This document shows positions 1 through 38,819 of a DNA stretch of 38,819 nucleotides, one piece after another. Within the stretch, counting starts at the first letter, position 1; each line of letters opens with the position of its first letter. Where the stretch lies: contig CAIXSY010000338.1 of assembly GCA_903922175.1 (NCBI GenBank), positions 1 to 38,819 of the forward strand, given 5' to 3'. The position numbers and the translations under genes are program-made. The stretch comes from an uncultured delta proteobacterium (GTDB lineage Bacteria > Bdellovibrionota_C > UBA2361 > CAIXSY01). The notes under the pieces were generated by a model. It did no database searches. It saw only the letters and a list, made by a program, of their open reading frames with translations, and was not told the origin of the DNA.

Positions 1-43
1 AGGTTATGCCCGTGTTGAACCGACCCTGCTCGCTATCTGCCTT

Positions 44-185
44 CTGTAATCTGCTCTCAGCGATCTGCAGTCAGCTTTCTGCTGACTGCATCTGATGCAG
101 CTGCAGCTTTCGGCCGCAGTCCACGGCCTTAGCCGTCTTGTCCTACGTAGCACTTGCCGCGTGGCAAGGCGAAGTAGGAAGGTTT
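44..185. repeat. Dispersed ~140-bp repeat, copy 1
   Basis: Reverse complement matches 5938-6085 (TCTGCTGACTGCATCTGATGCAGCTGCAGCTTTCGGCC...GCCTTAGCCGTCTTGTCC..TACGTAGCACTTGCCGCG..GGCAAGGCGAAGTAGGAA). Confidence 0.85.
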
Positions 186-369
186 GTCCAAAATGTATTT
201 AACGCTCGCATTTCATCAAAAGCTGTCGGGATTTCCCAAATTTCAAATGTGTTTTGCTAGAATCTCGCTTCAAAAATGCAACTCACCTAGTACACGTTTC
301 AAAGGTCAAGGAATCTAGAGCACCTGCCACTATTGCGAATACTTTATAATTATTGAGATACTCCGCTAT

Positions 370-1401
370 ATGAGCAATAAATTTGAGCAGATTAGCGCAA
401 GCTTGAGGTCGAATAGCTCTCGTTGGCTCGTAACCGGAGCAGCTGGTTTTATCGGGTCGCACCTTACCGAGGAGCTACTTAGACTAGGGCAGGCGGTTGT
501 TGCCCTCGACAATCTTTCTACCGGCTACCGGCACAACCTCGATGCCGTGCGCCGCGCCGTGGGCGACGAGGCGAGTAAGCGCCTAACCTTTATCGAGGGC
601 GATGTGCGTGACGCTGCAACCTGCGCCCAGGCTCTCAGCGGCGTGAGCTACGTGCTGCACCAGGCGGCGCTAGGTTCCGTGCCACGTTCGATCGAGACTC
701 CGCTGGTGTCACACGCCTCAAACGTCGATGGTTTTATTACCTTACTAGAGGCTGCTCGTATCGCTAAAGTGAGACGCTTCGTGTACGCGTCGTCTAGTTC
801 AGTTTACGGGGACAGTCCAACGCTACCTAAGAGAGAAGGGGACGTCGGCAAGCTGCTTTCTCCGTATGCCGCCACTAAGGCGATCAACGAGGTCTACGCT
901 CAGGTCTGGGGCAGCGTATACGGCCTAGGATGCGTTGGGTTGCGTTATTTTAACGTCTTTGGCCCACGCCAAGACCCCAAGGGGGCGTATGCCGCTGTGG
1001 TCCCGTGCTGGCTGTCTAATGCGCTTGCTGGTAAGGCCTGTACTATCAACGGTGACGGTGCCACCAGTCGTGATTTCTGCTACGTGGCCAATGTTGTTCA
1101 AGCCAACCTATTGAGCGCGCTAACTTCGTCTGTTGCTGCAGGCGAAGTTTTTAATGTTGCCGTAGGTGAACAAAACACGCTGCGCCAACTACACGACCTT
1201 ATTTGGGAGGCCTGCTTTCAGCGCAGGCTTATAAAAGAGAGCGTCGCCCCAACCATCGCTGATTTCCGGAGAGGGGATATTCGCCACTCACTTGCTGATA
1301 TCTCCAAAGCACAGCACATTCTTGGATATGAGCCTCTCGTGCGCTTGCAGCAGGGGGTGGAGATGCTGGTTGCTGGGGTAGCTGCTGTAATTACTCAATA
1401 A
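370..1401 (+). CDS. NAD-dependent epimerase/dehydratase, UDP-GlcNAc/UDP-glucose 4-epimerase-like (WbpP/TviC type)
   Basis: Rossmann motif VTGAAGFIGSHL, YAATKAINE (YxxxK), SSSVYGD; last residues VITQ* are encoded by a family B repeat end. Confidence 0.85.
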   Translation: MSNKFEQISASLRSNSSRWLVTGAAGFIGSHLTEELLRLGQAVVALDNLSTGYRHNLDAVRRAVGDEASKRLTFIEGDVRDAATCAQALSGVSYVLHQAALGSVPRSIETPLVSHASNVDGFITLLEAARIAKVRRFVYASSSSVYGDSPTLPKREGDVGKLLSPYAATKAINEVYAQVWGSVYGLGCVGLRYFNVFGPRQDPKGAYAAVVPCWLSNALAGKACTINGDGATSRDFCYVANVVQANLLSALTSSVAAGEVFNVAVGEQNTLRQLHDLIWEACFQRRLIKESVAPTIADFRRGDIRHSLADISKAQHILGYEPLVRLQQGVEMLVAGVAAVITQ

Positions 1402-1710
1402 GTCCGGGTAGGCGAATCGTGAGCGTGGTCGTAATTGCTCAAAAAGTGTGCGCAAGTTAAGTTCACTTAGCCTCATCCTTAGCCGTAGCCTTTTTCTTAA
1501 TACTTTCATTAGGTTAAAGTGAAAGGCTGTAATTGCTCATTAAGTCCGGGCAGCTCTTACACTAGTCTTGGTTATGGTCCTGGGAATTGGTCAATGATTT
1601 CGGTCAAGAAGACGACTATGACTTAAGACAGTTCGACAACGTCACTACAGGCCAGAACCAAGACCATGACTAGCATCTAAGCACTTCTGCCCGGGGTTAT
1701 TGAGCATTGA
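1387..1710. repeat. Family B hairpin repeat cluster, copy 1 (three left-type ends, one right-type end)
   Basis: GTAATTACTCAATAAGTCCGGG (1387), GTAATTGCTCAAAAAGTGTGCG (1431), GTAATTGCTCATTAAGTCCGGGC (1529), GCCCGGGGTTATTGAGCA (~1688-1706). Confidence 0.8.
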
Positions 1711-1743
1711 CAAGACTCTCGATGGCGCACCAATATCGAATGT

Positions 1744-2235
1744 CTACGAGGCAGGCGAAACTGGATCGTCGTGGTGGTCGCCATTACCCGTAGAATCAGC
1801 AATGACAATGGTTGCTCCGGCAAGTGTGGCGAGCCCGAGCACTGGAGGAATAGCATTCTTCAACATAGCTCCGGCGAGCTTACTGCTGCTTTTCGGCACA
1901 ATCGTAACGCTGGTGAAGGTGATACCGACAGTAGTTGTTGAAACTGTCCACACCCCAGGGGCAACATTATCAAAGGTGACGACGCCGTTTACCGAGCGCG
2001 CAGTAATTACCTCGTGAGTACTGCTGTTTGTGAGGGTGATCTCGACTCCGTCAGCTGGGGCAGCGCTGGCATCCGCTATGACGAACTCGACCTTACCGGA
2101 GGTCCCAACATCAGCCACCGACCGCGTAAACCCGGAGGTGTCCTGAATAGTGAGATCAGTCTGGGCGAAAGCCTGACTTACTTGGAAAAACCCAATACCA
2201 ATAAAAACCGTCGCCATGTAAGTAATCAATTTCAT
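1744..2235 (-). CDS. Putative secreted protein with carboxypeptidase-regulatory/Cna-B-like fold
   Basis: Signal peptide MKLITYMATVFIGIGFFQVSQAFAQ; start moved to the ATG with GGAG RBS; DVTLTN/VTFDNVAPGVWTVS-like beta-sandwich pattern. Confidence 0.55.
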   Translation of the reverse strand: MKLITYMATVFIGIGFFQVSQAFAQTDLTIQDTSGFTRSVADVGTSGKVEFVIADASAAPADGVEITLTNSSTHEVITARSVNGVVTFDNVAPGVWTVSTTTVGITFTSVTIVPKSSSKLAGAMLKNAIPPVLGLATLAGATIVIADSTGNGDHHDDPVSPAS

Positions 2236-2372
2236 TAAAGACTCCGCAGTATAACAAAGCACAGGCTCTTATTTGCTAAGGCTTAGTTCGTCTATGACTG
2301 AAAAAAACTGAATGTATATTTACCCCCAATGTTAGATTGCAGCAAGGTAGGATCTAGATTCGAATGCTTGAA

Positions 2373-4016
2373 CTAAGGGGAGACATCTTGCCGATCGACA
2401 TAAAACACCGTTAGCGCTAGGTGCGTAGCAACCAAAAATAAGATTGCGGGGATGTGAAATGGAAAGTCCAGGCAGGAGGCGGCGAAGAACGCGACAATGC
2501 CACTCGCAAGCCCAAGAATACGCAACGCATCCTCGGACCCAACAGTTCTAATTCTTGCCAGGCAGCGCCCAAAAATGACGGTCACAAGCAAGAGCAGCGG
2601 AAGGATCCCGACGATCCCGAGCTCTATAATTAACTGATACGGATCTGAGTGTAAATAAACCGGCGTTACGCCCGCCAGCATCGGACTCATGTAAACGGGG
2701 TAGGCACTGGCCCACGCACCAAGGCCGACTCCGAAAAAAAGATGTTCCCTCAGAATCGGCAAACTGTCGGAGTAAAACTGCCAACGGGTGTCATCCTTGG
2801 AGTACATAAGTCCATAATCGATACGCCCAGCAAGGAGCTCTGCCCCTCGCTGGTTCAGAAAGAAAAAAAACATAAGTAGAGCACAAACGATCGCCACGGG
2901 TAGGACCAGCTTGGGTAATAGCTCGCGGATCTGGTCGAGGGTTAGCTGCTTCGAATCTTGGTTGCGGCGATGGTGGTTCGAGTGCACCTGCGCTGGATGG
3001 AGCGCAAACGTAGGCGAGAGCTTGCGCTCCTTTCCCCTCCGAGCCACTCGCCACAGCAGGAATCCGCCGATAGAAAACAGCGCGCCGAGAGAGAGTCCAA
3101 GCCAAGAACCGCGCGACTGCGTACCAATAATGGCTATAAGAATAATCATTACCGCAATTAGCAAGAAAGCGATGCGCAGAACCCCACGCTGGAACGTTCG
3201 ACTGGAAAGGATTAAGCTCAAAAACTTATCTCGGCCGGCCCCCTTGCTCTCGCGTAATCGCTGCAGCGAGGTCACCGACTCTAGTACGCGAGCAATGACG
3301 AGAAAAAAAACAGGCAAAAGGAAGTTCCCAAGGTGGTTGGGGTTTACAAAGGGCCAACGCGCGCGTTCGCTGACATAGCGATACTCAGGCTCGAATGTCC
3401 AAAAAAGCATCCCATTATCCGAAAACCAGTGCGCCAAAGCCACAAGGGCGGCGAGAATCCCGACGACAATGCAGATATTCGTTGTGCGGTGCGCGGCGGC
3501 CGCAGAGGTGGAAAATAGGGCACGTGCCAAAACAAATGTGCACAGAAAAAAGAGCATCTGCCGCAACGCGCCCAAGGTCTGCTGCATGTTCGGCGCGATA
3601 CTGGCATAGCCGAGAATTGGGTGCGCTACGGGGTTAAAAAAAAGAAGTACTGACTGCGCACACGCATACAGGAGCAGGGCGCCGAGGCAAAACAGGGTCA
3701 GTCGCGAGCTTGATCGATCGTGATCGGAGGAGAAGGCGTTCCTAACGGCGGCTCGCCCAAAAATCAGAAGCGCAGCTACTGCGCTGAAGACTAGAAACTC
3801 AGAAACGAGCGCCGTCTTGGGATGCACCGCGCCGAAGCATAGCGGCATGAGGAAGAGTAGACTAGCAAAGATGCCGAAAGCGACACGCGTCAAGCTCCGT
3901 GGGACTTCGACCTGCTCCTCGCGGTATTCGAGCGGGGGTAAGCGGCTAGCACGCTCGATATCCTCGGGACGCACTACCACCTCTGCATTAACTATCTGGT
4001 TCTGTTTGCTGCTCAT
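2373..4016 (-). CDS. O-antigen ligase/polymerase-like (Wzy/WaaL family) membrane protein
   Basis: Multiple TM segments, SRGSWLGLSLG and HSDPYQLIIELGIVG motifs typical of Wzy_C/O-antigen ligases. Confidence 0.8.
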   Translation of the reverse strand: MSSKQNQIVNAEVVVRPEDIERASRLPPLEYREEQVEVPRSLTRVAFGIFASLLFLMPLCFGAVHPKTALVSEFLVFSAVAALLIFGRAAVRNAFSSDHDRSSSRLTLFCLGALLLYACAQSVLLFFNPVAHPILGYASIAPNMQQTLGALRQMLFFLCTFVLARALFSTSAAAAHRTTNICIVVGILAALVALAHWFSDNGMLFWTFEPEYRYVSERARWPFVNPNHLGNFLLPVFFLVIARVLESVTSLQRLRESKGAGRDKFLSLILSSRTFQRGVLRIAFLLIAVMIILIAIIGTQSRGSWLGLSLGALFSIGGFLLWRVARRGKERKLSPTFALHPAQVHSNHHRRNQDSKQLTLDQIRELLPKLVLPVAIVCALLMFFFFLNQRGAELLAGRIDYGLMYSKDDTRWQFYSDSLPILREHLFFGVGLGAWASAYPVYMSPMLAGVTPVYLHSDPYQLIIELGIVGILPLLLLVTVIFGRCLARIRTVGSEDALRILGLASGIVAFFAASCLDFPFHIPAILFLVATHLALTVFYVDRQDVSP

Positions 4017-4106
4017 CTTGCGCCAAATGATACCATAGCGTGGCGAGGCTGCAAGGCAGTAACGCTCGCATTCCTGTTAAGTTGCGGCCGATTCAGCACA
4101 CTCTTC

Positions 4107-4426
4107 GTAACTGCTCAATAACCCCGGGCGGGCTAATAATTCGCGAGTGTGGTCGTCGTCGGCAGGAGTAGTTGCTCAATAAGTGTGGGTAACTCTAAAT
4201 CTTGAACATGAACTGGAACTATTCCCGATTCCTGCCCCCTTCGACTCGGTCGCAATCTCCCTCGCTCAGGACCGAAGCCTGCCCCTTATCCTCTTGATTG
4301 GAATAGGGAAAGGAGCGGTTCGAGTGCAAGTCAAGCAAGTTCCTCTTGCCCGGGGTTATTGAGCACTTCCCACTCTACGACCACGAGGGGGAATTATTAC
4401 GCTGCCCGGGGTTACTGAGCAGTTAC
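4107..4426. repeat. Family B compound element, copy 2, with ~85-bp compound inverted termini
   Basis: GTAACTGCTCAATAACCCCGGGC ... GCCCGGGGTTACTGAGCAGTTAC plus nested inner ends at 4168 and 4370. Confidence 0.9.
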
Positions 4427-5063
4427 GAAGATTACTCCAAAGCTTGCGTACCTGGGCCGAGAGGCTGGCACGTGATCCGCTATTGTCGATCACCAGGTCG
4501 GCGCGGCGCACCTTCTCCGCTATGGGCATCTGTGACTGATAACGCCGCAGAGCCTCGCTACGAGAACAGAGATCGCGCTTCATGACACGCTCGATGGCGA
4601 GCCTTTTCGGGGCATAGACCACAAGCACATAGTCAAAATCCTCAAATCGGTGGTGACACTCGAAGAGCAGGGGGACTGCGTAAACAATGACACCACCTTT
4701 AGCGCCAAGCCGTTGCCTAAGCGCCTTGAGCTGCCTTCGGAACTCACGCTCTATCCGCGGGTGCAAGATCCTCTCTAGCAAGTGGCGCTTGGCCGCCGAG
4801 GCAAAGATAATCCCGCCTAGCGCCTTGCGATCGAGCCGGCCATCAGCCTGCACGACCTGGGCACCAAAGGCGCGCACTATGCTTCGCATCGCCGGCGACC
4901 TAGGGCTAACCACCACTCGCGCCAGGACGTCAGCGTCGATAATATGCGCCCCAAGTGACTGTAGCAGCTTCGTAACGGCGCTTTTGCCACTTCCGATTGA
5001 ACCGGTGACGGCTAGTGTGGTTAGCGCTGACTTACGCCTGTTTTTGGGATGCGGGGTTTGCAT
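4356..5063 (-). CDS. coaE: Dephospho-CoA kinase
   Basis: P-loop TGSIGSGKSAV, DADVLAR, VYAVPLLFE, VIDNSGS; C-terminal ~20 aa and stop fall in a family B repeat. Confidence 0.9.
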   Translation of the reverse strand: MQTPHPKNRRKSALTTLAVTGSIGSGKSAVTKLLQSLGAHIIDADVLARVVVSPRSPAMRSIVRAFGAQVVQADGRLDRKALGGIIFASAAKRHLLERILHPRIEREFRRQLKALRQRLGAKGGVIVYAVPLLFECHHRFEDFDYVLVVYAPKRLAIERVMKRDLCSRSEALRRYQSQMPIAEKVRRADLVIDNSGSRASLSAQVRKLWSNLRNCSVTPGSVIIPPRGRRVGSAQ

Positions 5064-5135
5064 TGTCGATGGGGAGTGCTAAAGTCGGTAATATAATCAT
5101 TAGCCTACCTATATACGTTCTGGAAGACAGATACC

Positions 5136-5765
5136 ATGGCAAATAAAGAGGGATCGAAAGCTGGCCTTACGGATACCGAAACGGTGAAGGTGCCAGCTGC
5201 AGCGACTCAGGCAGCGAGCAGCCCAGCTCCGGCAACGGCGCTAGAGGACGATATCGCCCCCCAGGCGGTGTATTCGCCCGACGACGATGCTCCGATGCGA
5301 CCGATTCACGAGGATGCAGACGAGGAGGGGGGCCCGGTGCCAAAGATAAGCGCACCCGTCGAGGAGGATGATGACGAAAGCAGGGAAGAGGTTGACCGAG
5401 CACAGCGACGTAAGCTTCCGGGGTACAGTAACGCTCAAGAGCTCATGACCAACGAGCTCCCGGCGCGAGCCACATACGCCGATGCTAAACTACGAAGTAA
5501 CCTTGTGGGCTCTATCATCGTATTTCTAAAAGACCTCGATGAGCGGTACTTATTTGACTGGAGCACGGAGACCCTGCGGACAGGGAAGGTGGAGAGCCCC
5601 ACGGCTGACTGTACGATTCGGCTAACCTCCCATGTCCTACTGAGGATTGCGCAGGGCGACCTCAACCCACAGATCGCCATGCTCTCTGATAAAATCTCAG
5701 TCCAGGGAAAGGCTGGAATGGCGGTGTACTTTTTCAACTTGATTGCGCCGCGGGTGCAGCATTAG
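5136..5765 (+). CDS. SCP-2 sterol-transfer-like domain protein with acidic/disordered N-terminus
   Basis: C-terminal half TLRTGKVESPTADCTIRLTSHVLLRIAQGDLNPQIAMLSDKISVQGKAGMAVYFFNL resembles SCP2 domains. Confidence 0.65.
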   Translation: MANKEGSKAGLTDTETVKVPAAATQAASSPAPATALEDDIAPQAVYSPDDDAPMRPIHEDADEEGGPVPKISAPVEEDDDESREEVDRAQRRKLPGYSNAQELMTNELPARATYADAKLRSNLVGSIIVFLKDLDERYLFDWSTETLRTGKVESPTADCTIRLTSHVLLRIAQGDLNPQIAMLSDKISVQGKAGMAVYFFNLIAPRVQH

Positions 5766-5766
5766 C

Positions 5767-5800
5767 CCTGAGCGAGGGAGCTTGCGACCGAGTCGAAGGG
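5767..5800. repeat. 34-nt dispersed repeat CCTGAGCGAGGGAGCTTGCGACCGAGTCGAAGGG
   Basis: Inverted match to 4237-4270 with one mismatch. Confidence 0.85.
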
Positions 5801-5937
5801 AGCCGAATGCTGATGCCCTCAAGTTAGCTGACGTTCTAGCAGCTAATGTCTACTGCCTCATCAGGAGTTTCCCCATTCGCTCGACCTTCCCACTTCGCCT
5901 GGCCTTGCGGCCAGTGCTTCGAGGGACAAGCGCGGTC

Positions 5938-6085
5938 GATGCTTCCTACTTCGCCTTGCCTCGCGGCAAGTGCTACGTAGGACAAGACGGGGGACAAGAC
6001 GGCTAAGGCCGTGGGCTGGGGCCGAAAGCTGCAGCTGCATCAGATGCAGTCAGCGGAAAGCAGATCTCTGAAAGCAGATTACAGA
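5938..6085. repeat. Dispersed ~140-bp repeat, copy 2 (inverted)
   Basis: See copy 1; also contains a local GACAAGACGGGG duplication. Confidence 0.85.
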
Positions 6086-6139
6086 TCAACACTCGTCGGT
6101 CTGAGGCGTAGCCTCACTAGTTCTTGGTCTTCATTAATA

Positions 6140-6310
6140 GTAACTGCTCGCCCCTAATCGGCTAACGCTGACGTCAAACGTCTTACGCCGGACGTAAAAC
6201 GTCGACGTTGAACGTCCGGCGTTTGACCTTAGACGTCAGCGTCATCGGTTCTGAGAAAGGGCATTTTTCTGGAGTTACTTGCATAGTTTACGAAGGGAGC
6301 GAGTAGTTAC
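6140..6310. mobile_element. Family A hairpin MITE, copy 1 (171 bp), TSD CATTAATA
   Basis: Ends GTAACTGCTCGCCCCT / GGGAGCGAGTAGTTAC; perfect 8-bp TSD at 6132-6139 and 6311-6318. Confidence 0.92.
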
Positions 6311-6391
6311 CATTAATATAAAGATTAAGAGAAAGGGAACAGGGAATAGAGTGCTCGCTCTCTGCATGAGCGGCAGCACTCAGCTCCAGCA

Positions 6392-7393
6392 CTACCTCGG
6401 CAGCTCAACCACAAACTCTGTGCCTCGTGCTTCGCTGCTGCTGACGTTAATCGAGCCCCCGACACCGCACACGATCTGCTTGACGATATACAGCCCCAGG
6501 CCTGAGCCTGACGTGCCCTTGCTTGTGGCACCGCGATAACTGCGCTCAAAAAGATGTGGCAGATCGAGCGTGGGGATGACGGGGGCGCTGTTACACACCC
6601 GCAGCACTCCTCGATCCTCCCTCTGCTCGGTGGAGATCTCGATCTTACCGACGTGCGGGGTATACTTAAGCGCGTTCGACAATAAATTCGATATAATACG
6701 GTCGAGATAGATGCTTTCGACGCTGACCATTACCGGCAGGAGAGAGAGACTGAGCGTCAACGGAGCGGTGCGACCGGTATCCCGCCATGATGTCTGAACG
6801 ACCATATCCACAACGACATTGAGATCAGTCAGGGCAGATGTCGTGTGTACAATCCCCGACTGTAACCAAGCCAGCTGCTGGTAGTTCTTTACCAGATCGA
6901 TGGCGCGAAGAATTATGTCGCGCGTATGCTCCAAAATGTGCCGCTGAGAGTCATCAATCCCGTGCCCTTTGGGCGTATCGATCAGGACGTCAACATAGCC
7001 CAAGATGGCACCAAGAGGATTTTTAAGGTCGTGCGCGGCGGTAGCTAGAAACTCCTCACGCTGTTCTAGGCGTCTCGCCTGAGATGGCTGTGATTTAAGA
7101 CATATAAGGAAGTTCGTCCCCTCGGGGGCGCCACTACCAACCTCGAGCAATATTGCAGCTTGGGGGATACTCTGCCCCGAGGGGAGCTTGATACTAAACT
7201 CGCGCCCCGAATAGGGGCCGCTAGCTAAGAGTGTGCGCACATCAAACTCAGCTAGAATTGAAGAAAGATGCTCGAGGTTTCGTCCAAAACGTCCAACGGT
7301 CGCCTGATTATGCCAAAGGATCTTGCCATGATCATCGATCAACAAGAGTGGATCTTCGGCCGCTCCAAGAATATGAGATAAGTTCTGGTCCAT
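6392..7393 (-). CDS. Sensor histidine kinase (PAS-like + HisKA + HATPase_c)
   Basis: AAHDLKNPLGAILGY H-box, NLLSNALKYTP N-box, GSGLGLYIVKQI G-box. Confidence 0.9.
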   Translation of the reverse strand: MDQNLSHILGAAEDPLLLIDDHGKILWHNQATVGRFGRNLEHLSSILAEFDVRTLLASGPYSGREFSIKLPSGQSIPQAAILLEVGSGAPEGTNFLICLKSQPSQARRLEQREEFLATAAHDLKNPLGAILGYVDVLIDTPKGHGIDDSQRHILEHTRDIILRAIDLVKNYQQLAWLQSGIVHTTSALTDLNVVVDMVVQTSWRDTGRTAPLTLSLSLLPVMVSVESIYLDRIISNLLSNALKYTPHVGKIEISTEQREDRGVLRVCNSAPVIPTLDLPHLFERSYRGATSKGTSGSGLGLYIVKQIVCGVGGSINVSSSEARGTEFVVELPR

Positions 7394-7645
7394 TACCAGG
7401 GAGGATACTAAGGCTACGTCAATAAATAAAGTAGGTAACTGCCCGATACCCCCGGGGCGACCAGTGCACCTGCGCGTGCACAGCCTGTCTCGCCGTTGCC
7501 GTTTCTGGCACCTCTAAGTTGCTTGCCTGCAAGCGAAGGCGGATAAACGTTCCCCTGCCCGAAAATATTGGGGAACGGGAACGTTTACATGACGTGCAGA
7601 TGCACGAGAAAACTCTTCACCGGGATTCTATGAGCTATAACCCCG

Positions 7646-7680
7646 CTGTAGCACTTCCGGCTAAAGCCGAAGGTTTACAG
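7646..7680. repeat. Small inverted repeat hairpin
   Basis: CTGTAGCACTTCCGGCT-AA-AGCCGAAGGTTTACAG. Confidence 0.7.
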
Positions 7681-7773
7681 CCTGTAAGTTGGAACAATCA
7701 AAGAGCACAGGTACTCTTCTTTTTCCTTCGCTCCCTTTCCATTAGCTAAATAAATAATTATAGTTGCAACATT

Positions 7774-8913
7774 ATGGAGTTCGGCTCACAGCATATCTGG
7801 ATGAAAGAGGACCCGCTCGACGAACTGCGCGCTGAGCGCGGGGCGCTTGTCGCCGCTGGGCGCACGTTTATCGACCTCTCGATGATCAACTCCGACCTGC
7901 CTCCGCCTCGCTTGCTTTTGGACCGACTAATGGAAGCCAGCGCAAAGAGTGACAATCATCGCTATGCTGTTTCTCGCGGGGTACGAAAGCTGCGCGAAGG
8001 TTTCGCCACAAAATACCGTAACCGCTTCGGAGTTAATCTCGATCCTGAGGGTGAGGTCTGTGTCACGATGGGCACTAAGGACGCCCTATCAAACGCGCTA
8101 CAGGTACTTTGCGCACCCGGTGATGGGGTGCTCTTAGGAATGCCGACCTATCCGGCGCACCTATCGGCGGTACGCCTGGCGCGACTAACCCCGAGTTTTT
8201 TTCTGCTGCAACAGAACGAAGAGGCGATGTTACAGGATATCGTACAATCGTTGCGCAAGGGGACGATTAAGCTCGTATTACTCAACTTTCCCAACAACCC
8301 GACGGGCATCTCGGTGTCGATGCAATTCTACAAGGAGCTATTGAAGCTAACGTCAGCCGAGGGGGTCTTTGTTATTAACGACTTCGCTTACGGCGAGATG
8401 AGCTTTTCGGGTAACCCACCGAGTATTTTAGCCGCAAGCACTACGCGCGTTCTTGTGGCGGAAACATATAGCCTATCTAAGGGATATAACGTCCCAGGAT
8501 GGAGAGTAGGGGCTCTCCTCGGAAGCCACGAAGCGATACGCAACGTGGCTCGTCTCAAGGCCTTCATCGATTATGGGCTTTTTTTACCGATTCAGTATGC
8601 CGCGGCGGCTGCGCTTGGCGCCACCGAGGACTTAACTGGTCCAACCGTGCGCACCTATCAGCAGCGCCTGCGCTTAGTGGTTAAGCAGCTCGTCGAGCGC
8701 GGTTACCAAGTAGAGATGCCTAGTGCGGGAGCCTCTCTCTGGATACAAATACAGGGCAGCCAGACGGCCAAGGACTATACTTTGCGGTTACTGCGCGAGC
8801 AGGGGATAATACTGATGCCGGGCGAGCTTTTTGGACGTGAGTTCTCTAACCATGTGCGCCTGGCGGTTGTTGGTAGCGAGGAACGGTTGCGCGATGTTGT
8901 GGCACGCATGTGA
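7774..8913 (+). CDS. Pyridoxal-phosphate aminotransferase class I/II
   Basis: NFPNNPTGISVS, YSLSKGYNVPGWRVG (PLP lysine) motifs. Confidence 0.88.
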   Translation: MEFGSQHIWMKEDPLDELRAERGALVAAGRTFIDLSMINSDLPPPRLLLDRLMEASAKSDNHRYAVSRGVRKLREGFATKYRNRFGVNLDPEGEVCVTMGTKDALSNALQVLCAPGDGVLLGMPTYPAHLSAVRLARLTPSFFLLQQNEEAMLQDIVQSLRKGTIKLVLLNFPNNPTGISVSMQFYKELLKLTSAEGVFVINDFAYGEMSFSGNPPSILAASTTRVLVAETYSLSKGYNVPGWRVGALLGSHEAIRNVARLKAFIDYGLFLPIQYAAAAALGATEDLTGPTVRTYQQRLRLVVKQLVERGYQVEMPSAGASLWIQIQGSQTAKDYTLRLLREQGIILMPGELFGREFSNHVRLAVVGSEERLRDVVARM

Positions 8914-8939
8914 TCCTGATTTCTGGTGGGTAAAGAGTT

Positions 8940-10079
8940 ATGAAACAGCAGCTATTTTTCTGGGCAACGATCGTCACAAGTGGAGGTTTGTGCCTAGCGG
9001 CACTGGCTGAAGATGCCACGGTCTCTGCGTCTTGTACTGAGGCCGCCAAAAAATTAGCGCAGGGTGCGCAGTTGGGCGATGGCTCCCCGGCCGAGGAGAC
9101 GTTTTACCGCGATGCAGCCACGGACTGTCCCGCTATGCCCGACGCGCATCATAACCTAGGAGTTCTTCTTCTAAAGCAAAAGAAGCTAGATCTGGCAGAA
9201 GCTGAATTTACCAAAGCACTTTCGATTAAAGAATCTGCCGATTCACGTTTAGCCTTGGCCTCAGCTCTTGTTGAGCTACAGAGATACGGCGAAGCTGAGG
9301 CCGCCTACCAAAAGGTTATCGAAAAAGAGCCTAAGAATGCACGTGCTTTTATTGGGCTAGGGGTTCTTTATGAACGTCGCAAGAACAGCGAGCGTGCGGT
9401 GGAGGTTCTGCATAAGGCCACCGCGCTCGATCCAGACAGTGAGCTTGCTTTTTTTAACCTAGGTGCCGTAGAGGAGCGTTCTGGGCAGCTCGAGGCGGCA
9501 CTCGCCGCCTATGAGCGCGCCTGGGAGATCAACCCGAAAAATATCGAGACCGGCCTTTTTCTTGGGCTTCTCTATGTCAAAATGGGAAAGTTCGACGAAG
9601 CTGAGCACGTCCTGGCTCAGGCTCTCTTGATAAAGCCGGAGGATGTAGAGCTACAGCGCGCGATGGGTGTTGTTTATCAGCAGCAGGGCGACCTGGATAA
9701 AGCTGAGCTGGCACTACGCAAGGCGGTAACGCTTGCCCCGCAGGATGTGTTTTCGCAGATCGACCTCGGATTGGTGCTTATCGCCAAGAAGCAGGAGGGG
9801 CTAGCAGAGGAGTCGCTTAAAAAGGCGGTTGCCCTTGCTCCACGAAATGCCCGCGCCCTAAGCGCCTTGGGCTGGGCTCAGCTCGCTCTGGGCAAATACA
9901 ACGAGGCCGAGGCCTCGCTTAAGCTCGCCGTTGAGCTGGACAGCAATGAGGCCAGTGCACATAACAATCTCGGAGTACTCTACCAGCGCAGCGGGAGAAG
10001 CGAAGAGGCACAGAGCGAATTTGCGGCGGCTCTTAAGGTTGACCCTGGGCTGGACGAGGCCAAGAAGAATAGCCGCTAG
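8940..10079 (+). CDS. Secreted TPR-repeat protein
   Basis: Signal peptide and about eight TPR units (AEAAYQKVIEKEPKNARAFIGLGVLYERR...). Confidence 0.88.
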   Translation: MKQQLFFWATIVTSGGLCLAALAEDATVSASCTEAAKKLAQGAQLGDGSPAEETFYRDAATDCPAMPDAHHNLGVLLLKQKKLDLAEAEFTKALSIKESADSRLALASALVELQRYGEAEAAYQKVIEKEPKNARAFIGLGVLYERRKNSERAVEVLHKATALDPDSELAFFNLGAVEERSGQLEAALAAYERAWEINPKNIETGLFLGLLYVKMGKFDEAEHVLAQALLIKPEDVELQRAMGVVYQQQGDLDKAELALRKAVTLAPQDVFSQIDLGLVLIAKKQEGLAEESLKKAVALAPRNARALSALGWAQLALGKYNEAEASLKLAVELDSNEASAHNNLGVLYQRSGRSEEAQSEFAAALKVDPGLDEAKKNSR

Positions 10080-10236
10080 GTAACTGCTCGCCCCTCATCG
10101 GCTAACGCTGACGTCAAACGTCTTACGCCGGACGGAAAACGTCGACGTTAGACCTTAGACGTCAGCGTCATCGGTTCTAGAAATGGTCATTTTGTTAGGA
10201 ATATACGCACAGCTTGACGAAGGGGCGAGTGGTTGC
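10080..10236. mobile_element. Family A hairpin MITE, copy 2 (157 bp, internal arm deletion), TSD 6/8
   Basis: Ends GTAACTGCTCGCCCCT / AGGGGCGAGTGGTTGC; flanks GCCGCTAG and GCCCTTAG. Confidence 0.88.
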
Positions 10237-10328
10237 GCCCTTAGATTCTTTTAAGGCCGTCGGATGATGCAGTTAGCAGAAAGCTGATATCAGATCTCGG
10301 ATAGCAGAAGGCAACCGTTCACACCCGC

Positions 10329-10416
10329 TGTCATCCCGAGGAGCTCTACCCTTTTTGAGGTGATAGCTGATTCGATGCAGAGGCGCAGGAAAAGGGTAGA
10401 GCTCCTCGGGATGACA
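10329..10416. repeat. 27-bp perfect inverted repeat hairpin
   Basis: TGTCATCCCGAGGAGCTCTACCCTTTT (10329-10355) / AAAAGGGTAGAGCTCCTCGGGATGACA (10390-10416). Confidence 0.95.
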
Positions 10417-10475
10417 TTTGGCGCACCTTGACAGCAGGGGGCGTGAGCGGTTACCACAGAAGGCTGAAAACGAAA

Positions 10476-10509
10476 AACCCGGTGTAAGCTTTGTGGCTTA
10501 CACCGGGTT
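10476..10509 (-). terminator. Rho-independent terminator downstream of the 39-aa ORF
   Basis: Minus strand AACCCGGTGTAAGC-CACAAA-GCTTACACCGGGTT followed by TTTCGTTTTC; 14-bp perfect stem. Confidence 0.75.
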
Positions 10510-10560
10510 CCCTTAGAACAAAGCAGTTTCCGTTAACGAAAACTGCTACCCAGAACCAAG

Positions 10561-10680
10561 TTACTTCTTGGTCGATGGCTGAGTCTGTGGCTTAGCCTGC
10601 TGGGGCTGTCCCGTCTGTCCCGGCTTAGCAGTCTGAGGGTTTGTCGGTTTACCTGAATTACCGCAGCATCCTTCACCCAT
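10561..10680 (-). CDS. Small 39-aa protein MGEGCCGNSGKPTNPQTAKPGQTGQPQQAKPQTQPSTKK
   Basis: ATG preceded by GGAGATATTTT, complete ORF, followed 50 nt downstream by a strong intrinsic terminator on the same strand; absent from the supplied ORF track because of length. Confidence 0.6.
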   Translation of the reverse strand: MGEGCCGNSGKPTNPQTAKPGQTGQPQQAKPQTQPSTKK

Positions 10681-10906
10681 AAAATATCTCCAATAGTTTT
10701 TAATTTAAAATCTCTCCACACCGACCTGGAAAATCCAGATACAAACGGGAAAGTCATCGTGAGCAAGATCGTACTTCAGCCGAAATAACCCCGTAAAGTG
10801 CGATTAGAGAGCGAAAATGTAGCGGCGTCGGCAATTTAGGCGGACTGCAGAAAGTGTCCAAAAAAATGACACCTAGTAAAATTCACCTTGACAACTTTCT
10901 AGAACG

Positions 10907-12139
10907 CTATTTGCTAAGCGCCTGCGCCAATCGCTTGGGGCTGATAAGTGAAAGTAGGCGGTCATAGGTCAGGTTTAGGCGCTTAGTAAAGACCTCAAAT
11001 GTATATCTCTCCTCGGCTAGACGCTTGGCATTTGCTCCAAGGACTCGCCGCTTCTCTGGGTCCGCAATAAGAGAGAGGATGCCCTTAGCAAAATCGTCCG
11101 CCACGGGGTCGCGCAGTTCGGCTACGCTTGCGCTGAGAACCTGCGTATTGGTTTCAAGCTTAGTCGCAATGATCGCCCGGCCGGAATGTAAGTAGGAGTA
11201 AACCTTCATCGGTGTGTTGTTGCCCTGAGTACGTGGTGAAGCAAGGATATCAGCCTGCATGATGTAGCTGCTAATCTCGCTGATTGGGCGGGCACCGATG
11301 AAGTGGCACTGTGCAGCGATGCCCAGCTTGCTGCAAACGTCGCGGTAGGAAGCAACATGTTCGGGGGCACCTCCGACAACCACCAAATGAGCCTGCGGGC
11401 AGTCGCCTGCGACCTTATCAAAGCTCTCGACTAGTAGGTCAATTCCTTGATATGCCTCAAGATTACCGATGTACATGATGACAACGTCAGTGCTCTTGGC
11501 ACCGATCTCTTGGCGCAAAAGTGCCGCCGAATTACTCGTTTCCTCTGTCAACAAAGAAACGTCGCGCAGGACCGAGACCTCGCGCGACCCATAGTGCACA
11601 GCTATCTTAGCCAGCGAATCGCATACCGGAACAACCGCCAAACTGCACCGAACTGCCACTCTCTCGAACCAGCGCAATGCTGGTTCGACCATCCGCAGCC
11701 AGGCCCACTTCTCCACTGCCTGTCCGGCAAGATTCGAGTCCATATCGTAGATATAGGGGATACCGAAGATGCTTTTTACTAGTAGAGCAATAAACACCGC
11801 TTCCTCGACCGCATGCAGCATAACATAGGGCGCTTTGCGATTGCGCCAGACAAGCTGCATCACCTTCACCAGAAAAATGAGGTCGCAGAGGACTTTCTGA
11901 AGTGAGATACCGGGGCCGATATTACGCAGAATTCGTGGGGCAGAGATGCGATAGTGGTTCACACCGGCGATGTCGATAGGGCGCCCTTCGTGGTAGGTCA
12001 AGAGATCTATCTCTAGCTTCTTTGCGGGATCGGTCTCGGCGTTACTACGTGAAGCCAACACCCGCAGCGCAAGCTTTACCGCGATCGGCGTGCCGCGCTC
12101 GACAAAAAATGGCTGTGGGGCTAAAAATAGAATCTTCAT
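10907..12139 (-). CDS. Glycosyltransferase family 4
   Basis: MYIGNLEAYQGIDLLVESF, ILASPRTQGNNTPMKVYSYLHSGRAIIAT (GT4 nucleotide-sugar motif region). Confidence 0.85.
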   Translation of the reverse strand: MKILFLAPQPFFVERGTPIAVKLALRVLASRSNAETDPAKKLEIDLLTYHEGRPIDIAGVNHYRISAPRILRNIGPGISLQKVLCDLIFLVKVMQLVWRNRKAPYVMLHAVEEAVFIALLVKSIFGIPYIYDMDSNLAGQAVEKWAWLRMVEPALRWFERVAVRCSLAVVPVCDSLAKIAVHYGSREVSVLRDVSLLTEETSNSAALLRQEIGAKSTDVVIMYIGNLEAYQGIDLLVESFDKVAGDCPQAHLVVVGGAPEHVASYRDVCSKLGIAAQCHFIGARPISEISSYIMQADILASPRTQGNNTPMKVYSYLHSGRAIIATKLETNTQVLSASVAELRDPVADDFAKGILSLIADPEKRRVLGANAKRLAEERYTFEVFTKRLNLTYDRLLSLISPKRLAQALSK

Positions 12140-12247
12140 ACGGCGTTAGGGCGGAAGTATACCCGTTCTGCCGCCCTTGGGAAGGGTTTGAGCTTGAGAT
12201 AGTAGGCAGGTTGTGCAGAGCAGTTACACTAAGCTAAAACGATAACC

Positions 12248-12313
12248 GTTCGAAAAGGGGGACGCTTCCCTTTTTCCTCGGTTCGAAAAGGGGGACGCTT
12301 CCCTTTTTCCTCG
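12248..12313. repeat. Tandem 33-nt x2 repeat with internal hairpin
   Basis: GTTCGAAAAGGGGGACGCTTCCCTTTTTCCTCG twice, identical. Confidence 0.95.
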
Positions 12314-12366
12314 CGAGGGAACCTCCCTCAACTCGATCTGGAAGTAATTCATTCATAGGCAGTCTT

Positions 12367-13401
12367 ATGGGTTTGGCATTGGTTACAGGGTCAACGGGGT
12401 TTGTCGGCTCCACGCTTTGCGAGGAGCTCGCTGCTGCCGGGTATGGTGTGCGCGCGCTTCATCGCCCGAGCAGTAAGCTCGAGGTCTTCAAAGGCCGGGC
12501 GATTGAACCTGTACTTGGTGACGTTACCGAGCGTGAGTCCCTGGAACGCGCTATGCGCGGCGTGGACTATGTCTTCCATGTAGCGGCGTTGTACCGCGAG
12601 GCGAAGTTCGGCGATGAGGCCTACTGGAAGGTTAATTTTGAGGGCACCCGCAATGTTCTAGAAGCTGCCAAGCAAGCCGGGGTTAAACGAGTGCTGCATA
12701 CCAGCACAACTGGGGTGATGGGAAATATCACCAACCCGCCGGCCAACGAAGAGCACCCTTATCACCCAGACGATGTCTACCAGCAGAGCAAGACTGAAGC
12801 CGAGAAGCTGGCATTGGAGTGGTTCCGAGGCGGAAAGATTGATGGCTGCATCATTCGCCCGACGATGATCTGGGGCCCGCGTGACACTAGGCTTTTTAAG
12901 TTGTTCAAAGGGGTGGCCAGCCGAACCCTGCCGATTATTGGCAACGGTAAAACTCTCAATCATTATATCTTGGTTAACGACCTGGCACGGGCCTTTCGAC
13001 TGGCGATCGAGAACCCACGCACCAATGGGCAGCTCTACCTCGTGGGGAATGAGCGCATCGTTACCTTAGAGTACACCCTACAGTGCATCGCCAAAATTTA
13101 TGGGGTCAAGCTCTGGCCCTTTAAAATACCTGCTTGGCCGATCCAATTTCTTGGTAGTGTTGTCGAGCGCCTCTGTCGTCCGTTCGGAGTCGAGCCTCCG
13201 CTGCACCGCCGTCGGGTCGATTTCTTCGTTAAATCGCGCGCCTTTGATTGTTCAAAGGCCGCCCGTGAGCTGGGATTTCGCCCGACCTATAAATTCGAGG
13301 AGGAGGTTGAGTACGTAGCTCGCTGGTATGTTGATAATGGCTGGATCGGCCTCAAAACAGCTATGCATTCACTGGCGCAATCAACATGCGGCGAGCGATG
13401 A
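12367..13401 (+). CDS. NAD-dependent sugar epimerase, HpnA-like
   Basis: VTGSTGFVGSTLCEEL, YQQSKTEAE, HpnA-like length and architecture. Confidence 0.8.
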   Translation: MGLALVTGSTGFVGSTLCEELAAAGYGVRALHRPSSKLEVFKGRAIEPVLGDVTERESLERAMRGVDYVFHVAALYREAKFGDEAYWKVNFEGTRNVLEAAKQAGVKRVLHTSTTGVMGNITNPPANEEHPYHPDDVYQQSKTEAEKLALEWFRGGKIDGCIIRPTMIWGPRDTRLFKLFKGVASRTLPIIGNGKTLNHYILVNDLARAFRLAIENPRTNGQLYLVGNERIVTLEYTLQCIAKIYGVKLWPFKIPAWPIQFLGSVVERLCRPFGVEPPLHRRRVDFFVKSRAFDCSKAARELGFRPTYKFEEEVEYVARWYVDNGWIGLKTAMHSLAQSTCGER

Positions 13402-14891
13402 CACAGTCTAGCTGGCTTGTCAGTATCGAGCAGGCGAGCGATCGCGTTCTTCGGACCTACGCTACGCCGTGCCTAGGGGCCTGCCTTGCGATCCTCTTCC
13501 TATGGGCACTATTGCCGTCGCCACCGATCCCCGATCCGGATGTCTTTGCGCGCCTCGCTGTCGGTAAGCTGATCGTGGGAAACGGAGTCGTAAGTGACCA
13601 GGACCCCTTTGCCTTTACAGCCAGACTCCCCCAGTGGATCGACCATGAGTGGTTAAGCGGTCTTATCTTCTATGGAGCCTGGTGCCTCGATGGCGAACGT
13701 GCGCTCTATCTGGTGCAGATCTTAGCGCTCGTCGCTACCGTAGCTCTGCTTATGGCGTCACAGCGTCTTCTCGTTCGCTCTCCCGTCGCCAACCTAGCGC
13801 TCTTTGTGCTCGCAGTTGTTCCCTGCGTTTACCTTTGGACTACCACCGTCCGCTCGCAGATCTTTACCTACATCTTCACCGCATACCTGTTTTTGGCTCT
13901 CGTGCGATACGCTGTACATAAAGAGGGAAAGCTTCTCCTTGCCTTCCCAATCCTGATGCTTATCTGGGCCAACGCCCACGGCGGATTTGTTGTTGGCCTA
14001 GGGCTGCTTGGTATTTCAAGTTGTATCTTTCTTGCGCGAGGTAGGCTTTTGCCGATTGCCGTCCTGGGCGTGAGTGTTCTTGTGACGGCGATCAATCCCT
14101 ATGGGCCGGTAACCTATTGGCGCTATATTATTTCGGCGGTCGGCATGTCTCGTCGGGGGATTGATGAGTGGCTCCCGCTCAACCCTTTTTCGGCGGCAGG
14201 GCTTATCCCCACTCTTTTGCTGGCATTAGTAGGAGTTGGCGCAATCCTAAAGATCAAACATCGTCAGGGTACCTACCTAGATCTCCTCTGGGGGATGATT
14301 ATCGTTACCTGTGCGCTGTTCGGCTTTACGCATTTTCGACTCGTGGCGCTGCTACTTATGGCGCTGGCGGTGTTCGGCGCTCCGTTTATAGAGGCAATAT
14401 CGCAGCGTTTTGCATCGCTCAGCGCGGCCACACTTCGCGTCTGCCTTTGGCTCGGAGCTCCGTGTCTCCTCGTTGCCGCTTGGAGCGTAACGGGAGCGCT
14501 CTCAAACCTTCGTGCTCTTAGCTTCGACTTTCGCAGCTACCCAGTGAGCGCAGTTAATTACTTAAAGAGCGTCCAGAAGGGGGGAAACGTCCTCGTTTCG
14601 TTTAACGCCGGGTCCTACGTAATTTGGAATTTATATCCACGCTTTAAAGTAGCCCTCGACGGACGCTACGAAGAGCTCTACCCGGATTCCACCGTTTACA
14701 GCGTGGCCCGCGCCCTTGACCCACGCCACCCAGGCTATCTCCAGGCGCTTAACGAGATAGATCCGGACTTTATCATCCTACCGAGCGAACTAACGGCGAG
14801 TTATACGCCGCAGTATCCAGTTGTTTTCTCGGATGGGGAGTTTGCGGTGCTACGCCGTCCGCAAAAAGTCTTGACGCAAGAAGCACATTGA
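13386..14891 (+). CDS. Polytopic membrane protein (GT-C/glycosyltransferase-39-like)
   Basis: ~11 predicted hydrophobic segments; DPDVFARLAVGKLI..DPFAFTARLPQWIDHEWLSG resembles GT-C type proteins; overlaps upstream gene by 16 nt. Confidence 0.6.
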   Translation: MRRAMTQSSWLVSIEQASDRVLRTYATPCLGACLAILFLWALLPSPPIPDPDVFARLAVGKLIVGNGVVSDQDPFAFTARLPQWIDHEWLSGLIFYGAWCLDGERALYLVQILALVATVALLMASQRLLVRSPVANLALFVLAVVPCVYLWTTTVRSQIFTYIFTAYLFLALVRYAVHKEGKLLLAFPILMLIWANAHGGFVVGLGLLGISSCIFLARGRLLPIAVLGVSVLVTAINPYGPVTYWRYIISAVGMSRRGIDEWLPLNPFSAAGLIPTLLLALVGVGAILKIKHRQGTYLDLLWGMIIVTCALFGFTHFRLVALLLMALAVFGAPFIEAISQRFASLSAATLRVCLWLGAPCLLVAAWSVTGALSNLRALSFDFRSYPVSAVNYLKSVQKGGNVLVSFNAGSYVIWNLYPRFKVALDGRYEELYPDSTVYSVARALDPRHPGYLQALNEIDPDFIILPSELTASYTPQYPVVFSDGEFAVLRRPQKVLTQEAH

Positions 14892-14901
14892 TGGCGGACG
14901 A

Positions 14902-14946
14902 AGAAGCGCGCGAGCGCGCGCTTCTAGCCCACCTTCGGTGCGAGAA
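14902..14946. repeat. GC hairpin plus dispersed tail CTAGCCCACCTTCGGTGCGAGAA
   Basis: GAAGCGCGCGAGCGCGCGCTTC then tail at 14924-14946. Confidence 0.85.
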
Positions 14947-15178
14947 CCTGTGGCAGTCACCCGTTTGGTGAGCATTTCTTTTAGCGCGGGAGGACACGGT
15001 GTACGCAGAGGGGAACCTTCTCCGCGTACCTCGTGCTAAAATTCTTATGTTTACATCTGTTCAGCTGCTCTTTTTAGGTTGACTAGTAGGTGACATTTAG
15101 GAGTTGACCGACTGTGACGGGGCTGAGACTGGCAATAAGAGCTATCTATCACCTAGCAACGTGGGTGCGTAGTTACCC

Positions 15179-16147
15179 CTAATGTACCACAGTTCCAACG
15201 CTAAGATCTCCGACAATAGCATGATGGTCCGAGCCAGGCACGGTGACCGTTGAGCAGCGCTGCACTCCTAATCCGCGCACGAAGATGTGGTCAATTGGAA
15301 TAAGCAGTGGAAAAAACTGGGCCGGCCAGGTCGGAAGGAGTCCGAAGCCGCGACGGCATTCGCTAAGATTAGTCCCCGAGATCAAATCTGCATAGTATGG
15401 GGAAAATACACTAACATTCAAATCACCGGCGATAATCAGCGGAAATGTGCCCAGCCGGTCAACATATCGCTTTAGGTTAATCAGATACTCATTACGCGAA
15501 CGAAAAAGAAACCTACTGCTCGGTGGAATGGCGTGGACCACCAGCAACTGAACAACACCGGAATTAAGCTGCAGGCCGGCTTCAATCGCTGGCAGCTCAA
15601 GTTCATCAAAAGTAACGATCTGTGGAGTAATCAGCGGAACCCTAGAGTAAATGCCGATTCCAAAGTTATCCTGGCGAGGAAGCAGGAAGCTGTAGGGGTA
15701 TTTCTGCGCGAGAGGCTGCAAGTCAGTCTTCCAGCGCGAGTCAATCTCCTGGATACAAACGACGTCCGGTGACTCTCGCAGAACCATCTGCAGCACATCA
15801 GTTGACGAGGTGTTCGGCGTATGAACGTTAAGATTCATGACTCGAAATGTCGGCATGGCAGAAAATTGTGCGGATGCTGGGATGTACCACTGCACCACTG
15901 GCCATGTGTTGAGCGCTGCGAGCAGCAGGCCTAAAATGAGAAATATACGCTGGCGGAAGTAGAGCACGACTCCCAGGGCTCCCAAGAGCAGGTACTGAGC
16001 ACGAAAGTGTGATAAGAGTTCAAAATAAGGAAAGCGCGCCAGGAAAATAGCACACAGCGTTGCTCCCAAGGCCAAAGACATTCCAAGTTTGACCGAAGAG
16101 CCTAACGCCTCAAACAGTTTTGTAATTCTGTGATTACGCTGATTCAT
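15179..16147 (-). CDS. Endonuclease/exonuclease/phosphatase family protein with N-terminal TM segments
   Basis: RVMNLNVHT, VVCIQEID, IIAGDLNVS, PGSDHHAIVGDL motifs. Confidence 0.85.
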   Translation of the reverse strand: MNQRNHRITKLFEALGSSVKLGMSLALGATLCAIFLARFPYFELLSHFRAQYLLLGALGVVLYFRQRIFLILGLLLAALNTWPVVQWYIPASAQFSAMPTFRVMNLNVHTPNTSSTDVLQMVLRESPDVVCIQEIDSRWKTDLQPLAQKYPYSFLLPRQDNFGIGIYSRVPLITPQIVTFDELELPAIEAGLQLNSGVVQLLVVHAIPPSSRFLFRSRNEYLINLKRYVDRLGTFPLIIAGDLNVSVFSPYYADLISGTNLSECRRGFGLLPTWPAQFFPLLIPIDHIFVRGLGVQRCSTVTVPGSDHHAIVGDLSVGTVVH

Positions 16148-17229
16148 TCTAGTTGCGGTAAGCTAATGCCAATCCGTGCCGGTACCGTTACTTTCGCCGA
16201 AATCTCGACGGGGACGATCTTATTTGAGACTAACCACGTATAGATCGCCTCGGCCGCCATACGGTGGGCGATCTCGTTCGGATGGAAGTCCTCCCCCGGA
16301 AGCACCTGTAGGCGCTCAACGGGGATCCCGCGATATATCTCGGTGACATCGAGTGCGGGGACATTCAACGAGGCTAATAGTTTTGTAATCTTCTGGTCGA
16401 TCGGCCAAAAGGGATAGCTCTCATCCACGGGGACACCGAACAGCGGAAATATAACGGCGACAACAGGAACCCCTTTTTTCTTTCCGATGTGGGCGATGTG
16501 CTCCCAGGAGCCGCGAAAGTTATCCCATGTAGCTTTGCGCTCGAAAAGATCGAAAAACTTCTTGGTGTAGTTGCGCCGAGTTTCGTTGTTGTGCAGCCGA
16601 GTCAAGGCAAAAACGAGTGAGTGCCAATGGCGGAAAATCCAGGTGTCGGGCAGTTCGAGGGCGCCGAATTTATTCTTTTCGAGGAGAAGCTGCTGTGGCG
16701 TGTACGGTTTTAGCTCAGGGTCATTCAAGGTGATTTGAACAACGATAAGGTCGGCCTGCTCGACTACAGCCCGGACAACAACGGGGACCTCGTGGTTCGT
16801 TGAATAGGCGGGAACTCCGTAGTTAATCACATCAACCCGGGGCTGGGTGGTATTCAGGTTAAACCAACGCTCAAGACGTTTCGGGAAGGCATCGTCGAAC
16901 TGCATGTACGGCGCGAAGGTAAAGGAATCTCCGACAACGGCGATACGATATGTGCCGGCGGGCTTTACCACCTCGTGGGCAACGTCCTGCAAGGTAGGCG
17001 CCCCTTCAGGGACGAAATAGACGTTGGGACGGTCACGCCAGTTTGGGGGAGGGGCATTATGCAGAAGACGGAAGCCCACCTCGATCAGCAGCAGCGCAAG
17101 CATGATCCCGAATACGGTCATGCCGCTTGAGAGCACAACAGTTTTTATTGCCGAGTGAATCCTTGGTGTAACTTGCTCGGCTACAGGGATGATAGGATCT
17201 TGGTCCATATAGCTGCGCTGTTTTAGCAT
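16144..17229 (-). CDS. SGNH/GDSL hydrolase-type membrane-anchored protein
   Basis: VVGDSFTFAPYM (block I), FHPNEIAHRMAAEAI (block V); start placed at ATG with GAGAGGAT RBS because the longer ORF (to 17322) reads into a family A repeat; 4-nt overlap with next gene. Confidence 0.75.
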   Translation of the reverse strand: MLKQRSYMDQDPIIPVAEQVTPRIHSAIKTVVLSSGMTVFGIMLALLLIEVGFRLLHNAPPPNWRDRPNVYFVPEGAPTLQDVAHEVVKPAGTYRIAVVGDSFTFAPYMQFDDAFPKRLERWFNLNTTQPRVDVINYGVPAYSTNHEVPVVVRAVVEQADLIVVQITLNDPELKPYTPQQLLLEKNKFGALELPDTWIFRHWHSLVFALTRLHNNETRRNYTKKFFDLFERKATWDNFRGSWEHIAHIGKKKGVPVVAVIFPLFGVPVDESYPFWPIDQKITKLLASLNVPALDVTEIYRGIPVERLQVLPGEDFHPNEIAHRMAAEAIYTWLVSNKIVPVEISAKVTVPARIGISLPQLE

Positions 17230-17277
17230 AGATTCTATCCTCTCGGACAGCACCTGGCACGAATTCTTGAAAAGGAG

Positions 17278-17449
17278 GTAACTGCTCGCCCCTAATCGGC
17301 TAACGCTGACGTCAAACGTCATACGCCGGACGTAAAGCGTCGACGTCAGACGTCCGGCGTTAGACCTAAGACGTCAGCGTCATCGGTTCTCAACAAGGGT
17401 CATTTTGTTAAGGCTATATGCACAGCTTGACGAGGGGGCGCGTAGTTAC
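17278..17449. mobile_element. Family A hairpin MITE, copy 3 (172 bp), TSD AAAAGGAG
   Basis: Ends GTAACTGCTCGCCCCT / GGGGGCGCGTAGTTAC; perfect 8-bp TSD at 17270-17277 and 17450-17457. Confidence 0.92.
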
Positions 17450-17532
17450 AAAAGGAGTTTAAATGGTAAGCTGGCGAAGGTAGAATAAAACGATTGCTAA
17501 GGGAATGACAACGCTTGATACTATCCTCGATT

Positions 17533-18258
17533 ATGGATTTTTACCACGAAGACTGCGATCTGCACTCAGCCAGCGCCGAGTACGCCAAGCGATTTTCCGG
17601 ACCTGCCGGTCGCTGGATGCTTGCGCTTCAATCACGTATCGTACTGCGCATGCTCAAAGAGCACCCAACGGTCGCGGTTCTTGATGTTGGAGGTGGCCAC
17701 GGGCAGATCTCCGTTCCGGCGGCGCAGCAGGGCTATAAAATTACCTGCCTGGGAAGCTCAGCGGAGGCCTTTAACCAGGTTCAGGCAGTAGCTGGGGGAG
17801 AGGGGGTTTTAACCAGGGTAGGGGAGCTTCTCGATATTCCGTTCGAAGCCAAGAGCTTTGAGGTCGTCACCTGTTTTAGAATCTTGGCCCACTGTCGCGG
17901 CTGGCAGCGGCTTGTGGGCGAGATGTGCCGCGTCTCGAGATCTGACGTCATCGTCGACTACCCGCTTAGTCGCAGCGTCAATGCGCTCACCCCACTTCTT
18001 TTCGGCGCAAAAAAGGGGATCGAGAAGAACACAAGAGACTACGCCCTTTTCTCAGAAGCTGAGGTCGATCATCAGTTTCGTGAACATGGATTCGAGCGGG
18101 CTTCGGCGACAAAGCAGTTCTTCTTCCCGATGGTAGTTCATCGCATGCTGGGCGCACCAGCGCTCTCCTCGCTTATCGAGATAATCCCTCGTGTGCTAGG
18201 ACTTACCAGCCTTCTGGGCTCGCCTATTATCGCTTGCTATCGAAAGAGAGCGGGGTAG
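17533..18258 (+). CDS. Class I SAM-dependent methyltransferase
   Basis: VLDVGGGHGQISVPAAQQG motif I, MVEMCRVSR-like downstream region; start uncertain (17515 or 17533). Confidence 0.75.
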   Translation: MDFYHEDCDLHSASAEYAKRFSGPAGRWMLALQSRIVLRMLKEHPTVAVLDVGGGHGQISVPAAQQGYKITCLGSSAEAFNQVQAVAGGEGVLTRVGELLDIPFEAKSFEVVTCFRILAHCRGWQRLVGEMCRVSRSDVIVDYPLSRSVNALTPLLFGAKKGIEKNTRDYALFSEAEVDHQFREHGFERASATKQFFFPMVVHRMLGAPALSSLIEIIPRVLGLTSLLGSPIIACYRKRAG

Positions 18259-18329
18259 GTATACCGTCCGCAAAAAGTCTTGGCGGACCTCCGAATATTT
18301 TGCGGACGAGACGTCCGCGCTCCCAGGTG

Positions 18330-18351
18330 CCCACACTTATTGAGCAATTAC
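18330..18351. repeat. Family B solo right end
   Basis: CCCACACTTATTGAGCAATTAC, reverse complement of the inner family B end at 4168. Confidence 0.65.
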
Positions 18352-18429
18352 CTCCCTATTTTTTCTTATGCCAGGCTGCTTCCGTGCGTGCTTGGCTTAC
18401 GACTGTCTGTACAGTGTTGGAGTGAAAGG

Positions 18430-18473
18430 TTCTCGCACCGAAGGTGGGCTAGGAGCGCGCGAAGCGCGCTCCT
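18430..18473. repeat. Inverted copy of the dispersed tail plus GC hairpin
   Basis: TTCTCGCACCGAAGGTGGGCTAG (18430-18452) then GGAGCGCGCGAAGCGCGCTCC. Confidence 0.85.
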
Positions 18474-18582
18474 TCGCTCGGCTTAGCCGTCGGCAGCTCG
18501 TCAGCATCTCTGGGACGGGCAAATTAAAACCTTCACGCGGCTGGCTGCGGTCGTTACTCCATCTGCCCTGCGTGATCTGTTA

Positions 18583-19512
18583 TCAGAGATCCGCAGTCAG
18601 CTTTCTGCTACCTGTTTCAGCTGCTGACGTCCTATTGGCATTTTGCGGTGGCGACAGAAGGACGAGAGGAGAGGGTTTCTCAATCCCTAGACTGCGAAAA
18701 ACAAATTCTAATAATTGTGGCATCACCATCGGCTGCTGAAAATCCGTGGCTAAAAAAACGCCCAAGGGAACCTGAGTCCTTAAGAATTCCTCGCATTGGC
18801 CAAGAAGTGGATGGGAATAACCGCTATGATGACAGGTATAAATGAGCCGAGCCGCCGAGAAGGCCTTATTGCGCAGCGCAGGTCCGACAGCAAAGGCGTC
18901 GGCGAAAATCTGCGCCACCCACTCGCTCTCGCGCCTCTGTGCAAATCCGATATCTCCTCGTATATGGAGAAGCAGTACTGACTGTCGATCGCGCGCCAGG
19001 GTACTCATCTTGTCACCATCTCTCTCCAGAATCTCACGATAGCTGGCCAATGATCGGTCAAGCTCTGCATCGAATTCACCCAGCATAACCTTTAGCTCGC
19101 AATGCGTTTCAAGATAGTAGAGCTGCTTATCGGGTGGAATTGCGCTGGAGAACTCGGGCAATGAGATCAGCTTCCGCTGCCAGGGAATCGCTGCTCGTGG
19201 GCCTTCAACAACAAAGACACACTGCTCGAGCGCCATCAAAAACTCAGCCTGTGCCAAAGCGCCGATTGACTGCGGCTGCTCAAGCGCCAACAGGCCGTCA
19301 AGGGCAGCCTTTGCATCCCCGTCACGTCGGACGGCATCAAGCATGCAGGCAGCCACCCGGAAACGGTCGACGCCACTTGCCTCTACGTGCTGTGCAATTC
19401 GCTGGTAAATGGCGAGCTTGCCGGAGATATCACCAGCAATGGCTAGCTCGCTCGCCAAAGCGAAAAGCTCTTGTGGGCTCTCCTGCACTACTGCGTTCAG
19501 TTCTTCGGTCAT
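18583..19512 (-). CDS. Hypothetical protein
   Basis: Long ORF of helical composition; last ~13 residues are encoded by a dispersed repeat. Confidence 0.55.
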   Translation of the reverse strand: MTEELNAVVQESPQELFALASELAIAGDISGKLAIYQRIAQHVEASGVDRFRVAACMLDAVRRDGDAKAALDGLLALEQPQSIGALAQAEFLMALEQCVFVVEGPRAAIPWQRKLISLPEFSSAIPPDKQLYYLETHCELKVMLGEFDAELDRSLASYREILERDGDKMSTLARDRQSVLLLHIRGDIGFAQRRESEWVAQIFADAFAVGPALRNKAFSAARLIYTCHHSGYSHPLLGQCEEFLRTQVPLGVFLATDFQQPMVMPQLLEFVFRSLGIEKPSPLVLLSPPQNANRTSAAETGSRKLTADL

Positions 19513-19602
19513 GCTGACGTCTTCCTCCCTGCGCTGAAAGGAGCTTAAAATGGACTTTGAAGACTTCCTATCTACCTTAATACCTCAATGGGGAGGTAGC
19601 TA

Positions 19603-20931
19603 CTATCTCTTCTTGTATTCCACCACCACAACACCAAGCTTTCCAAGCTCGCGCTTGGCCATTGGCGACGACCGGCCGGTGGTCACAACTTCACCCGACT
19701 TAACCTTGTGTTCACTGGCGACTACTTTCTTATAGTCATGGAAGATCCCGCTAATATCTTTCGTCCACGGCAGGTAATCAACCGGCAACGGAACCACAAC
19801 GTGACCAGCAGCGGTTATTGCTCCGGGGAGATGGAGCGACACCACGAGCCGCTCAAAAGGGGTTTCCTGGTGTAGCTCCGAAAGCATCTCTGAGGCTGAA
19901 GCGAAAAATAGCGCCACCTCTAATTTTTTGGCCTGTGTCGCCAGGATGACAAAGCCCTGCCGATTATGTACGCCCTTCAATTTAAGAAGATTGTCGAGGA
20001 TGAGCGCTTGAAGCGAGGGGCGCATGGCGCCGTTGTTAATAAACTTATTAGCTGCCTCTTTTTCGACCCCAAGTTCGAGCAGACGCTTCCGATTCATATC
20101 GACGATCTCCTCTGGCTCCTTATAAAGGCCGAGCTCCTCTGCACGTTTATACCAGCGAGCGGCACTGCCAATAAGCCCGAGGTTAAATCCGGGAACAAAC
20201 TTGAACGCGATACTGACCGCCGTCTCGATTCCGGCAACACGCTGAACCTCCTTCTGCAATAAAACGTTATCGCTAAACTGATCAATCGAAAGCTTCTGCA
20301 GCAGCTCGCGTTCGGCACTGTTGTAGTGAATATAGTTCAGCCCGGCGTTCGTGGCGGCACCAACTCCCTTACTGGCTAGGCCCTCCTTGGAACTTTGCTG
20401 GCCGGATCCCTCCGATGAACTGTCACTCGACATATAACTCTGCGCGGCATCGATGCCCTTACCCACCTGCTTTGAGGCCCAGGAGAACATACTTAAGACG
20501 CCGTCAGGGATGCTCTTGGCTGTATCAACGACCTTCATCGGATTCGTCACGACATCAACCAACGCCTCCGCGACATGTACCGGAGCTAAGAGCGCCTGCT
20601 TTCCGTTCTTCTTAGCTGCCTCGTAGACCACCTTGCTGCTGCTATAGTCATTCAGATCGTGAAGGGCTCGCAGTTCATTGAGCTTAATGTCCAGGACCGC
20701 ACGCCCTACCGCAGTGTCGTCGCCGTATGAGGAGCGGATCTGATAAATGTTAAGGTAGCCGTCATTTACCACGCGCTCGTCGATTGAGTAATAGTCGGTC
20801 TTTAGAAGCTTTTTGGGTAACATCTCCTTGGCAGAAAGAATTGGAGCCTGCTCATACTCCTGAGCCACGATAACGGCTGGCTGACTGAGAGCTAGGATGC
20901 CAAGAGTGAGTCCGACAATAAACAGGCGCAT
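19603..20931 (-). CDS. Hypothetical secreted protein (possible EcsC-like region)
   Basis: Signal peptide MRLFIVGLTLGILALSQPAVIVAQ with AAGGA RBS; longer ORF start at 20976 reads into a repeat and is rejected. Confidence 0.55.
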   Translation of the reverse strand: MRLFIVGLTLGILALSQPAVIVAQEYEQAPILSAKEMLPKKLLKTDYYSIDERVVNDGYLNIYQIRSSYGDDTAVGRAVLDIKLNELRALHDLNDYSSSKVVYEAAKKNGKQALLAPVHVAEALVDVVTNPMKVVDTAKSIPDGVLSMFSWASKQVGKGIDAAQSYMSSDSSSEGSGQQSSKEGLASKGVGAATNAGLNYIHYNSAERELLQKLSIDQFSDNVLLQKEVQRVAGIETAVSIAFKFVPGFNLGLIGSAARWYKRAEELGLYKEPEEIVDMNRKRLLELGVEKEAANKFINNGAMRPSLQALILDNLLKLKGVHNRQGFVILATQAKKLEVALFFASASEMLSELHQETPFERLVVSLHLPGAITAAGHVVVPLPVDYLPWTKDISGIFHDYKKVVASEHKVKSGEVVTTGRSSPMAKRELGKLGVVVVEYKKR

Positions 20932-20964
20932 GCTATAATCCTTACAAACTTTGCTTGTAGTAAC

Positions 20965-21010
20965 GTAATTGCTCAAAAACCCCGGAGAGATCTTACCCTA
21001 GCCTTGGTTG
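20965..21010. repeat. Family B solo left end
   Basis: GTAATTGCTCAAAAACCCCGG followed by family-like CCTAGCCTTGGTTGTGG. Confidence 0.65.
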
Positions 21011-21115
21011 TGGTTAGGCGTGAGCTCCGTCGAACGATCCTGGTCCCAAATCCTGGTCGTTGTCAAATGCCTTAGCCGCTCTGCTCCCGAAGCTTTAAAA
21101 TGGGGCACTCTCCCG

Positions 21116-22603
21116 CTACCGTCGCCCCCAAAATTTGCGCTTAAGCCAAGCCAGCGTGTCCCTGCGCCAAAAACGAAAGGCACGACGCTTGTGGTTAAGC
21201 CAAAGAAAGCTGTAACCACCATTAGAGAGGATAAAGCGCAACACGCCGGCACGACGCTTCGGTAGAAAGCAAAAGATATGCGAGAGCATATGGATCTCAG
21301 TCTTAATCCGCTCCTTAAGCGATTGCTTCGGGCTCGGCATACGATACTCGGGGATGGGCTTTCCTTGACGACGCTGGGTTTCGATAACACGCCAGGCTCG
21401 ACCTCGCTTCTCATGGGCCATCATCGTGTTGCAAGCCAGCGCTTCACTTCGAGTCACTGGCTTATAGAGGATCGCTCCGCTAGCGCAGAGGCGCTCAATG
21501 TACGCTTTGGCGCGTGGAGTGCGCACCAGGGCAAAACTCCAGCCCTTGTAAAAGTCGACATCGTCCTCGGGCGGTGCCATCCACGGATCGCCGATAGCGA
21601 TGTCGGCGAACTCAGCCGAAGCATCAAAGCAGGTTAGGCAGCGTGCCGGAGTATAGAGACGATACAAGATGTTAATCATCTCTATCGAGGAGGGGCGATA
21701 CCCGCTCTTGTTGCCAAAGTATACCGGGTAGAGACTGCCATCCTTCATCTCCAAATGCGGTGCTCCGGGATGTTTGCCAATACGCGAGATGAAGCGTACC
21801 GCCGATGAGGTCTTTTCACCCAGAGACTCCCAGATAACGCGGAAAGCCTCGTGCTCAATCGCCGCATGACAAAATAGTCCAATACTAAGCACGACCCGCT
21901 CACGTAGGCGCTCGTCCAAGGCACAAGCTTTTACCAGCCCATGAATCTGACAGGGGAGACCAACCACGGCGTAACGCCCGGGAATTTCACGAAGCTCCGC
22001 AAATACGGAATTGGTGGGCGAGATGGCGTATTTGCTCTTCATCGCCGCCAGAATCTGATCGCGACTACGCGCCACGAGCGGCTTTCCCTTCCAGAGCTCT
22101 TTTTCGTCTGAAACAATGACCACGGCACCGTCGATCTCTTTACGCTCTAGTAAGTCGAGGAGGATTGCGGTCACCAATCCACCGCTTGTCGATCGCTCAC
22201 GAATATCGCTATCGGTGGCATAAGCTATTCCAGCATCGAGGAAGTGCCCATGAGTGTCAAACGGGTCACCCGCAGTCTGGAAAAGCCTCTCATGATTCTC
22301 TTGAAAGTTGAACTCATCCCCCGGGCAGACCTTGACGCAAAGATCGCAATCCGTACACGCCGAAAGATGTTTGACGTTCGGGTACCCCTCAGCATCAAGC
22401 CCAAGAACACCGGTTGGGCAGATACCGATACAAGAACCGCAGCGGTGACAAAGGTCTCCGGCGACGATCTTGGCCAGGCCACGCAGCGCCCGCGGCTGCT
22501 CTTGCTCCCCTCGCGGAGGCCAGTTTTGCAGTTCAAGGAGCGGCGAGGGTGGGCGAAGCGCTGCTTCGTCATTAAGAATAGTGAGGCTACTGCGCTGGGT
22601 CAT
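21116..22603 (-). CDS. Coenzyme F420 hydrogenase/dehydrogenase beta-subunit-like protein (FrhB family) with 4Fe-4S ferredoxin domain
   Basis: CHRCGSCIGICPTGV and CTDCDLCVKVCPG clusters; RSTSGGLVTAILLDLLE; CLTCFDASAEFADIAIGDPW. Confidence 0.85.
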   Translation of the reverse strand: MTQRSSLTILNDEAALRPPSPLLELQNWPPRGEQEQPRALRGLAKIVAGDLCHRCGSCIGICPTGVLGLDAEGYPNVKHLSACTDCDLCVKVCPGDEFNFQENHERLFQTAGDPFDTHGHFLDAGIAYATDSDIRERSTSGGLVTAILLDLLERKEIDGAVVIVSDEKELWKGKPLVARSRDQILAAMKSKYAISPTNSVFAELREIPGRYAVVGLPCQIHGLVKACALDERLRERVVLSIGLFCHAAIEHEAFRVIWESLGEKTSSAVRFISRIGKHPGAPHLEMKDGSLYPVYFGNKSGYRPSSIEMINILYRLYTPARCLTCFDASAEFADIAIGDPWMAPPEDDVDFYKGWSFALVRTPRAKAYIERLCASGAILYKPVTRSEALACNTMMAHEKRGRAWRVIETQRRQGKPIPEYRMPSPKQSLKERIKTEIHMLSHIFCFLPKRRAGVLRFILSNGGYSFLWLNHKRRAFRFWRRDTLAWLKRKFWGRR

Positions 22604-22664
22604 TTGATATAGAGTATACTTATTCCGTTGTCGTTGACACTAGCGATCAATTTCTTGCTTTTTA

Positions 22665-22820
22665 GTAACTGGTCGGCACTATGTTACTCAGGCACGTTGT
22701 AGCAGTGGAGGTGCACAAAGGCTGCAATTAACGCGGAGGGGACAGAGTCAACGGTGGCAGAGGAGGGGAAATTCCCCCTCCTCTGCCACGGAGATAGCCT
22801 AAACTTTGCTGACTAGTTAC
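22665..22820. mobile_element. Family C hairpin element, copy 1
   Basis: GTAACTGGTCGGC ... GCTGACTAGTTAC; internal near-palindrome GGCAGAGGAGGGGAAATTCCCCCTCCTCTGCC; CTTTTTAG direct repeats at both edges. Confidence 0.8.
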
Positions 22821-22882
22821 AACTTTTTAGTTGCTTCCGCTAGGCGGCGCTGTGTAAAAGCTGCTATGCTGTGGCGGTGATT

Positions 22883-24289
22883 ATGCGTAGCAAGCTCCCT
22901 CTTCTGTTAATCTTGTCTTTGATCGTGGTCCTTTGCATAAACGGGGTGCGCGAGATTTACCAAGGACGCGGTGGTGCTTCGACCTATACCACCTCGCCAC
23001 GCAGCGCTTCTGCTCCTAAAGATTCTGGGTTCGACCAGAGTGGGTCATCACGAAAACCTCTCTTCAAGGATCCGAAGGCGCTGTTAAGAGAGGGTAAGAC
23101 GTTGCCGATCCTTAACACCCCGGTCACACCTCCAGCTAATGCAGAAGATCTGCCGCCTGCGGTAATGGCATTTCCTACCCCTCCGCTAAATTGGAAGGGA
23201 CAAACGGCGGTCACCTCTGCAACATCTGAGGCAGGCAGCCATCAAGGTATCTTAGAAGCCCTTGTCGAGGCACAGCAACCCGAAGTACCAACTCCTACGC
23301 CTTCAAGTCAAAACAGCGGAGACTACAGCGGTGGTCCTCCCATCACCAACAGGGTTTCAAGTAGCACCATACTTCCATCGCCCACCCCAAGTCCTTCACC
23401 CACTCCCTCAGAGTGGCTTACCGGACAGAGCAGGGGATACGCCATGCTCTACCTAATGCACCCCAACGCGCGACCAGCGGTTGACGAACAGGTTAGAATT
23501 ATTAAAGAGGCCAAGATTCGAGAGGTCTATATCGGCGTCCTGACCGACGGCACTTTCGGCGTCGATTTTGACTACCTTAATTCTGTCGTGCGCTCGCTCA
23601 ACGAAGACCAACGGGTAGTAACGTTGGAGCTTTACCTGAGTAATGGATCTTCAATGCGGGACTATCTGCAGAATCCAATTACGGGCGGCCTCAACCGCTT
23701 TAATCCACAGAATTTCCGCTCTCTTATTCGCTTCGATTCTCAAGTTCAGGCGCAGTTTCGATCGATGACGGCGGCAACCGTAGCCACATTTGAGTTAAAC
23801 CGCGCATTAAACGGCGCAAACCGCAACTATGCGGTGGTCATGCTTGAGGATAATCTTGAGCACGAGTCCTATTTGGCGATGCGCGACATTGCGCTCGAAG
23901 TCCTCGGTAGTCGAGCAATTATGCTTAGAAACCCATGCCCCGGATGCTGGCCGGGTAACGACGCTGACTCGCTCGGTGACCCGATCGAGTATCACGACGG
24001 CAAAAGTTTGCGTCAGTTAAAAAAAGGGGATGCATTTACACTTGATGGTATAGGATTTACCTTCCCCTGGGAGAGCGATCCGATGCAGATTTCCATCGGC
24101 CAGGTCAAAGCGCTCCAAACCCAGGCACAGATGCAAGGGTTGGCCTTTTTTGGGTTGTGGCGCAAGCAGCGTCAAGGTGTTGAGAACGGAAAAATCGATC
24201 CCGATCTGCGCAACTATGAAGTTCCAAGCGCCGAGCAGGCGGCGGTTGAGATTGAGATCCTGAGAAATGGGCTAACGGCCATAAGGTAA
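22883..24289 (+). CDS. Hypothetical exported/anchored protein with Pro/Ser/Thr linker and possible glycoside-hydrolase-like C-terminal domain
   Basis: N-terminal TM, PSPTPSPSPTPS linker, C-terminal globular domain with conserved-looking charged positions. Confidence 0.5.
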   Translation: MRSKLPLLLILSLIVVLCINGVREIYQGRGGASTYTTSPRSASAPKDSGFDQSGSSRKPLFKDPKALLREGKTLPILNTPVTPPANAEDLPPAVMAFPTPPLNWKGQTAVTSATSEAGSHQGILEALVEAQQPEVPTPTPSSQNSGDYSGGPPITNRVSSSTILPSPTPSPSPTPSEWLTGQSRGYAMLYLMHPNARPAVDEQVRIIKEAKIREVYIGVLTDGTFGVDFDYLNSVVRSLNEDQRVVTLELYLSNGSSMRDYLQNPITGGLNRFNPQNFRSLIRFDSQVQAQFRSMTAATVATFELNRALNGANRNYAVVMLEDNLEHESYLAMRDIALEVLGSRAIMLRNPCPGCWPGNDADSLGDPIEYHDGKSLRQLKKGDAFTLDGIGFTFPWESDPMQISIGQVKALQTQAQMQGLAFFGLWRKQRQGVENGKIDPDLRNYEVPSAEQAAVEIEILRNGLTAIR

Positions 24290-24423
24290 TATTTGTTATA
24301 TGAGTGATGAAACATGACGAGCAACGGTTCACTCATAGTGCTCAGTGGGACCAACCGGCCCGATTCCAATACTCTTCGCGTGGCGCAACGGGTATTCTCA
24401 CTGCTCGATCGCCGTCTTGTATT

Positions 24424-24513
24424 GAAAAGTAGGGACGCTACCGACTTATTTGTGAAAAGTAGGGACGCTACCGACTTATTTGAGGAAAAGTAGGGACGCT
24501 ACCGACTTATTTG
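24424..24513. repeat. RAYT-associated left REP-like array, 3 copies of GAAAAGTAGGGACGCTACCGACTTATTTG
   Basis: Copies at 24424-24452, 24454-24482, 24485-24513, identical. Confidence 0.95.
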
Positions 24514-24555
24514 CATTTTTAAGCAACTTTTCACCGAAGTTACCGAAAATAGTGC

Positions 24556-25239
24556 ATGGCGCGCACTGCAAGAGTAGTTATTCCCGGTATTCTTCATCAC
24601 ATTACTCAACGAGGTAATAGAAGGGAGGATGTCTTCTATGATGACGAGGACAAGTTTTTCTTCATGGACCGGCTTCTCTCATACTCAGCTCGAGCTGGGC
24701 TGTTGTTAGCTTCTCACTGCCTCATGACTAATCACACACACCTACTTGCAGTGCCGGAAGAGAAGGATAGCCTTGAGCGCACCTTTAAGCCCCTTCATTT
24801 GGTTTACTCACAATATCTTAACAAGAGATTCAATCGAACGGGGATAAACTGGCAAGGGCGCTATTTCTCAAGCCCGCTGGATGACGAGCACTCTTGGTAC
24901 GCATTTCAGTACGTCGCGCTAAATCCAGTGAAGGCCGACATAGTAAGCAATTTTCAGGAATACTCATGGTCAAGTGCTCGAGATCTGCTCTCCAATAGGC
25001 CCCAGTCCGCGCTCACCGCCGGTCCCAAATGGCTCTCCATGGGGCATGATGCCCTTGCGCAACTTCTAGACCACGACACGTATCAGCCAAACGAAGTAGC
25101 TTTCGAGCACCTAGAAAAAATGGGTGCAAGAAACCTTCCAGTCGGTTCGGATGATTTTATCGCGCGACTGGAGAAAGAAACCGGACGCACGCTTCGGCCT
25201 AAGCCAATAGGTCGTCCGAGAAAGGTGGAAAGTAGGTAG
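24556..25239 (+). CDS. REP-associated tyrosine transposase (RAYT, Y1_Tnp/TnpA_REP)
   Basis: HHITQRGNRRE, LMTNHTHLL (HUH), QGRYFSSPL, YVALNPVKADIV; C-terminus GRPRKVESR*. Confidence 0.92.
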   Translation: MARTARVVIPGILHHITQRGNRREDVFYDDEDKFFFMDRLLSYSARAGLLLASHCLMTNHTHLLAVPEEKDSLERTFKPLHLVYSQYLNKRFNRTGINWQGRYFSSPLDDEHSWYAFQYVALNPVKADIVSNFQEYSWSSARDLLSNRPQSALTAGPKWLSMGHDALAQLLDHDTYQPNEVAFEHLEKMGARNLPVGSDDFIARLEKETGRTLRPKPIGRPRKVESR

Positions 25240-25392
25240 CGTCCCTAATTTTCCCCAATTTTCCCTAATAGGTCGTCCGAGAAAGGTGGAAAGTAGGTAG
25301 CGTCCCTAATTTTCCCTCGAGAAAGGTGGAAAGTAGGTAGCGTCCCTAATTTTCCAAGAAAGGTGGAAAGTAGGTAGCGTCCCTAATTTTCC
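25218..25392. repeat. RAYT-associated right array, 4 copies of GAGAAAGGTGGAAAGTAGGTAGCGTCCCTAATTTTCC (inverted relative to the left array)
   Basis: Copies at about 25218-25254, 25280-25315, 25319-25355, 25357-25392. Confidence 0.95.
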
Positions 25393-25416
25393 AGCAGCGC
25401 GCGCACGCGCGCTGCT
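25393..25416. repeat. GC-rich hairpin at the end of the amidohydrolase gene
   Basis: AGCAGCGCGC-GCAC-GCGCGCTGCT. Confidence 0.85.
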
Positions 25417-26206
25417 AGCGGAGCCTAAGCTGCCCCATCCTACGCAGGCACCCCAACACCCCCAGCCGCCGGCCCACCCGCACAAGCTCACTGGCGGGAG
25501 AGGTAAGAAGGACACGGCGCATCTCGGCCGAGGGGTGCGTCTGGTCAAAGCTACCGCCGTAAAAGGTGGCATAGGCTCCGATTCGCTCCTCCTCACCAGC
25601 AATCGGCAGTGGATCGGTGCCATAGATGCACGAGATGCCGCGCTCTGCGGCTATATCGTAGAGTCCGGGCGTGGGGTACCCGCTGGGGCGAAGCGCAGGA
25701 TCTGAGATTAGGCACGAACCTCGACCTTCCTGCTCTAAGAGCCGGAGCATAATCTCCCGTCGCTCCCCTAGCCACTTTCCAAGAGCCCAGGGGTAACTCA
25801 AAACAGCACCTGCTTCTAGGTAGCGCGTCCGCGCTTCGGATATGGGAGTTCCGTCGGGAACGATTACGTCGACCAACAGGGCGTGAGCCTCCAAGCGCTC
25901 AGCACAGGCCACCTGTCGTCCCGAAAAAACCAACAATGGCGGATACTTAGATGATGTCACGGACAAGCACTGACTGCCGTCTAGCGGACAGAGCTCAAAT
26001 CCGCTCAGCGCGAAGTGGCGATCTGCCAAGCTTCTAAAAAAGCTACATTGCTCACGCTCGGTAAGAATTATGGCCCGCGTGGCCCCCATCGCCGACGGCC
26101 CTATTTGGGTCAAAATATGGGTGAAGTTCTTGTGCACCGAGGCCAGCAGGCGCGACAGGTCGTAATTTTTGTAAATATGGACATGCGAGTCTAAAATTAG
26201 TGGCAT
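25415..26206 (-). CDS. Metal-dependent amidohydrolase/TatD-like hydrolase
   Basis: N-terminal DSHVHIY motif, overall TIM-barrel-like length; stop codon lies in a GC hairpin. Confidence 0.6.
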   Translation of the reverse strand: MPLILDSHVHIYKNYDLSRLLASVHKNFTHILTQIGPSAMGATRAIILTEREQCSFFRSLADRHFALSGFELCPLDGSQCLSVTSSKYPPLLVFSGRQVACAERLEAHALLVDVIVPDGTPISEARTRYLEAGAVLSYPWALGKWLGERREIMLRLLEQEGRGSCLISDPALRPSGYPTPGLYDIAAERGISCIYGTDPLPIAGEEERIGAYATFYGGSFDQTHPSAEMRRVLLTSPASELVRVGRRLGVLGCLRRMGQLRLR

Positions 26207-26316
26207 AACAGTGGGTTATAAGGCACCCTAGCGCACGGGTCAACGATCCCGTCAAGATATGAATGATTCTTCAAATATATTATTCCTAGTGGTGTAACCG
26301 CCTGCGGAGTTTTATA

Positions 26317-27552
26317 TTGCCAACTAATTCCGATTGCTGGCAATCTGAAGATAGGATTGGTTTTTTTGATTTTATAGCGAAGGTCGTTATGGTGAATTCC
26401 GCCTTACGGGTTGTTGAAGGATCTCCTTTTTACAGGGAGGAAGTAGAGCTTTGGTCAGAGGAGTCTCCCGAAGTTAGCCATTCGTTACATGGACTGATCT
26501 CCTACCCGGAGAGTTTCAACGCGGAGTTGCCCGGTTATTTTATCAGAAAATATACCAAGCGAGGGCAGGTCGTGCTCGATCCTTTCTCTGGATCCGGTGC
26601 CACGGCGCTAGAAGCAGCCATGCAGGGCAGAGTCGCCTTCGCCAGTGATATAAGCCCCTTGGCGCAACTTATAACGGCAGTTAAGCTATCGCCAGCAGAC
26701 ATCACCGAGGTTACCTTGCGTTTGCAGCGAATCAACTTTCGCCGTCCAATCAACCTCGATCTTTATCGCGCCAGGTTCGCCCCTTTCTACGACGTCGACA
26801 CCTTCCGCGAGATATGCAATTTGCGGGCTTTTTTAAGTGAGCAGAGCGACCGCGTGTCGTCTTTTATCTCAGCCGTAGCGATCTCACTCCTGCACGGGCA
26901 TAGCGCCGGGTATTTTTCGGTTTATTCTTTTCCTCAGATATCACTTACCTCGGAGGAGCAAGAGGTCGTCAACTTAAAACGTAGGCAGGTGGCCGACTAT
27001 CGCGCCATAGTGCCACGTATCCTTCGAAAAACCGCATCCGTTCTGCGCGATGGCTGGCCAAGCACCGTGCGTGCCCTGGACAAGTCGCATCGCACCTCGG
27101 TCTGTGATGCGCGAAATCTCGACTACGTGCCGACGGCATCAGTCGATCTGATGGTAACGGCCCCCATTGTCCCAGGCGCCAAGGATTTTACCTCTGAGCT
27201 TTGGCTGCGTTATTGGTTTGCACATGTTAGCGTACCTCAAATTCCCGACTATTCCAGCACGAGCGATCTTGCTGGCTGGCGCGAATTCATGAACGAAATG
27301 CTGCTCGAAGCTGCACGCGTGGTTCGTAGCGGTGGCCGTTGCGTGCTCGATCTGCACGAGCTACGCACGCGCACGGGGACGATCTTGCTTGAAGAGGAGG
27401 TTGTGGATCTCGTTGAGCAGCACCTAGCGCGTTACTGGGGTGTGGAGTGTGTGCTTATCAATACACCAAAGTTTGCTAAGCTAAAAAACTGCCTCAAGGA
27501 GCGTGACACTTTTAAAGTAACTAACCGGCTCCTCGTACTACGAAGGAAGTAG
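26317..27552 (+). CDS. DNA/RNA methyltransferase-like protein (MT-A70/TRM11/DNA methylase type fold) with altered catalytic motif
   Basis: DPFSGSGATALEAAMQGRVAFASDISPLA matches motif I region; SPPY position reads TAPIVPGAKDF; alternative ATG at 26389. Confidence 0.7.
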   Translation: MPTNSDCWQSEDRIGFFDFIAKVVMVNSALRVVEGSPFYREEVELWSEESPEVSHSLHGLISYPESFNAELPGYFIRKYTKRGQVVLDPFSGSGATALEAAMQGRVAFASDISPLAQLITAVKLSPADITEVTLRLQRINFRRPINLDLYRARFAPFYDVDTFREICNLRAFLSEQSDRVSSFISAVAISLLHGHSAGYFSVYSFPQISLTSEEQEVVNLKRRQVADYRAIVPRILRKTASVLRDGWPSTVRALDKSHRTSVCDARNLDYVPTASVDLMVTAPIVPGAKDFTSELWLRYWFAHVSVPQIPDYSSTSDLAGWREFMNEMLLEAARVVRSGGRCVLDLHELRTRTGTILLEEEVVDLVEQHLARYWGVECVLINTPKFAKLKNCLKERDTFKVTNRLLVLRRK

Positions 27553-27553
27553 C

Positions 27554-28978
27554 GTGGCACAGGTTGCCTGTCCTCGGATCTTGATCTCTGGCATTGGCCC
27601 TGGCGTAGGAAAGTCTCTTATTTCAATCGGCCTCGTCCATGAGCTGCGCAAACGCTCGATAAGCGTCTCCTGTTGCGTGGTTGGTCCCAACTTAGTGCAG
27701 GCCTCGATCCTCAAGCGTCTTACGGGGCGCTACGTGCGTTGCCTTGACGGCTGCATTCTCTCCTCTAGCCAGAACCTAAACTCGCTTTCCCAGGCGGCAA
27801 GTGGTGCCGACATTGTCGTCATCGAGGGCAATGCCGGGCTATTCGACGGCTACTCGGCGGGCACGCTGCGCGGCTCCGATGCGGAGATTGCCGGAATCTC
27901 CCGATCTCCGGTGATCCTCGTGGCTGATGTTTCGAACTTCGGAAATAGCCTCATCGCCCTGATCAAGGGGTACGCTGCTTTTGCTAAGAACTTTACGGTT
28001 GCGGGCAGTATCCTTAACCGCACTGCAACCAAGAACGGGATCGACGACGAAGGGCGCCCCGACCTCCACGATCGTGAGTTTTTCGAGGTGGCGATGCAGG
28101 CTTTCGGCATGCCCAAGCTCATCGGCGCATTGCCCGTGCTCCCCTTTGAATGTGACGTGCCTCGCTATTGCCTCTCCGAGCGGAAAAATCTCTCCGCGAT
28201 CAGCCGCCAGTTCTTCTACCGTGTCGGGGAGGTAGTCAATCAATGCATCGATGTCTCGGCCATACTTAGCCAAGCATCAACCCCGCGCCCAGTCGAGAGC
28301 GGCGAGAGCATGGAGCTCCCCAATCGCCGCCGCACGCGAATAGCGATCGCCGACGATTCCTGTTTTAATCTCTGTTTTCAGGATAACCTCGACCTCCTGC
28401 GCCACTTCGGTGCCGAGCTCGTTTCATTCTCGCCGCTTGCCGATGCCAAGCTGCCACCGAGGATCGGCGCGGTATACCTGACGGGCGCCTACCTCTCTGA
28501 GTATGCAGAGATCCTGGCACAGAACCAGAGTTTACGTAATTCCATCCAAGAGTTCGTTCAGCAGGGTGGCGTACTTTATGCGGAGAGTGGGGGAGCGGCA
28601 TTCCTCTGTGATCAGTACGAATTCCCCGAGGACGACCGCTCCTATCCCGGCGTAGGAGTCTTGCCCGGCATCGCCACCTTCAAACCCGGACGCTTCTCCT
28701 ATCAGGAGGTTGTCAGTGTCGACGACTCGATCTTCGGTGACTCGGGCGTGATCGCCAAAGGGGTCTCCACGGGGGAGTGGGAATACAGCGAGGGGCGCAA
28801 AATCGTTAGGGTTTTTCGCTGTTCCGTAGATGGCAGGAGAACACACCAAGAGGGCTACTCGCCCAGCGCACAGTCAGTGGCAACCTTCAGCTTTCTGCAC
28901 TTTGCTTCTAATCCGCAGCTGGCGCGCTCGATCGTCGAAGCGGCAGAGGTTGTTTCTGGCTCTTCCGAGTCTCCGTAA
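27554..28978 (+). CDS. Cobyrinic acid a,c-diamide synthase-like (CobB/CbiA family) protein
   Basis: P-loop SGIGPGVGKSLISIGL, VIEGNAGLFDG, GATase-like region FVQQGGVLYAESGGAAFL. Confidence 0.78.
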   Translation: MAQVACPRILISGIGPGVGKSLISIGLVHELRKRSISVSCCVVGPNLVQASILKRLTGRYVRCLDGCILSSSQNLNSLSQAASGADIVVIEGNAGLFDGYSAGTLRGSDAEIAGISRSPVILVADVSNFGNSLIALIKGYAAFAKNFTVAGSILNRTATKNGIDDEGRPDLHDREFFEVAMQAFGMPKLIGALPVLPFECDVPRYCLSERKNLSAISRQFFYRVGEVVNQCIDVSAILSQASTPRPVESGESMELPNRRRTRIAIADDSCFNLCFQDNLDLLRHFGAELVSFSPLADAKLPPRIGAVYLTGAYLSEYAEILAQNQSLRNSIQEFVQQGGVLYAESGGAAFLCDQYEFPEDDRSYPGVGVLPGIATFKPGRFSYQEVVSVDDSIFGDSGVIAKGVSTGEWEYSEGRKIVRVFRCSVDGRRTHQEGYSPSAQSVATFSFLHFASNPQLARSIVEAAEVVSGSSESP

Positions 28979-29121
28979 TCAGCTGAAATTTCTCACATAA
29001 CACACGAGCCGAGAAGTCGCGCTAACAATTCATGCGGATTCCTTGATGCTCTTTGCGCTGAAAACATCCTACGCTGTTGCTTTTTTTAAAAAAACTGGCG
29101 TAGGTTACCAATCGGCTGATA

Positions 29122-29506
29122 AGGCCCTATTAATTAATAAAGGTGCCAATTTGCATCTCATCTTCAGACCATCTTTGAATTTTTGTAACTGGTCAGCACC
29201 TTGCCATTGCATACAACATGTTTCACACGGAGATCCACCGAGGTCTCACGGAGTTCCACAGGAGGCTGCGTGGTGGGACCCAGCACTACCCCCTCCGTGT
29301 AACTCCGTGAGATCTCGGTGGATCTCCGTGTGAAACATGGCGATTATTGCGCATCTTCCAATGGCGCTGACTAGATACGAATTTTTTTGAGTGGGAAAAA
29401 TCCTCGATATAGTGATACTATGTCTGCGGTTTTTCCCGCTCAAAGAAAATTCAAATTTGACCTAAATCTGAGCGCAACTTGACACCTTTATTAATTAACA
29501 GGGCCT
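29122..29506. repeat. Long inverted-repeat element hosting the family C copy 2 insertion
   Basis: AGGCCCTATTAATTAATAAAGGTG (29122-29145) vs CACCTTTATTAATTAACAGGGCCT (29483-29506), 23/24 complementary; complementarity resumes at TTTGAATTTT..GAGTGGGAAAAA. Confidence 0.85.
29185..29378. mobile_element. Family C hairpin element, copy 2 (194 bp), TSD GAATTTTT
   Basis: GTAACTGGTCAGC ... GCTGACTAGATAC; perfect 8-bp TSD at 29177-29184 and 29379-29386; internal 39-bp stem with 1 mismatch. Confidence 0.92.
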
Positions 29507-29511
29507 AAGGC

Positions 29512-29628
29512 TTATAGCCGGCTCGATAGAATCATCCCAAGTGCACACAGTAATAACATCGCGAATAGCACAAGTCCGCTAAAGGACAGCGCAAAGGCGA
29601 CAAGATCTGCAGTCGGTGATTGTTGCAT
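29512..29628 (-). CDS. Candidate 38-aa single-TM small protein MQQSPTADLVAFALSFSGLVLFAMLLLCALGMILSSRL
   Basis: Complete ATG-stop ORF with one hydrophobic helix, divergent from hflX; weak RBS; below ORF-track cutoff. Confidence 0.35.
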   Translation of the reverse strand: MQQSPTADLVAFALSFSGLVLFAMLLLCALGMILSSRL

Positions 29629-29698
29629 AAACTTAAGCTTGCGATACTATACCATTCTGGTTTGCTAGGCGTAAGATATTCAATTGTTATAGGAGATC

Positions 29699-31396
29699 GT
29701 GGCGCAACATTTAACTGGTAACACCAAGGGCCTGGCCCCTTCAGAGATTCGCCGGATTGAGCGGTTGTTCGAACGTAAGGTCGATAAGGATGAGCTTGTG
29801 CCATTCGACCTAGCGCGCGAGCTATTCCAAACGGCAGCCAGCTTGCGCCGTCGCCTCGGTGTGATTATCTCCCGGGATGGCAAGGTAGTTGAGGTTGCTG
29901 TCGGCACCAAAGACATTCTTTATTTACCAGACCTAGGGCGATATCGCTTGGGCAAGGGGCGTCTGCGGCGGCTGAGACTCGTTTTTAGTGATTTAAGTAA
30001 TCGCGGCGACGTCGCCCAGATCCCGCCAGATATCTACACAGACCTAGAAAGGCTACGCCTCGATATGGTGGTAAGCGTTAAGGAGGTCCAGAATCGCGTT
30101 CAGGTGTCCTACGCCCACATCATAAAGCTTGAAGCCCAAGGTCTCGCCACTACCCACACCGAGCGAGTAAAAGACCTCTCGCTTTTCAGTCTCGACTTTT
30201 CGACCTTCATGGAGGAGCTCGAGGCTGGGTTGGATAGCAGCGGAACAGCCGAGCACATTCAGCAGGGCAAGGACCGCGCAGTTCTCGTTGGCGTTTATGG
30301 CGGTGGGCGAGACGCGGCAGCCTCGATGGCTGAGCTAGACGAACTCTGTCGCACCGCCGGCGTCCAGGTCGTTGATCGAGTGATTCAGCACCGCGCTCCC
30401 GACCCGAAAACGTTGCTCGGTAAGGGCAAGCTTGAGGAGGTCGTCCTGCGATGCCTGCGCCTTGGAGCTGATATTTTGATATTCGACGAGCAGCTTAAGC
30501 CTGGACAATGGCGTATCATTACCAACTCGACCGAACTCAAGGTGCTCGACCGCAGCATGGTCATCCTCGACATCTTTGCGCAGCGTGCCACAAGTAGTGA
30601 TGGCCGCCTGCAGGTAGAATTGGCACAGCTTAAGTATAACCTGCCGCGTCTCGTTGAGAAGGACACGGGGCTGTCTCGACTAAGCGGAGGGATCGGCGGA
30701 CGCGGCCCGGGAGAGACGAAGCTCGAGGTTGGCCGTCGCCACATCCGGGATCGCATCTCCGATCTCGAGCACCAGATCGGCAAACTTAGCCAACAGCGAT
30801 CGCTGCGCCGCAAACAGCGCGAGGAGAGCGAACTTCCCCAGGTCTCCATCCTCGGTTACACCAACGTCGGAAAGTCCACTCTGTTTAACGCACTAACGCA
30901 CAGCACGGTAATCGTCGAGAACAAGCTTTTTGCCACCCTCGACCCGGCCAGCCGACGTCTGGTGATTCCTCCACCGCAGGCAGATGGCGGCGTCGATAAT
31001 AAGGTCGTGGTGCTTTCAGATACGGTGGGATTTATTCGAGATCTCCCCGAGGAGCTGCTCAATGCATTTCGGGCAACGCTCGAAGAGCTGCGGCGCGCGG
31101 CGCTTCTCGTCCATGTTCTCGATGCCTCTGACCCTCAGATCGCGGAGAGGAAAAAAGCCGTTGATAAGGTAATTGAGGAGATGGGCATAAGCGCAACTCC
31201 ATGCCTGGTTGTTATTAATAAAATAGATCGGATTTCGGCCGAACAGGCATCTCTCCTGGCTCGTGAGTATGGGGCGATCGCTATCTCTGCAACCAATAAA
31301 AGCGGATTCGCGGATCTTAAGCGTAGTATCTTAGTTGAACTTAAACGTTCGGAGCATGAGCGTGCGACCAGTGCCGGAGGCGATGTCGATGTTTGA
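29699..31396 (+). CDS. hflX: GTPase HflX (long form)
   Basis: GGRDAAASMAELDELCRTAGVQVVD, GGIGGRGPGETKLE, GYTNVGKSTLFNAL, DTVGFIRDLPEELLNAF, NKIDR. Confidence 0.92.
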   Translation: MAQHLTGNTKGLAPSEIRRIERLFERKVDKDELVPFDLARELFQTAASLRRRLGVIISRDGKVVEVAVGTKDILYLPDLGRYRLGKGRLRRLRLVFSDLSNRGDVAQIPPDIYTDLERLRLDMVVSVKEVQNRVQVSYAHIIKLEAQGLATTHTERVKDLSLFSLDFSTFMEELEAGLDSSGTAEHIQQGKDRAVLVGVYGGGRDAAASMAELDELCRTAGVQVVDRVIQHRAPDPKTLLGKGKLEEVVLRCLRLGADILIFDEQLKPGQWRIITNSTELKVLDRSMVILDIFAQRATSSDGRLQVELAQLKYNLPRLVEKDTGLSRLSGGIGGRGPGETKLEVGRRHIRDRISDLEHQIGKLSQQRSLRRKQREESELPQVSILGYTNVGKSTLFNALTHSTVIVENKLFATLDPASRRLVIPPPQADGGVDNKVVVLSDTVGFIRDLPEELLNAFRATLEELRRAALLVHVLDASDPQIAERKKAVDKVIEEMGISATPCLVVINKIDRISAEQASLLAREYGAIAISATNKSGFADLKRSILVELKRSEHERATSAGGDVDV

Positions 31397-31835
31397 GTGT
31401 GAGGTCGTCGCCAAAGAGGAGATCGCCGACAACCTATATCAGCACATTCACCATGCCGACATTCTGCGCATGTTTGAGCAGGGCAGGTGCGCATTTCTTC
31501 AAACGATCGGTTTTTCCAATGAAAGCTTTATTGCTCGGGGTATCTTTCCTGTGGTGGCCTCGGTCAACATCCGCTACCTACGCGAGGTGCGACCAGGGAC
31601 GTATGTGGTGACCTGTGAAAAGGGGAGGTGCGTCGGAAAGTCGCTTTTCGTCCATCAGCGGTTATTTAACAAGCGTCGAAAGATTGTCGCTGATGCGGAG
31701 GTAGAGTGCGTCCTGATGGATGGCGCCTCACGCCGCGGGGTCACACCCGAGGCGGCATTTGAAAGGGCGTTTACGAGCAGCGCGCTCGGTCTACCCTTTT
31801 TTTGCACCATGTTACAGCTATTGATGACTCCATAA
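31389..31835 (+). CDS. 4HBT-type acyl-CoA thioesterase-like protein
   Basis: HHADILRMFEQGRCAFLQTIGFS hotdog-fold motif; start has GGAGG RBS and overlaps the hflX end. Confidence 0.75.
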   Translation: MFECEVVAKEEIADNLYQHIHHADILRMFEQGRCAFLQTIGFSNESFIARGIFPVVASVNIRYLREVRPGTYVVTCEKGRCVGKSLFVHQRLFNKRRKIVADAEVECVLMDGASRRGVTPEAAFERAFTSSALGLPFFCTMLQLLMTP

Positions 31836-31880
31836 AAAGGGTAGACCAAGCGCGCTGCTAGCCCACCTTCGGTGCGAGAA
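31776..31880. repeat. 26-bp inverted repeat hairpin plus dispersed tail CTAGCCCACCTTCGGTGCGAGAA
   Basis: AGCAGCGCGCTCGGTCTACCCTTTTT / AAAAAGGGTAGACCAAGCGCGCTGCT, 25/26. Confidence 0.92.
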
Positions 31881-32101
31881 TTTTAGACCAAACACTGGGC
31901 ACTGAGTGGGTAGGTAGAACCAAGTGTACTGCCCAATAACCCCGGGTAGCTTAATAATTCGCGGTCGTGCTCGTAACGTTCACGGGTCGTAACTGCTTGA
32001 TAGCACAGCAGAAGAATACAGTTACGCGAAGGGCAGGAAAAAGGACACGAAAACCACGAAATAAATTGCTGAGTATTCACCTGGAGTTAGCTCCAGGTAA
32101 A

Positions 32102-32275
32102 GTAATTGCTCATTAACCACGGGTGAAAGTGCCTAGATCCTAGTCCTGGTCATGGTTCTGGTCTTAAGTCATAGTCGTGTTCTTGGCCGCAATCATTGAC
32201 TAATTGACCAGGATTTAGGACCAGGACCATAACCAAGACTAAGACAAGATTTCCCCGGGGTTATTGAGCAGATAC
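32102..32275. mobile_element. Family B hairpin element, copy with 8-bp TSD CAGGT(A/G)AA
   Basis: GTAATTGCTCATTAACCACGGG ... CCCCGGGGTTATTGAGCAGATAC; flanks CAGGTAAA / CAGGTGAA. Confidence 0.88.
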
Positions 32276-32583
32276 CAGGTGAATACTCAGCAAATACTTT
32301 TGCGTCCTTCGCGTCCTGTTTCGTGGCTTTCGTGTAACTGAATTCCTTCCGCTAGTTCAATTAGGCCCCGTGAACGCTTACTCGATGTCGCGGTCGAAAA
32401 GTGTGCTGAATCGGCTACCAGCACCACGACCAGGAGCACGCGCACGGACTCACGGGTTGATGAGTAGTAACACTCTGCGCGCCCTTGTGCAGCTACCCCA
32501 GCTTGACAGAAGCCCCAACATCGTATACCTTCTTCGCTCTAACATGCCTAGCGCGCTATAGATTTTTCTTAGGTGGCAGTTTT

Positions 32584-32826
32584 ATGAAGAAAGAAATTCA
32601 TCCTCAGTATCATCAAGCAGCCGTCCACTGTGGTGGTTGCGGCTCTTCTTTTGTGGTCGGTTCGACGGCGACAGAGATCAGAACCAACGTCTGCTCAGTT
32701 TGCCATCCTTTTTATACGGGCACGCAGAAGTTGGTTGACGCCGAGGGGCGTGTCGATCGCTTCAAAAAGAGATACGCTAAGTTCTCGGCGCCTGCCGCCG
32801 CTGCCCCCGTTGCAGCCAAGGCCTAG
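32584..32826 (+). CDS. rpmE: 50S ribosomal protein L31
   Basis: [28 protein letters not shown]...[30 protein letters not shown]. Confidence 0.95.
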
Positions 32827-32834
32827 TTATAAAG

Positions 32835-33395
32835 ATGACGACATTGCGCAGTCTATTTGGCCTGCCACTTACTCTGGGAATATTAATTCTCGTATCCGGT
32901 TGTACGTCCGAGTCAGGATTTGCACCGGGGCAAAGTCCACCGAACTTTGTCGTGCGTGGAGTTAACGGTGAGGCCATTTCACTCGATCAATACAAAGGCA
33001 AGACCGTACTTCTTAATTTTTGGGCCTCGTGGTGCGAGCCATGCAGGGTAGAGTTGCCACAACTTCGAAAATTGGCAGCGTCGCTTGACCCAAAGAACTT
33101 CATCGTACTCACCATCGCGGTCGAGGATCAGAAAGAAGCGGCGCTGGAGCAGCTTGGCGCACACTCCGGGAACCTTATTCCCGCATTCGACTTAGATGGC
33201 AGTGTGCGCGCCCAGTTCAAGCTACAGGGCTTTCCAGAAAGCTTCCTCGTTGATCGAGAGGGGAAGCTGATCCTCTTCCCTGACCCCGAGAGCGGACGAG
33301 CAGATGTGCGCATCGTTGGTCCTAGGGAGTGGAGCTCTCCAAAGATGATGGCTCGTATTAGAGCAGCAACCGGGATGACGGCTTCGGTACACTAA
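32835..33395 (+). CDS. TlpA/ResA-like thioredoxin lipoprotein
   Basis: Lipobox LVSGC, FWASWCEPCRVELPQL active site. Confidence 0.9.
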   Translation: MTTLRSLFGLPLTLGILILVSGCTSESGFAPGQSPPNFVVRGVNGEAISLDQYKGKTVLLNFWASWCEPCRVELPQLRKLAASLDPKNFIVLTIAVEDQKEAALEQLGAHSGNLIPAFDLDGSVRAQFKLQGFPESFLVDREGKLILFPDPESGRADVRIVGPREWSSPKMMARIRAATGMTASVH

Positions 33396-33958
33396 CGCTT
33401 TTTGCGGCTCCCGCTAGCAGCTTTTTTGGCCTTGCCTTTTCCTTTTTTGGGCTTTTCCTCCTCCTCCTCCTCCTCCTCTTCTTCTTCCTCTACTTCGTCC
33501 TTCTCCTCATCATCATCTTCTTCTTCCTTCTCTTCGTCCTCATCTAGGTCGTCATCGAGATCGTCGATGTCGCCGATGTCGTCATCCTCGGCATCGTCAT
33601 CCTTCTCCTCTTCTTCAACAGGCTCGACCTCACTCTCAAACACATCCGGATCGACCTCCTCTAGCGCATCAGTGAAGGCCGAGATAACCAGCGCAAACGC
33701 ATGCGGTGAGTAGTCTTCAGTTTCAAGAACGGTCTCAAGTACGGTCTTAATTTCCGTCACTACGGCGGCTTCCACCTCGGGAGACATCTCCTCCTCCTCC
33801 TCCTCCTCGCTCTCCTCCTTACCCGCATCGTCCTCCGCCTCTTCATCGAGGACGTGAGCCAGACCAAGCTCCTTCTCAGCGGAGCGGCGAAGTTCGGAAT
33901 ATCCCTCTAAAAGAAGGGTTAATGCATCAGATATTTTCTCAGAAGCCTTGGTGCTCAT
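33392..33958 (-). CDS. Highly acidic low-complexity protein with basic C-terminal tail
   Basis: ORF dominated by E/D tracts ending in KKGKGKAKKAASGSRKKR; stop codon overlaps the tlpA-like stop. Confidence 0.65.
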   Translation of the reverse strand: MSTKASEKISDALTLLLEGYSELRRSAEKELGLAHVLDEEAEDDAGKEESEEEEEEEMSPEVEAAVVTEIKTVLETVLETEDYSPHAFALVISAFTDALEEVDPDVFESEVEPVEEEEKDDDAEDDDIGDIDDLDDDLDEDEEKEEEDDDEEKDEVEEEEEEEEEEEEKPKKGKGKAKKAASGSRKKR

Positions 33959-34167
33959 CGGTTAAAAACTCCTTTAAAAGAAATACAGGATTGGAAAAGC
34001 TAACGCGTCTTGTGCGAGTGCCTGCCCCAGCTTGAGCTAGCAACACAGACCAGCGAAAGGCTGACGAAAAGTTAAAGCGATTCACGGTTGAAAAGCAAGA
34101 GCGCATCTTGATTGAAATGCATAATTTCTTAGTTGCAACGCTAACGATGTGATGTTCTACTAGACCG

Positions 34168-34866
34168 ATGTATTCAAAGCTCGCACGTCCCCCAATGCCG
34201 CTGAACCTCACTTATTTCAAGTGTGCTTGGCTCGCTATTTTGTGCATTTTAACCTCGATTGTCTCATGTTCCACGATCCAACCTGGGACAGCGGGCAACA
34301 GTGCCACAGACCCACGACTGCAGGCCAAAGCTGCTAAGTCGAGTGAGTTTCTACACATTAATTCGCTGGCGATACTCACTCCGCACCTCGGCCGCGGGGT
34401 AGGGGGAGGGGCGATTCGCCAGAGCGATGTTCTGTCTTCGATAATTTCCGCGGCCACACTCGCGGAACTGCAAGTTGTCGATCCAACTAAGGTATCTACT
34501 GCAGCAGCCTTAGTGCCAACGGCCCAGAGCGTTAGCGACTCAGTCGCCATTGCTCGCAGGGTGGGGGCAGATGCGGTCCTGGTAACCGAGATACGCGTAT
34601 TTGAGGAGAGGCATGGATCCCGAGTTGGAGCTAACGTAGCGGCACAGGTAGGCTTTGGCATGTCCCTATACCGAACCAAGGACAGCCTACTACTGTGGGA
34701 CGGGAGCTATTTTTACAAAGAGAAGGCGGCATCCGAGAACCTCCTCGACATTCCTGAGCGCGGGAGCCTAGCATGGCATAGCGGCGCTGAGATCCTGCAA
34801 CGAGGGCTGGAGGCTGCCTTTAGTAGCATCGCCGAGAGCCGTCGCAGTGTGTTTCTTAGCCACTGA
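34168..34866 (+). CDS. Putative lipoprotein
   Basis: N-terminal hydrophobic segment ending in SIVSCSTI lipobox; alternative start 34195. Confidence 0.6.
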   Translation: MYSKLARPPMPLNLTYFKCAWLAILCILTSIVSCSTIQPGTAGNSATDPRLQAKAAKSSEFLHINSLAILTPHLGRGVGGGAIRQSDVLSSIISAATLAELQVVDPTKVSTAAALVPTAQSVSDSVAIARRVGADAVLVTEIRVFEERHGSRVGANVAAQVGFGMSLYRTKDSLLLWDGSYFYKEKAASENLLDIPERGSLAWHSGAEILQRGLEAAFSSIAESRRSVFLSH

Positions 34867-34880
34867 GGTGGCTGCGTTTA

Positions 34881-35077
34881 GTAACTGCTCAATAAACCCG
34901 GGGAATCAAGTTGTTCAAGCGTCTCTGCCTCAGTCCTCGTCACCGTCGTAGTCTTGGCCATGGTCGTACCCGAATTCAATAAGTCCGAGTAAGGGATGTC
35001 GTGGTCGTGCTCCTGGTCGACCACGAGCACGACCACGTTCGCGAATTATTAAGTTACCGGGGATAATAAGCAGATAC
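34881..35077. mobile_element. Family B hairpin element
   Basis: GTAACTGCTCAATAAACCCGGGG ... TACCGGGGATAATAAGCAGATAC; internal CGTGGTCGTGCTC/GAGCACGACCACG stem. Confidence 0.82.
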
Positions 35078-35215
35078 GAAGATCCATCCTAACCTGTTGG
35101 ATACTCAGCAGACTTTGTGCCGCTTAAAATACCCCGTTTCCGGAAAGTGAGGGGTTCAGTATTGTTTATACTGTAGATTTGTAGCTTTAAGCTTTGAGCA
35201 GTGGTTTGTTGTTTT

Positions 35216-37843
35216 ATGAGTACCGCAATTCGTCGAAAAGGTGAGCGTAAGCGCACACAGAGCAGTGCAGGTAAGGCTGGTGGATCGAACGTCGTGCGCA
35301 GGGCTTGGGCCAATGAAGCCCTCGCCCTGGCTTGCTTCGCCGTGGCCATTTTCATCCTTGTGAGTGCGCTCTCGTTTCATTTTAGCTCGCGCATGGACGT
35401 GGTTGCGCATGCCAGCCTTAGAAATCCGATGGGGCCAGTCGGGCGATTTGTAGGGACACTCCTCAGCACGTTTTTAGGCTGGGGGACGATGGTGCCGGTC
35501 GCATGGTCGGCATGGCTTGGGTATTACCTTTGGAACCGAGACGACTCTAAGCCGCTTCTTGAAATTCACTCAAAGGTGCTTCTTCCGCTCGGGCTGGCGG
35601 GGATGTTGGTTTTCTCTTGCGCTCTTCTTTCCCTACTTTGGATTAGTAGTGCCGGTGGGGCATCGGGGATTTTCATTAGTGCTCCGCTTGCTCGGCTTTT
35701 CGGAGTCCCTGGAGCGAGCTTGATTATCGGAGCGCTCCTTCTGGCGTCACTGGCAATAGCCACTCGCCAGAGCGTGGCCACTATTTCATCGGCCGTGCTT
35801 GATGTGCTCAAGGTAGTTGCACGCTTTTTTGCGATGAGCGTCCCCTATGGATGCTTTGTCGTGCTTCGCGTCACTGGGCGAGGGTTAGCAAGCGCCCTGG
35901 TATATTGCTGGCACGCGATATTTTACACCGAGAAGCAAGATGCGCCACTTCCCACGCCGCGTGTTCGTAGGAACATAATTGAAACTGGCGATAAGCACGA
36001 CGAGAAAGACGATGAGGGGAAGGTCGGCGAGGATAGTGACGAGGAGGAGCAGGACACCGAGGAGGACGAGGAGGAGCTTGGTGTCAGCGGTATTTTTGAT
36101 GGTGATCCGGCGCCTGTCAGTAATCCCACGCCCGCCGTTGTTCAGAGAGTTGTCAACGATAGCCGAGTAGGGGACTCGGAGCTACGCAAGGTGCGCAAGC
36201 GCATCGTCGAGAACTTAAAAGAGTCCGAGGCCTTTCGCGACTACGTGCTTCCGGATCTTAACCTTCTGACGCGTGGAGAGGTCACGCCGGGTGCTGAAAA
36301 TGACGAGGAGCTGCGCGAAAAATCGCGCCAGATCGAAAGCAAGCTTAGGGATTTTGACATAAACGGCAAGGTGACACAGATCCATCCGGGGCCCGTGATC
36401 ACCCTTTTTGAGTTCGAACCCGCGCCTGGCGTCAAGGTTGGACGCATCGCCTCGCTTCAAGATGATCTGGCGATGACACTCAAAGCTAGTTCGATTCGAA
36501 TTATCGCCCCGATTCCGAAGCGTGGCACCGTCGGGATTGAGGTTCCTAACCGCGTCCGAGATATCGTGCGATTGCGCGATCTCCTCGAAAGTCCGGCATT
36601 TATCCACGCCGAGTCGCTGCTCAGTGTTCCGATCGGCAAAGATACCTACGGTGAGCCCGTGGTTGTCGATATCGCGCAGATGCCACACTTGCTGATGGCC
36701 GGCACAACCGGAACGGGCAAATCGGTGTGCATCAATGCTATCTTGCTGAGCTTACTTTACAAGTCAACCCCAGCCGAGCTTGGACTAATCCTGATCGATC
36801 CCAAGATTCTGGAGCTCAGCACATATGAGGACATCCCGCACCTACGCGTTCCCGTCGTAACCGTACCACGCCAGGCTAAGGCCGTGCTCGAATGGGCGGT
36901 TAATGAGATGAACAGACGCTATCGGGTGATGCAGAAGTTCGGCGTTCGAAACATCGATAGCTACAACAAGGTCGTCGCCGGTGAGCCCACCGATGACATG
37001 CTCGCTGAAGAGGGGCCATCGCGCTTCAAGGGTGATGTCCTCGAGCTCAAGGACGAGGAGATCGTCGAGGCTGGAATTATAGATAAGCCCGATCCGGCTT
37101 CGGTGACCGGAATCGCCGATGTCGATCTACTCATGGCCGAAAAGCTCAGGCCACTGCCGAAGATAGTGATCGTTATCGACGAGCTCGCCGATCTTATGTT
37201 GACGGTGGGCAAGGATGTTGAGCAGCTGATCACTCGAATAGCCCAAAAAGCTCGCGCTGCCGGAATTCACCTTATTATCGCCACACAGCGGCCCTCGGTA
37301 GACGTGGTCACCGGCTTAATTAAAGCGAATTTCCCAGCGCGTATCTCATTTCGAGTGGCAACTCGCGTCGATTCGCGCACCATTCTCGACGTGATGGGAG
37401 CTGACAAACTGCTCGGACGTGGTGACATGTTAACCATGATTCCGGGGCAGGACGGGCTGCGTCGTATGCACGGCGCATTCGTTTCGGACAACGAGGTCAC
37501 CAAGGTAGTTAACGCCATCAAGGCTAAGGCAAAGCCAAACTACGACGAACGAATCATGGCGCTGTGCGATAAGGCACTCGAGGAGGACCGTCCCGAGAAC
37601 GGCGAAGGTGGCATCGTCGCGGACGATTACGACGACATGTATGACAAGTGCGTAGAGCTGGTCGTCGGCAAAGGACATGCCTCGACCTCGATGCTGCAGC
37701 GTGCCTTTCGACTCGGCTACAACCGTGCCGCTCGTATCATCGACATGATGGAGAGAGAAGGGGTTGTGGGACCGATGGATGGCGCCAAGCCGCGTGAAGT
37801 GCTTGTGGCGAGCGAGCAGGCACAGCGGGAGGGGACCGGCTAA
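35216..37843 (+). CDS. ftsK: DNA translocase FtsK/SpoIIIE
   Basis: N-terminal 4-TM, acidic linker, AGTTGTGKSVCINAIL Walker A, IVIDELADLM Walker B, C-terminal gamma winged helix STSMLQRAFRLGYNRAARIIDMMEREGVVGP. Confidence 0.95.
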   Translation: MSTAIRRKGERKRTQSSAGKAGGSNVVRRAWANEALALACFAVAIFILVSALSFHFSSRMDVVAHASLRNPMGPVGRFVGTLLSTFLGWGTMVPVAWSAWLGYYLWNRDDSKPLLEIHSKVLLPLGLAGMLVFSCALLSLLWISSAGGASGIFISAPLARLFGVPGASLIIGALLLASLAIATRQSVATISSAVLDVLKVVARFFAMSVPYGCFVVLRVTGRGLASALVYCWHAIFYTEKQDAPLPTPRVRRNIIETGDKHDEKDDEGKVGEDSDEEEQDTEEDEEELGVSGIFDGDPAPVSNPTPAVVQRVVNDSRVGDSELRKVRKRIVENLKESEAFRDYVLPDLNLLTRGEVTPGAENDEELREKSRQIESKLRDFDINGKVTQIHPGPVITLFEFEPAPGVKVGRIASLQDDLAMTLKASSIRIIAPIPKRGTVGIEVPNRVRDIVRLRDLLESPAFIHAESLLSVPIGKDTYGEPVVVDIAQMPHLLMAGTTGTGKSVCINAILLSLLYKSTPAELGLILIDPKILELSTYEDIPHLRVPVVTVPRQAKAVLEWAVNEMNRRYRVMQKFGVRNIDSYNKVVAGEPTDDMLAEEGPSRFKGDVLELKDEEIVEAGIIDKPDPASVTGIADVDLLMAEKLRPLPKIVIVIDELADLMLTVGKDVEQLITRIAQKARAAGIHLIIATQRPSVDVVTGLIKANFPARISFRVATRVDSRTILDVMGADKLLGRGDMLTMIPGQDGLRRMHGAFVSDNEVTKVVNAIKAKAKPNYDERIMALCDKALEEDRPENGEGGIVADDYDDMYDKCVELVVGKGHASTSMLQRAFRLGYNRAARIIDMMEREGVVGPMDGAKPREVLVASEQAQREGTG

Positions 37844-37866
37844 AGCAGCGCGAGGAACGCGCTGCT
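37844..37866. repeat. GC-rich hairpin immediately after the ftsK stop
   Basis: AGCAGCGCG-AGGAA-CGCGCTGCT. Confidence 0.85.
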
Positions 37867-37916
37867 GGCCATACGTGCCGTTTGCCCTCGAATCTCAAAT
37901 TTTGTATGCTCCTTAG

Positions 37917-38627
37917 ATGCGCATATCATTGCTCTACTTAACTCTCTTCAGCTTCCTCGTTACCAACGTCGCCACGGCCCAGTCGCGTTCTTTTGATTGC
38001 CGTGGCACTCCATGGCCGCTAAATCGCGGACAGGCGATGGTGCAGAGCGTGCAGAAAACCTATGGCGGCGTAAGCAGCTTGCAAGCCGACTTCTTGCAGG
38101 AATCTTTTCTTTCGGCACTCGATGTCAGTGAGCAGAGCTCTGGAAAGATGCAGTTTCGCAAGCCCGGGCAGATGCGCTGGGACTACCTAAAGCCAGAGGC
38201 TCAGCTCTTTCTTATTCGCGACAAGGTACTTACCCTTTTTCAGCCGAAAGAGAACCAGGTCATCCGCCAACGGGTTGAGGATGTCTTTCTAACCGACCTT
38301 CCAGCGTCGTTCATTATGGGAATCGGTGACCTAAGCCGAGATTTCAAACTTGTTGCGGCTTGCGACAACGCGGACGGCGTTGTTCTCGAATTGAGCCCGG
38401 CCCGTGCCGCGTCGGCGGACAAGGGCGATCGTGCGATCAAGACATTTAAGCTGCTTATTAATCCTTCGTCGTATCTTCCAGTTGGCGCTCGTGTGGTCGA
38501 TGTCGGCGGCAACAGCACCGCCATCCTGTTTCAAACGCCAAAGACTAATGCACTGATTCCAGATAGCACCTTTGAATTTACCGCTCCAAAGGGCGCCGAT
38601 ATCATTGAACGCACCGCAGGGGAGTAG
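37917..38627 (+). CDS. lolA: Outer-membrane lipoprotein carrier protein LolA
   Basis: Signal peptide, LQADFLQESF, KPGQMRWDY motifs; adjacent to ftsK as is common. Confidence 0.82.
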   Translation: MRISLLYLTLFSFLVTNVATAQSRSFDCRGTPWPLNRGQAMVQSVQKTYGGVSSLQADFLQESFLSALDVSEQSSGKMQFRKPGQMRWDYLKPEAQLFLIRDKVLTLFQPKENQVIRQRVEDVFLTDLPASFIMGIGDLSRDFKLVAACDNADGVVLELSPARAASADKGDRAIKTFKLLINPSSYLPVGARVVDVGGNSTAILFQTPKTNALIPDSTFEFTAPKGADIIERTAGE

Positions 38628-38819
38628 GTTAATGCCACTTAAATGCTGTAATATTTAGAGCCTGTCCGGAAATAGCGAAAGCGCGATAGGACGGGAGAAA
38701 TAAGTGAAATAGTAGAGTAGTATAAGTGGCCAATTTTGAGGTTATGCCCGAAAAAGACATGCTATAATAGGACAGACTAGTGAATTTTGAGGCTAACGTA
38801 GCCCTGTCGAACCATAACA

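What the first reader, a model, noticed from the sequence alone, without database searches (positions are those of the whole stretch)
22657..29386. Family C: a third hairpin element type with GTAACTGGTCAGC ends and 8-bp TSD
29185-29378 has ends GTAACTGGTCAGC/GCTGACTAGATAC, a perfect GAATTTTT TSD and a 39-bp internal stem with one mismatch. 22665-22820 has GTAACTGGTCGGC/GCTGACTAGTTAC, an unrelated internal near-palindrome (GGCAGAGGAGGGGAAATTCCCC...) and CTTTTTAG repeats at both edges. The interiors are different hairpins; only the ends are conserved, suggesting the transposition machinery captures arbitrary hairpin cargo.
Basis: partly seen in the sequence, partly recalled or inferred. Interest (0 to 1): 0.75.

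Follow-up and report, generated by a model that had tools for sequence, protein, structure and literature searches.

The report
Hairpin mini-transposons with IS66-type ends
Both sites are small gene-less jumping DNA elements whose ends match a known bacterial transposon group (IS66, ISBst12 type); the host genome carries many of them, and the same hairpin-shaped middles turn up between different kinds of ends, as if middles and ends had been swapped and the hybrids had then spread.

Summary
Window 29185-29378 is a 194-bp element with GTAACTGGTCAGC/GTATCTAGTCAGC ends, a perfect 8-bp duplication and a 39-bp stem. It lies inside another repeat whose other copies are intact at that point, so the insertion is shown directly. 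Window 22665-22820 has the same ends and another hairpin; its 8-bp repeat is 1-2 bp out of register, and the element is one of about 20 related places. The end motif occurs 43 times in this MAG (control 0). Two further end classes, GTAACTGCTCAAT and GTAACTGCTCGCC, also make 8-bp duplications. Ends and duplication match single-ORF IS66 transposons (ISBst12 group): one in the same order has GTAACTATTCAGC at both ends, a viral-contig relative has nearly the same ends with a perfect 8-bp duplication, and published ISDge4, seen to transpose, has GTAACTGCTCAGCA. These are very likely IS66-type MITEs. Unusual is the modularity: one end class frames several unrelated hairpins, two hairpins recur between different end classes with homology starting near the hairpin base, and both hybrids have about six near-full-length copies. 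'Captures arbitrary hairpin cargo' is partly supported; the exchange mechanism is unknown. No intact cognate transposase was found in this assembly.

The parts
29177..29184 (.). target-site duplication GAATTTTT, left copy
   Evidence: empty sites in four other copies of the host repeat
29185..29378 (+). 194-bp non-autonomous element, subfamily C1 (CACGGAG hairpin)
   Evidence: ends, TSD, empty site; about 40 related places in the genome
29185..29197 (+). left end GTAACTGGTCAGC
29366..29378 (-). right end GTATCTAGTCAGC
29217..29255 (+). left arm of the 39-bp stem
29301..29339 (+). right arm of the 39-bp stem
29379..29386 (.). target-site duplication GAATTTTT, right copy
29123..29505 (.). host repeat (GGCCCTRTTAATTAATAAAGGTG ends, about 181 bp when empty, TAA on both sides) that the C1 copy interrupts
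   Evidence: uninterrupted copies in L067, L087, L171, L178; difference of 202 bp = 194 + 8
22665..22820 (+). 156-bp non-autonomous element, subfamily C4 (CAGGCACGTTGTAGCAGTGGAGG interior)
   Evidence: ends; related places, several with GTAACTATTCAGC ends
22754..22789 (+). near-palindromic hairpin of the C4 copy
   Evidence: z = -7.0
22658..22665 (.). CTTTTTAG, left copy of a probable, slightly out-of-register TSD
22823..22830 (.). CTTTTTAG, right copy
6140..6310 (+). related class-B element (GTAACTGCTCGCC ends, GACGTC hairpin), TSD CATTAATA
   Evidence: hairpin homologous to that of class-C subfamily C2
17278..17449 (+). related class-B element, TSD AAAAGGAG
32102..32275 (+). related class-A element, flanking 8-mers CAGGTAAA/CAGGTGAA

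Best explanation
These are miniature inverted-repeat elements (MITEs) mobilised in trans by a transposase of the IS66 family, ISBst12 (single-ORF) group. The transposase recognises the roughly 13-bp GTAACTRNTCRGC tips and inserts the element with an 8-bp duplication. The interior only has to be tolerated and is usually a long hairpin. Shown: ends, TSDs, an empty site, copy number, matching tips and 8-bp TSD on IS66 single-ORF elements elsewhere, and recurrence of the same hairpin between different tip classes. Inferred: that an ISBst12-type transposase did the moving, that its gene has been lost from or missed in this assembly, and that tips and hairpins were joined by recombination or template switching near the base of the hairpin, after which hybrids with matched tips spread.
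For: Motif 43 versus 0. TSD pairs 27 versus 1 and 37 versus 3. Empty site. L121 (same order; its record is titled Proteobacteria bacterium): 482-aa PF03050 transposase, 153 bits, with GTAACTATTCAGC exactly at both ends. L130 (48% identical protein): the same ends. L253 (46% identical): GCAACTATTCAGC / GTAACTATTCAGC with perfect TSD GCGTATTT. L133: GTAACTACTCAGC / GTAACTATTCAGT with TSD TTTTATTC. Published ISDge4, ISBst12 group: ends GTGACTACTCAGCA / GTAACTGCTCAGCA, 8-bp repeat, transposition observed (PMC12898284). Some C1 and C4 copies in this genome carry exactly GTAACTATTCAGC. Modularity.
Against: No intact IS66 gene with cognate ends in the 432-contig assembly. Its one full IS66 element has different ends (GTGTCCTTTCGGCAAG) and the remaining matches are fragments. 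L121 lies on a 2.5-kb contig that could be misbinned, and neither L121 nor L130 has a clean TSD. Class A and B tips differ from known ISBst12 tips at a few positions and may need a different transposase.
Confidence: 0.85

Rival explanations
1. The hairpins are separate small mobile or repetitive palindromes (REP-like) that insert into, or carry, GTAAC-ended elements; the ends and hairpins have independent mobility.
For: One core (CTGGGAGCGCGGACGTCCTCGTCCGC type) lies both between class-A ends with a perfect TSD (L198:865-1009) and inside a C4-type element (L185:17445-17543).
Against: For the eight cores tested, most copies away from contig edges had GTAAC-type tips on one or both sides and few had none. 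Homology between classes begins near the hairpin base on both sides rather than with a new TSD.
Confidence: 0.12
2. Transcribed hairpins under selection (terminators, RNA-stability or regulatory elements) that happen to share ends.
For: Hairpins are strong: median z -6.0 with tips removed, 30 of 35 below -3, against 3 of 60 random controls.
Against: No covariation above shuffles across 20 C1 copies: 5 pairs with changes on both sides against 3.8 expected. Precise TSDs and the empty site show transposition.
Confidence: 0.08
3. A transposase of a different DDE family with GTAAC-like ends and 8-bp target duplication mobilises them.
For: No cognate IS66 gene was found in the genome itself.
Against: IS66 single-ORF elements in several lineages have nearly the same 13-bp tips and 8-bp TSDs.
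Confidence: 0.1
4. Ordinary internal-deletion MITEs that only diverged by mutation, with no exchange of ends and hairpins.
For: Tips of classes A, B and C are similar and could have diverged; mixed C and GTAACTATTCAGC tips occur within the C1 family.
Against: Outside the hairpins the classes align poorly, yet the GACGTC core (81 bp, 84%, E about 3e-21) and the CACGGAG core (E about 6e-17) are shared across classes.
Confidence: 0.2

Closest known systems
ISBst12 group of IS66 (ISDge4, Deinococcus geothermalis; PMC12898284)
   Same: tips GTAACTGCTCAGCA / GTGACTACTCAGCA and 8-bp direct repeat; single transposase ORF in the presumed partner elements
   Different: the elements here encode no transposase, are mostly 84-400 bp long and are built around hairpins
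IS66 family in general (PMC11946415)
   Same: 8-bp direct repeats, ends beginning GTAA
   Different: classic IS66 ends read GTAAGCG with 20-30 bp repeats; here GTAACTRNTCRGC, conserved over about 13 bp
Bacterial MITEs such as MITEPsy1 (PMC3189936) and MITECca01 (PMC9769881)
   Same: short, non-autonomous, transposase-type ends, multicopy
   Different: those are single families tied to one parental IS (IS5-like, IS982); here several end classes share hairpin interiors
REP palindromes with RAYT transposases (PMC3733652)
   Same: abundant hairpin-forming repeats
   Different: REPs are 20-40 bp with GTAG or CGTC tags; these have 8-bp TSDs and IS66-type ends

Membership tests
MITE of the IS66/ISBst12 group | terminal inverted repeats matching those of ISBst12-group IS elements | tested here: met
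   C tips differ by one or two positions of 13 from the tips of L121, L130, L253 and published ISDge4; some C1 and C4 copies are identical to L121
MITE of the IS66/ISBst12 group | 8-bp target-site duplication | tested here: met
   empty site
MITE of the IS66/ISBst12 group | short and without a transposase gene | tested here: met
   elements of about 84-400 bp; no window ORF of 100 aa or more lies inside 29185-29378 or 22665-22820
MITE of the IS66/ISBst12 group | cognate transposase present in the same genome | tested here: inconclusive
   only an IS66 with other ends and fragments found in a fragmented MAG
MITE of the IS66/ISBst12 group | interior derived from the parental IS | not tested
   no formal alignment of interiors to L121; similarity seen by eye only in the first 18 or so bp
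MITE of the IS66/ISBst12 group | mobilised in trans by the transposase | not testable with these tools
   needs an experiment
IS66 (presumed partner L121) | DDE_Tnp_IS66 transposase | tested here: met
   PF03050, E = 1.5e-44, 153 bits
IS66, ISBst12 group (presumed partner L121) | single ORF, no TnpA or TnpB | tested here: met
   one 482-aa ORF fills the 1526-bp element L121:293-1818
REP/RAYT | 20-40 bp palindrome with GTAG or CGTC tag | tested here: not met
   elements of about 84-400 bp with 13-bp ends and 8-bp TSDs

The most novel reading that the evidence does not exclude
A family of IS66-type MITEs evolves by module exchange: transposase-recognised tips and hairpin cores are separate, interchangeable cassettes that recombine near the base of the hairpin, and the resulting hybrids transpose and amplify, so that new palindromic sequences keep being recruited as cargo.
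Probability: 0.45. Interest if true: 0.62.

Novelty: new variant of a known kind. Interest (0 to 1): 0.5.

Why it matters
My searches of the held library found no described MITE of the IS66 family, and none of the bacterial MITE papers I consulted reports one set of ends framing many unrelated hairpins with the same hairpins recurring between different ends; the library lacks most subscription journals, so this is not proof of absence. If the exchange is real, it gives a traceable case of how new MITE families can form without internal deletion of a parent IS, and it asks whether hairpin formation helps bring the two ends together. Practically, several hundred such elements would explain many of this genome's intergenic repeats and perhaps its fragmentation.

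Tried and rejected
The full IS66 element of this genome (C429) was considered as the parent and rejected, since its ends are GTGTCCTTTCGGCAAG. Covariation in C1 as a sign of selection on the hairpin: no signal above shuffles. The seven TTAATTAA hits of the agnostic scan are not TSDs but part of another repeat's own inverted repeat. Two literature searches for modular or palindromic MITEs gave nothing.

Full report
Observation. Both sites are as described. The 29185-29378 element has a perfect 8-bp duplication and a 39-bp stem. It sits in a host repeat, 29123-29505, whose other copies (L067, L087, L171, L178) read on without interruption through the insertion point; the difference is 202 bp = 194 + 8. 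This is an empty-site demonstration of insertion. The 22665-22820 element has the same ends and another hairpin. Its CTTTTTAG repeats are 1-2 bp out of register, so the TSD is probable but damaged (chance about 1e-3).

Extent. GTAACTRGTCRGC occurs 43 times in the 4.79-Mb MAG against 0 for the reversed control, and the looser GTAACTRNTC 590 times against 64. A relative of the same order, G010, has 43 matches to GTAACTRNTCRGC against 0, with a 215-bp family carrying 8-bp TSDs. An end-agnostic scan of 1.20 Mb found 37 candidate elements against 3 for the displaced control; 24 of these are GTAAC-type. With a looser TSD (6 or more of 8), 46 pairs were found, and ends pair almost only within their class: A/A 20, C/C 12, B/B 10, three with GTAACTATTCAGC tips, one discordant.

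Subfamilies. Class C frames at least four interiors: C1 (CACGGAG hairpin, about 40 places), C2 (GACGTC hairpin), C3 (TTTTGCCCTGACTCTTCG, with a doubled tip GTAACTAGTCAGCACACTGC-GTAACTGGTCAGA at one end) and C4 (the 22665 type, about 20 places). Class A frames at least five unrelated hairpins. With tips removed, 30 of 35 TSD-supported elements fold with z below -3, against 3 of 60 random controls.

Partner. Nearly the same tips border single-ORF IS66 elements. L121 has GTAACTATTCAGC at both ends of a 1526-bp element with a 482-aa PF03050 protein. L130 (48% identical) has the same tips. L253 (46% identical) has GCAACTATTCAGC / GTAACTATTCAGC with TSD GCGTATTT. L133, an archaeal relative with one stop codon in its reading frame, has TSD TTTTATTC. 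ISDge4, published as ISBst12 group and seen to transpose, has GTGACTACTCAGCA / GTAACTGCTCAGCA and an 8-bp repeat (PMC12898284). Multi-gene IS66 elements of this order can also have GTAAC ends: L124 (GTAACCGTCCACT) and the apparently decayed L118 (GTAACCGTCCTTT, TSD ATCTCAGG). In the window's genome itself only an IS66 with other ends and fragments were found. The trans-mobilisation step is therefore inferred.

Modularity. The GACGTC hairpin is shared by class B and C2 (81 bp, 84%, E about 3e-21). The CACGGAG hairpin is shared by C1 and a class-A hybrid (E about 6e-17). In both cases the alignment is good within the hairpin and poor outside its base. The hybrids amplified: the A/CACGGAG hybrid has six near-full-length copies at 89-100% plus many partial ones, and C2 has six at 79-100%. 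Few of these hybrid copies have intact TSDs, so many are old or rearranged. A third tip type, GGTTCCTCACC, carries class-A subterminal sequence and a GGTCGTG hairpin with TSD GGATTTTG (L043:1627-5549, interrupted by an IS66). Most core copies away from contig edges have tips on at least one side, so the cores do not look freely mobile. No covariation was seen in C1, so selection on pairing is not supported.

Verdict. Transposition is shown. IS66/ISBst12-type mobilisation is very likely. Exchange of hairpin cores between end classes is well supported as a pattern, but its mechanism is open. The host is an unnamed MAG (94% complete, 6.8% contamination), and the genome-wide family and copy counts depend on a fragmented assembly.

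Noticed in passing
window 29123-29505: Multicopy repeat of about 181 bp with GGCCCTRTTAATTAATAAAGGTG inverted ends and TAA on both sides (probably a 3-bp target duplication), a separate MITE-like family.
   Followed up: partly
L043:1627-5549 (G000:C429): IS66 element with TnpB, a DruA-domain passenger (PF14236) and TnpC (ends GTGTCCTTTCGGCAAG, TSD AAGTTTCT) inserted inside a GGTTCCTCACC-ended hairpin element with TSD GGATTTTG.
   Followed up: partly
L057:277-417, L087:13341-13486: Short elements with GGCTCTTCGCGC / GGCTCTTCGGGC ends and perfect 8-bp TSDs; another MITE family, with ends resembling ISL3 (from memory).
   Followed up: no
L017, L024, L002, L062: C3 elements carry a doubled tip at one end only (GTAACTAGTCAGCACACTGC followed by GTAACTGGTCAGA), making the two ends unequal.
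   Followed up: partly
L060:19547-19928: Class-A element with TSD GCTATAGA containing a nested C1 insertion with its own near-perfect duplication (7 of 8).
   Followed up: partly
L198:865-1009: Class-A ends with perfect TSD GCTAAAAG framing a CTGGGAGCGCGGACGTCC-type palindrome that also lies inside a C4-type element at L185:17445-17543.
   Followed up: partly

Follow-up and report, generated by a model that had tools for sequence, protein, structure and literature searches.

Three nested, probably IS66-type MITEs in a delta proteobacterial draft genome, the innermost very probably guided to its target by a short one-sided motif

IS66 elements have been reported with flanking 8-bp repeats (PMC3281130), and a review of bacterial MITEs names neither IS66 nor nesting (PMC10969869). 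IS30 shows dual targeting: it prefers to enter either certain hot-spot sequences or its own ends (PMC9333248). In the open literature that we searched, no paper described a target motif for IS66-derived MITEs or dealt with IS66 target choice. Here we analyze a contig of an uncultured delta proteobacterium (38,819 nucleotides, hereafter the window) on which a MITE of a group we call family B interrupts a palindromic MITE, H, which itself lies within a third element. We consider it very probable that these are three nested non-autonomous IS66-type elements and that the family B insertion was guided by a short motif on one side of the target. Nested MITEs are of a known kind; the targeting rule is apparently undescribed. 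Features of the locus are given in Table 1.

Table 1. Coordinates in the window of the nested elements and of the family B insertion site
Feature	Position	Strand	Basis
Outer MITE, left segment with degenerate end GTACTGCCCAATAACCCCGGG	31926-31972	.	Alignment across join with 32382-32471
Left part of H (H 1-130), including duplication copy 1	31973-32101	+	86% identity to H 1-130
Left stem arm of H palindrome, TTGCTGAGTATTCACCTGGAG	32066-32086	+	Perfect complement of CTC + 32276-32293
Target motif GTTA, lying 4 bp outside the duplicated 8-mer	32086..32089	+	Motif counts
Loop TTAG	32087-32090		Sequence reading
CTC between loop and first duplication copy	32091-32093		Sequence reading
Target duplication copy 1, CAGGTAAA	32094-32101	+	Sequence, duplication survey
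Family B MITE, 174 bp, ends GTAATTGCTCATTAACC / GGGTTATTGAGCAGATAC	32102-32275	+	~40 genomic relatives; duplication CAGGTAAA/CAGGTGAA
Target duplication copy 2, CAGGTGAA, then TACTCAGCAA	32276-32283	+	Sequence, duplication survey
Right part of H (H 123-232), end CCCCGTGAACGCTTAC	32276-32381	+	93% identity to H
Outer MITE, right segment with degenerate end TTGATGAGTAGTAAC	32382-32471	.	Alignment across join with 31926-31972

A sequence-only reading of this DNA had placed the insert in a stem arm of another palindrome, proposed that the insertion duplicated an 8-mer, and held that excision of 32102-32275 with one duplication copy restores the empty site. The letters bear this out: CAGGTAAA and CAGGTGAA flank the insert, and when the flanks are joined and the CAGGTGAA copy is kept, 21 bp pair without mismatch into a stem closed by a 4-nt loop. 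The same reading had called for a search for uninterrupted copies of this site, and would have been undermined if the two halves were never contiguous. In the organism's own genome they are contiguous many times over: the best match of the joined 140-bp sequence is uninterrupted (C269, 97% over 139 bp), as are matches at 94% on C23, C14, C101 and C7 and those at further loci, and the uninterrupted palindrome is present in about a dozen full-length copies. Given these uninterrupted matches of the joined sequence, and some 40 relatives of the insert in the same genome, the arrangement is not due to chance.

The host had further been described as a larger hairpin element with GTTAC ends. It is indeed a larger hairpin element, but it does not stop at GTTAC: its outer limits are 31973 and 32381, where the ends read GTAASCGTTCACGG...CCGTGAACGSTTAC. 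Whole H is a palindromic element of 232 bp, and comparison of conserved flanks among host copies gives its ends as GTAASCGTTCACGGGGCC and GGCCCCGTGAACGSTTAC. Several dozen H copies or fragments occur in the genome, with exact 8-bp duplications around H on C251 (TAATTTAG), C231 (TCGACAAG) and C14 (CAATTACC), and near-matching ones on C101, C375, C307 and C269; around the window copy at best a weak duplication remains (TCGTGCTC/TCGATGTC, 5/8 alike). H was not found in the relatives' genomes searched, an exact search of other species in the genome collection for its 19-bp core returned nothing, and an Rfam search of the window was without match.

Both elements are MITEs: they are short (174 and 232 bp) and non-coding, have terminal inverted repeats and many copies, and make an 8-bp target duplication. 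REP/REPIN elements are 20-40-bp palindromes associated with a Y1 transposase and have no target duplication; the 8-bp duplications, 174-232-bp units and GTAA ends place the present elements outside that class. Elsewhere in the window (24423-25393), a Y1 (IS200-like) transposase gene at 24556-25239 is flanked by two kinds of tandem repeat, GGGACGCTACC.. and ..GGTAGCGTCCC, which suggests a separate REP-like system; no link between this transposase and the nested MITEs was found. Three copies of another repeat family, GACGTC-rich palindromes, lie at 6140-6268, 10080-10208 and 17278-17406.

The sequences flanking H, once joined, align continuously with four other elements (L141, L182, L136, L156); H therefore sits in an older MITE, which spans ~31926-32471 and adds a third level of nesting. 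At the join, L141 is without exactly 8 bp, as would follow from the absence of one copy of the duplication, while the other aligned elements are without 2 bp, within a variable GTCGTG repeat tract. A target duplication of the outer MITE itself was not found.

The family B insert is a member of a private burst of IS66-type MITEs. With up to one mismatch allowed, the wider family's end (GTAAYTGCTCAATAA) occurs 549 times in the organism's own genome (reversed-pattern control, 0) and 0-5 times in each of 114 other genomes searched, near the control level. Clear 8-bp duplications flank 27 wider-family elements, 15 of them exact and 12 with one mismatch; shifted controls, run on a smaller first element set, gave no pair with 0 or 1 mismatch in 777 comparisons. 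The window alone has 13 ends of this family in 38.8 kb vs. 0.18 expected, those away from the nest including ends at 1387-1711, 18337-18351, 20965-20979 and 34881-35077. Also, a 264-bp relative at 4107-4426 (duplication CACTCTTC/CACTCTAC) has another element end just past it, and is probably another nest.

Exactly the same base of H (H 123-130) is interrupted in four, probably five, copies, by differing elements. In addition to the 174-bp family B insert of the window (C338), there is a 277-bp element on C371, a similar insert on C239 (only one junction is on the contig), the end of a decayed IS66 transposon on C316 (TnpB, E=2e-29; TnpC fragment, E=1e-8) and the right junction of an 88-bp MITE on C311. 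Most of these hits are separate events, since the inserts differ and on C371 both duplication copies (CTGGTGAA) include a base peculiar to that copy of H. A second hit site lies near the H ends (GTTCACGG/CCGTGAAC), with a duplication on C95, an insert junction on C249, and left junctions with rearrangement on C311 and C62.

A motif outside the duplication recurs at these and many other targets. When 4-mers were counted upstream of 318 distinct element ends, drawn from ~1.35 Mb of retrieved sequence, GTTA stood out at -16 (4 bp outside the 8-bp duplication) with 44 cases, representing 39 distinct contexts, vs. 2.1 expected (p=7e-43). Contigs with ends of this kind and H loci are over-represented in that sample, which is offset by a genome-wide search in which the gap from GTTA to the element end was left free: a gap of 12 accounts for 56 of the 100 matches listed, with 10 the next best. 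Among the 27 elements with clear duplications, 13 have GTTA 4 bp outside the duplication, on one side and never on both; this one-sidedness indicates that GTTA belongs to the target, not to the element. The preference is partial, as about half of the clear-duplication elements are without GTTA.

With targets that are themselves element ends removed, C-22, A-21, A-20 and A-17 are enriched too, and within the sample an element occurs at the predicted distance from 10/77 TCAR-N2-R-GTTA sites, compared to 52/6245 GTTA sites overall. No consensus is evident within the 8-bp duplication, and no GTTA-type motif for H's own insertions was found among 60 ends. Both hit sites in H fit the motif, the loop reading GTTA GCTC [CAGGTGAA] and the H end reading TCAATTAGTTA GGCC [CCGTGAAC]. 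The sequence-only reading had included neither GTTA as the likely determinant of the site, nor the same-base hits in other H copies, nor the third nesting level. On another contig (L098 17991-18364, G000:C186), two adjacent MITEs each lie within the GTTA spacing from the end of the other, an arrangement predicted if elements can insert next to existing ends.

Repeated insertion into one palindrome could also mean that the hairpin shape of H, as a cruciform or single-stranded, draws insertions while the sequence is incidental. Palindromic repeats are known targets of some insertion sequences (PMC1525189), and the stem at the site is indeed strong (z of about -9 at the two reconstructed sites). 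When reconstructed empty sites were folded, however, the 25 targets outside the first H site proved mostly hairpin-free (z near 0, extreme -3.7), and many of these share GTTA-N4. The second hit site near the H ends has the same motif, and in each of the four hits with a surviving loop the insert occupies the arm expected from the motif. We therefore regard targeting by shape as unlikely; the site is likely chosen from sequence with no need of a hairpin, which may still contribute.

The shared insertion point would need no targeting at all if a MITE-bearing H had formed once and been copied as a unit. Similar inserts at the same place on C371 and C239 are what such copying would produce, yet the inserts at this base otherwise differ (174-bp B, 277-bp type, IS66 end, 88-bp MITE), and the private base in both C371 duplication copies shows that this insertion arose in its own H copy. 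Copying is disfavored for at least three of the five same-base hits, and as a general account is very unlikely. A slightly smaller chance still is given to the junction being an assembly artefact. The genome is a draft of 432 contigs (4.79 Mb) in which repeats can be misjoined, which weighs against any nested reading, and several contigs end within H copies. An accidental join between repeat copies would nevertheless have to produce an 8-bp duplication, bring together left and right H subtypes that are found together in other copies, give junctions built in the same way at several other loci, and leave an outer element that closes up once H is removed.

In the preferred reading of three nested elements, the 232-bp H entered the outer MITE and the 174-bp family B MITE then entered H. 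The nesting itself is seen directly in the sequences, as are the target duplications, the recurrent hit sites and the motif enrichment; the mover and its reading of the motif are presumed. An IS66-type DDE transposase acting in trans would have mobilized family B and its kin with GTAAYTGCTCAATAA ends, generating 8-bp target duplications. Targets would be selected on one side by a sequence of roughly TCAR-N3-GTTA-N4-[8-bp target], with GTTA as its strongest part, presumably read directly by the transposase. H would be hit repeatedly at the same bases because the motif is present in its hairpin loop and near its ends.

The presumed parentage rests on comparison with IS66 elements in this and other genomes. 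In another genome, an intact IS66 ends in GTAAGCGCTCAATAAACC and is flanked by an 8-bp duplication, and IS66 copies from two further genomes combine GTAA ends with exact duplications of 8 bp; the combination of GTAA-beginning ends and an 8-bp duplication is also found in the MITEs. Within the draft, the element on C316 has one end, GTAACTTCTCAAT, with tnpB and a truncated tnpC next to it, the other element end being missing. The sole intact IS66 of the genome (L083 1600-5600, G000:C429), with duplication GGATTTTG and an extra reading frame between tnpB and tnpC, has unusual outer ends that differ from those of the MITEs (GGTTCCTCACC), and its right end has CCCACACTTATTG in common with many of the MITEs. 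An intact transposase with exactly the MITE ends was not found, nor was a convincing transposase-sized element between MITE ends in the sampled DNA. We infer that the mover was an IS66-type transposase, now decayed or absent from the draft.

A more tentative possibility is that the transposase picks its targets by recognizing a sequence that imperfectly repeats its own end (..AGTTA) and lies at a set distance from the cut. With real ends removed, target motif and element end are alike at 3.5 of 10 bases beyond GTTA, vs. 2.4, while C-22 and A-21 of the target motif differ from the element end. If this were the case, each insertion would make new preferred targets, and elements would accumulate in nests and clusters. 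The motif rule accounts for nesting at identical bases and predicts where the next copy will land; with the motif at a constant offset outside the 8-bp duplication in dozens of distinct insertions, target choice can be put to a direct test.

Compared with described systems, the elements resemble IS66 insertion sequences (ISPpa5a, ISPpa7; PMC3281130) in their GTAA-beginning ends and 8-bp target duplications, and an intact IS66 elsewhere shares the GTAAGCGCTCAATAA end with them, but they are gene-free. GTTA is also not a general IS66 rule, being absent, by inspection, at nine IS66 insertions in two other genomes (0/9). Like other bacterial MITEs (PMC10969869), they are short and non-coding, with terminal inverted repeats, target duplications and many copies, and they differ in their three-level nests and in the motif outside the duplication. 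As in IS30, some targets are element ends, here MITE ends (GAGCAGTTAC); IS30 belongs to a different family and makes 2-bp duplications, whereas the motif here has a fixed 4-bp offset from an 8-bp duplication. Finally, repeated insertion at one position of a palindromic repeat is shared with the insertion sequences that target REP palindromes (PMC1525189), while the likely cause here is a motif that also marks palindrome-free targets.
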